A DNA stretch of 38,717 nt from Ignavibacteria bacterium (GTDB lineage: Bacteria; Bacteroidota; Ignavibacteria; UBA10030), in the NCBI GenBank assembly GCA_016873805.1, contig VGVZ01000008.1:66592-105308 (forward strand). Direction: 5' to 3'. Positions 1 through 38,717 of the stretch are shown here, one piece after another (within the stretch, counting starts at the first letter, position 1; each line of letters opens with the position of its first letter). Made by a program: the position numbers and the translations under genes. Below the pieces are notes generated by a model, which was not told the origin of the DNA, did no database searches, and was given only the letters and a program-made list of their open reading frames with translations.

Positions 1-2
1 GC

Positions 3-275
3 AAGTCATTTGACGTTCTCGTGGATCTTACCGTACGCCTGGGACATCGCGTCAGTCTCGATGCCTTAGCCTCCGCGACGCTCGGACGCAAAAAAACCGC
101 TGATGGCCTCGCTGCTATCCGTTGGTGGAAGGCGGGGCGTCTGGAGGAACTCGCCGCATATTGTGAGAACGACGTCGGTGTGCTCCGGGATATCGTGGCG
201 TACGGGAGACATAGCGGACATGTCCGATATCTCGATCGATCAGGAGTAACCCGATCGGTCTCGGTCGAATGGTGA
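3..275 (+). CDS. RNase H-like exonuclease domain, C-terminal fragment (5' end outside window)
   Basis: The reading frame is open from the first bases of the window, so this is the 3' end of a longer gene, not a short gene starting at the GTG at 21. The 90 residues seen match the end of the RNase H-like DEDD exonuclease domain (PF13482 / YprB type). They show LDALASATLG, an ADGL..IRWWKAG helix, then YCENDVGVLRDI, where the Tyr and Asp are the final catalytic motif. It finishes with a short beta strand, SVSVEW. In related genomes this domain stands alone or forms the C-terminus of a YprA-like DEAD/DEAH helicase; the fragment cannot tell these apart. It would act on nucleic acid in the cytoplasm. 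Confidence 0.7.
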   Translation, partial: KSFDVLVDLTVRLGHRVSLDALASATLGRKKTADGLAAIRWWKAGRLEELAAYCENDVGVLRDIVAYGRHSGHVRYLDRSGVTRSVSVEW

Positions 276-376
276 GCATGCCAAATTCCGTCATTTGTAG
301 AATTTACATTCCGAACACCACAATTTCTGCCATTTTTGATAGGTATTAACGAAAAGAGGGGCATGTCGCTTGTCCC

Positions 377-403
377 CCGGGAGAAGAGAAATTTATCTCC
401 CGG
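377..403 (+). promoter_or_regulatory. Leader hairpin over the ribosome binding site of the histidine kinase
   Basis: CCGGGAGA (377-384) and TCTCCCGG (396-403) form a perfect 8-bp stem with an 11-nt A-rich loop. The Shine-Dalgarno GGAG (402-405) of the histidine kinase gene starting at 413 has its first two bases in the 3' arm. This could limit translation, or the stem could protect the 5' end. No U-run follows, so it is not an intrinsic terminator. Confidence 0.4.
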
Positions 404-412
404 AGATCAACG

Positions 413-2806
413 ATGAGCGTGAGAGCGCATTCGCCAGAGGCTTCCCAAGTCCCCGATCTGGCTCCAGTCTTTTCCCTTTATCCCCACCGGCAGAACACAT
501 CACCGCAGAGTCGTTCCAGTGAGCTGTTTGGCGACGCGCTCCTCACTGTCCTCTGGAGCACATCGACTGACGGTCTCGTACTCAGTGACGAAAACGGAAT
601 CCTCGTGGCAGTGAATCAGGCGTTTTGCGGAATTATGGAGAAGCGAGAGAGTGACCTGATCGGCAAATCGTTCGTCACGTTGTGGAGTGACGGGGCAGAT
701 CCCGCTCGACTCGTCGAAGCTTACCGTCGCAGATTCAAGGCCACCAAACTCAGTCCGATGGCGAAGCACCGCTTGCGCCTCTGGACTGGGCGCACACTCG
801 ATCTCGAAGTCTCGGGTTCGTTTGTCCATCTCGATGACGGACTGAAATTCCTGCTCATGATCGTTCGTGATGTATCAGCACAGCGCAAGGCAGAGCGCGA
901 ACGGGAGGAGAGCGAGAGCCGATTCCGCGATTCCTTTGATCATGCACCGGTTGCGTATCACGAAATCGACCTTCAGGGGAGAATTGTTGCCGTTAACCAG
1001 ACTGAACTCAATATGCTGGGTTATGCCGCAGAGGAGATGATCGGTCGACACCCCTGGGAATTTCTCGTGGAGAAGAAGGTTTCGCAGTCGGCAGTTCAGG
1101 AAAAGATATCGGGACGAGTCCCTTTGCATCCGTATGAGCGGACATTTGTGCGCAAGGATGGCACACTTCTGCCGCTGTTGATCACCGATGTCCTCCTGAG
1201 GAATTCAAACGGAGACATCATCGGCATTCGCTCTGCACTTCAGGATTTCAGCGAGCGCAAGGAGATGGAGCTGGAAATCCGCAGGAGCGAAGCACGATAC
1301 CATAGTATTTTTGACAATGCTGTTCAAGGGATGTTCCAGACCACAATGGATGGAAGATTCCTCGCGGCAAACGCGGCATTGCTCCAAATGCTCGGCTACG
1401 AATCATTTGAGGATCTGGCAAAGGTCAACCTGTCAACACTGTACGTCGATCCGGAAGACCGTGCAAAACTGGCGGATCTTCTTCGGGAATCAGGGAAATG
1501 TTCAAACGTTGAACTCATGCTCCGTCGCAAAGATGGTAGAGCGATCACCGTCCTGGAGCATTCCCGTGTGATCCTGGATGATGCTGGAAATGTGCTGATG
1601 TTTGAGGGAATTCTGGAGGACATCTCCGCACGGAAGGCCCTCGAACGCAAGCTCCAACAATACATTGATGCCCTCCGGGCGTCCGAGGATTCCCTGAAGA
1701 GACTCAATGCACAAAAAGACAAGCTGTTCTCCATTCTGTCTCATGACCTCCGATCTCCGTTCAGCAGCATTCTCGGGTTCTGCGATATCCTGATTGATGA
1801 AGGAGAATCTCTCGGTGCGGACGAACGGACCGAATATCTCAACTATATCCGGCTTTCTGCTCAGCAGCAATTAGGTCTTGTCAACAAGTTGCTCGACTGG
1901 TCGCGATTCGAAACCAACCGCATCAATATGGACGTCAAAGAGGTCGATCTCCACGATCTCGCGATGGGATGTCTGGCGTCGCTCTCAGGAATCGCTCTCC
2001 AGAAAGGAATCAATCTGGAATCGGTGGTCGAGAGGGATCTGATCACGCGCGGAGACGAGAACATGCTCGCGCAGGTGATGAATAACATTGTCGGCAACGC
2101 ATTGAAATTTACTCCGACGGGCGGGAGCGTAAGGATCTTCTCGGTTCAACAAAGAGACAATATGTGGACAATCGGCGTTCGCGATTCGGGTATCGGAATT
2201 CCGCAGGCTGACCTGCACAAGATCTTCAAGATCGAAGAGAAGTATACGAGAAAGGGGACCAACGGGGAACCGGGGACGGGATTGGGACTGCCTGTCTGCT
2301 TGGAAATCATGCAGAAGCATTCCGGCCGCATCGACGTGGAGAGCGAAGAGGGACAGGGAACCACATTCCTTCTCTCCTTCCCCAAGTACTCATGCCAGGA
2401 GGGTCCGAAGATCCTCATCGTGGATGATGAACAGGGGGTTCGAGCTCTGCATTCCCTCTATGTCCGGCGGGCATTCCGAGACGTCGAGGTGTTGCATGCG
2501 TCGGACGGGAAAGAAGCGCTCGAGATGGTTGAGAATCACAGACCTCTCGTTGTTGTGTCAGACTACCGAATGCCGTCGATGGATGGATTCGAATTCATCC
2601 GTGTGCTCAGGGAGACCCCGGGGGGCGACGCCGTTCCGGTGATCTTTGTAACGGGAGAAGATTCGTTCGCGAGCAAGGAGGCACTCCGGCTCGCCGGCGC
2701 AACTGCCGTCTTGACGAAACCGATCGTCCCGGCCGATCTCACCGACATCATGAAACAAAACTGTACAATGCTTCTCACGGAGGCGGAAGTGTGCCATCGT
2801 GTCTGA
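413..2806 (+). CDS. Hybrid sensor histidine kinase, PAS-PAS-PAS-HisKA-HATPase-REC
   Basis: This is a 797-residue signalling protein with no visible membrane segment, so it is probably a cytoplasmic sensor. Three PAS domains lie at about residues 40-155, 167-285 and 290-410 (NQAF, NQTELNMLGY and NAALLQMLGY cores). The dimerisation domain carries the phospho-accepting His444 in SHDLRSPF. The ATPase domain shows the N box (NNIVGNALKFTP), G1 box (DSGIGIP) and G2 box (GTGLGL). A receiver domain from about 672 has its acidic pair in IVDDE, Asp717 in SDYRMPSMDG, and the conserved Lys in LTKP. There is no DNA-binding output domain, so the phosphate probably passes on to another protein. No partner regulator is adjacent. 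The start is set by GGAG 7 nt upstream. Confidence 0.93.
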   Translation: MSVRAHSPEASQVPDLAPVFSLYPHRQNTSPQSRSSELFGDALLTVLWSTSTDGLVLSDENGILVAVNQAFCGIMEKRESDLIGKSFVTLWSDGADPARLVEAYRRRFKATKLSPMAKHRLRLWTGRTLDLEVSGSFVHLDDGLKFLLMIVRDVSAQRKAEREREESESRFRDSFDHAPVAYHEIDLQGRIVAVNQTELNMLGYAAEEMIGRHPWEFLVEKKVSQSAVQEKISGRVPLHPYERTFVRKDGTLLPLLITDVLLRNSNGDIIGIRSALQDFSERKEMELEIRRSEARYHSIFDNAVQGMFQTTMDGRFLAANAALLQMLGYESFEDLAKVNLSTLYVDPEDRAKLADLLRESGKCSNVELMLRRKDGRAITVLEHSRVILDDAGNVLMFEGILEDISARKALERKLQQYIDALRASEDSLKRLNAQKDKLFSILSHDLRSPFSSILGFCDILIDEGESLGADERTEYLNYIRLSAQQQLGLVNKLLDWSRFETNRINMDVKEVDLHDLAMGCLASLSGIALQKGINLESVVERDLITRGDENMLAQVMNNIVGNALKFTPTGGSVRIFSVQQRDNMWTIGVRDSGIGIPQADLHKIFKIEEKYTRKGTNGEPGTGLGLPVCLEIMQKHSGRIDVESEEGQGTTFLLSFPKYSCQEGPKILIVDDEQGVRALHSLYVRRAFRDVEVLHASDGKEALEMVENHRPLVVVSDYRMPSMDGFEFIRVLRETPGGDAVPVIFVTGEDSFASKEALRLAGATAVLTKPIVPADLTDIMKQNCTMLLTEAEVCHRV

Positions 2807-3010
2807 CGAGTCCAAGGGGGGATGGACAACCGAAGCGGAATTTCGAAGCAGGCAAGATGAGGAGGGTGGACTGCCTTTGAGCAAGCGAGAGAGCGACACG
2901 TGCTGCCGAGCGATGCATTCCGTCGCGTGACACCCGCTGCGGCGACATTCCCCTGGCCGATTACCCTTCCCAATCGATATTCTTCAATGACACTCCCCGA
3001 CAGTCGGACT

Positions 3011-4078
3011 TCACTTTGTCTCGGACTTGCCCGATTGAAACGTGTTGAGGAGCCCATCGACCTGCAGGATCAGCTTCTTCTTCTCCACACGTGGTGCAAA
3101 GATCGAGCCGTCCAGCATGTAGATCCTCCGGGATGAATCATCATAAAACGTGTAGTTCACGAACGGCCCACCACCGCTCTTGTCGCTGAATCTCCAATTC
3201 CCTCTCGTTTCATACGCAAATCGGTTCTGAAAGCTCGTCTTATCAATGCGCAGGTTGTAGGGAGCAATCTGGACGAACGCATCATCCTCGACTGTTCGCA
3301 TGAACCTCTTCGTGATTGTATCTCTCACGGCAAGGACATACGATTCATCGAGCTTTCGAACGTCGGCAGAATCGATCCAGTGCACGAAGATCCAGCGTTC
3401 CAGATCGGCCGGATTCGCACGCCGCATCCAGAAGAATTTGGCTGAAGCCGAATCGATCGCGACAAAGTAATCGTGTGCAACGATGATCGACCATCCGTAC
3501 TTCCGTTGCAGGTCATCCTGGATTTCCGTTTTGACATATCGGCGCCGCGATTCAATTTCCAGGAGTTCCCAACGAAGCATCATCTTCTTGAAGAAGTAGA
3601 GGATATCCTGAGACCTGAGTCGGACGGAGGCCTCGAGAGTCTTCAGATCGGCTCCGATCAAGAACATCAAGAGCTGGTTGCGGGCTCTGGAATCATACTT
3701 GTTGATGACGGCTTCTTCTCCGGCTTCCACTTTCGCGCGGACATTGGCATCGAGCGACGCAATGACATACTCCGAGACGGGTCCCGTGCCGTCGAGGGTT
3801 CCTACCACAACCCTGTTCTTGTATTTCTCAAATGCTGCATACTGATCAAACGGTTCTCGCCGAAGGACAAACCATCGCTCCGGCTGCGGTGTAAACACCG
3901 TATCCTCCAGAACTTCACGCAGCAATTGCCTCATCGATCCCCACGTCGTATCATCGGCAAAGACGATGATCTCATCATCTTCTCCAATTGCCACCGGCTT
4001 TGGAACCTGACAGCTCATCCCTCCGAGCTGCGTTGCCGCGATCAGAAGGAGTATCCAGAATGTCACATTTGGTTTCAT
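3011..4078 (-). CDS. DUF4837 family putative lipoprotein
   Basis: The 355-residue product resembles DUF4837 proteins, uncharacterised exported proteins common in Bacteroidota and relatives. The N-terminus is a signal peptide (WILLLIAATQLGG) ending in GMSC, a weak lipobox with Cys23. The mature part begins with GEDDEIIVFAD and has a DTVFTPQPERWF segment. The start at 4078 is chosen because GAGGAG lies at a proper distance from it, whereas the ATG two codons upstream abuts that site. It is the last gene of the tilS-hpt-ftsH operon, 10 nt after the kinase-like gene. Function is unknown; an envelope role is inferred from the export signal. Confidence 0.75.
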   Translation of the reverse strand: MKPNVTFWILLLIAATQLGGMSCQVPKPVAIGEDDEIIVFADDTTWGSMRQLLREVLEDTVFTPQPERWFVLRREPFDQYAAFEKYKNRVVVGTLDGTGPVSEYVIASLDANVRAKVEAGEEAVINKYDSRARNQLLMFLIGADLKTLEASVRLRSQDILYFFKKMMLRWELLEIESRRRYVKTEIQDDLQRKYGWSIIVAHDYFVAIDSASAKFFWMRRANPADLERWIFVHWIDSADVRKLDESYVLAVRDTITKRFMRTVEDDAFVQIAPYNLRIDKTSFQNRFAYETRGNWRFSDKSGGGPFVNYTFYDDSSRRIYMLDGSIFAPRVEKKKLILQVDGLLNTFQSGKSETK

Positions 4079-4088
4079 GTCCATCTCC

Positions 4089-4802
4089 TCAGATTATCCC
4101 GTGAAGATCGAGAGAGGGGAGAAGGAGCGTGTATAACAACCACATCGTTGCGCCGATACTCACAGGAATGGCGATATTGTCGTCAACCTTGTTGAATCCG
4201 GTTTCGACGAGCGCTCCGACGAATGCCGCCGCGGCGCCAATCACATACTCAAGAGAGAGACCCTCAAGCTTCGGGGCAACAAGAACGACAAGAAGAGCTG
4301 AAACAAAGAAGGCCAGTGCACCTTCGAGGCTCTTCTTGAAGAGCCGGCGTTTTCCAAATCGCCGTCCCACGAGTGCGGCGGTGCTGTCAGAAATAATCAA
4401 GATCGCGAAGGCGTTGACTGTTATGATTTTGGGAAAGACAAGAACGCAAAGCACCGCGGAGAGGAGGATATTGGTCGCACCATTAAGCTTCTTGTTGTTG
4501 CCATCCTGCTCATGACGCCGCAGCAGCCACCCAAACCATGTATAGAACCAGCGGGAGACGGCAGGGATATAGTACCGGGCGACATCCGCGATAAGGAATG
4601 CCAGCGTCACAGGTACGAGAATCTGAAGGGCAAGTTCGCGCGAGATATAGTAGTAGATTGTCGGTATGGAGAGCGAGCAGAAGTGGATTCCCTTCCGAAT
4701 GACCTCAGCTTTGAAGTCAATCGTTGCCGCATGGTGGAGGGGATCCGCCCGTTCTGAGAGAACCTCGGAACCGGCGTCCCGACGGGGGAACTCAGAGGTC
4801 AT
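4089..4802 (-). CDS. Dolichol kinase / phosphatidate cytidylyltransferase-like membrane protein
   Basis: This 237-residue polytopic protein has roughly six membrane helices and resembles the SEC59/DGK1/VTE5 family of CTP-dependent lipid alcohol kinases. Family-like segments are [27 protein letters not shown] and [10 protein letters not shown], followed by [14 protein letters not shown]. Members phosphorylate polyprenols, phytol or diacylglycerol using CTP; the substrate here cannot be told from sequence. Its ATG overlaps the ftsH stop codon (ATGA, 4799-4802), so it is translationally coupled to ftsH. The DUF4837 gene follows after 10 nt. Confidence 0.8.
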
Positions 4803-6925
4803 GAAGATTTTTTCTGTCTGGTCGTGGGGGTAGCCGGACTCGCCTCCTCCCGAGTCACTTCAGCGGTGTTTCCGGGATCGGTCTGGACTTTTTCGGCCGT
4901 TGATCCGTGACTGTTTGAGTCTCTGACGCCGGGGGGAAGGCGTTCACCCTTCATGATCTTACCGATTTCCTCCGCGTCAAGGATTTCCCGCTCCAGCAAC
5001 GCGTTCGAGAGCTTGTGAAGCGTGCTCATGTTCTCCTTGAGGATCTTCTCCGCTCTCTTCATGCAGCGGGTGACGATTCGCTTCACCTCTGCATCAATTG
5101 CAATTGCTGTCTGTTCGCTGAAGTTTCGGGATCGCGTGATCTCGCGTCCAAGGAAGATCTCTTCCTCTTTGGCTCCGTAGGCAAGAGGCCCGAGTTTGTC
5201 ACTCATTCCCCATTCACACACCATTTTGCGTGCGATCTCCGTTGCGCGCTCGATGTCGTTGCCGGCCCCGGTTGTGATTTGATTGAAGACCAGCGACTCG
5301 GCCGCTCTGCCCCCGAGCGCATAGGTGATCATTGTTTCGAGGTAGTCACGGGAATAGGTATGCTTCTCGTCGATCGGGAGATACGTGGTGACGCCGAGTG
5401 CGCGGCCGCGAGGAATGATCGTGACTTTGTGCACCGGATCGGCTTCGGGGAGAAATTTTGCGACAAGGACGTGTCCGGCTTCGTGATACGCCGTCACTTT
5501 CTTTTCCCGATCGGAAATGATAAGGGATTTTCGCTCCATCCCCATCATCACCTTGTCTTTTGCCTCCTCAAAATGCCGCATGCTGACAACGGAGCAGTTC
5601 TGGCGTGCGGCGAGCAGAGCGGCTTCGTTGACGAGATTCGCGATGTCCGCGCCGGCCAGTCCGGGCGTGCCCTTCGCGAGGACTTCCAGTTTGACATCCG
5701 TATCGAGGGGGATATGCTTGGTGTGGACCTGGAAGATCCCTTCGCGCCCCTTGACGTCTGGACGATCGACGACAACCTGCCGATCAAACCTGCCCGGTCG
5801 CAGCAGCGCAGGATCGAGCACATCCGGTCGGTTCGTCGCGGCGATAATGATGACACCGCTGTTCTGTTCAAATCCGTCCATCTCAACCAGGAGCTGGTTG
5901 AGGGTTTGCTCGCGCTCATCGTGTCCGCCGCCCAATCCCGCACCTCGATGTCGGCCCACGGCATCGATTTCGTCTATGAAGATGATGCACGGCGCATTCT
6001 TCTTTCCTTGATCAAACAGATCCCGAACACGGCTCGCACCGACACCGACAAACATCTCGACGAAGTCTGCACCGCTGATCGAAAAGAACGGGACGCCTGC
6101 TTCCCCGGCGATTGCCCGTGCCAGCAGGGTCTTTCCCGTTCCCGGCGGACCGAGAAGGAGGACGCCCCGGGGGATCTTCCCTCCCAGCCTCTGAAACTTT
6201 GCTGCGTCCTTGAGAAACTCGATAATCTCCTGCAATTCGACCTTTGCTTCGTCTGCACCCGCGACATCTTTGAAGGTAACCTTAATCCCCCCCTCGGTCA
6301 GGAGCTTTGCGCGACTCTTGCCGAAACTGAAGAGACCTTTGGTTCCCCCCGATCCCGCTTGCATCCGCCTGAAGAGAAACACCCACACGGCGATCAGCAG
6401 AATCCACGGGAGAAAGCTGATCAGTGCATTGAACCACGTATTGTCTTCTTTGCTGATCGTGAATTTGAGGCCCTTCGCATTCCATTCGTCGATGAGTCTG
6501 TTATCGATGTTCGAATAGGGGAGCGTGAGGACGATGCGCGTGGCATTCCGAACCTGTTTGCCCGATACCGTCACGACATCAGTCGCCGAGGTGAGCTTGC
6601 CATGGAGGTCGTAGTCGTTGAAACTTGACTTCTTGATGGTTGCCTCAGAGATTTTGCCGTCGGCGAGGAGCCCTTGGAAGGCATTGAAGGAGATCTCGTG
6701 CTCAGTTTCTTCGGTACTGCGAAAGGCATACATGATCACGAAGACCGCGAGGAGGATGCCAAGCCAGCTCGCGATCACCCGTCCCACGCGGTTCCAGTTG
6801 AATTCATCTTCCCGCGGAGGTTTTTGATTCTTCTTCTGAGGCGAGCGTTGCGGGGGAATTCGTCGTTTTGAGCCGTCGGGCGAATTCTCACCGCCTGAAT
6901 TTTGATTCTGCCAATTTCTTTGCAT
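4799..6925 (-). CDS. ftsH: ATP-dependent zinc metalloprotease FtsH
   Basis: The 708-residue product is the membrane-anchored AAA+ protease that degrades misassembled membrane proteins and short-lived regulators. A polar, Gln/Asn/Pro-rich N-terminal tail (about 45 residues) precedes the first membrane helix (51-68). A periplasmic domain and the second helix (165-186) follow. The AAA module has Walker A GPPGTGKT (259-266), Walker B IIFIDEID (314-321) and the second region of homology with AATNRPD and RPGRFDR. The zinc site HEAGH is at 481-485. Length is normal for the family with a slightly long tail at both ends. AGGAG lies 10 nt before the start. It sits 16 nt after hpt; the order tilS-hpt-ftsH is widely conserved in bacteria. 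Confidence 0.98.
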
Positions 6926-6941
6926 CGTACAATACTCCTGT

Positions 6942-7517
6942 CTATCGCGCCGATGATGCCGGTGCCACCGCGCCTGCCTTCGAAAGCCGATAAATGCTAC
7001 GTAAGTTACGAACTTTTTGCGCGTAGTCCAATCCGTATCCGATCACGAATTCGGGTGGTATCTCGAATCCCACATAATCGATTGGAAAATCGATCTTTGC
7101 CACATCGCGCTTCATCAACAATGTAACAACACGAAAGGAGGATGGGTTCGCCCTCACGATGAGCTTCTTGATGAAGTCGATAGAAAGACCCGAGTCCACA
7201 ATGTCTTCGACGATCACGATGTCCCGGTGTTCCACCTGACAGTTGAGGTCTTTGAGAAGCCGCACCTCTCCCGACGAAATCTTGGCGTCGCCATAGCTTG
7301 AGAGCTTGAGGAAGTCGACTTCGCAATCTACGGTAATCTCGCGAACGAGATCGGAGAAGAAGATGAACGAGCCGTTGAGGATGCCGATGAAGATCGGGAC
7401 CTTGCCTGCATAGTCGGCATTGATCTGTGCGGCCAGCTCGTTCACTCGACCAAGAATCTGTTCTTCGGTCAGATAGAGATCGAATCGGTCTCCGTTGATC
7501 ACGATATGGTCTGTCAT
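6942..7517 (-). CDS. hpt: Hypoxanthine phosphoribosyltransferase
   Basis: This 191-residue cytoplasmic purine salvage enzyme transfers ribose-phosphate from PRPP to hypoxanthine (and usually guanine). The PRPP-binding loop is [12 protein letters not shown] (101-112). The upstream GILNGSFIF and the flexible-loop KLSSYGD segments are typical. The start ATG overlaps the tilS stop (ATGA at 7514-7517), so translation is coupled. The gene is followed by ftsH after 16 nt. Confidence 0.95.
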
Positions 7518-8917
7518 GGTCGATCCTGTTTCAGTGGGGAGTAGTCCAGTTGTACAACTCTCGCCGTCGTTGGCGTCACCTTGAACCGATCGTCGAGCCG
7601 CATACCACAGACCCAGACGATTTCTCCGGTCGACGATTCAAGAACGGGGGTGCTGTGCTTCTTGAACAACGGTACCTTCTCGTCGACAAAGAAATCGCTG
7701 AGCTTCTTCTTTGAGGTCATCCCGAACGGCGTGAACCAATCTCCGGCAAGCCAATTCCGCAGGGTGATGTGAGAACCGAGGAGATCTCCGTCAACATACT
7801 CCCGTTGCGGATTTGAGCCGAATGCGCCGGGAGGCTCCTTCAGGACTGTGCTGGAAAAACTGAATTCATCTGTGGTAACAGTTTGCCCGACTTCGAGATC
7901 GATACGGTACGTCGAGCGTCCGGAGACGGGACGAAACCACAACGAATCCCGGTCTTTGAGGACATGATGGCTCCTGGAGAGTGAAATCGATCGGCCGGTC
8001 GATTGGAGGCACAATCTTCGGATCGCTTCCACCTGGTCAATCGATGGCTCGAGCGTGAGATTCTCCAGAATACGTCGGAGCACCTCCTCTTGAAGATAGG
8101 AGGGGTACTCGAGGAAAGACAAGATATTCAGTTCGGTGTTTCCCTCGGAATCGACTGCGACAACTTGATTGTAGACGGAGTCGGTTTCTTCCTGAACTCT
8201 TCGTCGGACCGAGCCGGTGAACTCCGCGATCTTGTTCAACGTGTCAGCGACGTCCAATTCACTCTCACGCTGGAGCATGGGAATGATGGATTGCCGCACG
8301 ACGTTGCGCATATAGCGAGAAGACGCGTTCGATGAATCAATCCGATACGGGATCTTCCGATCGTGCGCGTACGCCTCGATTTCCGAACGCCGGGCGAAGA
8401 GAAGCGGTCTGATGATCGTTCCGTCATCGCGACTCACGGGAATCCCCGAGAGGCCGCGCAATCCGGATCCCCTCAGAATGTTCATCAGCACCGTTTCCGC
8501 ATTGTCGTCATAGTGATGGGCCGTGGCGATCCGATGGGCCCCGATCCGGGATCGAATTTCCTCATATGCGCGGTATCGGAGCAGGCGCGCACCTTCCTGT
8601 ATCGAGTATCCCATTTCGGACGAGAACATCGCGGTTTCGACAGATTGGACATGTATCGGGAGACTTAACCGCTTCGCGTATTCCCTGACAAATTGTTCAT
8701 CCCCATCAGACTCGTCTCCGCGAAGTCGATGATTGATGTGCACCAGCTGTAGGTCAATATCCATCCGCTCACCAAGCGTCAAGAGCAGGTGGAGGAGTAC
8801 CATCGAATCGATCCCCCCGCTCACGCCAAGGAGAATGCGGTCACCCCGGAGGATGAGCTCATGTCGGGTAACGAATTCGACAAACGCACTCTCGAAGGTA
8901 TGAGTCACGGCGTTCAT
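7514..8917 (-). CDS. tilS: tRNA(Ile)-lysidine synthetase
   Basis: The 467-residue product modifies C34 of tRNA-Ile2 (anticodon CAU) to lysidine so that it reads AUA. The N-terminal PP-loop ATPase motif is SGGIDS (33-38). Downstream come the INHRLRGDES segment, the TAHHYDDNAETVLMNILRGSGLRGL motif region and a C-terminal TilS domain with RNWLAGDWFTPFG and KKLSDFFVDEKVP. The start at 8917 is preferred over the ATG six codons upstream because GGAGGT lies 8 nt before it and the upstream ATG would precede that site. A terminator-like hairpin and tRNA-Met lie just upstream; a tRNA that looks like its substrate is at 36217-36290. Confidence 0.96.
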   Translation of the reverse strand: MNAVTHTFESAFVEFVTRHELILRGDRILLGVSGGIDSMVLLHLLLTLGERMDIDLQLVHINHRLRGDESDGDEQFVREYAKRLSLPIHVQSVETAMFSSEMGYSIQEGARLLRYRAYEEIRSRIGAHRIATAHHYDDNAETVLMNILRGSGLRGLSGIPVSRDDGTIIRPLLFARRSEIEAYAHDRKIPYRIDSSNASSRYMRNVVRQSIIPMLQRESELDVADTLNKIAEFTGSVRRRVQEETDSVYNQVVAVDSEGNTELNILSFLEYPSYLQEEVLRRILENLTLEPSIDQVEAIRRLCLQSTGRSISLSRSHHVLKDRDSLWFRPVSGRSTYRIDLEVGQTVTTDEFSFSSTVLKEPPGAFGSNPQREYVDGDLLGSHITLRNWLAGDWFTPFGMTSKKKLSDFFVDEKVPLFKKHSTPVLESSTGEIVWVCGMRLDDRFKVTPTTARVVQLDYSPLKQDRP

Positions 8918-8933
8918 AGGTCCACCTCCATAC

Positions 8934-8970
8934 AAAAATTCTTGATCCCAATCGCGTTGAGATCAAGAAT
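8934..8970 (-). terminator. Terminator-like hairpin between tRNA-Met and tilS
   Basis: Read on the minus strand, ATTCTTGATC and GATCAAGAAT form a perfect 10-bp stem with a 13-nt loop, followed by a short T-run ending at 8934. It begins 8 nt after the tRNA-Met 3' end and stops about 16 nt before the tilS start, so it could end the tRNA transcript or attenuate read-through into tilS. The A+T-rich stem makes it a moderate terminator. Confidence 0.55.
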
Positions 8971-8978
8971 TCCGGCAG

Positions 8979-9052
8979 TAGCGGGGGAGGGATTCGAACC
9001 CACGACCTACGGATTATGATTCCGGCGCTCTAACCAGCTGAGCTACCCCGCC
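8979..9052 (-). tRNA. tRNA-Met (CAU), elongator type
   Basis: A 74-nt cloverleaf reads on the minus strand. It has acceptor GGCGGGG, D arm GCTCAGCTGGTTAGAGC, anticodon loop ATCATAA with anticodon CAT, and T loop TTCGAAT. The discriminator base is A and the 3' CCA is not encoded. The acceptor and D arm look like elongator tRNA-Met of other bacteria rather than tRNA-Ile2 or initiator tRNA. There is a C.U mismatch at the top of the anticodon stem (27-43) and a U.U mismatch in the T stem. Confidence 0.88.
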
Positions 9053-9066
9053 TTCCGACGTCAGAG

Positions 9067-9092
9067 ACAAAAAATGACCAACGGCTGGTCAT
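9067..9092 (-). terminator. Intrinsic terminator upstream of tRNA-Met
   Basis: On the minus strand ATGACCA and TGGTCAT form a 7-bp stem around a short GCCGT loop, followed at once by TTTTTT. It would end transcripts coming from the buk-ptb-usp operon and the frameshifted DUF1858-like gene. It lies only 14 nt before the tRNA-Met 5' end, so the tRNA promoter must overlap it or lie upstream. Confidence 0.6.
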
Positions 9093-9235
9093 CTTCTCTC
9101 CACAGGCAAGGCCAAAATAACCGAAAAACGAGAGAAAAGCAACAGCGACGCGATTCACCTGACGAGGAGAAGAACGGTATGGAGTAGGATTCCCGGATTC
9201 TCAAGCGATAGTCTTCGAGCGAGGACGCGAGCGCT

Positions 9236-9451
9236 TCATGTGCGAGAGCGTGAGAGATCATTCAACTCTTCGACAGACACTGCAATCTCACGATCGGTGA
9301 ATCCCTTTTCGCGTGCGGCACTTTCCAGCGTCCCCCCAAATGGGATCGCCGCAGACGATGCAGCGAATTCCCTTCTGCATCAAGTGGCGAACAGCTGCCG
9401 ATGTTGTTCGACAAGATCCTCGATGAAGACGTCGGCCGAAATGATTGCCAT
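9236..9451 (-). pseudogene. DUF1858-like small CxxC protein, two compensating frameshifts
   Basis: Three adjacent stretches on the minus strand encode one recognisable 72-codon protein but in two frames. MAIISADVFIEDLVEQHRQLF starts at 9451. LMQKGIRCIVCGDPIWG is in another frame, and TLESAAREKGFTDREIAV returns to the first frame and stops at 9236. Together they match the DUF1858 / hybrid-cluster-associated redox disulfide family (CxxC at CIVC). The second shift lies at a run of six Cs (plus strand), typical of an indel or sequencing error; the first is close to GCC in TTCGCCAC. The total length stays divisible by three. It may be a true pseudogene or an intact gene spoiled by assembly errors. 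About 155 nt separate it from the usp gene. Confidence 0.6.
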
Positions 9452-9607
9452 GGGTGATGCTCATCCTGAACATGAATGTGCGTGTTGCAACGGCTGACGC
9501 CTTGCGACTCACGAAGGAACAAGTGCGCATTCGCGACGACAGCCGTTCAGATGATTGGATACATGCCATGACCTCGAGGATTCGCGAAGGCGAGGAACCG
9601 CAGATCC

Positions 9608-10522
9608 TCACTGCTGTCGCTTCTGATCGTATTCTTCCTGGAAACGGCGGGGAAAAACGGACCGATGGATCGGATGCGTGATGGAGAGAACCGGCGCGGA
9701 GACGCGGCGGATAACCTCTTCCGTCGTGTTGCCGATCTGGACGCGACGGAGGCCCCGGGCTCCGTGCGTGCCCATGACGATCAGGTCGATGCCACGTTCC
9801 ATGACAACGCGTTCAATCGTGTTCTCCGGTTCCACGTCTCTGCCCACGAGCCGTTCGATCGGAATCTCGTTTGCAGATTCATGGTAGAGACTGGGATCGG
9901 GAAATCGATCGATCAGTTTGTCCGGATTGGTGACCGTGAGGTCGGTCGCGTGGAGGAGAATGAGGGTGCCTGCATACCGGTGAGCAAGGGAAATAGCATA
10001 CGGCAGGGCGTAATTGCCGTACTCCGAAAAATCGGTGGGACACAGGATAGTCTTGATCTCGCCGAAGGACTTTTTCTTTTGGGCCCGGATGGTGATGACA
10101 GGGGTACGACAAAGGCGGACAATTCGTTCCGCGGTTCTTCCAATGAGATGGGGAGATGAGTAGCCGATTCCCTGCGTTGCCAACGCGATCGTGGAGTAGG
10201 GTCCCGATTCGGCCTCCTCGATAATCTCCTTGTATGTTGTTCCGAACCGCACAACCGTGCGCGTTCGCTCAGGGCACAGATTCACCCCCTTGATGATCTC
10301 GGAAAACTTCGATTCGGCAAATTCCTCGGTCTGAATCCGACGGGTGCGAATCTTCTGCTCATCGCGTTCAAAAAACCCCTGCGGCGTCTTCTCAAAGGTG
10401 TCGACGAATAGGAGGGTGAGGGTGCCATCGAAAACCCGACTGGCATGTTGCGCAAATCGGATCGCTTCGATCGACGAATCGGAAAAGTCTGTCGGGCACA
10501 GCACATGTTCGAATTGATACAT
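9608..10522 (-). CDS. Universal stress protein, tandem UspA domains
   Basis: The 304-residue cytoplasmic protein has two UspA folds, each opening with a matching strand: VLCPTDFSDSS near the start and ILCPTDFSEYG near residue 160. The second domain ends with the ATP-binding signature GTHGARGLRRVQIGNTTEEV; the first has a related but looser version (ATQGIGYSSPHLIGRTAERI). Such proteins bind ATP or AMP and help cells survive starvation or oxidative stress. The gene starts 8 nt after the phosphotransbutyrylase gene, so the three genes buk-ptb-usp probably form one operon. No strong Shine-Dalgarno is visible. Confidence 0.9.
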   Translation of the reverse strand: MYQFEHVLCPTDFSDSSIEAIRFAQHASRVFDGTLTLLFVDTFEKTPQGFFERDEQKIRTRRIQTEEFAESKFSEIIKGVNLCPERTRTVVRFGTTYKEIIEEAESGPYSTIALATQGIGYSSPHLIGRTAERIVRLCRTPVITIRAQKKKSFGEIKTILCPTDFSEYGNYALPYAISLAHRYAGTLILLHATDLTVTNPDKLIDRFPDPSLYHESANEIPIERLVGRDVEPENTIERVVMERGIDLIVMGTHGARGLRRVQIGNTTEEVIRRVSAPVLSITHPIHRSVFPRRFQEEYDQKRQQ

Positions 10523-10530
10523 GGTCTATT

Positions 10531-11484
10531 TCAATCGTGGTCGGTGTCTGGGGGGTTGTGGGTGAGGTATTCGCTCATCACCATTCCGAGGGCAATCGAC
10601 AGAAGTTTTGCGTCGCTCTTATCGGACCGCGATGGGATGAGAATGGGAATCTTTGCCCCCATGACGACGTGGGCGAGGCGAAGTCCGGCAAAGAATGTTG
10701 TGCTCTTCGCAAGCATGTTGGCGCTTTCGATGTTCGGCGCCACAAGGATATCTGCCTGTCCTGCGACGGGCGAACTGATGTTCTTGGTGTCGGCTGCGTC
10801 CGCCGAGAGGGCATTGTCGAGCGCGAATGGTCCGTCGACGATGCATCCCTTGATCTGGCCCCGTCGGTTCATTTTCGCGAGGAGGGCGGCATCGACGGTG
10901 GAAGGAATGTCGGGCAGGACGAACTCGGTTGCCGAGAGAACAGCCACCTTGGGATTTGAATTTCCCAGCGCGTGTGCGACTTGCACAGCATTTTCGATGA
11001 TCTCTTTCTTGGCAGGGAGATCAGGCAGAACGTTCAGCCCGCCGTCGGTGATCATGAGGAATTTGTTCGCCGATGTGCGCGCGTACTGAAACAGAACAAT
11101 ATCGCTGAGCAATCTTCCGATGCGCAGGCCGCTGTCACGGGCGAGCACCGCCTTCATCAGTGTTGTGGTGTCGATTTTCCCCTTCAGGAGTATCTGGGCT
11201 GACCCTCCGCGAAGCGCTTCGAGCGCAGGAGCAATGAGCCGGTCCGGCTGCTTGGCATCCACAATCTCAATTCCATCGGCGGCGAGTCCATGGGCGGCCA
11301 GTCCCTCCTCAATCGTCTTGCGTGATCCGGTGAGCAAGAAATCACTCTTCAGCGCGGTCTTCGCTGCCGCGACCGCCTCAAGTGTTGCAGAATGATCTGC
11401 GGCCACGACGGCGACGCACCGTTTGGTCAGAGAACCGGCAACCCGAAGAAGCTCCTCAAAATCCGAAATCAACGTCTGTTTCAT
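10531..11484 (-). CDS. ptb: Phosphate acetyl/butyryltransferase family protein
   Basis: This 317-residue enzyme of the PTA/PTB family converts an acyl-CoA and phosphate to acyl-phosphate plus CoA. Visible family segments are LLKGKIDTTTLMKAVL, LMITDGGLNVLPD, VDGPFALDNALS and the C-terminal DILVAPNIESANMLAKS. The start at 11484 is chosen because the open frame upstream of it lies within the butyrate kinase gene; here the two genes are 1 nt apart (TGA A ATG). Pairing with butyrate kinase favours phosphotransbutyrylase over phosphotransacetylase. The chain could be butyrate or a branched acyl group. Confidence 0.9.
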   Translation of the reverse strand: MKQTLISDFEELLRVAGSLTKRCVAVVAADHSATLEAVAAAKTALKSDFLLTGSRKTIEEGLAAHGLAADGIEIVDAKQPDRLIAPALEALRGGSAQILLKGKIDTTTLMKAVLARDSGLRIGRLLSDIVLFQYARTSANKFLMITDGGLNVLPDLPAKKEIIENAVQVAHALGNSNPKVAVLSATEFVLPDIPSTVDAALLAKMNRRGQIKGCIVDGPFALDNALSADAADTKNISSPVAGQADILVAPNIESANMLAKSTTFFAGLRLAHVVMGAKIPILIPSRSDKSDAKLLSIALGMVMSEYLTHNPPDTDHD

Positions 11485-11485
11485 T

Positions 11486-12544
11486 TCAATACTCCAATGC
11501 TTGTTCATCGCCGCGAAGGACCCGAAGTACTCCCAATGCCATAGCGCGCATTTCATTCTCGCCCGGATAGACGAGAACCGGGGCAATCCAGCGCACACGC
11601 TCAGAGATCCAGGACACGAGGAGTTGTGAGGAGGCCAATCCTCCGGTGAGCACGACGGCGCGGAGTGAGCCGCGAAGCACCGTTGCCATTGATCCGATTT
11701 CCTTGGCGATCTGGTATGCCATTGCTTGATAGATCGCGCGCGCGTTAGCATCGCCGTCAGCGATTCGTCGTTCAACCTCCACGGCGGAGTTCGATCCGAG
11801 GTAGGCCATGAGACCCCCCTTTCCCATCACCATCGTCCGGAGCTCCGCTTCGGAATGTTCGCCGGAACAGCAAAGTCCGATGAACTGCTGGAGGGGGAGG
11901 CCGCCAGTCCGCTCGGGGGAAAACGGGCCGTCACTCGACGCATCGTTCACGTCGACGATTCTTCCGTTGAGAAGCGGGGCGATAGATATTCCGCCTCCCA
12001 GATGAGCGACAACAAAAGCCGATTCCCTGTACGGCACGCCGAGTTCAACCGCAGCCTGACGGGCCGTCGCATGGATGTTGAGGGCATGCGAAAGCGTCTT
12101 GCGTTCGATACGAGGATGGCCAGAATAGCGGGCAACATCCTCAAACTCATCTACCGAGACGGGATCAACCACGTAGGCCGTCACATCGTAGTGACGAGCA
12201 AGATCGTGTGCCATTGCACATCCCAGATTCGAGGCATGTTCCCCCTGAAAATTTGCCCGCGCATCGGCAATCATTGCTTCGCTGACGCGGTACGTACCGC
12301 TCGTCAGGGGCTTCAACAATCCACCCATGCCGACGACCGCGTGTGGATTACGGGCAAATCTTAATGACCATTCGAGGACTGCTTTTTGACGAAATTCGAA
12401 TTGATCCCAAATACGCGGGAATTGGGCGCGGAGACTGGCATCGTGGTGGAGGGTCTCCCGGCAAACCTCGACGTCGTCTTCAAAGAACGCCATCTTCGTG
12501 GAAGTCGAACCGGGATTAACGGCGAGGATGATGTGTTTCTCCAT
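11486..12544 (-). CDS. buk: Butyrate kinase
   Basis: This 352-residue member of the acetate/butyrate kinase (ASKHA) fold makes ATP from butyryl-phosphate and ADP. The N-terminal phosphate loop is NPGSTSTK (residues 10-17). Later motifs are AHLGGGISIAPL and DVNDASSDGPFSPERTGGLP, typical of Buk rather than AckA. The start at 12544 (ATG, MEKHII) is preferred to the TTG eight codons upstream, since GAGGT lies upstream of the ATG and the TTG has no ribosome site. Together with ptb it gives substrate-level ATP from acyl-CoA. Confidence 0.93.
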   Translation of the reverse strand: MEKHIILAVNPGSTSTKMAFFEDDVEVCRETLHHDASLRAQFPRIWDQFEFRQKAVLEWSLRFARNPHAVVGMGGLLKPLTSGTYRVSEAMIADARANFQGEHASNLGCAMAHDLARHYDVTAYVVDPVSVDEFEDVARYSGHPRIERKTLSHALNIHATARQAAVELGVPYRESAFVVAHLGGGISIAPLLNGRIVDVNDASSDGPFSPERTGGLPLQQFIGLCCSGEHSEAELRTMVMGKGGLMAYLGSNSAVEVERRIADGDANARAIYQAMAYQIAKEIGSMATVLRGSLRAVVLTGGLASSQLLVSWISERVRWIAPVLVYPGENEMRAMALGVLRVLRGDEQALEY

Positions 12545-12690
12545 CGCAGTGCGGGCTACCTCGTTCAATGGAGTCTGTGATGTCGCGAGGTCTCTGTTTT
12601 GACCTCATTCAATCTAACTGAACTTGTCCACAAACACCACCGAAAAGGCATCAATCCGCGAGCGGGGGAAAGCGAAGTGAATCGTGGGCG

Positions 12691-13941
12691 CTACTCTCTG
12701 AGCCGCTGTCTCAATCCTGAGACGAACTCCATCCAGACATCGGCCATGGGGAGGACGTCGTTCGGCACATGGCGATCCATCGCATCCAGCGCACGCCGGG
12801 CCTCGGCGTTTCTCCCGTTCGTCATGTGCGTTTGGATCAGCTGCAGGAAGACGTCGCGATAGCCGTTCAGAAGAATCGATGCCTGTGCGAAATTGCGATC
12901 TCGGAGGGTCGGGAGATAGGCGAAATTCAGCGCATCGAGGAGGACGTGTTCGGTTGGCCCGACGTTCACCGCAAATCCTTGTCCGCTGCCCGCGACGGGA
13001 ACGAAACGCAACGTGAGACCGAAGATTTCGAGCGATCGGGTCAAATCGTTGTAGCTCCACACGGGCGCCGCCAGGCTGAAATGAATGGATCGGCGCCATC
13101 GGTTCGTGCGTATGATGTCAATGATCGCGGACTTGGCGAGAGAAAGATACGTGCGTGACTCCATCGTAATGTCTGAAGTCACAGGGTAGGTGAGGATTTG
13201 ACCCGCCATTCCGGGGACCGTGATGTTTCGTGTCTTCCATCGGTATGGTCGTCCCGCGAGAATCTGTTGCTCACCCCAGCTCATCGGAGCCGGGACGAGA
13301 TAGTCTCGAATCCCTCTCTTCAGCTGCAAGAGGAAGTCAGGATGATTGAGGAGTGGGATCGGAATGACGGTCACGTCCGTCCGGACGCGATCGATCGCTT
13401 GGGCATAGAAGATCGCGTTTGCCTCGGCGTCGCCACTTGTGAATAGTATGGAACTCTGCTCACAGGAGCGGAGGACGTTTTTTCCGTACTCAATCAGCCA
13501 ATCGGGGAGCCCGTTCTTGGCCCGGGCGATTCGGAGCTGTTCCAGCGCACCGGTGGGATTGCCGCTGAAGAGTTCCTCCCGTGCACGCACACCGTGCTCA
13601 AGGCCGAGATAGAAGTACGAATCGGTAAGTCCAGGATTCCGTGCGATCGCTTCTTCCATATGGCGGATGATCTCGTCAGACCTCGCGCGCCCGCAATCCG
13701 GATTGGGAACGGCGTCGACGCATTCCTGGTGGAGGAAGTGACCGAGATAGTAGTAGTTCTCCGCGTTGTTGGGATTGCTGGTGATGGCGAGGCGGATCAG
13801 CTCTATCGCTCGGGCATAGTCCTCTTCGACGAAGGCCGTCATCGCCTGGCTTTTCAAATCACGCGGCTGGGAGAGAAGGGTGGTGGAGGCAAAGAGGAGG
13901 AAGAGGACAAGTGAGGTCGCCCGTGTGGGAGGAAGAAACAT
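12691..13941 (-). CDS. Exported TPR protein with DUF2723-like soluble region
   Basis: The 416-residue product begins with a signal peptide (TSLVLFLLFASTTLLSQ). TPR-like repeats run through about residues 25-135 (FVEEDYARAIELIRLAI..NPNNAENYYYLG and HMEEAIARNPGLTDSYFYLG). The middle part has SSILFTSGDAEANAIFYAQ..DRVRTDVTVIPIPLLN. That segment resembles the soluble tail of DUF2723 proteins (ILFTNGDNDTF..RPDVTVIN type), here without the membrane glycosyltransferase-like part. The start is supported by AAAGGAG 8 nt upstream. It lies 252 nt after the outer-membrane barrel gene, so it may have its own promoter. Function is unknown; a periplasmic location is likely. Confidence 0.7.
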   Translation of the reverse strand: MFLPPTRATSLVLFLLFASTTLLSQPRDLKSQAMTAFVEEDYARAIELIRLAITSNPNNAENYYYLGHFLHQECVDAVPNPDCGRARSDEIIRHMEEAIARNPGLTDSYFYLGLEHGVRAREELFSGNPTGALEQLRIARAKNGLPDWLIEYGKNVLRSCEQSSILFTSGDAEANAIFYAQAIDRVRTDVTVIPIPLLNHPDFLLQLKRGIRDYLVPAPMSWGEQQILAGRPYRWKTRNITVPGMAGQILTYPVTSDITMESRTYLSLAKSAIIDIIRTNRWRRSIHFSLAAPVWSYNDLTRSLEIFGLTLRFVPVAGSGQGFAVNVGPTEHVLLDALNFAYLPTLRDRNFAQASILLNGYRDVFLQLIQTHMTNGRNAEARRALDAMDRHVPNDVLPMADVWMEFVSGLRQRLRE

Positions 13942-14193
13942 GGGGTCACTCCTTTCTTCGAGAATGGGATCTTCGGGATCCTGTGCTCAGGGAAGTTCGA
14001 AAACTTTTTGGACAGTCGCAAATTTTGGCTTTCTGTCGCGGCTCGAGAGAGGATACCGACCATGACTGGGATCACGAGGAATCATGCGGCATCAACGGAT
14101 CACGCCTGCCAGAGATATCAAACGGCGTTCATGACGCCGGAGGAAAGGAGCAGGGAGGGCGCCCATTCAGATTTTGCCGATTTGGACCCGGCG

Positions 14194-15348
14194 TCAGAAG
14201 AAGAGATCGGCTCGAACGTAAAGAGTCTTGGGATAGTACCAATATTCGGTGAGGTCGTTTCCGTAGAACAGTTGTCCCCCCATGCCGACGGTACACTCGT
14301 TCGTCCATGCGTAGGTAACCGATCCGCCCAGCATGCCGGATCGATCTCCGATGTTTGACAGCGATACGACCGATAGACTCACCAGCGGATGAACAAGGAT
14401 GATCGATTGGAGGAGGAGGTATTGTCGTCCCACGTTCAGAACCTCTCCCGCCAGCAATCTGCTCATCTCGTACTGTTGCGTCTCGGATTTTCCTTCGCCG
14501 TTGAAGTGAAATTCAAACAGCGCGTACACATCCGGGGTAAATTGATGATCCAGACCGAACACGTATTTCAAAAACTCCGGTCTGTCCCGGTTTCTTGACG
14601 ATGCCACAAGAATTTCACCACGGATTCCCGCGTCGAAGAAATTACCTGCGAAATCACCGCCAACAATCATGCGATCATCAAACCTTCCGCCCACCACCGA
14701 CAGATCGAATTCCGAAATATTCGACCGGATCCTCGCGCCGACGTTTCCGTTCTTCAGGTTGTCTTCCGGATTGTAGACGACCGAGAGATCGGAGAAGCTC
14801 CCCAGGAAGAGTTTTACCAACAAGCCGTCGATTCCATCTTTTTCAATCTTGCTGAAGACCGTTGGATTCAGAGGATTGAACAGGTCGGTGGGATTCCAGA
14901 ATCTCCCTGATCCCCACGAGATACGCTGACGACCCAGGGTGATCTCGATTGCGCCCAGGCTCTGTCGAACAAAAAGCCGGTCGACGAAATGAACCAGCGA
15001 GTGATTGGGTGTGCTGATCGGATTCCAGGTCAGATCAACGATTTGTCGGCGGCTCTTGTCGCCCGAGGTGAAGATGTTGACGGGCGATTCGATGTAAGCG
15101 GAGATGATTTCGTATTCGAGGGAGAAGAACGCGCCGCTCCAAAGCGTGGCGCGAGGGCGCAATCGAATCCGGCCCACATTGGCGAACTGGTCCTGCTTGG
15201 ACCGCGAAAGTCGCGCGAGCGTCTCGTTAAGCCGTTGATAGATTGGAAATTCGCTTCCATAGCCGGAGAATTCGAGCCAATCCTGAGAGTACCCGAATCC
15301 GGGGATCATCACCATCAGGAGGATGAGGAGGAACAAGCGTTGGTTCAT
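14194..15348 (-). CDS. Putative outer-membrane beta-barrel protein of the Lol-like export operon
   Basis: The 384-residue product has a signal peptide (LFLLILLMVMIPGFGYSQ) and alternating-strand sequence throughout. It ends in YVRADLFF, the C-terminal aromatic typical of barrels inserted by BamA. A conserved-looking stretch LGRQRISWGSGRFWNPTDLFNPLNP resembles the plug region of DUF1302-type or Wzi-like barrels. It is the last gene of the set lolA-like, ftsX, ftsX, ATPase, barrel (36 nt after the ATPase). A role as the outer-membrane exit or acceptor of that transporter is inferred from position. No clear ribosome site is seen, so the start is moderately sure. Confidence 0.75.
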   Translation of the reverse strand: MNQRLFLLILLMVMIPGFGYSQDWLEFSGYGSEFPIYQRLNETLARLSRSKQDQFANVGRIRLRPRATLWSGAFFSLEYEIISAYIESPVNIFTSGDKSRRQIVDLTWNPISTPNHSLVHFVDRLFVRQSLGAIEITLGRQRISWGSGRFWNPTDLFNPLNPTVFSKIEKDGIDGLLVKLFLGSFSDLSVVYNPEDNLKNGNVGARIRSNISEFDLSVVGGRFDDRMIVGGDFAGNFFDAGIRGEILVASSRNRDRPEFLKYVFGLDHQFTPDVYALFEFHFNGEGKSETQQYEMSRLLAGEVLNVGRQYLLLQSIILVHPLVSLSVVSLSNIGDRSGMLGGSVTYAWTNECTVGMGGQLFYGNDLTEYWYYPKTLYVRADLFF

Positions 15349-15384
15349 AAATAAGCAGTGAGGGAGAGTTCTTGTTGGGCCCGA

Positions 15385-16068
15385 CTACCGGCTGACTTCT
15401 TGCTCGATTCTCCCGTCCCGGAGGACAAAGAGTCTTCGACCGCGTTCGATGACCTGGGGATCGTGGGATGAAAAGATGAACGTAATGTTTCGCTCCTTGT
15501 TCATTTTCTCCATAAGATCGAGAAGCGATGAACCCGTTGCCGTGTCGAGATTGGCCGTCGGCTCGTCTGCGAGCACGATGGATGGATTCGTCACGATTGC
15601 CCGCGCGACGGCGACGCGTTGCTGTTGACCGCCGCTCATTTCATTCGGACGTTTGTCGGCGAGTTCGGCGATTCTGAGATCCTCCATGATGTTCAGCGAT
15701 CTCTCGTTGCGTTCCTCCTCGGAGATACCGAGGAGCATCATGGTAAACTCGATATTCTCGATCGCAGTGAGGACGGGGATGAGGTTGTATGCCTGAAAAA
15801 TGAAGCCGAGTTTGTGAAGACGAAAAGCAGAAAGCTCGCGGCGCGACATCGAACTGAGCTCTTCCCCTTCGAAGGAGATACTTCCGGCCGTCGGGAGATC
15901 AAGTGCTCCGATGAGGTTCAATAACGTTGTCTTCCCCGATCCTGATGGACCGGCGATGACGAGAAAGTCGCCGGCATGAACCGTCATCGAGATGCCGCGG
16001 ACGGCATGCACCGGTACGCCGTTGTCGTGGTACGTTTTCTCGAGGTTGATCGTCTTGATGATTTCCAT
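15385..16068 (-). CDS. ABC transporter ATP-binding protein, LolD/MacB type
   Basis: This 227-residue ATPase has Walker A GPSGSGKT, Q-loop FIFQAYNLIP, signature MSGGQQQRVAVARA, Walker B IVLADEPTANLD and the H-loop SSHD. Sequence and length match LolD/MacB/FtsE-class ATPases that power FtsX-fold permeases. The start MEIIKTINLEKTY (16068) gives the usual family N-terminus. An ATG at 16116 that overlaps the permease stop as TGATG would add 16 residues and cannot be excluded. It powers the two FtsX-type proteins encoded directly upstream. Confidence 0.92.
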   Translation of the reverse strand: MEIIKTINLEKTYHDNGVPVHAVRGISMTVHAGDFLVIAGPSGSGKTTLLNLIGALDLPTAGSISFEGEELSSMSRRELSAFRLHKLGFIFQAYNLIPVLTAIENIEFTMMLLGISEEERNERSLNIMEDLRIAELADKRPNEMSGGQQQRVAVARAIVTNPSIVLADEPTANLDTATGSSLLDLMEKMNKERNITFIFSSHDPQVIERGRRLFVLRDGRIEQEVSR

Positions 16069-16115
16069 GTCGTCTCTCGTGTCAGATGATGCGATGCGCG
16101 GTCCGCACGATTTCA

Positions 16116-17333
16116 TCACACGAACCGGATGGCGTTGATCGGTTGCAGACGTATGGCCCGATACGCCGGATAGAGCGCTCCCAGCACCGTCATGAAGGGA
16201 ATGAGAAAGAGCGCATTGAGGACACCCGTCGCCGTGAAAACCGGATAGATGACGGTGCCGGTGCCGAACGATTTCAATCCTTCGGAGAACGCGCTCAAAT
16301 CGATTCCGTACGATGCCAACGGGAGGTAGATCAGAACACCAGCGACGAATCCCGCCCCCGTCCCGAGAATGCCGAGCGAGAGGGCCTCGATGAGGATCAT
16401 CGAAAATATCTTGGCGTTGCTCAGTCCAATGGCCATCAGAACGCCGATTTCCTGGATCCGCTCGAAGACTGACATCAGCATCGTGTTCACAATTCCCAGG
16501 ATCAACGCGATGCCGATGATTGCGTAGAACACAATCATCGATTGCTGGTACATATCAATCTGAACAAGAATCAATGGGATCAGGTCGACATAAGACAACA
16601 CTTCATATTCATCCCCGAGACGATCCTGGAGCGCCTCCTTACTCATACCAACGGTGTTCCGATCGGTGGTGAGGATGGCAATTTCAGAGATCCGATTTCC
16701 GAGTCCAACGAGTTTCTGTGCCCCCTCGAGAGGAACATAGGCGTATACCTTGTCGAACTCGGAGCTGAAGGTCTCGAACACCCCAACAATGCGGAAGACA
16801 TCCGAACCAACATGTCCATCGAGAGTCGCAGAGAGGGCCACCACCTTGTCGCCCAGCTCCACCCCGAGCTTCTCGGCGAGATTCCGTCCGATCACGATCT
16901 CGTTGGGGGATCCGGTGAGATAGGAGCCCGAGACGATCGATGACTTGATCTTCGTGAGCTTTGCTTCTTGCGTCGGTTCGATTCCGATGATCGAGATGCC
17001 TGCGGAGGTGTTTGCGCTGCTGAGCAGCCCGAAGAGGACGACGCGCCGGCTGTATACCGCGATCGACGGTTCTTCCTTGATGGCCCGCTCCACGATCTCG
17101 GCGTCCGGGATGAAGTTCTGGACGACCATGTTGTCTCGAAAGCCGTTGCGATGAATCTGCATATGTGCGATGTGCGATCCGATCTGGTTGTCGAACATCT
17201 GAAAGATCATCCCCATGGAGAGCGTATCGGTCAGAATCGTGGCGGTGATTCCCACGGCCACCGAAACAATCACGATCACCGAGCGACGTTTGTTCCTCCA
17301 AATATTCCGCTGGGCGAGCTTCAGGAGCATCAT
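16116..17333 (-). CDS. ABC transporter permease, FtsX/LolE type (second copy)
   Basis: The 405-residue product has the FtsX fold. After LLKLAQRNIWRNKRRS comes membrane helix 1, then a periplasmic MacB-like domain (about residues 45-270), then three helices and a C-terminal YPAYRAIRLQPINAIRFV. The start at 17333 is set by the ATGA overlap with the stop of the first permease (17330-17333). A longer upstream extension of this frame overlaps the other permease in a different frame and is not real. With the first permease it should form the membrane pair of a LolCDE-like heterodimer. Confidence 0.92.
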   Translation of the reverse strand: MMLLKLAQRNIWRNKRRSVIVIVSVAVGITATILTDTLSMGMIFQMFDNQIGSHIAHMQIHRNGFRDNMVVQNFIPDAEIVERAIKEEPSIAVYSRRVVLFGLLSSANTSAGISIIGIEPTQEAKLTKIKSSIVSGSYLTGSPNEIVIGRNLAEKLGVELGDKVVALSATLDGHVGSDVFRIVGVFETFSSEFDKVYAYVPLEGAQKLVGLGNRISEIAILTTDRNTVGMSKEALQDRLGDEYEVLSYVDLIPLILVQIDMYQQSMIVFYAIIGIALILGIVNTMLMSVFERIQEIGVLMAIGLSNAKIFSMILIEALSLGILGTGAGFVAGVLIYLPLASYGIDLSAFSEGLKSFGTGTVIYPVFTATGVLNALFLIPFMTVLGALYPAYRAIRLQPINAIRFV

Positions 17334-18559
17334 GTGTAGCGTATTCCTTTCAGCGGTTCGAGTTTGAAGACCTTCACAAGGGGATAGATGATGGCGAGGA
17401 GCGACACGCCGAGAATCGAGAGTGTGGAATTGACAAAGACGCTCGGGCGCATCGTCGATTCGATGCGCGGAAGAAATCCGTACTCCGCATAGATCGCCTC
17501 GAAATCGCCCCCGAAGACGATTGGATTCTGAACGATATAGTAGTTCACGCCCGCGGCAAACATGTTCCCGATCAGCGTCCCGATGAGCATGATCATCAGC
17601 GATTCCAGAAGCACCAATGACAAGAGCGTGCTCTGGGGCATTCCAATCGACAGTGTGATGCCGAACTCGCGAAAGCGTTCGGTGACCGACATGAGCACGG
17701 TGTTGGTGATACCGAAGGCGACGACGATCACCAGAATGCCGAGGAACAGAATGCCGCTGATGTTGTCGAGGTCGATGGCCTGCTGCAGATCGGGCATAAC
17801 TTCGTTCCATCTGAGGAGAGCGTGGTTGCTGGACTCGATCGGCTCCTTGAGTCGATCGTAGGCATCCGGGAGATCCCGGAGTCCGTCCACCATGATGGCC
17901 ACGACGCTTGCGCGACCATAGAATGCCAGAAGATCCTGTGCGCTCTTCAGACCCATAAAGACCGCAATTCCGTCGAATTCCGGTGAACCCGTTTTCACCG
18001 TGCCGGAAATCCTGAACTTCATATTGCCCAGCGACCCATCGTATCCCTGAGCGAGGACGACAATTTCGTCACCGATCGCTGCCTTGAGATTCTGGAGGAG
18101 CTTGTATCCGACCACGACAGAGAGCGACGTATCGGATTCGAAGAGCGATCCCTCATTGATTCGGCTCATCATCTGTGAGGTACGCGCTTCGCGTTGAGGA
18201 TCAATCCCGATCATTGCGGCCCCGAGGGAATTTTCTCCGAAGCTCACGAGGCCATCGGCGGCGATGCGCGGCGTATAGCTGGTCACCAGAGGTTCGGCGT
18301 CGAGGATTTCTCTGATCGCGGCATCGTACCGTACGTTCTTTTGGAGCGACGGATTGCTCTGGTACCCCGGATGCTGAATCTGCATGTAGCCCGAGAAGAC
18401 CTCCACGACGTGGCGGATATTCACTTCATAGGTCCCGAGCTGGACACCGCGCATCGTCACGGAAAGCATCACGGCAAAGGTGATCGTCGTGATCGTGATG
18501 ATGGAGCGGCGCCTGTTGCGCCAGATGTTTCGCCACGCGAGTTTCAAGAGAAGCTTCAT
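17330..18559 (-). CDS. ABC transporter permease, FtsX/LolC type (first copy)
   Basis: The 409-residue product has the same layout as its neighbour: KLAWRNIWRNRRRS, membrane helix 1, a large periplasmic domain, three closing helices and the end VFKLEPLKGIRYT. Its periplasmic domain starts VFSGYMQIQHPGYQ, which is characteristic of the LolC/MacB family (export of lipoproteins, lipids or small molecules from the inner membrane). Its ATG overlaps the stop of the LolA-like gene as TGATG. The two permeases differ enough to suggest a heterodimer. Confidence 0.92.
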   Translation of the reverse strand: MKLLLKLAWRNIWRNRRRSIITITTITFAVMLSVTMRGVQLGTYEVNIRHVVEVFSGYMQIQHPGYQSNPSLQKNVRYDAAIREILDAEPLVTSYTPRIAADGLVSFGENSLGAAMIGIDPQREARTSQMMSRINEGSLFESDTSLSVVVGYKLLQNLKAAIGDEIVVLAQGYDGSLGNMKFRISGTVKTGSPEFDGIAVFMGLKSAQDLLAFYGRASVVAIMVDGLRDLPDAYDRLKEPIESSNHALLRWNEVMPDLQQAIDLDNISGILFLGILVIVVAFGITNTVLMSVTERFREFGITLSIGMPQSTLLSLVLLESLMIMLIGTLIGNMFAAGVNYYIVQNPIVFGGDFEAIYAEYGFLPRIESTMRPSVFVNSTLSILGVSLLAIIYPLVKVFKLEPLKGIRYT

Positions 18560-19347
18560 CAGTAGCTCCCGCGTTCCAGTTCGCGAAATGAGAAGATCCG
18601 ATCACTGATTCTGACATCGAACTTCACATCGAGAATCTCAAAGTCCGTCCGATTCCCCTTCTTGTTCTGATTGATCATACTCCATTTGGTCGGGAGTTTC
18701 CTTCCACCGAGCACGCGATGGTTGGAGTAGAGCATGGTGCGGATGAGCTCCCCCTTTTCGTCATGGAAATCGACGCGGGCGGGAAGGAAGTCGGATTTCC
18801 GAACCCAATACGCCAGCTTCCCCCAGACGACCGGGGCCTGGGGATGGGGGATGAGCTCGATCTTCCAGCAACCTTCGCCTTCGATCTGCTCTTCGGCAAC
18901 GATCTTCTTTGCATAATCCTTGGTGATGTTCGATTCGCGAACGAGATCGTCGTTCGTGAAATCGGAACCGTTCCAGGACTGAAGCATCATGGAGGGAGGA
19001 ATCTTGATCGTTGTCTCGGTGTTGCGAAGATACATCCAGAGCTCGTTGTTGACTTTAAGTGTCTTGTTCCCGGCGTCGCGCTTCGGCGACTTGATGACGA
19101 TCAGTGCCTTTTCATTCCCAACCCACCAGCTGTCCATTTCCATCGTCCGGGTGAAGTCCTCGGTCACGACCGTCATCCTGAACGTCCCATAACTGGATTC
19201 TCCCTTGATGGCATCCTCGGAACGGCGAATAATCTCGTCAGCCGTCTGCGGGAGTAAGTTCTGCAGAGAACACAGTGTGAGACTGAGTATCAAGAGAGTG
19301 TCGGCGCGCATAGTAACGAATATGGATTGTTGTGAGAGATGATTCAT
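18559..19347 (-). CDS. Outer-membrane lipoprotein-sorting (LolA-like) periplasmic protein
   Basis: The 262-residue product has a hydrophobic N-terminal signal (LLILSLTLCSLQNLLPQ), then ADEIIRRSEDAIKGESSYGTFRMTVVTED, as in LolA-like outer-membrane lipoprotein-sorting proteins. The rest is beta-rich with WVRKSDFLPARVDFHDEKG and KLPTKWSM, matching the half-barrel of that family. Members of this group also pair with MMPL/RND exporters. The start at 19347 overlaps the upstream stop by ATGA, which favours it over the ATG at 19311. It probably shuttles a lipid or lipoprotein between the FtsX permeases and the barrel encoded downstream. Confidence 0.82.
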   Translation of the reverse strand: MNHLSQQSIFVTMRADTLLILSLTLCSLQNLLPQTADEIIRRSEDAIKGESSYGTFRMTVVTEDFTRTMEMDSWWVGNEKALIVIKSPKRDAGNKTLKVNNELWMYLRNTETTIKIPPSMMLQSWNGSDFTNDDLVRESNITKDYAKKIVAEEQIEGEGCWKIELIPHPQAPVVWGKLAYWVRKSDFLPARVDFHDEKGELIRTMLYSNHRVLGGRKLPTKWSMINQNKKGNRTDFEILDVKFDVRISDRIFSFRELERGSY

Positions 19348-19823
19348 GCAGGTCGATGATGCTGCGGATATTTTCCGACGAGCTTCGCGACGAAGCCGTG
19401 AATGCGGTGGAAGAACGCCGCCCGTTCGAGGAACATATACGGGCAGTATCCCGGAATGACACCTATCCCATGATCCCTACAGAACTGCAGCGCCGCTGGA
19501 TCGACGTCTTGTTCTCCATTGATTCCGTAGAGCCATACGAGATCAGCGCCTCGATCGGCACATTCCCGCAGCACCGCTGTCGATACCTTCCGGGAAGTCA
19601 TGAGAAGTACTGTCTTGATTGGGGGGCGGATATCGGAGATGTGGGGATAGCATGGATGTCCGTCGATCTCCTGGGCGGAGGGATTGATCGGGATCACTTC
19701 ATAGCGACGCCGCAGCAACTCACGGTAAAGGTTTCTGCTAAAGTCTTTCGGATTGCGTGAAACACCGATCATGGCAATCCGCTTCTGACGGAGAAACTCG
19801 TCAATCAATTCTCGCGTATGCAT
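19344..19823 (-). CDS. CoA-binding protein (YccU-like)
   Basis: The 159-residue protein is a single CoA_binding_2 Rossmann domain. RIAMIGVSRNPKDFSRNLYRELLRR holds the nucleotide loop, followed by VIPINPSAQEIDGHPCY and a C-terminal GVIPGYCPYMFL. Such small proteins resemble the N-terminal part of succinyl-CoA synthetase alpha; their cellular role is not known. The ATG at 19823 is preferred to the TTG 12 codons upstream. It overlaps the LolA-like gene by 4 nt and so belongs to that transcript, perhaps only by position. Confidence 0.88.
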   Translation of the reverse strand: MHTRELIDEFLRQKRIAMIGVSRNPKDFSRNLYRELLRRRYEVIPINPSAQEIDGHPCYPHISDIRPPIKTVLLMTSRKVSTAVLRECADRGADLVWLYGINGEQDVDPAALQFCRDHGIGVIPGYCPYMFLERAAFFHRIHGFVAKLVGKYPQHHRPA

Positions 19824-20003
19824 GTGGATTTCCGTCTGCGTGAGGAATGAATGATTCAAATCGCAGTGGCAATGAAAAATATTTAGACATTTCTGCGATG
19901 AATGTCAAACCCAACACGACATGTTCTGGAAAGGCAGTTGTCAATCATGAGAAGTCGGAACGAAAGGACCCACGGAGGATCAACAAGGAGGCGTACTCTC
20001 TCA

Positions 20004-20513
20004 CTATCGAGAACGGAAGGCGAGGAGAAAATAGATTGCTGCCGTCCCAACAATGATGCCGAGAAAGAGCGGGAGGAAGAATGATCCCAGTCCGGCGGAG
20101 AGTCCAGCTGCTACATCAATCGACCTCGCGTGGATATAGGTGAATGACCAGACGAGTTCCAGCTTCACCCAGGCGAGCGTCAACAGAGCGAGTCGGACTT
20201 GCCGCTGAACATTCCGCTCACTCAACGGCACCGGGTAGTTGAACTTGTGCGGCATCCGACGGAGTATCGTTAAGAGAAGATAGAAGATCGTACCAAGGAT
20301 CGGGAGAAGGAACATGGCTGTGCTCGATCCCCATGCATCCGGTTCTCCGGTAATTCCGAAGTGCACCGGATACGAATTCTCCGACCCTTCCGGCGGAACG
20401 ATGGCCAAAACGTATGAATAGAGCAGTCCGGCGAGAGATGCGATCTCAAGCCCGATTTCCATGACTGTTCGCTTGCGGAAGGAATCCGGTTCAACCTGCA
20501 ATGTTGGATTCAT
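20004..20513 (-). CDS. DUF1648 domain membrane protein
   Basis: The 169-residue protein has about four membrane helices. After the first helix it carries PVHFGITGEPDAWGS, the DUF1648 signature seen in SdpI-like and other small membrane proteins. DUF1648 proteins have varied, mostly unknown roles. The ATG overlaps the arsC stop (20510-20513, ATGA), so the two are translated together. No arsenite pump or ArsR gene follows. Confidence 0.8.
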   Translation of the reverse strand: MNPTLQVEPDSFRKRTVMEIGLEIASLAGLLYSYVLAIVPPEGSENSYPVHFGITGEPDAWGSSTAMFLLPILGTIFYLLLTILRRMPHKFNYPVPLSERNVQRQVRLALLTLAWVKLELVWSFTYIHARSIDVAAGLSAGLGSFFLPLFLGIIVGTAAIYFLLAFRSR

Positions 20514-20971
20514 CGTTGCCGAGGGGTTCTGTCCCGCTCATTGGTTTGTGGATTGATTACGAGCGTGTAGAGTTCACTGAGCCGTCGCTGGATTTCGTCG
20601 CGCACGCGTCGAAACTCCGAGATCACGTGCTCTTCCGATCCGGTCGCAAAGGAAGGATCGTCGAATCCGCAGTGGATTCGAGTTCCCACGTCGCCATGGA
20701 ACGTGGGACAGCTTTCCCTTGCGTCGTCACAGACGGTGATGAGGAAATCGATCGGCTGGTCGACGAACTGATGGACGGACTTCGGTTTCTGGTCACCAAT
20801 GTCGATGCCGATTTCTCCAAGAACCTGAATCGCGCGCGACTGTACCGTCGATGCGGGAAACGTCCCGGCGGAGTAGACTTCCAAGTCGGGATCGATCGAG
20901 CGGAGGATTCCCTCAGCCATTTGGCTTCTGCAGGAATTGCCGGTGCAGAGAATCAAGACGCGTTTGCGCAT
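20510..20971 (-). CDS. arsC: Arsenate reductase, thioredoxin-coupled (LMW phosphatase fold)
   Basis: This 153-residue cytoplasmic enzyme reduces arsenate to arsenite. The P-loop is CTGNSCRS with Cys9 and Cys14. The redox pair Cys81 and Cys88 lies in VCDDARESCP, the spacing of the staphylococcal pI258 ArsC (10, 15, 82, 89) shifted by one. Low-molecular-weight tyrosine phosphatases lack these two cysteines, so arsenate reductase is the better call. It is coupled to a DUF1648 membrane protein. A promoter with an overlapping inverted repeat is present upstream. Confidence 0.92.
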   Translation of the reverse strand: MRKRVLILCTGNSCRSQMAEGILRSIDPDLEVYSAGTFPASTVQSRAIQVLGEIGIDIGDQKPKSVHQFVDQPIDFLITVCDDARESCPTFHGDVGTRIHCGFDDPSFATGSEEHVISEFRRVRDEIQRRLSELYTLVINPQTNERDRTPRQR

Positions 20972-21013
20972 GGAATCGTCCGCAGTTGTTGCTAATTGTC
21001 AGGGGGAAGCAAT

Positions 21014-21052
21014 GTCGACGCACAATATAGGAGGCACAACGTCGACTAGCAA
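21014..21052 (-). promoter_or_regulatory. Putative arsC promoter with overlapping inverted repeat
   Basis: On the minus strand TTGCTA (21052-21047) and TATATT (21029-21024) are separated by exactly 17 nt, a good housekeeping-type promoter about 50 nt upstream of arsC. The perfect inverted repeat GTCGACG (21014-21020) / CGTCGAC (21040-21046) brackets the -10 and the spacer, so it could be an operator. No regulator gene for it is adjacent. Confidence 0.4.
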
Positions 21053-21206
21053 GTGAAGATGTCGGTGCGAGGCGGCAAGAGATTCCGTCGGCATACGGTA
21101 TGAGGTGGTGGAGAGGTTGCGGGTTGACATAATGGTGTGACGGTGAGTCGGTGAGGGAAGCGACTCATCGTGGACCACAAGGACTTCAACGATCACGAGA
21201 TTGAGT

Positions 21207-21374
21207 TCAACTCTTCTTGCTCGTTACCACCGAGACGGCGGAAAAGACCTGCTTGACTTCCGAGCTCTTGCATTTCGGACATGGTGGAGTAGGGTTCTTT
21301 TCGTGCTCGTCAATCGTGAGCGTCTCGGTGAATCTGTGGTCACATTGGTGACAGCGATATTCGTACGTCGGCAT
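21207..21374 (-). CDS. FmdB-family zinc ribbon protein
   Basis: This 55-residue protein begins MPTYEYRCHQCDHRF and ends with PPCPKCKSSEVKQVFS, the two CxxC knuckles (Cys8/11 and Cys32/35) of the FmdB (CxxC_CxxC_SSSS) family. The ATG at 21374 gives the family's invariant N-terminus; a TTG nine codons upstream is rejected. Function is poorly known; the name comes from a putative regulator in an amidase operon. It follows the small helical exported protein by 57 nt. Confidence 0.9.
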   Translation of the reverse strand: MPTYEYRCHQCDHRFTETLTIDEHEKNPTPPCPKCKSSEVKQVFSAVSVVTSKKS

Positions 21375-21431
21375 TGTCTGATCTCGCGTCGTAGGGAACA
21401 AAGGTGTTCATCGGATGAGTACGATACGTTG

Positions 21432-21899
21432 CTACTTGATGCCCAGTTTGGCACGCAGGGCGTCATGGTATCCGGAAGCCGTTGTCATCTCCTGGCGCAG
21501 TGCGGTCGCGAGCTTCTTGACCGTCAACCGATCCGGATTGGATTTGTTCAGTTCTTTTTCCAGACTCTCCGAGTTCTTCTTAAGGGTCTCGCACGACTTT
21601 GCGAGCAGTTCATGATGCTGCTTGACCAGTTTGAGCTGATCCGGCTTCAGGAGTTTTTGCGCCTGTTCGAGATGCCACTCCATGTCCTTGAGACTCTTGG
21701 CGATTTGTTCGGCATGGGCCAGGGCCACGTCCCGATTGAGCTCCGGCTCACTGGCTTCAGCGACGACGCGCCCAGCGTGGCCCTTGATCAGTTTGCAGTC
21801 CTTCACGAGGAGAGCGTGTTCCTGGGCGAGGGCATTGCTTTGGGAATACGAGACCGCCGCGACCAGAACGAGAAGGGCAAAGACGATGAGGGAACGCAT
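21432..21899 (-). CDS. Small exported helical protein, unknown function
   Basis: The 155-residue product has a clear signal peptide (LIVFALLVLVAAVSYSQ). After it come about 130 residues of strongly predicted helix rich in Lys, Glu, Leu and His, with two Cys. No family is recognised. Start: AAAGGAGG just upstream is a near-perfect ribosome site. It lies 17 nt after phoU, so it is probably cotranscribed. A periplasmic helical-bundle protein is likely. Confidence 0.75.
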   Translation of the reverse strand: MRSLIVFALLVLVAAVSYSQSNALAQEHALLVKDCKLIKGHAGRVVAEASEPELNRDVALAHAEQIAKSLKDMEWHLEQAQKLLKPDQLKLVKQHHELLAKSCETLKKNSESLEKELNKSNPDRLTVKKLATALRQEMTTASGYHDALRAKLGIK

Positions 21900-21916
21900 A
21901 GGTTCCTCCTTTCCGT

Positions 21917-22573
21917 CTAGATTTCTTTGTGCTTCATCACCTCTGCATCTGTGATGAAGAAGACTTCCTCGGCGATGTTGGTGGCAAGATCAGCGATCCG
22001 TTCGAGGTCCGTGCTCACGTCGAGGAGATGGAGGGCCCGATCGAACGTGTGAGGCTCGTCCTTCACGATGGCAGAGAGCGTGCTCCTCACAAGTTTGTGC
22101 AGTTCATCGATTTCATCATCCCGCCGCCGGACCGCGAGCGCAAGAGAGGTATCCCGATAGACAAAGCTGTCGATCGCTTCTTTCAGCATCTGGACAACGA
22201 TGTCCGTCATCTTCGGGATATTGACGAGCGGCTTGACATGAGGGGCGTCGGCCAGCGCTATCGCGGATTCGGCAATATTTACCGCGTGGTCGGCCACCCG
22301 CTCAAGATCGTTGGTGATCTTCTGAGCCGAGAGGAAGAATCGGAGGTCGACGGCAACAGGATGTTGATCGGAAAGCGATCGCAGAATGTGCGCGGTGATG
22401 GTGTTCTCGAGGCTATCAACATCATCGTCCCGGAGAATTACCACTCGCGCAGCTTTGACATTTTGGTTCCTCAACGCCTCGAGAGAGCGCCTGACCATTT
22501 CTTCCGACATCGTGGCCATCTGCAATAGCAACCGATTTAGCTCTTCAATGTGTGCAATGAATGTCGATGCCAT
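21917..22573 (-). CDS. phoU: Phosphate signalling protein PhoU
   Basis: The 218-residue all-helical protein has two PhoU repeats. Each carries the metal-binding signature: RDDDVDSL..RFFLSAQKITNDLERVADHAVNIAE in the first and RRDDEIDEL..LLDVSTDLERIADLATNIAEE in the second. It links the Pst phosphate transporter to the PhoR kinase and represses the Pho response when phosphate is plentiful. No pst or phoR gene lies in the window. GAGGAG lies 8 nt upstream. Confidence 0.95.
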   Translation of the reverse strand: MASTFIAHIEELNRLLLQMATMSEEMVRRSLEALRNQNVKAARVVILRDDDVDSLENTITAHILRSLSDQHPVAVDLRFFLSAQKITNDLERVADHAVNIAESAIALADAPHVKPLVNIPKMTDIVVQMLKEAIDSFVYRDTSLALAVRRRDDEIDELHKLVRSTLSAIVKDEPHTFDRALHLLDVSTDLERIADLATNIAEEVFFITDAEVMKHKEI

Positions 22574-22792
22574 GCCAGCAACTCCTCAGTGTCAGGTACC
22601 TGTCAACAAGCGACGGGGTGATCCACGTGTCCCAGGGGCGATGATCTGTTCTTCTGCGGATTGATCGTGTCATGATGTATGATACTTGTGTGCGTTCGGT
22701 GTCTCACCGGCAACGACCGGCTGCGGAGTGCGGATCAACCGAATCGGTCCATGCCGGCAACTCATCATGGACTGCTCGGGAAATCCGCGTCT

Positions 22793-23200
22793 CTACTGTG
22801 CCGCGTGGCGATCGTTCCTCGGCTTTTCATGTTTCTTGAGCGGAGGAAGCGTGGGGAGTGTCAGACACGCAGAGCATAGTGACCGCGTGGGTTGCCGATG
22901 GAGATCTCGGAAAGGGATGTCTCGATGACACGTCATACAGATTCCGTATCTACCCGCTCCGAGTCGGGCCAACGCTCCGCGCACTTGCGAAAGACTCTCC
23001 GTGGGGGAAAGGTCCAGAAGATGGGAACTGCTGAGCGCACGGATGATCGAATCATCACTCAGGTCACAGCTGGAGATTGTGCCGCGGACGTAGAGCTCGT
23101 TCATCACCTCCGCCAGAGTCTGACGATATGATCGTGTGAGCACCCGGTCGATTTCGCCAAGCAGGATCCTTCTCAGTTTTCTCGCCCGTCGCGCCACCAT
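22793..23200 (-). CDS. TraR/DksA-like zinc finger protein
   Basis: The 135-residue protein has a helical N-terminal part. It is followed by RGALARLGAGRYGICMTCHRDIPFRDLHRQP and SLCSAC, the C4 zinc finger of the TraR/DksA family (CxxC, 18-residue gap, CxxC). The start at 23200 has GGAGG 7 nt upstream; the longer open frame is rejected. DksA-type proteins bind the secondary channel of RNA polymerase, but the coiled-coil tip acidic residues cannot be assigned here, so function is open. A second member lies at 26883-27134. Confidence 0.8.
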   Translation of the reverse strand: MVARRARKLRRILLGEIDRVLTRSYRQTLAEVMNELYVRGTISSCDLSDDSIIRALSSSHLLDLSPTESLSQVRGALARLGAGRYGICMTCHRDIPFRDLHRQPTRSLCSACLTLPTLPPLKKHEKPRNDRHAAQ

Positions 23201-23518
23201 GAGAGGCCTCCATCGGGAGAGATGGAACACGCAAATACTGCCGGTGTGGCTTGCGCGGCGCCGGTGCAATCCTCGCTGACTTCCGGCCCATTCACAGTAC
23301 TGCCGCGCATTTGCAGACTCCTACGTTGTCAAGCTAAGAAAGTAACCTACCTCAGTCAAGCGAAATCGATTTGGATAAGAACCTCTCAAATCCGTAGACT
23401 CGCGGGCCGAACGGATGAGCGCCAAGCCTCCACCTCGCCTCGTTGCGTTGGGGTTCGTGGTGGGATGTTCGGGGTGAGTCTTGCCGTCGCTCCACGTTCC
23501 GGCCATTGCGTCAAAGAA
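23201..23518. other. Intergenic region between the TraR/DksA-like gene and the rhodanese operon end
   Basis: No convincing gene is seen; short open frames here lack ribosome sites and family motifs. The only structure seen is the terminator at its far end. The promoter of the minus-strand TraR/DksA-like gene should lie here. TTGACT and TTGACA occur on the minus strand near 23355 and 23330, but no matching -10 was found. Confidence 0.4.
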
Positions 23519-23548
23519 GAAGGCCGACTGGCAATCCAATCGGCCTTC
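23519..23548 (-). terminator. Terminator of the cytochrome-rhodanese operon
   Basis: A 9-bp stem GAAGGCCGA / TCGGCCTTC with a 12-nt loop lies 35 nt after the rhodanese gene stop. On the minus strand it is followed by the pyrimidine-rich TTCTTTG, so it is a fair intrinsic terminator. Confidence 0.6.
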
Positions 23549-23582
23549 CGTACGACTTCCGTGAAATCGGAGTCGGTCTTCC

Positions 23583-24572
23583 CTATTTCACCCAGGGATA
23601 CTTTTTGATTTCGCTCGTGCTGAATTTGTTGGCTGGCATGTTGTCGTACATCATCGCGTTTGCCCCGTAGAGAAGTGACTTCGCGTCATATCCCATTGCC
23701 CGAAGGATCGCGGAGAGATATGAACTCGTTTGACCCGTGTAGCAGTAGATCACCACCGGTTTGTCGGTGGGGAGCGTCTTGAGGAACGTTGAGCTCTTCA
23801 GGTCCGAACGCGGGGTGTACTGAACAGCCCCTTGGACGTGCCCGGCATTGTATTCGCTCGCAGGCCAGTAGTTGATGATATAGTAGGAACTTAGACTGGT
23901 GTACAACGTGGCGTTGGATATAGACGCAGGGGTGTATCCCTCTTTGAGAAGCGCCTCAACACGGGCTTCGAGTATTTCCTTACCGTTGGTCTTTCCGGTG
24001 GAGATCTTCGGAAGCGATCCGGCCGAATTCTTCGGCGTCGCCGTCTGTGTAAACTGCGCCCATCGATCATTCTTCATGTTGGAGAGCCATCGGCCGACGG
24101 CAAACGTACTATCCCACGAGCACATCCCCCATTTCATCGACCAGACGTTGTTGTACCCCAGAAGGCGGAGGAGAGATGCTCCAAACGCGGCGGATTGTCC
24201 TGAGTAGCACACAATCACGACGCGATCGTAGCTTTGTGTGCTGATACCTTTCACATGCGTCAGGAGATTCGCGAGATCGACCTGCACTGCACCCTGAATG
24301 CGACCGGCGTCATAGTCCGCTTTTGCCCGAATATCAATCAGATACTGTTTGGTAGGATTCGTTGTCAACGTCGTGTAGACGTCTGCGGCAGAGACGACCG
24401 ACGGACAAGCGGTGGAGTTCAAATAATCTCCGCCGGTTCCCTCGAGATAGCTCACGAGAACATCTGCTTCGTTGATTTCAAGAGGTGGCTCCGTGGTGGA
24501 ATCCTTGCAACCTGTGAGACCAATCAGGATTGGGAGAAGGAGTAATAGACTGAGATATCGAAGGTGCTTCAT
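23583..24572 (-). CDS. Tandem-rhodanese lipoprotein
   Basis: The 329-residue product starts with a lipoprotein signal (LLLLLPILIGLTGC). Two rhodanese domains follow, each with an active-site Cys loop: VIVCYSGQSAAFGA in the first and VIYCYTGQTSSYLS in the second. Each is preceded by the DIRAKADYDAGRIQGAV or NYWPASEYNAGHVQGAV substrate-side segment. Rhodaneses transfer sulfane sulfur; both catalytic Cys are present. It lies 39 nt after the decaheme cytochrome gene and should share its transcript, suggesting a job in respiratory sulfur or metal chemistry in the periplasm or on the surface. Confidence 0.88.
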   Translation of the reverse strand: MKHLRYLSLLLLLPILIGLTGCKDSTTEPPLEINEADVLVSYLEGTGGDYLNSTACPSVVSAADVYTTLTTNPTKQYLIDIRAKADYDAGRIQGAVQVDLANLLTHVKGISTQSYDRVVIVCYSGQSAAFGASLLRLLGYNNVWSMKWGMCSWDSTFAVGRWLSNMKNDRWAQFTQTATPKNSAGSLPKISTGKTNGKEILEARVEALLKEGYTPASISNATLYTSLSSYYIINYWPASEYNAGHVQGAVQYTPRSDLKSSTFLKTLPTDKPVVIYCYTGQTSSYLSAILRAMGYDAKSLLYGANAMMYDNMPANKFSTSEIKKYPWVK

Positions 24573-24611
24573 GATGAATCCTCCAGTGTGTATGAGTGTG
24601 ATGACGAGTGC

Positions 24612-25997
24612 TTACTGAACACCCCATGTGGCCGGGAGCTTTCCGTCAACGACGACGTTTTTCGTCGCAATGCGCTCCCACGGCTGAAGATCTGAATTGA
24701 ACAGGTAGAGTTGTCTGTTTCGGAGTGTGTTTCCTTCCTTGATGATATGACAGTTGTCGGAGCATGTCTTGCCGGCTGCGACCTTCGTCCGTGTGGTCCA
24801 GCGGATAATGTTGTGCGGCGTCGTGTACTTGAACGTCGGCTTCGCATCGAAGTTCGTCAGGGTCGCGATACCGTACTTCTGCCAGCTGTCCGGAGCCATC
24901 AGACTCCGCCTGACGGTCGCGTATCTGAAGGGACGTGTTTCGGGAATTGGATTGATGCCAATCTTGAAATCTTGATAGGAGGGGATCCTCGCTCCATCGC
25001 CTCCAACGTGGCAACTACCGCAGTTATTGTAGTTCTGGGAGTGGCACGTCTGGCAATTGAACGTGCCGAGGTGGACCGCATGATACGGGTTGGAACTGGC
25101 GAGATTGCCGTGGCAGTTATCGCAGCGCGGCAACATCGGCACCTTGTACCTCTGATCGTACACTTGACCATTTCCGTGCAATTCGGTCTTCGAGTGACAA
25201 GAGAGACAATGCCCGTTGCCCAGCTTCGTCAAATGGATATCCGGTACCGTGCCGGCGGCGATGCCGAGATACGCGTGACCGCCACGACTGGTGTGGCATG
25301 CGATGCAGTTGTCCACCATGTCGGGCGTACGCCGGAAATCGTGGCCCTTGTACAATCCGCCGCCTCCGGCCTTCGGTCGATTCACATGGCAATCGCCGCA
25401 CGAGGCGTGACACTTCTGACAATTCTGTTTATATCCCCCCTTCAGGCCGTCGGGGAGTTGCTCGAAGGAGACGAAACCTGATCGCGTCACAACCATATTC
25501 TTTTGTCCCCAACCGCCCATGTGGATGCTGTTGTAGAAATTGTGAGCGATATTGGCATGACATGGCGAGCACTTGACGGTGGCATACTCCGACGGATGAG
25601 CGATGAAATCGCCGCCGTGTGCCTTCGACTTGTCAGGCGTATCATCCTGACCATTGTGACACGAAACGCAGCCCTGTTTGAAGTGGGTTGACGATCGGAA
25701 CCTGTCCGCGCCCGGTCCACCGATGTACACTCGATCGTAAGGCTCAATGTGGGGAGTGTCGCCGCCGCATCCGCCGCCAACGGCGGCCGTATCGGGTGAT
25801 GCGACTCGTTTCAGGACAGCATAGTTCGTGTGACAACCGAGACAGGAACCGGCCGATTGCGGAATCTCATCGGGGTCCGTGGCAATTTGTTCCGAGCATG
25901 CCGCGAAGATGAAGACGAGAGTTATGGAAAGGAGGAAGGCCGAATTCATTACAAGTTTGGACTGCAATCGAGGAGTAGCGACTTGAATTTCTTGCAT
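24612..25997 (-). CDS. Decaheme c-type cytochrome lipoprotein
   Basis: The protein of about 461 residues has ten CxxCH heme-binding motifs (CLGCH, CVSCH, CSPCH, CQKCH, CGDCH, CIACH, CLSCH, CDNCH, CQTCH, CGSCH) plus an atypical CSDNCH near the end, a possible eleventh site. The signal FLLSITLVFIFAAC fits a lipoprotein. Such proteins carry electrons across the periplasm or outer membrane. Start is uncertain: ATGs at 26021, 25997 and 25949 are in frame. The 26021 ATG lies inside an inverted repeat likely to be an operator, so 25997, with GAGAGG upstream, is chosen. It lies between the MarR gene and the rhodanese gene. Confidence 0.88.
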   Translation of the reverse strand: MQEIQVATPRLQSKLVMNSAFLLSITLVFIFAACSEQIATDPDEIPQSAGSCLGCHTNYAVLKRVASPDTAAVGGGCGGDTPHIEPYDRVYIGGPGADRFRSSTHFKQGCVSCHNGQDDTPDKSKAHGGDFIAHPSEYATVKCSPCHANIAHNFYNSIHMGGWGQKNMVVTRSGFVSFEQLPDGLKGGYKQNCQKCHASCGDCHVNRPKAGGGGLYKGHDFRRTPDMVDNCIACHTSRGGHAYLGIAAGTVPDIHLTKLGNGHCLSCHSKTELHGNGQVYDQRYKVPMLPRCDNCHGNLASSNPYHAVHLGTFNCQTCHSQNYNNCGSCHVGGDGARIPSYQDFKIGINPIPETRPFRYATVRRSLMAPDSWQKYGIATLTNFDAKPTFKYTTPHNIIRWTTRTKVAAGKTCSDNCHIIKEGNTLRNRQLYLFNSDLQPWERIATKNVVVDGKLPATWGVQ

Positions 25998-26019
25998 ATG
26001 AATATATTTGTCCTCTCTC

Positions 26020-26056
26020 ATAGTTGATAATTGCCAAAATTGCTATTAGCAACTAT
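26020..26056 (-). promoter_or_regulatory. Imperfect inverted repeat, candidate MarR operator
   Basis: ATAGTTGATAAT (26020-26031) and ATTAGCAACTAT (26045-26056) pair at 11 of 12 positions across a 13-nt spacer, between the MarR gene and the cytochrome gene. The half-site ATAGTTGCT recurs at about 26542-26550 just upstream of the MarR start. This fits one regulator acting on both its own gene and the cytochrome operon. Confidence 0.45.
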
Positions 26057-26070
26057 ATGGTCAAAAAAAA

Positions 26071-26526
26071 TCAGGACTGCCTGAGCCATTTCTCAAGGGA
26101 GCTGAGCATCTTGGAGAGACTCACCAAAACTGTCTCGTGCATTTCTCCAGGGATTCCCTCCAATATCTCCTTGTGGATATCCACGTACCTTTGCTCAAGC
26201 TCTCCCGTCAGTCGCCGACCTTTGTCTGAGAGGGTGATGATGATGCTTCGCCGGTCGTCCAGATCGATTGAGCGGATCACGAATCCGTTGCTTTCCAGAC
26301 TGTCGAGTATTCGGGTTAGTCGGCTCCCGCTCAAGCCCACTCGGCGGATAAGCTCCTTGATTTGGAGATGATCGTCTCCGCGGAACATTCGAAGCGTGCG
26401 GAACTCAGGAACCGAGATCCGGAATTGCCTCGCGAGGCGTTCCTCCTTCTCCTGGCAATTCGCAAGGAGTTTGAATGTAACCTCGGCAACCTCCGCCGCG
26501 ACCTTTTCAAGCTGAGCTGTATTCAT
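26071..26526 (-). CDS. MarR family transcriptional regulator
   Basis: The 151-residue protein is a winged-helix MarR regulator. The recognition region is LIRRVGLSGSRLTRILDSLESNGFVIRS and the wing DLDDRRSIIITLSDKGRRL, followed by the dimerisation helices. The start at 26526 has AAAGG 6 nt upstream; the longer open frame is rejected. The effector is unknown. A candidate operator precedes the cytochrome gene, so it probably controls the cytochrome-rhodanese operon. Confidence 0.9.
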   Translation of the reverse strand: MNTAQLEKVAAEVAEVTFKLLANCQEKEERLARQFRISVPEFRTLRMFRGDDHLQIKELIRRVGLSGSRLTRILDSLESNGFVIRSIDLDDRRSIIITLSDKGRRLTGELEQRYVDIHKEILEGIPGEMHETVLVSLSKMLSSLEKWLRQS

Positions 26527-26882
26527 AGCTTGCCTTTCCGAATAGTTGCTTTCCGCAAACATTGTGCCACGTGGAATCATTGCTTTCCGCTAAAAAAGGG
26601 GGTGTCATGGAATGGTTGTGTTGAATATCGCGAAAGAGTTTCCAGAGATTCGGAAAGCTGCCACCAACATTGGGAATTGGAGTACCGAACCTCCCCTTGT
26701 CTCAGTCGGATGGGCGCCCAGTAGATCGAAAAGAGGGGGGTGCGATGCTGATTTGTGCGGGTGGTTAGTTTCTCAGCAGGTCGCGCTCGGCGTACGGCTT
26801 CGTCAGCGAGAAATCGAGAGCGGCTTCCTCTCGCTTGCGTGAAGACTCGGTCACAGGAACTCCGCTGGACGAAATCCGGGAA
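26527..26882. other. Divergent intergenic region, MarR and TraR/DksA-like genes
   Basis: This region holds the start sides of two divergent genes. It includes a repeat of the MarR half-site (ATAGTTGCT near 26542) and the small palindrome TTGC-TTTCC-GCAA next to it. No further gene is supported; the short open frame near 26612 has no ribosome site or family motif. Confidence 0.4.
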
Positions 26883-27134
26883 ATGCGCGATCCTGCGACA
26901 CAGCTCGAATACGTAGAACGCGCTACCGTGGTTCATCACCGGTCCAACACGCTAGACTCCATCGATCGAGCGTTGGAGCGGATCGACGAACAACGTTACG
27001 GATGGTGTACGTCCTGTGGGGAATTGATTGAAACAGGCCGGCTTGAGGCTCTTCCATTCACGCAGTTCTGCATCTCGTGTAAGTCGGGTACAACACGTGG
27101 TGAGGGGCATCAACACCGAGGGCGGGCGGCGTGA
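26883..27134 (+). CDS. TraR/DksA-like zinc finger protein (second copy)
   Basis: The 83-residue protein carries ALERIDEQRYGWCTSCGELIETGRLEALPF followed by FCISC, a clear C4 zinc finger of the TraR/DksA type. It is shorter and more typical than the copy at 22793. The start is uncertain: a TTG at 26835 would add 16 residues, and neither site has a good ribosome site. It is transcribed away from the MarR gene. Function is not known. Confidence 0.75.
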   Translation: MRDPATQLEYVERATVVHHRSNTLDSIDRALERIDEQRYGWCTSCGELIETGRLEALPFTQFCISCKSGTTRGEGHQHRGRAA

Positions 27135-27276
27135 CGTTTATTCCGGACCGAGGGTCATTCGTACCGCAGCGACTCTACGTAGCGTCATATGGTTTCCATC
27201 TAACAAGAAAGTCTTCTTAGCTCACAACGTATCAAGCGGGCTCTTGACACCTCGACCGCCCCGATCCAGTACGTGC

Positions 27277-27336
27277 ATCTAACGCTCAGCATCACCGGCC
27301 CGCCGGAGGCGGGACCTCTCCAACCGGCTGTTGGGC
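27277..27336 (-). repeat. attC-like recombination site
   Basis: On the minus strand GCCCAAC (27336-27330, fits RYYYAAC) and GTTAGAT (27283-27277, fits GTTRRRY) bound a 60-bp imperfect palindrome. Its core is GGTCCCGCC TCC GGCGGGCC, a strong hairpin with a bulged T. It begins 6 nt after the stop of the cassette gene, the normal place of an integron attC site. Inner L boxes are weak (AGC/GCT only). Confidence 0.65.
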
Positions 27337-27825
27337 CGCCTGTCATTCAGAGAACGAGCCCGGCGTCGGCCGGCCAACCGACGGCCGGTCGGCATGGTCC
27401 TCATCCACAACAATTCCGCCACAGCTGTCACACTTGCCAGTTGCCGCGGCGACGCGCTCGGAAAGGCCTATCAGCTTGGCGCCGCACTGCGGGCAGATCG
27501 GAGCAAGCGAGCGCTTCCTGCGCTCCATCCGCCACAGCAGGACGCCAACGACGGTGATGTAGATAACGAATGCCGGTAGTGCGATCGAGAGTTTCAACCC
27601 GCGCTCGAGATGGGCGTCGGCCCAGCGCAGGAAGATCAGTTGGAAGACTCCCAGCGCAACACTGACAACGGCCAGGATGCGACTGTCTCGACGCGAAGCC
27701 AGGGTCGCGGCTGCACGCGCTTGGTTGAACGCCCCCCGTGTCAGCGGTTCCGTCATTCTTGCCTTCGCTCTTTCGCGACGCTGAGTCTCCGTCGCAGTCC
27801 GACCTCATCGTCCTCGTCGGCCCAA
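27283..27825 (-). mobile_element. Isolated integron-type gene cassette
   Basis: The 543-bp unit runs from TTGGGCCG (after the G at 27826) to the G of GTTAGAT at 27283 on the minus strand. If excised and circularised, the new right end reads GTTGGGCCG. This is perfectly complementary over 9 bp to CGGCCCAAC at the left end of the attC site, exactly as expected for a true cassette. The gene inside starts 69 nt from the 5' boundary and ends 6 nt before attC. No integrase gene or further cassette is seen, so it appears to be a lone cassette. Its codons are more G+C-rich than those of its neighbours. Confidence 0.65.
27343..27756 (-). CDS. Cassette-encoded membrane protein with zinc ribbon
   Basis: The 137-residue product has two membrane helices (ILAVVSVALGVFQLIFL and SIALPAFVIYITVVGVLLW). 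A cytoplasmic CxxC pair, CPQC and CDSC, forms a zinc ribbon followed by an acidic/Pro-rich tail. No family is recognised. It is the only gene in the integron-type cassette and has GAAGG 6 nt upstream of the ATG. Its function is unknown. Its composition differs from the surroundings, which fits acquisition by transfer. Confidence 0.65.
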   Translation of the reverse strand: MTEPLTRGAFNQARAAATLASRRDSRILAVVSVALGVFQLIFLRWADAHLERGLKLSIALPAFVIYITVVGVLLWRMERRKRSLAPICPQCGAKLIGLSERVAAATGKCDSCGGIVVDEDHADRPSVGRPTPGSFSE

Positions 27826-27826
27826 C

Positions 27827-28123
27827 TATCGATTGAGTGGTTTCCACATAAGACGCCTACGCCGTTGTCTCTCGGCATAACACGCCTCTTCAAATCTATA
27901 TCAATTCCTTGATATCCACAAATCTTTCTGGCTTTGGGCGTTTCGCATCGCGCAGAAAAGAACGCAGTCCCCGCAGATTTCAGCCCCCTAGCGTCTGTTC
28001 CTTGCGACAGGGTCAGATGATTCGCCGCGTGTGCAGACTCTACCAAAAAAGGGTTGGGGCCAGGAACCTCTATTCCCGGTCGGGAAATGGATGTCGAGAG
28101 AGGCGGATCAAGCCGGCTGATTT
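27827..28123. other. Non-coding stretch beside the cassette
   Basis: No gene is supported here. The 9-nt word TGGTTTCCA occurs on both sides of the cassette (about 27184 and 27838), but this may be chance. The region is probably remnant DNA from the same accessory island. Confidence 0.3.
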
Positions 28124-28804
28124 CTACTGGAATTGCGGTTCCAGACGGGTGATGCCGGAGTATTCCGGATATGTTCGGAGCTTTTGAATCGGAGTAAGTC
28201 CTTTCAGCGTTGGAAGCGGTCGGCTGTTGTTGTGGAATGAAAGGTATTCCACGAATTCGGTCAAGACCTCGTCGGCCTCAAGTTCGTCGAGTTTCTTCCG
28301 CATCATCCCGCCTATTCCGTAAAGGAGTGTCAGAGAGATGATCGGATCGGAGTCGTTTTTTGAAAAGAGAGAATGAACGATCCCCAGTGAGGTTGCAACT
28401 TGAGTAAAAATGTGAGGAGATGCGGACAAAGAGGGCGAAGTAAAAAGATCCGTCTCCGGTGTCTTTACTTCCCGAACGCGGAACGGGAAACTCGCACGCA
28501 CGAGTCGGAGGAAGTCGACTGCAGAGGCCGTATTCCGGAGGAGATAGATGTTTCCCACTTGTAGATGGGTATTGACGTCAAATGCCGTGAAGATTGTGGG
28601 ATAGAAATCTTGCCAGGGTTCGAGAAGCTGTTGTGTATCAATGTACACCAGAGCCCCCGGGGTAGGGGCATAACTTCCGAGAAGATCTCCCATCAGATTC
28701 AAGGAACGAAACCGTTCCCGATTCAACACGCGGCTCAAATCGGTCTGCACGCCCATATAGACTCCAACATGATGAGTACGATACGCCTGGAGAACATCCT
28801 TCAT
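28124..28804 (-). CDS. Integrase/transposase (rve) fold protein with lost catalytic residues
   Basis: The 226-residue intact ORF matches the catalytic core of IS481-like/retroviral-type integrases by order of segments. TPGALVYIDTQQL has the first Asp (D56). TIFTAFDVNTHLQVGNIYLLRNTASAVDFL comes next, then VKTPETDLFTS where the family has TDNGSEFTS, and finally FVEYLSFHNNSRPLPTLKGLTPIQKLR. The second catalytic Asp is replaced by Pro115, and the Glu helix (KVERFN) is replaced by DPIISLT near 153-159. No helix-turn-helix precedes it. Either it is a decayed transposase that has kept its frame or a domesticated protein. It lies divergent to moeA. Confidence 0.6.
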   Translation of the reverse strand: MKDVLQAYRTHHVGVYMGVQTDLSRVLNRERFRSLNLMGDLLGSYAPTPGALVYIDTQQLLEPWQDFYPTIFTAFDVNTHLQVGNIYLLRNTASAVDFLRLVRASFPFRVREVKTPETDLFTSPSLSASPHIFTQVATSLGIVHSLFSKNDSDPIISLTLLYGIGGMMRKKLDELEADEVLTEFVEYLSFHNNSRPLPTLKGLTPIQKLRTYPEYSGITRLEPQFQ

Positions 28805-29058
28805 ACTTCATGCCATGCGACGGAATTGCCTGCGATGCCGATCACTTGTGGGGAGATTCGTCCGCAATCATGCAATGATCGCTCGAAGGGATTGCCGGGA
28901 GAACGCAATCGGAGTAATGCCGTTGTTGTATATTCTACATGTTCAGAGTGGATTCGTAATGTTTGGTGAATAGAATCGGGGTTTGATTTTCGCTTCGTGT
29001 GTCGATATATTGATCGAGTTGTGGAATCCCGGTCGATTTCTCCATTCCTCTTCGCGAT

Positions 29059-30267
29059 ATGATCCAATCGAGCAAAGCCCGACAAATCATTCTTGATGCG
29101 TGTCCTCAGCTCGGCACAGAAAGCTCAGATCTCGCGTCCGCTCTCGGACGCATCGTCGCTAAGGATGTGGTTGCACACGAAGACATCCCTGCAGGCGACA
29201 ACTCCGGTATGGATGGATATGCCGTCCGGAGCGACGATACCTCCTCGCCGAACGGGCAGGTCGTGCTCAATCTGGTGGGGGAGGTGCGCGCAGGAGCTGT
29301 GTATCGAGATGAAGTTCGTGCCGGCGAATCGGTGAAGATCATGACCGGTGCGCCGATCCCGCGGGGGACAGATGCCGTGGTCGAAAGGGAACAGGTCGAG
29401 GAATCAGACGGGCGCGTGACCCTGAAGATACCTGTTCTAAGGGGGCGGCACATACGAAAGCGCGGGGAGGATATACAAGCTGGAAAGCTTGTTTTGGAGA
29501 AAGGGAGGCGGCTTCGGCCATACGAGATGGGAGTGCTTGCCTCTTTGGGGATCGAAAAAATCTCAGTGCATCGACGTCCCGAGGTCGCCCTTCTCACAAC
29601 AGGGGACGAGTTGACACCCGTCGGTAACGATCCAGCTCCCGGTCAGGTTCGAGATTCCAATGCGGTGACGCTGGCGGCGCAAATCTTCGAATGCGGAGGG
29701 AAAGTCATATCGCTCGATCCGTGTGGGGACGACGAAGTTCGCCTCGAAGAGGCATTGCGCAGAGGACTCTCTTCGGATGCATTGATCTCCACAGGGGGAG
29801 TCTCCGTGGGAGATTACGATCTTGTGTTGCGCGTCCTTGAACGGATCGGTGTGAGAATTCAGTTCTGGGGACTCAATATCAAGCCGGGAAAGCCGTTCGC
29901 GTTTGGACTCCATCTCCAGGCCGATCGGGTTGTCCCGGTATTTGCCCTTCCGGGCAATCCCGTATCTGCGGCGGTTATGTTTCTGCAATTTGTCCGGCCT
30001 GGTTTGATGAAGATGCAGGGGGCGACGCCGAGGGAGACCCTTTCGCTCTACGCCCGTCTTGAGGGGAAAATTCACAAGGCCGACGGGAAGCGACATTTCC
30101 TGCGAGGTATCGTCGGGAATGAAAGCGGCCAACTTGTTGTTCGACTAACGGACACTCAGAGCTCCGGTGCCCTGACCTCGCTCTTGCAAGCGAACTGCTT
30201 CATCATTGTTCCGGAAGAGACTCGAGAAATCAAACACGGGGATCTGGCCGAAATAGAACTGCTGTGA
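29059..30267 (+). CDS. moeA: Molybdopterin molybdenumtransferase
   Basis: The 402-residue enzyme inserts molybdate into adenylated molybdopterin to make molybdenum cofactor. Domain markers are DNSGMDGYAVRSDD near residue 48, a linker domain with RGTDAVVEREQVEE, the MogA-like fold with LLTTGDEL, STGGVSVGDYD, NIKPGKPFAFG and FALPGNPVSA, and a C-terminal beta domain. Length is normal. The ribosome site is weak. It heads moeA-moaD-moaE, 25 nt before the moaD start. Confidence 0.95.
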   Translation: MIQSSKARQIILDACPQLGTESSDLASALGRIVAKDVVAHEDIPAGDNSGMDGYAVRSDDTSSPNGQVVLNLVGEVRAGAVYRDEVRAGESVKIMTGAPIPRGTDAVVEREQVEESDGRVTLKIPVLRGRHIRKRGEDIQAGKLVLEKGRRLRPYEMGVLASLGIEKISVHRRPEVALLTTGDELTPVGNDPAPGQVRDSNAVTLAAQIFECGGKVISLDPCGDDEVRLEEALRRGLSSDALISTGGVSVGDYDLVLRVLERIGVRIQFWGLNIKPGKPFAFGLHLQADRVVPVFALPGNPVSAAVMFLQFVRPGLMKMQGATPRETLSLYARLEGKIHKADGKRHFLRGIVGNESGQLVVRLTDTQSSGALTSLLQANCFIIVPEETREIKHGDLAEIELL

Positions 30268-30292
30268 GGCATCTCTGTTGGAAGGATGGAAG

Positions 30293-30538
30293 GTGAAGAT
30301 TCAAGTCTGTTTTTTTTCCGTTGTTCGCGATATTGTCGGGACTGACGCGCGCCAATTGTCACTCCCGGATGGGTCCACGGCCGCAGTCGTCTTGGAAACA
30401 CTGGGGGCGGATCATCCCCGGCTCCTCGAGTGGAAGCACAGCATCCGCTTTGCCGTCAATCAGACGTATGCTCCTGCGGAGACGGTTCTCAACGAGGGGG
30501 ATGAAGTAGCACTGATCCCGCCGACAAGCGGAGGATAG
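30293..30538 (+). CDS. moaD: Molybdopterin synthase sulfur carrier subunit
   Basis: The 81-residue ubiquitin-fold protein ends in PPTSGG. Its C-terminal Gly-Gly is adenylated and thiocarboxylated to supply sulfur to molybdopterin. GTG at 30293 is the chosen start, with AGGA 6 nt upstream and the usual length; the TTG at 30278 would put extra residues before the first strand. The GGA GGA codons of the diglycine also form the Shine-Dalgarno of moaE. Confidence 0.93.
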   Translation: MKIQVCFFSVVRDIVGTDARQLSLPDGSTAAVVLETLGADHPRLLEWKHSIRFAVNQTYAPAETVLNEGDEVALIPPTSGG

Positions 30539-30541
30539 GTG

Positions 30542-30964
30542 ATGGTTGAACTCGTCCGGACAGAGATCGATATCCTGAGCGCTGTCAGCAAAGTGGGAGA
30601 TCCTTCTGCCGGCGCGATTGATGTCTTCATCGGCACGACGCGCAACACGCACAAAGGCAGAGGTGTTGAGTTGCTCGAGTATGAGTCCTATGAGTCCATG
30701 GCTCTGAAGGTGATGGAGAAGATCGTCGACGAAGCGCGGCGAACCTGGAATCTCAAAGGCGTGGCGGTTGTTCACAGGCTGGGGAAAGTCCGTGTTGGCG
30801 AGGCCAGCGTGGTGATCGCAGTCTCTGCAATGCACCGCGCGGAGGCCTTCGAAGGGTGCCGATTTCTTATCGATCAGCTGAAGAAGGAAGTTCCAATTTG
30901 GAAGAAAGAGTACTTCACGGATGGTCATGTCGAGTGGTCAGGATCCGATGTCGCCATCGGGTGA
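30542..30964 (+). CDS. moaE: Molybdopterin synthase catalytic subunit
   Basis: This 140-residue protein binds MoaD and converts precursor Z to molybdopterin. Motifs are GAIDVFIGTTRNTHKGRGV, LEYESYESMA, VVHRLGKVRVGEASVV, AMHRAEAFEGCRFLID and KKEVPIWKKEYF with the catalytic lysines. ATG at 30542 follows GGAGG by 7 nt; the GTG just before it belongs to the gap after the moaD stop. Confidence 0.95.
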   Translation: MVELVRTEIDILSAVSKVGDPSAGAIDVFIGTTRNTHKGRGVELLEYESYESMALKVMEKIVDEARRTWNLKGVAVVHRLGKVRVGEASVVIAVSAMHRAEAFEGCRFLIDQLKKEVPIWKKEYFTDGHVEWSGSDVAIG

Positions 30965-31086
30965 AGGCTTCCGGTGGTTGTCATCAATCGTGGTACCGGT
31001 TGTTCCAAGCGTCCAATCGAAACTCTGAATAATTCTCCTCCCTCACATGCATCAGAACCTCATCAAAGAATGATCGCGAGATTTCC

Positions 31087-31608
31087 ATGAAAGGATTGAT
31101 GGTTGGTTGCGCACTGCTCTTGATGAGCTGTGGGAGCGGAGAGATCTCTCCGGAGGACCTTGCTCAACAGGAGCTTGAGATCAAGGCTGTCGTCTACGGT
31201 CTCCATGCGTCGCTTGATCATGCATACTCGACGCAAACGGTGGACACGGATAGTCTGATTGAGCACTATTATGCGCCCGACACGTACTACGTCACCCCCT
31301 GGGGGAATACCGAGCCCTTGGATTCCACGAAGTGGCGAATCCGCACAACGAAGAGTCGGATCAAAGAGTATCAGTACTCGATTGAGAACCTGCGAGTGCG
31401 CACGTTCAATTCGGGGGGATACGCGTTCTTTATCCTTCGCCAGGCGTACGCGATCGACGGATACATGCTTGATGAGTATCTGCCGACCACCTTCATCCTG
31501 GAGAGACGGGAGGAGGGATGGCGGATCATACACATCCAGCGCACGACCGACTATCAGACCATTCAACAGTACGTCGAGATCCAACGACGGCGGGAGGAGG
31601 ACCGATAG
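31087..31608 (+). CDS. NTF2/SnoaL-like lipoprotein
   Basis: The 173-residue product has a lipoprotein signal (LMVGCALLLMSC, Cys15). A single NTF2-like alpha+beta fold follows: ELEIKAVVYGLHASLDHAYSTQTVDTDSLIEHYYAPDT, then beta strands ending RREEGWRIIHIQRT. This fold occurs in SnoaL and DUF4440 proteins, which range from enzymes to binding proteins. No catalytic set can be identified. No strong ribosome site is visible. Function is unknown. Confidence 0.75.
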   Translation: MKGLMVGCALLLMSCGSGEISPEDLAQQELEIKAVVYGLHASLDHAYSTQTVDTDSLIEHYYAPDTYYVTPWGNTEPLDSTKWRIRTTKSRIKEYQYSIENLRVRTFNSGGYAFFILRQAYAIDGYMLDEYLPTTFILERREEGWRIIHIQRTTDYQTIQQYVEIQRRREEDR

Positions 31609-31784
31609 CGACCGTCTGTCCTGACGGGAGTTCCCCGCTGCGATCGCAAGACCTCCAATCGTCGTCTTTCGAGATTGTTGTTACTTGCATTCAAAAGGAA
31701 GATTGCTTTACTTCGGTATAGTGCATGCCACGCCGGCAGTGCTTTCCGTTGATTTGGTCAACGAGACATCATGAGGCAGTCCAT

Positions 31785-32150
31785 ATGTATGCGATCGGCT
31801 TTCGATTCCTGGTCGCCGCTCTCCTGCTCGTCGCTGCCGGTTGCTCGGCAAATAAACTCACGACTGAGATGCGACAGAAGCTCGATCCACCACTGATCCG
31901 ACTTCTCGAAGGCCATGCGGTCGACGATGCAGACTATGAACAGTCTGCGCGTCCTGACGGAGCAAAAGAATACGCCGTCATCATACGAGGAACGAACCCG
32001 GAGGAAGTCCGGGCTGCCGGAATCCATCTGAACTCGATCTTTGGGGAAGTGATGACCGCACGCCTCACGACGGTGGAGCTCCTGAAAGTACTTCGACTTC
32101 CGTCGATCAAGTCTGTTCGGGCAGGCGACAAACCCCGCTCCCTCCAATAA
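31785..32150 (+). CDS. Stand-alone subtilase-propeptide-like lipoprotein
   Basis: This 121-residue product has a lipoprotein signal (VAALLLVAAGC, Cys20) followed by a region that aligns with residues 24-125 of the subtilase encoded downstream. Shared pieces are R-x-KL-P-x-I-x-LxE near the start and RAAGIHLNSIFGEVMTARLT matching RAAGVHTNSDFGRFVTARVA. This region in the subtilase is the N-terminal propeptide, which folds and inhibits the protease. The start at 31785 has GAGG 8 nt upstream; the longer frame is rejected. It may be a membrane-tethered inhibitor or chaperone of the protease. Homology is seen; the role is inferred. Confidence 0.75.
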   Translation: MYAIGFRFLVAALLLVAAGCSANKLTTEMRQKLDPPLIRLLEGHAVDDADYEQSARPDGAKEYAVIIRGTNPEEVRAAGIHLNSIFGEVMTARLTTVELLKVLRLPSIKSVRAGDKPRSLQ

Positions 32151-32168
32151 GATGATATTCTTGTCTAA

Positions 32169-32344
32169 CAGGTTGTTGAAAAAGTATTTTTCTGTCATTC
32201 TGAAGGAGCCCTGCCTGCCGCAGTGTACTACTACACGCAGGCAGGGAAGCGACTGAAGAATCTCGCTTTATGAGTCAGATTCTTCATCCCGCTAATAAAC
32301 AGCGGGATTCAGAATGACATTGGACCTCGTTTTTCAACACCCTG
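32169..32344. repeat. MITE-like palindromic element with terminal inverted repeats
   Basis: The 176-bp element starts CAGGTTGTTGAAAAA and ends with the inverse of CAGGGTGTTGAAAAA (one mismatch in 15). It also contains GTCATTCTGA / TCAGAATGAC arms, an inner CCTGCCTGC / GCAGGCAGG stem and ATCCCGCT / AGCGGGAT. CTAA flanks both ends (32165-32168 and 32345-32348), a likely 4-bp target duplication. It codes for nothing and lies between the propeptide lipoprotein and the subtilase. Confidence 0.65.
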
Positions 32345-32389
32345 CTAATTCAATCTTCAACCGTTAACCATTAAGGATAGGCGAAGACC

Positions 32390-35167
32390 ATGAATCGTCG
32401 ATCGATTGTCGCCAGGGCTCTCGTCGTTCTGCTGTTCGTGGTGCAAGTTGTCGCGGCACAGGTGCTTCGGGATTCCGATCGTGCCAAGCTTCACCCCCGG
32501 TTCATTGAACTCGTCGAGAGCGTCCGCCCTCAAAAGGGTGTTGACGCCGCTCAGATGACTGATCTCATCCAGAGCTCCGACGAGCAGGGGAACCAGTTCT
32601 TTGATGCTATCATTCACACCCTTGACGCGCGTGCGATTCGAGCCGCTGGAGTCCACACCAACTCCGATTTTGGTCGCTTTGTTACCGCGCGTGTGGCGCC
32701 GGATCAGCTGGTATCCCTCGTTGGACTCCGCGAGGTGACCTACATCGACCCGGGGAGTATCAACACGATCCAGGCGGATGTGAGCGTACCGGAAACCGGA
32801 GCGCCGCTTCTTCACTCTGGTTTTCTGAAAAACACGAAGTACACCGGCAAGGGAGTGATCGTGTTGATTTATGATACCGGAATCGACTTCTTCCACGGCG
32901 ATTTTCGCGACCCCAACGATCTAAACAAGAGTCGGATCCTTGCGATCTGGGATCAGACCCTCACACCAATCTCGGGAGAGCGAAATCCCACAGGCCTCAA
33001 CTACGGTGTAGAGTACACGAAGGCGGAGATCGATGATGAGATCGATGGGACCCCAACGGGAGTGGTTCGCCAGCGAGACATAAGTGGTCACGGAACGCAT
33101 GTTGCCGGAACCGCGGCAGGGAACGGAAAGGCGGTCAGCGGGAAGTACGTCGGCATGGCCCCGGAGGCAGACATTATCGTTGTGAAGGGGGGAGACGGCT
33201 CCTTCAGTGAATCGAGGATGATTGATGGACTAACCTATGCACAGCAGAAGGCGGTGCAGTTCGGAAAACCGCTAGTGCTGAACTGGAGTATTGGAGGTCA
33301 ACATGGTCCTCACGATGGCACAAGAGACTATGAGTTCGCGGTGGATCAGTTTGTCAATACGCCGGGGAGAATCGTTTGCATCTCGGCTGGAAACGATGGG
33401 GCCAGCAACATTCACATCGACGGGACCGTGTCGACGGGTAGTTCCACAACGATTACTTTCACCGTTCCAACCTATACGGCCACAAGCGGGACAAATAATG
33501 ATCGGTTCACGCTGGATCTCTGGTTCAATACTCCCGTCAATGCAGTGATAGCCACACTCACGTCGCCGGGCGGGATCGTTGCGACACGGACAGCGGGTCA
33601 GACTGGTTCCGAGGCGGATAACACTGACGGGACGATTACGGTCGATAACTATCTCAACAACTCCGGTCTCCGGGGTGTCTGGGTGGATGTTCGGGATGCT
33701 GACGCAACCAGACCTCCGAAGACGGGCACATGGACGCTTGTTCTTTCCGGTATTTCCGCTACAACGACATATGACGGCTGGATGAGTCGAACGACGGTTG
33801 GAACAACTAGCGTCACGGTCTCCGGCGGGAATACGAACAAGACGGTCAGCAGTCCCGGCACCTCAAATAACGCGATCACCGTAGGATCATATGTAACGAA
33901 GTGGACTTGGTATAACAATCTGGGATCGGGATACACGTATTCCAACACAGTCGACAGGTCGAGCAACATATCGGACTTCAGTGCGAAGGGACCAACTCGG
34001 GATGGTCGCTTGAAGCCGGAGATTTCAGCCCCAGGCCAAGGCATCACCGCAGCGCTCTCGAAAGACATGAACCCGCCGGTGTCCTCGACCCGGATTCATC
34101 TGGGAGACAAACACTATCTGACCCAGGGAACGAGCATGGCTTCTCCCCATGTGGCGGGAGGGGTCGCGCTGCTGCTTCAGGCAAGTCCAACGCTGCAAGC
34201 TCAAGCGATCAAGGACTTGCTCACTTCGCGGGCCCGGAAGGATGCCTTCACGGGGACTTCGAGCAACAACACCTGGGGCCACGGAAAAATGGATATCCTG
34301 AACTCCATGGCGGCGAATCTTCAGTCCAATCTCACCGTCTCTCGCGATCTGCTGGCGTACGATGTGACGAGCACCAGCGCGATCATCACGATGAGCGGCG
34401 CAATGAAACTGGCTGTCCGTTTCACGCCGACGATATCGGGTCAAGTCACGGGGGCACTCGTGATGCCGACCACTCCCGTCAACAATCCGATCCAGGGATT
34501 GGGACCCTTGGTCTGTGAAGTGTACACAAACGTTTCAGGGAGCATCGGCGGTATCCCGGGAACCAGAATCGGTGCGGCCGTGCAACACCCGTTCAGTCAG
34601 ATGTCGTCGGCGCTGTACAACTACGTCGACATGACTCCGGCGGGCGTCAACGTCAACGCGGGGACAGAATATCACCTCGTGATGTCACCTACGAACCCCA
34701 CCGACACGTTGAAAATGCGCGCGGACGACGGGAGCGTTCCTACTGATCGCTCGTCGCGATTCGATGGAACCTGGTTGAATTTCAGCGATCCGGCGTCCGG
34801 GATCACCGCGGGGCGGAACCTCCGCTTGAGGGTTGTGGTATCGTCATTGTCGACGCCGCTGAATGTTACGGCGGTCGACGGAATGCCGGCGACGTTCGAG
34901 CTGTTTGACAATTACCCCAATCCGTTCAATCCATCGACCACGATCAGGTATTCGATTCCCTCGCAGTCATTGGTGAAATTGAAGGTGTTTGATTTGCTGG
35001 GGAAGGAAATCGTCACACTTGTGAACGAGCCGCAAAACGCCGGAACGTATCAGGTGGAATGGAACGGGCGGGATATGATGGGATCGGCTGTTTCGAGTGG
35101 AGTGTACTTCTACCGGCTGGAAGGAAGCGGCTTTGCTGCCTCGAAGAAGCTTGTGTTGCTCAAGTAG
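32390..35167 (+). CDS. Subtilisin-like serine protease with type IX secretion signal
   Basis: The 925-residue product has a signal peptide, an N-terminal propeptide (about 24-125) and an S8 peptidase domain. Asp162 (VLIYDTGIDF), His234 (SGHGTHVAG) and Ser582 (GTSMASPHVAGG) form the catalytic triad; a long insertion of about 200 residues precedes the Ser. A fibronectin/PKD-like beta region follows. The last 85 residues are a type IX sorting domain with FELFDNYPNPFNPSTTIRYS and the final strand KKLVLLK. It is therefore exported through T9SS and anchored or released at the surface. AAGGA lies upstream of the ATG. The propeptide has a separate lipoprotein homologue upstream. Confidence 0.95.
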   Translation: MNRRSIVARALVVLLFVVQVVAAQVLRDSDRAKLHPRFIELVESVRPQKGVDAAQMTDLIQSSDEQGNQFFDAIIHTLDARAIRAAGVHTNSDFGRFVTARVAPDQLVSLVGLREVTYIDPGSINTIQADVSVPETGAPLLHSGFLKNTKYTGKGVIVLIYDTGIDFFHGDFRDPNDLNKSRILAIWDQTLTPISGERNPTGLNYGVEYTKAEIDDEIDGTPTGVVRQRDISGHGTHVAGTAAGNGKAVSGKYVGMAPEADIIVVKGGDGSFSESRMIDGLTYAQQKAVQFGKPLVLNWSIGGQHGPHDGTRDYEFAVDQFVNTPGRIVCISAGNDGASNIHIDGTVSTGSSTTITFTVPTYTATSGTNNDRFTLDLWFNTPVNAVIATLTSPGGIVATRTAGQTGSEADNTDGTITVDNYLNNSGLRGVWVDVRDADATRPPKTGTWTLVLSGISATTTYDGWMSRTTVGTTSVTVSGGNTNKTVSSPGTSNNAITVGSYVTKWTWYNNLGSGYTYSNTVDRSSNISDFSAKGPTRDGRLKPEISAPGQGITAALSKDMNPPVSSTRIHLGDKHYLTQGTSMASPHVAGGVALLLQASPTLQAQAIKDLLTSRARKDAFTGTSSNNTWGHGKMDILNSMAANLQSNLTVSRDLLAYDVTSTSAIITMSGAMKLAVRFTPTISGQVTGALVMPTTPVNNPIQGLGPLVCEVYTNVSGSIGGIPGTRIGAAVQHPFSQMSSALYNYVDMTPAGVNVNAGTEYHLVMSPTNPTDTLKMRADDGSVPTDRSSRFDGTWLNFSDPASGITAGRNLRLRVVVSSLSTPLNVTAVDGMPATFELFDNYPNPFNPSTTIRYSIPSQSLVKLKVFDLLGKEIVTLVNEPQNAGTYQVEWNGRDMMGSAVSSGVYFYRLEGSGFAASKKLVLLK

Positions 35168-35197
35168 GACGCCTCGTCAGTCGGTTGGCGGAAAAAG

Positions 35198-35232
35198 AAA
35201 ACCCCCACTCATCGTGAGCCGGGGGTTTTTTC
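35198..35232. terminator. Bidirectional intrinsic terminator
   Basis: AAAACCCCC (35198-35206) and GGGGGTTTT (35221-35229) form a 9-bp stem, extended by an inner CTCA/TGAG stem. There are A-runs before and T-runs after the stem. It ends both the subtilase transcript (+) and the rpsU transcript (-). Confidence 0.8.
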
Positions 35233-35256
35233 TGTACCCTGAAGTGACAGGACGCG

Positions 35257-35451
35257 TTATGCCTCTTCGATGACTGCTCGTTGAGCGCGGCGAATCGCTT
35301 TCATCTTCTTTATTCGCTTCTTCACCGACGGCTTTGTGAAGAACGTTCGCTTCTTGAATTCCTTCAGGATGCCGGAGCGCTCGTACTTCTTCTTGAACCG
35401 TCTGATAGCTCTGTCAATGGGTTCTCTCTCGCCGATTATGATGCCAACCAA
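35257..35451 (-). CDS. rpsU: 30S ribosomal protein bS21
   Basis: The 64-residue, Lys/Arg-rich protein starts [22 protein letters not shown] and continues [13 protein letters not shown] and PSVKKRIKK, the bS21 family. It binds the 3' end of 16S rRNA near the anti-Shine-Dalgarno site. It follows the zinc-ribbon gene by 56 nt and is probably cotranscribed from a promoter near 36107 through a long leader. Confidence 0.93.
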
Positions 35452-35507
35452 GAAATCACCTCCTTCAATTTGGCATTTGTGATGAGTTGCGTGCGTTGCT
35501 GTGCCTG

Positions 35508-35897
35508 CTATTCCATCGAGGTATTCTCGATGAGTCGTCTCTCACCGAGCTTTTCGAAATCGACCGTGATTGCCTGCACACCACTGGAGATCTTCAGCTT
35601 TGAAGTGACCAGACCCATGTCGTCCCACTCCGTGTGGTAGATCGTTTGGCCGATCACGTAGCTCTTCTCCGCGCGATATTCGATGCAGTTTTCGCGGTCA
35701 AGCAATGCTGAACCGCTCCGCTTACCGGAGGGTTCCGCTCGAACCAACAGCGCGCTGTGTTTGCAGCGAAGGCACCGATACCATGTCCGTGATCCGTCCG
35801 ATTGGCCTTCGCCGGTTTCCATCCGCCCCTCGATCTCCATCTTTGTTTCCTGATGACAGTAGCTGCAGTACTGCATCACGTATTTTGACTTCGCCAT
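35508..35897 (-). CDS. Zinc ribbon protein with Tudor/SH3-like C-terminal domain
   Basis: The 129-residue protein begins with a zinc ribbon (CSYC .. CLRC). A basic middle part comes next, then about 55 residues ([19 protein letters not shown] .. [16 protein letters not shown]) that look like the Tudor-like C-terminus of UvrD/PcrA (VGxxVxHxxFGxGxV .. VxFxxxGxKxL). In PcrA this domain binds RNA polymerase. GGAGG lies 8 nt upstream. The resemblance is by eye and the role, possibly a small transcription-associated protein, is inferred. It shares its operon with rpsU. Confidence 0.65.
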
Positions 35898-35966
35898 AGA
35901 CCAAACCTCCTAAGCGTGACGCAAGCTGAAGACGCTACTTGATGCTGCGATTCATCCTCAGAGCTG

Positions 35967-35992
35967 AAAAATGGCAAAGCCAAAGCCTTGCC
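35967..35992 (-). terminator. Attenuator-like hairpin in the zinc-ribbon/rpsU leader
   Basis: On the minus strand GGCAAGGC and GCTTTGCC pair (one G.U) with a 4-nt loop, then ATTTTT. It lies about 70 nt before the zinc-ribbon gene, in the ~200-nt leader of the rpsU transcript. A second stem CCCGCC/GGCGGG lies upstream, near 36060-36072. A conditional terminator is possible. Confidence 0.45.
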
Positions 35993-36099
35993 CGAGAGAC
36001 GTTCGTGTCTGACCAGAAATGAACAAGCTCTGCCATTGCGGAAGGTGGTAAAGGTGTGCCCGCCGAGGCGGGAAGGCAGCAAACTGACAAACACTGACC

Positions 36100-36130
36100 A
36101 AAATTTACGAAAATAGGGGAACTGAGTCAA
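36100..36130 (-). promoter_or_regulatory. Bacteroidota-type promoter of the zinc-ribbon/rpsU operon
   Basis: On the minus strand TTGA (36130-36127), exactly 19 nt, then TAAATTTT (36107-36100). This copies the geometry of the Bacteroidota -33/-7 promoter (TTTG, 19-21 nt, TAnnTTTG). It implies a leader of about 195 nt. Confidence 0.55.
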
Positions 36131-36172
36131 GGTTCAATTTGTCGAAGGCGATGAACGCGATTTGTCTCCACC

Positions 36173-36203
36173 TTGACATTCGTAGGCATTTTGGATACCT
36201 TTG
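36173..36203 (+). promoter_or_regulatory. Bacteroidota-type promoter of the tRNA gene
   Basis: TTGA (36173-36176), 19 nt, then TACCTTTG (36196-36203), an exact TAnnTTTG -7 box, lie 13 nt upstream of the tRNA 5' end. The first six bases also read TTGACA. Confidence 0.75.
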
Positions 36204-36216
36204 AACGATGAAAGCT

Positions 36217-36290
36217 GGGCCCTTAGCTCAGTTGGTTAGAGCAGCAGACTCATAATCTGCGGGTCGCAGGTTCGAGCCCTGCAGGGCCCA
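36217..36290 (+). tRNA. tRNA (CAU), probably tRNA-Ile2
   Basis: This 74-nt cloverleaf has acceptor GGGCCCT / AGGGCCC, D arm GCTCAGTTGGTTAGAGC, anticodon stem GCAGA/TCTGC with loop CTCATAA (anticodon CAT), and T stem-loop GCAGG TTCGAGC CCTGC. The discriminator is A and CCA is not encoded. The start GGxCCxTTAGCTCAG resembles known tRNA-Ile2 genes of Bacillus and Escherichia, not elongator tRNA-Met, so this is probably the TilS substrate that reads AUA. The split from Met is inference from sequence. Confidence 0.85.
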
Positions 36291-36455
36291 CGTCAAGGTG
36301 ACGTGTGGAATCGGAGTGGTCGGAACAACCTCCGCGGGCGGGGCGGTAATTTTGACTGGGAAGGAAATAAATTCCCCTCAACGGTTGCGTTGACAGGACA
36401 ATGTAAGGCCTTATGCCTCAATGCGCTAGCTTCTATGTTCCACGGTCTGGGTGAC

Positions 36456-36471
36456 TTGGCACACACATTGC
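36456..36471 (+). promoter_or_regulatory. Sigma-54 promoter of the pilin-like gene
   Basis: TTGGCACACACATTGC fits the sigma-54 consensus TGGCAC-N5-TTGC in both the -24 GG and -12 GC elements with correct spacing. It lies 72 nt before the pilin-like start. Such promoters need an AAA+ activator; none lies in the window. Confidence 0.75.
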
Positions 36472-36543
36472 GTGAAGAAGACGAAGACAAAAGAAACTCA
36501 CGACTGTCAAGAATTCCATCCACATTAACTAAGGAGCAATACC

Positions 36544-36954
36544 ATGGGTCAACAGCAACTTCTTCTGATCATCCTCGGCGTGATCATCGTCGGTATCGCG
36601 ATTGCCGTTGGATTGAGCATGTTCACCGCGCAGAGTGTCGGTGCGCAACGAGATGCCATCATCTCTGATATCACCAACCTTGCCGCAAACGCCTATCAGC
36701 ATCGTATCCGCCCGGCATCGATGGGTGGAGGTGGTGGTGTGTACGACAACTCAGCCGGTGGTACAACCTACGTGATTCCGAGCCGCCTCGTGACAAACGA
36801 GAATGGTATTTACACGCTCGAAGGAGCAGTCGCAGCCAACCAGGTTGCCTTCCGTGGGTCTGCACCCGACAACGCGGCGGACTACGTTGTTGGCACGTAT
36901 GATGGCAATGGCCGATTGGTTGGCAGCTTCGGCCTCAACGGCAAATTCCAGTAA
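36544..36954 (+). CDS. Pilin-like membrane-anchored protein
   Basis: The 136-residue protein starts with a hydrophobic helix (LLLIILGVIIVGIAIAVGLSMF), preceded only by MGQQQ. A helical stretch, a Gly-rich linker (MGGGGGVYDN) and a small beta-rich C-terminal domain follow, the layout of a pilin. It lacks the usual prepilin peptidase site (G-F-T-L-x-E). AAGGAG lies 8 nt upstream. It precedes a PilC/GspF gene and has a sigma-54 promoter, as many major pilins do. It may be a leaderless pilin subunit used by a lineage-specific pilus or secretion system. Confidence 0.65.
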   Translation: MGQQQLLLIILGVIIVGIAIAVGLSMFTAQSVGAQRDAIISDITNLAANAYQHRIRPASMGGGGGVYDNSAGGTTYVIPSRLVTNENGIYTLEGAVAANQVAFRGSAPDNAADYVVGTYDGNGRLVGSFGLNGKFQ

Positions 36955-36978
36955 GATCTGTCAAGATACGTTCGCCAG

Positions 36979-37018
36979 ACATCCCGTCCCGATACCGTCG
37001 GGGCGGGATGTTTTTTTT
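36979..37018 (+). terminator. Intrinsic terminator of the pilin-like gene
   Basis: ACATCCCG..CCCGA and TCGGGGCGGGATGT form a long G+C-rich stem with a short loop, followed by eight Ts. This makes the pilin-like gene a single-gene transcript. Confidence 0.85.
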
Positions 37019-37142
37019 GCCCCTCTAGCTTCCCACTACAGAAGCAAATCGTGACAATCTTCCGATATGGTGACCCTCCTATCTGCCTTCTTGACTTCGC
37101 GCACATTCGCTAGACCCTGGAATCTTTCGAAGAATGCAGTCC

Positions 37143-37171
37143 TTGACATGGAGAGTGAAAAATTGTATTAT
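37143..37171 (+). promoter_or_regulatory. Promoter of the PilC-like gene
   Basis: TTGACA (37143-37148) and TATTAT (37166-37171) are separated by 17 nt, about 50 nt upstream of the gene. This is a good housekeeping-type promoter and shows that the gene is separate from the pilin-like gene. Confidence 0.55.
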
Positions 37172-37223
37172 AATTTCGCATACCTGAAAAACCGCATTCT
37201 GACGATAGGGTGAGTGTTTTCTA

Positions 37224-38594
37224 ATGCTTGAGTACAGAATCGAAGGAGTAACCCCTTCCGGAAAGGGAGTTGCGGGCGTCATCAACGCGGAAAACCTGAA
37301 ATCCGCGAAGCAGCGTGCTCAGGAGATGGCGCTCGAGAAGCGATTCAAGGTGACCGGGGTCCTCGAACGAGTTGTGTTCATCTACAGAGTCCAGAAGGGG
37401 ACGGACAAGCCGATCGATGGAGAGCAGAAGGCTTTCACCAAAGACGAGGTGCGGCAGGCGCTCGAAAAGATGGGCTTCCGAGTGGTCTATGTCAGGAAGA
37501 AACTCTTTGGAACCAAGCCGCGAAAGGTCCCGTCGATCGACATCGTGACATTTGTCCGCGTGAGCGCCGACCTCATGAGGCAGAAACTCCCCTTCAACGA
37601 GATTCTCCAGCTCCTGGTTGACGATACGCCCAATCCCACCCTCAGAGATACGCTGAAGGACATCAATCTGGAACTAAAGCAGGGGAAGGATAGCGAAAAG
37701 GTCTTTCTGAAGCACAGCATCGTCTTCGGGAAGTTCACGGCCAATATGCTGGGGCTGGCCTCGAAGAGCGGAAACATGGCCGAGATCTACGACAGCACGG
37801 CGAAGTTCTTGGAACGGAACTCGGAATTCAAGCGAAATCTCAAGAGCGCGCTGATCATGCCGATGGTTACCCTCCTGGTCCTGTTCCTCGCTGTTCTGTT
37901 CTACATCGGCTACATCTTCCCTGCGACCGCCGAGGCGTTCGAAAAAATGAAGATCGATCTTCCTCCGATGACCAAAGCCTCTCTCGAGCTGAGTCGCTGG
38001 ATCACAGGCAACATTTGGTTGATCATCATCGGCACGATTATCCCTGTTGTTGCGGTCGGCAGGTTTTTCTCGACGGAGCGCGGAAAGTTCCTGCTCGACA
38101 AGCATATCATCAGCATCCCGGTGCTCGGCAACCTCCTTCACAAAACGGCGATCGAGATCTTCTGTCGCGTCTTCTACGCTCTCTACAGTGGTTCGGGGGA
38201 AAATATCGACGTGATCAAGATGGCCGCCGAAGCCTGCGGGAACAAGTACATGGAGCATCAGATCAAGACCATCGCGATTCCGATGATGATCCAGAAGGGA
38301 AAGGGATTGACCGAGTCATTCGAGGCGAGCGGCGTGTTTACCAAGACAGCCCTTTCGAGATTCGCATCCGGAGCCGAAACCGGTACCGTGAAGCATACGG
38401 CTCTCCAGCTTGCCGACTACTATGAAAAAGAAACAACATACCGATTGAAGAATGCGATCGAGGTCATTCAGATCATGATCTCGATGATCATCATGGTCGT
38501 GCTGACGGCGCTCACGATCGTTTCATCGGAGACGGCAATGGTACGGCCAAAGACGCCGGGTTCGTTCTTGCAGTATATCATGAGCGTGTTCTAG
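37224..38594 (+). CDS. Type II secretion system F / PilC family inner-membrane protein
   Basis: This 456-residue protein has the GspF/PilC layout: two F domains of about 120 residues, the first with IDIVTFVRVSADLMRQKLPFNEIL and the second with IEIFCRVFYALYSGSGENIDVI. Three membrane helices are present (about 210-235, 260-280 and near the end). An N-terminal extension of about 115 residues has YRIEGVTPSGKGVAGVI, as in PilC, plus a further FTKDEVRQALEKMGFRVVYV unit. It forms the inner-membrane platform of a type IV pilus or type II system. The pilin-like gene upstream and the gene beginning at 38674 are likely partners. Confidence 0.9.
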   Translation: MLEYRIEGVTPSGKGVAGVINAENLKSAKQRAQEMALEKRFKVTGVLERVVFIYRVQKGTDKPIDGEQKAFTKDEVRQALEKMGFRVVYVRKKLFGTKPRKVPSIDIVTFVRVSADLMRQKLPFNEILQLLVDDTPNPTLRDTLKDINLELKQGKDSEKVFLKHSIVFGKFTANMLGLASKSGNMAEIYDSTAKFLERNSEFKRNLKSALIMPMVTLLVLFLAVLFYIGYIFPATAEAFEKMKIDLPPMTKASLELSRWITGNIWLIIIGTIIPVVAVGRFFSTERGKFLLDKHIISIPVLGNLLHKTAIEIFCRVFYALYSGSGENIDVIKMAAEACGNKYMEHQIKTIAIPMMIQKGKGLTESFEASGVFTKTALSRFASGAETGTVKHTALQLADYYEKETTYRLKNAIEVIQIMISMIIMVVLTALTIVSSETAMVRPKTPGSFLQYIMSVF

Positions 38595-38615
38595 TGCCGT
38601 TTCAAAAAAATAATC

Positions 38616-38644
38616 TTGTACTTTTTACAAAGAGTACCTATTAT
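38616..38644 (+). promoter_or_regulatory. Possible promoter before the last gene
   Basis: TTGTAC (38616-38621) and TATTAT (38639-38644) are separated by 17 nt, about 30 nt upstream of the next start. GTACT..AGTAC forms a small inverted repeat over this site. The match is moderate. Confidence 0.3.
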
Positions 38645-38673
38645 CGGGAAGTCACAGACGAAAGGACTTCTCG

Positions 38674-38717
38674 ATGGCCGTGTATGTTCGTTCTTTGAAA
38701 ATCGCCGAAGGCAAGAG
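38674..38717 (+). CDS. Start of the next gene (truncated by the window)
   Basis: ATG at 38674 has AAAGGA 6-7 nt upstream and an open frame starting MAVYVRSLKIAEGK to the window end. Only 14 residues are seen, too few to name. By position after a PilC-like gene it is plausibly another pilus/secretion component. Confidence 0.5.
   Translation, partial: MAVYVRSLKIAEGK

Follow-up and report, generated by a model that had tools for sequence, protein, structure and literature searches.

Why would a secreted protease that keeps its own propeptide be encoded beside a second, free-standing version of that propeptide bearing a lipoprotein signal? This question is raised by two adjoining genes, both on the forward (+) strand, in the 38,717-nt stretch of Ignavibacteria DNA that we analysed (the window). 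The gene names uvrA, secA and NTF2-like were read by eye.

The downstream gene (32390..35167) encodes a 925-aa subtilase of family S8 (Pfam PF00082, E 3.8e-44), in which the catalytic motifs YDTGID, HGTHVAG and GTSMASP can be recognized by eye. Its tail at 34913..35155 (aa 842-922) matches the type A C-terminal sorting domain of the type IX secretion system (T9SS; TIGR04183, E 6.4e-11), and the same genome encodes SprA_N and 61 matches to type A tails. These findings support the initial annotation in predicting that the subtilase is a T9SS cargo. T9SS tails also scored above the cut-off in all 11 partner proteases scanned, 10 of which had been picked by hand. Searched against the PDB, the subtilase profile scored best with germination proteases of the CspB kind, and germination (Csp) proteases were likewise the best NCBIfam match, below the cut-off, for each of the 11 subtilases scanned. 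The subtilase's own propeptide lies at 32459..32776 (about aa 24-129), both the end of the signal peptide and the pro/mature boundary before D130 being inferred; for BPN' we relied on what we take to be its pro/mature junction.

The upstream gene (31785..32150, stop codon included) encodes 121 aa. It is a gene in its own right, with its own open reading frame, start, stop and signal peptide, as it is in relatives, and its product is homologous to the propeptide of the downstream subtilase. Taken as a single BLASTP comparison, lipoprotein residues 30-114 align with subtilase residues 31-122 (34% identity, 47 bits, E 3e-11). When the whole genome was searched with the lipoprotein, the only matches were the protein itself and the adjoining subtilase, the latter at E 9.1e-8. 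A profile of 18 lipoproteins compared with one of 10 subtilase N-termini gave a probability of 99.7 and an E of 7.1e-26, again as a single comparison. The last two E values led us to reject chance similarity. The alignment with the propeptide reported in the initial annotation is thus confirmed by both BLASTP and profiles, its statement that the subtilase retains a propeptide of its own is borne out, and similarity beyond chance at the profile level, on which its proposal had been made to depend beforehand, is found.

Family models and wider searches gave a more limited picture. Searched alone, the lipoprotein had no match in Pfam or NCBIfam; sequence searches of the PDB, with the single protein or with the profile, returned chance matches only; and no relatives were found in the viral contigs searched. 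Because Pfam Inhibitor_I9 was absent from the matches at E <= 1 of the 18 lipoproteins and the 10 subtilase N-termini, we do not place the lipoprotein in that Pfam family. At the same threshold, CspB_prodomain (PF18425) was matched by 4 of the 18 lipoproteins (best E 2.1e-4) and 5 of the 10 subtilase N-termini (best E 0.0054), the window's own lipoprotein and subtilase N-terminus not being among them. It was the only propeptide family matched by several lipoproteins.

In overlapping class and phylum samples we counted 44 lipoprotein/subtilase pairs in 42 genomes from nine families; the pair is absent from most sampled genomes. The two genes share a strand in 44/44 pairs, the lipoprotein gene is upstream in 42/44, and their spacing is mostly -47 to +58 nt. 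This count includes the imperfect copies of G006 (a stop codon), G597 (frame-shifted) and G022 (lipoprotein cut by a contig end), as well as G119, whose partner is cut by a contig end so that only a propeptide-like start is readable. Candidates rejected as pairs were G240 (136 aa, without a lipobox or an adjoining subtilase), G145 (cut at a contig edge, the next gene being no subtilase), G013 (a broken or degraded copy near a contig edge) and G372 (78 aa without a signal peptide, beside a subtilase that also lacks one). That the genes adjoin in 42 genomes agrees with the initial annotation, which had treated them as a pair and looked to related genomes for their co-occurrence. With strong profile similarity and neighbouring genes in relatives, neither of the outcomes that were to have counted against its proposal, chance-level similarity or genes that are nowhere neighbours, was obtained.

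In the window, the gap between the genes is long (239 nt) because it contains a MITE-like element (32166..32347, no strand assigned) with 18-nt terminal inverted repeats. This element has 27 matches in its own genome, fragments counted apart, and 8 of these (the window's included) cover at least 167 of the 193 query bases at no less than 87% identity. Scanning the gap region for promoters and terminators turned up no signal beyond what chance would yield.

The lipoprotein frame is open in 42 of the 44 copies (that of G022 is cut by the contig end), and dN/dS (NG86) is 0.08-0.25 in 12 of the 13 comparisons with usable dS, values that show purifying selection on the gene. G006 and G597 combine a broken lipoprotein frame with an open protease frame, and there are related subtilases that lack a free-standing partner; assembly errors aside, the partner would therefore be dispensable in some lineages. 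Our joint alignment holds 39 copies, namely 35 of the 36 class-sample pairs (G006 omitted) and four copies outside the pair count (two from KSB1, one from Calditrichota and one from a contig filed as Williamsia). The pairs of G058, G063 and G119 and the solo G076b have no protease row in it, and eight f50/f53 pairs, found later, stand outside the alignment, dN/dS, tree, acid and lipobox counts. A tree of the 39 copies and 51 propeptides (94 columns) has weak support throughout: the 19 f1/f5 copies and the Calditrichota copy form a group of 20 copies that contains no protease (bootstrap 33); the f6 copies fall together, as do those of f9, f14 and f24 and the two from KSB1; the G147 copy falls among the proteases; and the L141 copy adjoins the propeptide of its own protease.

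The AlphaFold2 model of the lipoprotein (mean pLDDT 84.0, pTM 0.75) predicts a subtilase-propeptide (I9-type) fold. In Foldseek, rows 1-12 were all subtilase propeptide chains or subtilases with their propeptide, with no E under 0.001 and unrelated folds mixed in from rank 13. In VIA-align, rows 1-36 consisted of subtilase prodomains and proenzymes together with POIA1, an I9 inhibitor; the top row reached Z 8.0 (rmsd 2.6, 74 aligned), and POIA1, at Z 4.9, scored no higher than the first unrelated row. An I9-type fold, for which a check had been proposed in the initial annotation, is therefore supported by the top rows of both structural searches but not by the Pfam Inhibitor_I9 model. The model of the subtilase was poor (pLDDT 63.6) and was not used; its propeptide part has the same order of elements.

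The region that follows the signal peptide (31842..32147) ends, when aligned with the subtilase, at the latter's pro/mature boundary. Across the alignment, the C-terminus lies -1 to +3 residues from the inferred boundary in 34 of 39 copies and overruns it by 5-12 residues in the other five, while the last residues themselves vary widely. A presumed helix-capping acid position holds D or E in 39/51 protease propeptides versus 22/39 free-standing copies; only 4 of the 19 copies of families f1 and f5 have it, and the window's copy is among those without.

The predicted lipoprotein signal peptide (31785..31841) ends in LLLVAAG, with the lipobox VAAG followed by Cys20, whose codon is at 31842. A Cys at most 22 residues before a conserved Lys is present in 38 of 39 lipoprotein copies versus 16 of 51 proteases; in the latter, it lies mostly inside the hydrophobic core by eye, that of G284 being lipobox-like. 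The sole copy without a Cys in this count, from G022, is at a contig end, and its frame reads GLSC. A Cys that ends the signal peptide at a near-constant position, as expected of bacterial lipoproteins, supports the initial designation of the protein as a lipoprotein, and from its conservation we infer that the protein is exported and lipid-anchored. This conservation also bears on whether the gene could be a relic, truncated and functionless, left over after the subtilase gene was duplicated in tandem. Its homology to the propeptide, its adjacency, the broken or frame-shifted copies of G006 and G597 and the degraded copy of G013 near a contig edge would all suit a relic. However, a gene that is found in nine families with its frame open nearly throughout, with low dN/dS, a conserved lipobox Cys and a consistent end at the boundary largely refutes that idea, and we consider it very improbable.

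In other Bacteroidota, export of lipoproteins to the cell surface follows an acid-rich stretch after the Cys. Among 38 copies, the five positions after the Cys hold no acidic residue in 21, one in 16 and two in 1 (for G089 and L141, counting began at an earlier Cys than the likely lipobox). This absence of an acidic cluster points, if weakly, to a lipoprotein that probably faces the periplasm; surface signals may differ in the present taxa, to which the rule is carried over. It also argues, with the same weakness, against an outward-facing, potempin-like surface lipoprotein that would shield the envelope from the exported protease or retain the protease on the surface, even though gene order and lipoprotein nature are as described for potempin/KLIKK pairs (PMC4404884, PMC7296668). 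We judge a surface role to be improbable.

What, then, could a periplasmic copy do? The T9SS transports folded proteins, so strong proteases must be kept inactive in the periplasm before export, and the recurrence of the pair in distant relatives suggests that the protease is probably kept off inside the cell until then. We favour, with a probability of roughly 0.6, the reading that the lipoprotein is a dedicated, membrane-tethered, propeptide-like inhibitor that would hold the adjoining subtilase latent in the periplasm until T9SS export. Computation shows the lipoprotein to be homologous to the cognate propeptide and alike in predicted fold; it would be exported, lipid-anchored and, on slighter grounds, turned towards the periplasm. 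Given the predicted fold and the position of the C-terminal ends, it may dock on the catalytic domain in the manner of the cis-propeptide and place its free C-terminus in the non-primed substrate subsites. In CspB, the full-length prodomain supplied in trans blocks active-site labelling, and without its last three residues labelling is permitted (PMC3567191). Since the cis-propeptide is cleaved and may already be gone by the time of export, the tethered copy would keep the folded enzyme latent in the periplasm. The T9SS would then move the protease out while the lipoprotein, being anchored, would stay behind, and activity would be released outside. Speaking against this reading are the rarity of the presumed helix-capping acid in f1/f5, the variety of the last residues, the five C-termini that overrun the boundary, the lineages that manage without the partner, and the lack of Foldseek E values under 0.001 together with the tie of POIA1 in VIA-align.

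Subtilase propeptides are also chaperones, and the anchored copy might instead be a trans-acting steric chaperone that assists periplasmic folding or refolding of the subtilase, with inhibition at most transient, as for Aeromonas ORF2. Supplied in trans, the CspB prodomain restores folding (PMC3567191), and ORF2, a separately encoded chaperone of the protease ASP with its C-terminal residues at the catalytic site, also inhibits, with an IC50 of 84.3 nM (PMC5638518); ORF2 appears weakly in our Foldseek search (rank 30, probability 0.54). However, the subtilase here retains its own propeptide, whereas ASP is propeptide-deficient; folding does not require a lipid anchor; and some lineages have an open protease frame beside a broken or missing lipoprotein. 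A chaperone role therefore seems unlikely to us, and the evidence leans to an inhibitor.

It is tempting to take the tethered inhibitor further, to a compartment latch, which we regard as possible rather than probable. A second propeptide tethered to the outer membrane would succeed the cis-propeptide after autocleavage, hold the protease latent beside the translocon and be stripped off at export; because it could not leave with the cargo, export itself would be the activation step. Such latches may be a recurrent safety device for T9SS proteases in Bacteroidota and their neighbours, derived from the protease's own propeptide, perhaps repeatedly. If the inhibitor reading is true, tethering a copy of the cargo's own propeptide by a lipid would solve the problem of periplasmic safety in a simple and general way. 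It would also add a family of bacterial lipoproteins to the stand-alone propeptide inhibitors of subtilases, for which the best descriptions come from eukaryotes. The pair, present in many genomes, is amenable to testing, and a C-terminal end at the cleavage boundary would serve as a marker for finding similar pairs in other families of secreted proteases.

No description of this lipoprotein/subtilase pair was listed when we searched one open-access library, and several known systems resemble it in part. Potempins have a wider literature of their own. In Tannerella forsythia, six of six KLIKK proteases are preceded by small predicted-lipoprotein genes (PMC4404884). Their products were subsequently given the name potempins and said to inhibit specifically the protease encoded downstream, on data then unpublished (PMC7296668). 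The initial annotation, which knew of no described lipoprotein paired with a T9SS cargo, was therefore wrong on this point. Here too, a small lipoprotein gene lies directly before a T9SS-type protease gene in most pairs, but the six Tannerella genes are without significant mutual sequence similarity (PMC4404884), whereas those found here make up a family whose link to the cognate propeptide can be followed in many genomes. The potempin descriptions available to us do not mention propeptide homology, and the two groups are set apart by description, not by sequence; no potempin appears by name among the PDB-search matches listed (sequence profile, Foldseek, VIA-align).

The I9-type stand-alone inhibitors of MEROPS include POIA1, yeast IB2 and Arabidopsis SPI-1. 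Plasmodium SUB1-ProM and Toxoplasma MIC5 are also stand-alone propeptide-like proteins (PMC6993865). Separate propeptide-like inhibitors are therefore known, as the initial annotation had said, but these two and ORF2 (PMC5638518) show that they are not limited to fungi and plants. All five eukaryotic examples share with the lipoprotein a small, separate protein with a propeptide fold (predicted here), and SUB1-ProM is in addition encoded beside subtilisin-like genes and closest to its target's own propeptide (PMC6993865). Lipid anchoring goes unmentioned in the descriptions at hand; unlike them, the present protein is a bacterial lipoprotein that adjoins one T9SS protease and is homologous in sequence to its retained propeptide.

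Among bacterial systems, Aeromonas sobria ORF2, an external chaperone and temporary inhibitor of the subtilisin-like ASP with its C-terminus at the active site, is likewise a separately encoded partner of an adjoining protease. It differs in that ASP is propeptide-deficient and orf2 lies just downstream of asp (PMC5638518), while here the protease has a propeptide homologous to the lipoprotein and the partner is predicted to be lipid-anchored and is mostly upstream. The Csp proteases of Clostridium are the best-scoring named relatives of our subtilases, and the CspB prodomain remains bound, works in trans and blocks the active site with its last residues (PMC3567191); it is, however, part of the protease precursor rather than a separate lipoprotein, and Csp proteases act in spore germination. 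We also weighed as a parallel PopD of Myxococcus, which binds PopC, a subtilisin-like protease, and keeps it from being secreted; a likeness of PopD to a propeptide is not mentioned in the description consulted (PMC6434023). Inhibitor genes also adjoin protease genes in Streptococcus pyogenes, where Spi, encoded next to SpeB, is a propeptide analogue, and in Bacteroides fragilis, where Bfi1B and Bfi4 are predicted lipoproteins, but these targets are C10 cysteine proteases and the Bfi proteins resemble staphostatins, with no significant identity to propeptides as described (PMC2873492). Potempins thus already provide lipoprotein inhibitors that precede T9SS proteases, inhibitors that resemble propeptides and stand alone are known as well, and ORF2 is a bacterial example of an external chaperone; the novelty lies in a family of lipoproteins that copy the propeptide which their partner has itself retained.

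The propeptide-like lipoprotein gene of the window (31785-32150, + strand) has 121 codons, and its signal peptide ends in a lipobox and cysteine. The subtilase gene (32390-35167, + strand) starts 239 nt past its end and has 925 codons, with an S8 domain and a T9SS type A tail. The initial annotation took the lipoprotein for a second copy of the subtilase's propeptide, and this likeness is borne out: the lipoprotein and subtilase residues 31-122 are 34% identical in a pairwise alignment (E 3e-11 for that pair), their profiles (lipoprotein versus subtilase N-terminus) match with a probability of 99.7, and a search of the whole own genome with the lipoprotein returned only itself and the window subtilase. 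Given the subtilase's tail, together with SprA_N and 61 matches to T9SS type A tails in the same genome, T9SS export of the subtilase is credible at the sequence level. Upstream of the pair lies a second small lipoprotein-like gene (31087-31608, 173 aa), whose product we take to be NTF2-like; a seemingly homologous gene, judged by eye, is also 5' of the pair in genomes G015, G027, G028 and G030.

An AlphaFold2 model of the lipoprotein, built with an alignment of 18 sequences, is confident (pLDDT 84.0), with elements in the order strand-helix-strand-strand-helix-strand. No Foldseek match to this model reached E < 0.001; rows 1-12 consist of subtilase propeptides and of subtilases carrying one, and unrelated folds are interspersed from rank 13. 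With VIA-align, the first 36 matches are subtilase prodomains, proenzymes or I9 inhibitors (best Z 8.0), POIA1 in row 36 being equal, at Z 4.9, with the first unrelated row. The model supports a predicted subtilase-propeptide fold. As Z values around 8 are moderate and ferredoxin-like arrangements widespread, these structure matches back up the sequence result and do not replace it.

Co-occurrence of the two genes in related genomes likewise holds. The class and phylum samples contain 44 pairs in 42 genomes of nine families, all with both genes on the same strand, and the lipoprotein is upstream in 42 of the 44; it lies directly downstream of the protease in stretches L092 (genome G196) and L094 (G123, one of its two pairs). 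Lipoprotein and subtilase stand side by side in 10 of 32 genomes of the window's family, in 28 of 98 in the order sample (families f1 10, f5 10, f6 8; four of the f6 copies were found by inspecting the DNA 5' of the protease match and four more by a later class search) and in 35 of 391 in the class sample (36 pairs), which adds families f9, f14, f18 and f24. The phylum sample, which overlaps the class sample, gave a profile match in 23 of 395 genomes and a pair in 14, with f50 and f53 adding eight pairs in seven genomes. The spread is patchy, the majority of sampled genomes having no match. Named relatives are Ignavibacteriae and Bacteroidetes MAGs, and further copies of the lipoprotein come from contigs assigned to KSB1, to Calditrichota and, with doubt, to Williamsia; the pair on this last contig (L141), which is probably mis-binned, resembles Bacteroidota ones.

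The pair stays together while neighbouring genes change from family to family; by eye, we take the flanking gene to be uvrA-like in 8 of the 10 in f5 and secA-like in f6. From lipoprotein stop to subtilase start, the distance is mostly -47 to +58 nt, with longer gaps in the window (239), G068 (172), G006 (92, measured from a premature stop codon) and G022 (127 or 58, depending on start choice); taking the earliest possible start in G088 would give a 70-nt overlap. The window's gap holds a 182-bp element (32166-32347) that has 18-nt inverted repeats at its termini and TA at each end and appears to be a MITE. It has 27 matches in its own genome (fragments counted apart), eight of them, the window copy included, nearly full-length at at least 87% identity; its removal would shorten the gap to about 57 nt. 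Of 13 comparisons, 12 had a usable dS (above 2.5 in two of them), and these give a dN/dS (NG86) of 0.08-0.25 for the short gene.

Other arrangements were also seen. Chryseobacterium and Kaistella have related subtilases with no partner, and G003, G070 and G076 carry such subtilases as solo genes; in G004 (L115:2426-8323) a single propeptide lipoprotein precedes two related T9SS-type subtilases in tandem, and two subtilases of the same group (L110:2933-5146 and L111:2616-4829) apparently have their own lipobox. In G372, a subtilase that likewise seems to lack a signal peptide is followed after 20 nt by the gene for a 78-aa propeptide-like protein without one (L101:2280-2516), possibly a cytosolic version of the same layout.

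We consider it most likely, with a probability of roughly 60%, that the lipoprotein is a tethered, cognate, propeptide-like inhibitor of the neighbouring subtilase; we infer that it would bind and inhibit the enzyme and let it go on export. The C-terminus of 34 of 39 copies falls between -1 and +3 residues relative to the inferred mature-start column, the Asp of DVSVP as placed by alignment with protease N-termini; those overrunning it are in G069 (+12), G078 (+7), G080 (+6), G061 (+5) and L141 (+5). In the PDB, the subtilase profile matches germination proteases of the Csp kind best, and these are also the best NCBIfam match, below cut-off, in 11 of 11 subtilases scanned. In CspB the prodomain blocks the active site in trans, and the block is lost without its last three residues (PMC3567191); the copies thus stop where an inhibitor needs to. 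Elsewhere the tail contributes to inhibition but is inessential (PMC6993865, PMC10580911). The terminal residues of the copies show no conservation.

The anchor bears on which way the lipoprotein faces. Of the 39 copies, 38 have a cysteine no more than 22 residues ahead of the conserved Lys; 16 of 51 proteases have one too, and judged by eye most of these sit inside the hydrophobic core. An acidic stretch after the cysteine is a lipoprotein surface signal in other Bacteroidota. The 38 copies have no acidic cluster there: 21 have no acid in the next five positions, 16 have one and one has two (counted from an earlier cysteine in G089 and L141). This lends weak support to a periplasm-facing lipoprotein, weak because the rule comes from those other groups; an outward-facing, potempin-like protector ranks third among our readings and is unlikely.

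Second in likelihood, and unlikely, is a chaperone acting in trans on the subtilase. Some results speak against the inhibitor reading. At the position of a putative helix-capping acid, 39 of 51 protease propeptides have D/E, versus 22 of 39 copies and only 4 of 19 f1/f5 copies, the window's not among them. G006 and G597 have a broken lipoprotein frame beside an open protease frame, which shows that the subtilase can do without its partner in some cases and weighs against an obligatory chaperone. The missing acid, variable tail and broken frames leave room for an inhibitor that is weaker or binds in another way, and are harder to reconcile with a folding chaperone that is obligatory than with an inhibitor kept for safety.

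The initial annotation knew of no described pairing of a lipoprotein with a T9SS cargo; two Tannerella papers contradict this, since all six KLIKK proteases (T9SS-type) have a lipoprotein gene in front (PMC4404884) and the potempins are described as specific inhibitors (PMC7296668). Stand-alone propeptide-like inhibitors occur in mushroom, yeast, plant and apicomplexans (PMC6993865), separately made gingipain propeptides inhibit their own enzymes (PMC3677877), and one bacterial subtilisin-like protease, which is propeptide-deficient, has an external chaperone (PMC5638518). Searches of one open-access library listed no description of a family of lipoproteins with homology to the propeptide that the T9SS subtilase next door keeps. 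As lipoprotein pairs, stand-alone inhibitors and a chaperone are known, we count this family as new within a known kind.
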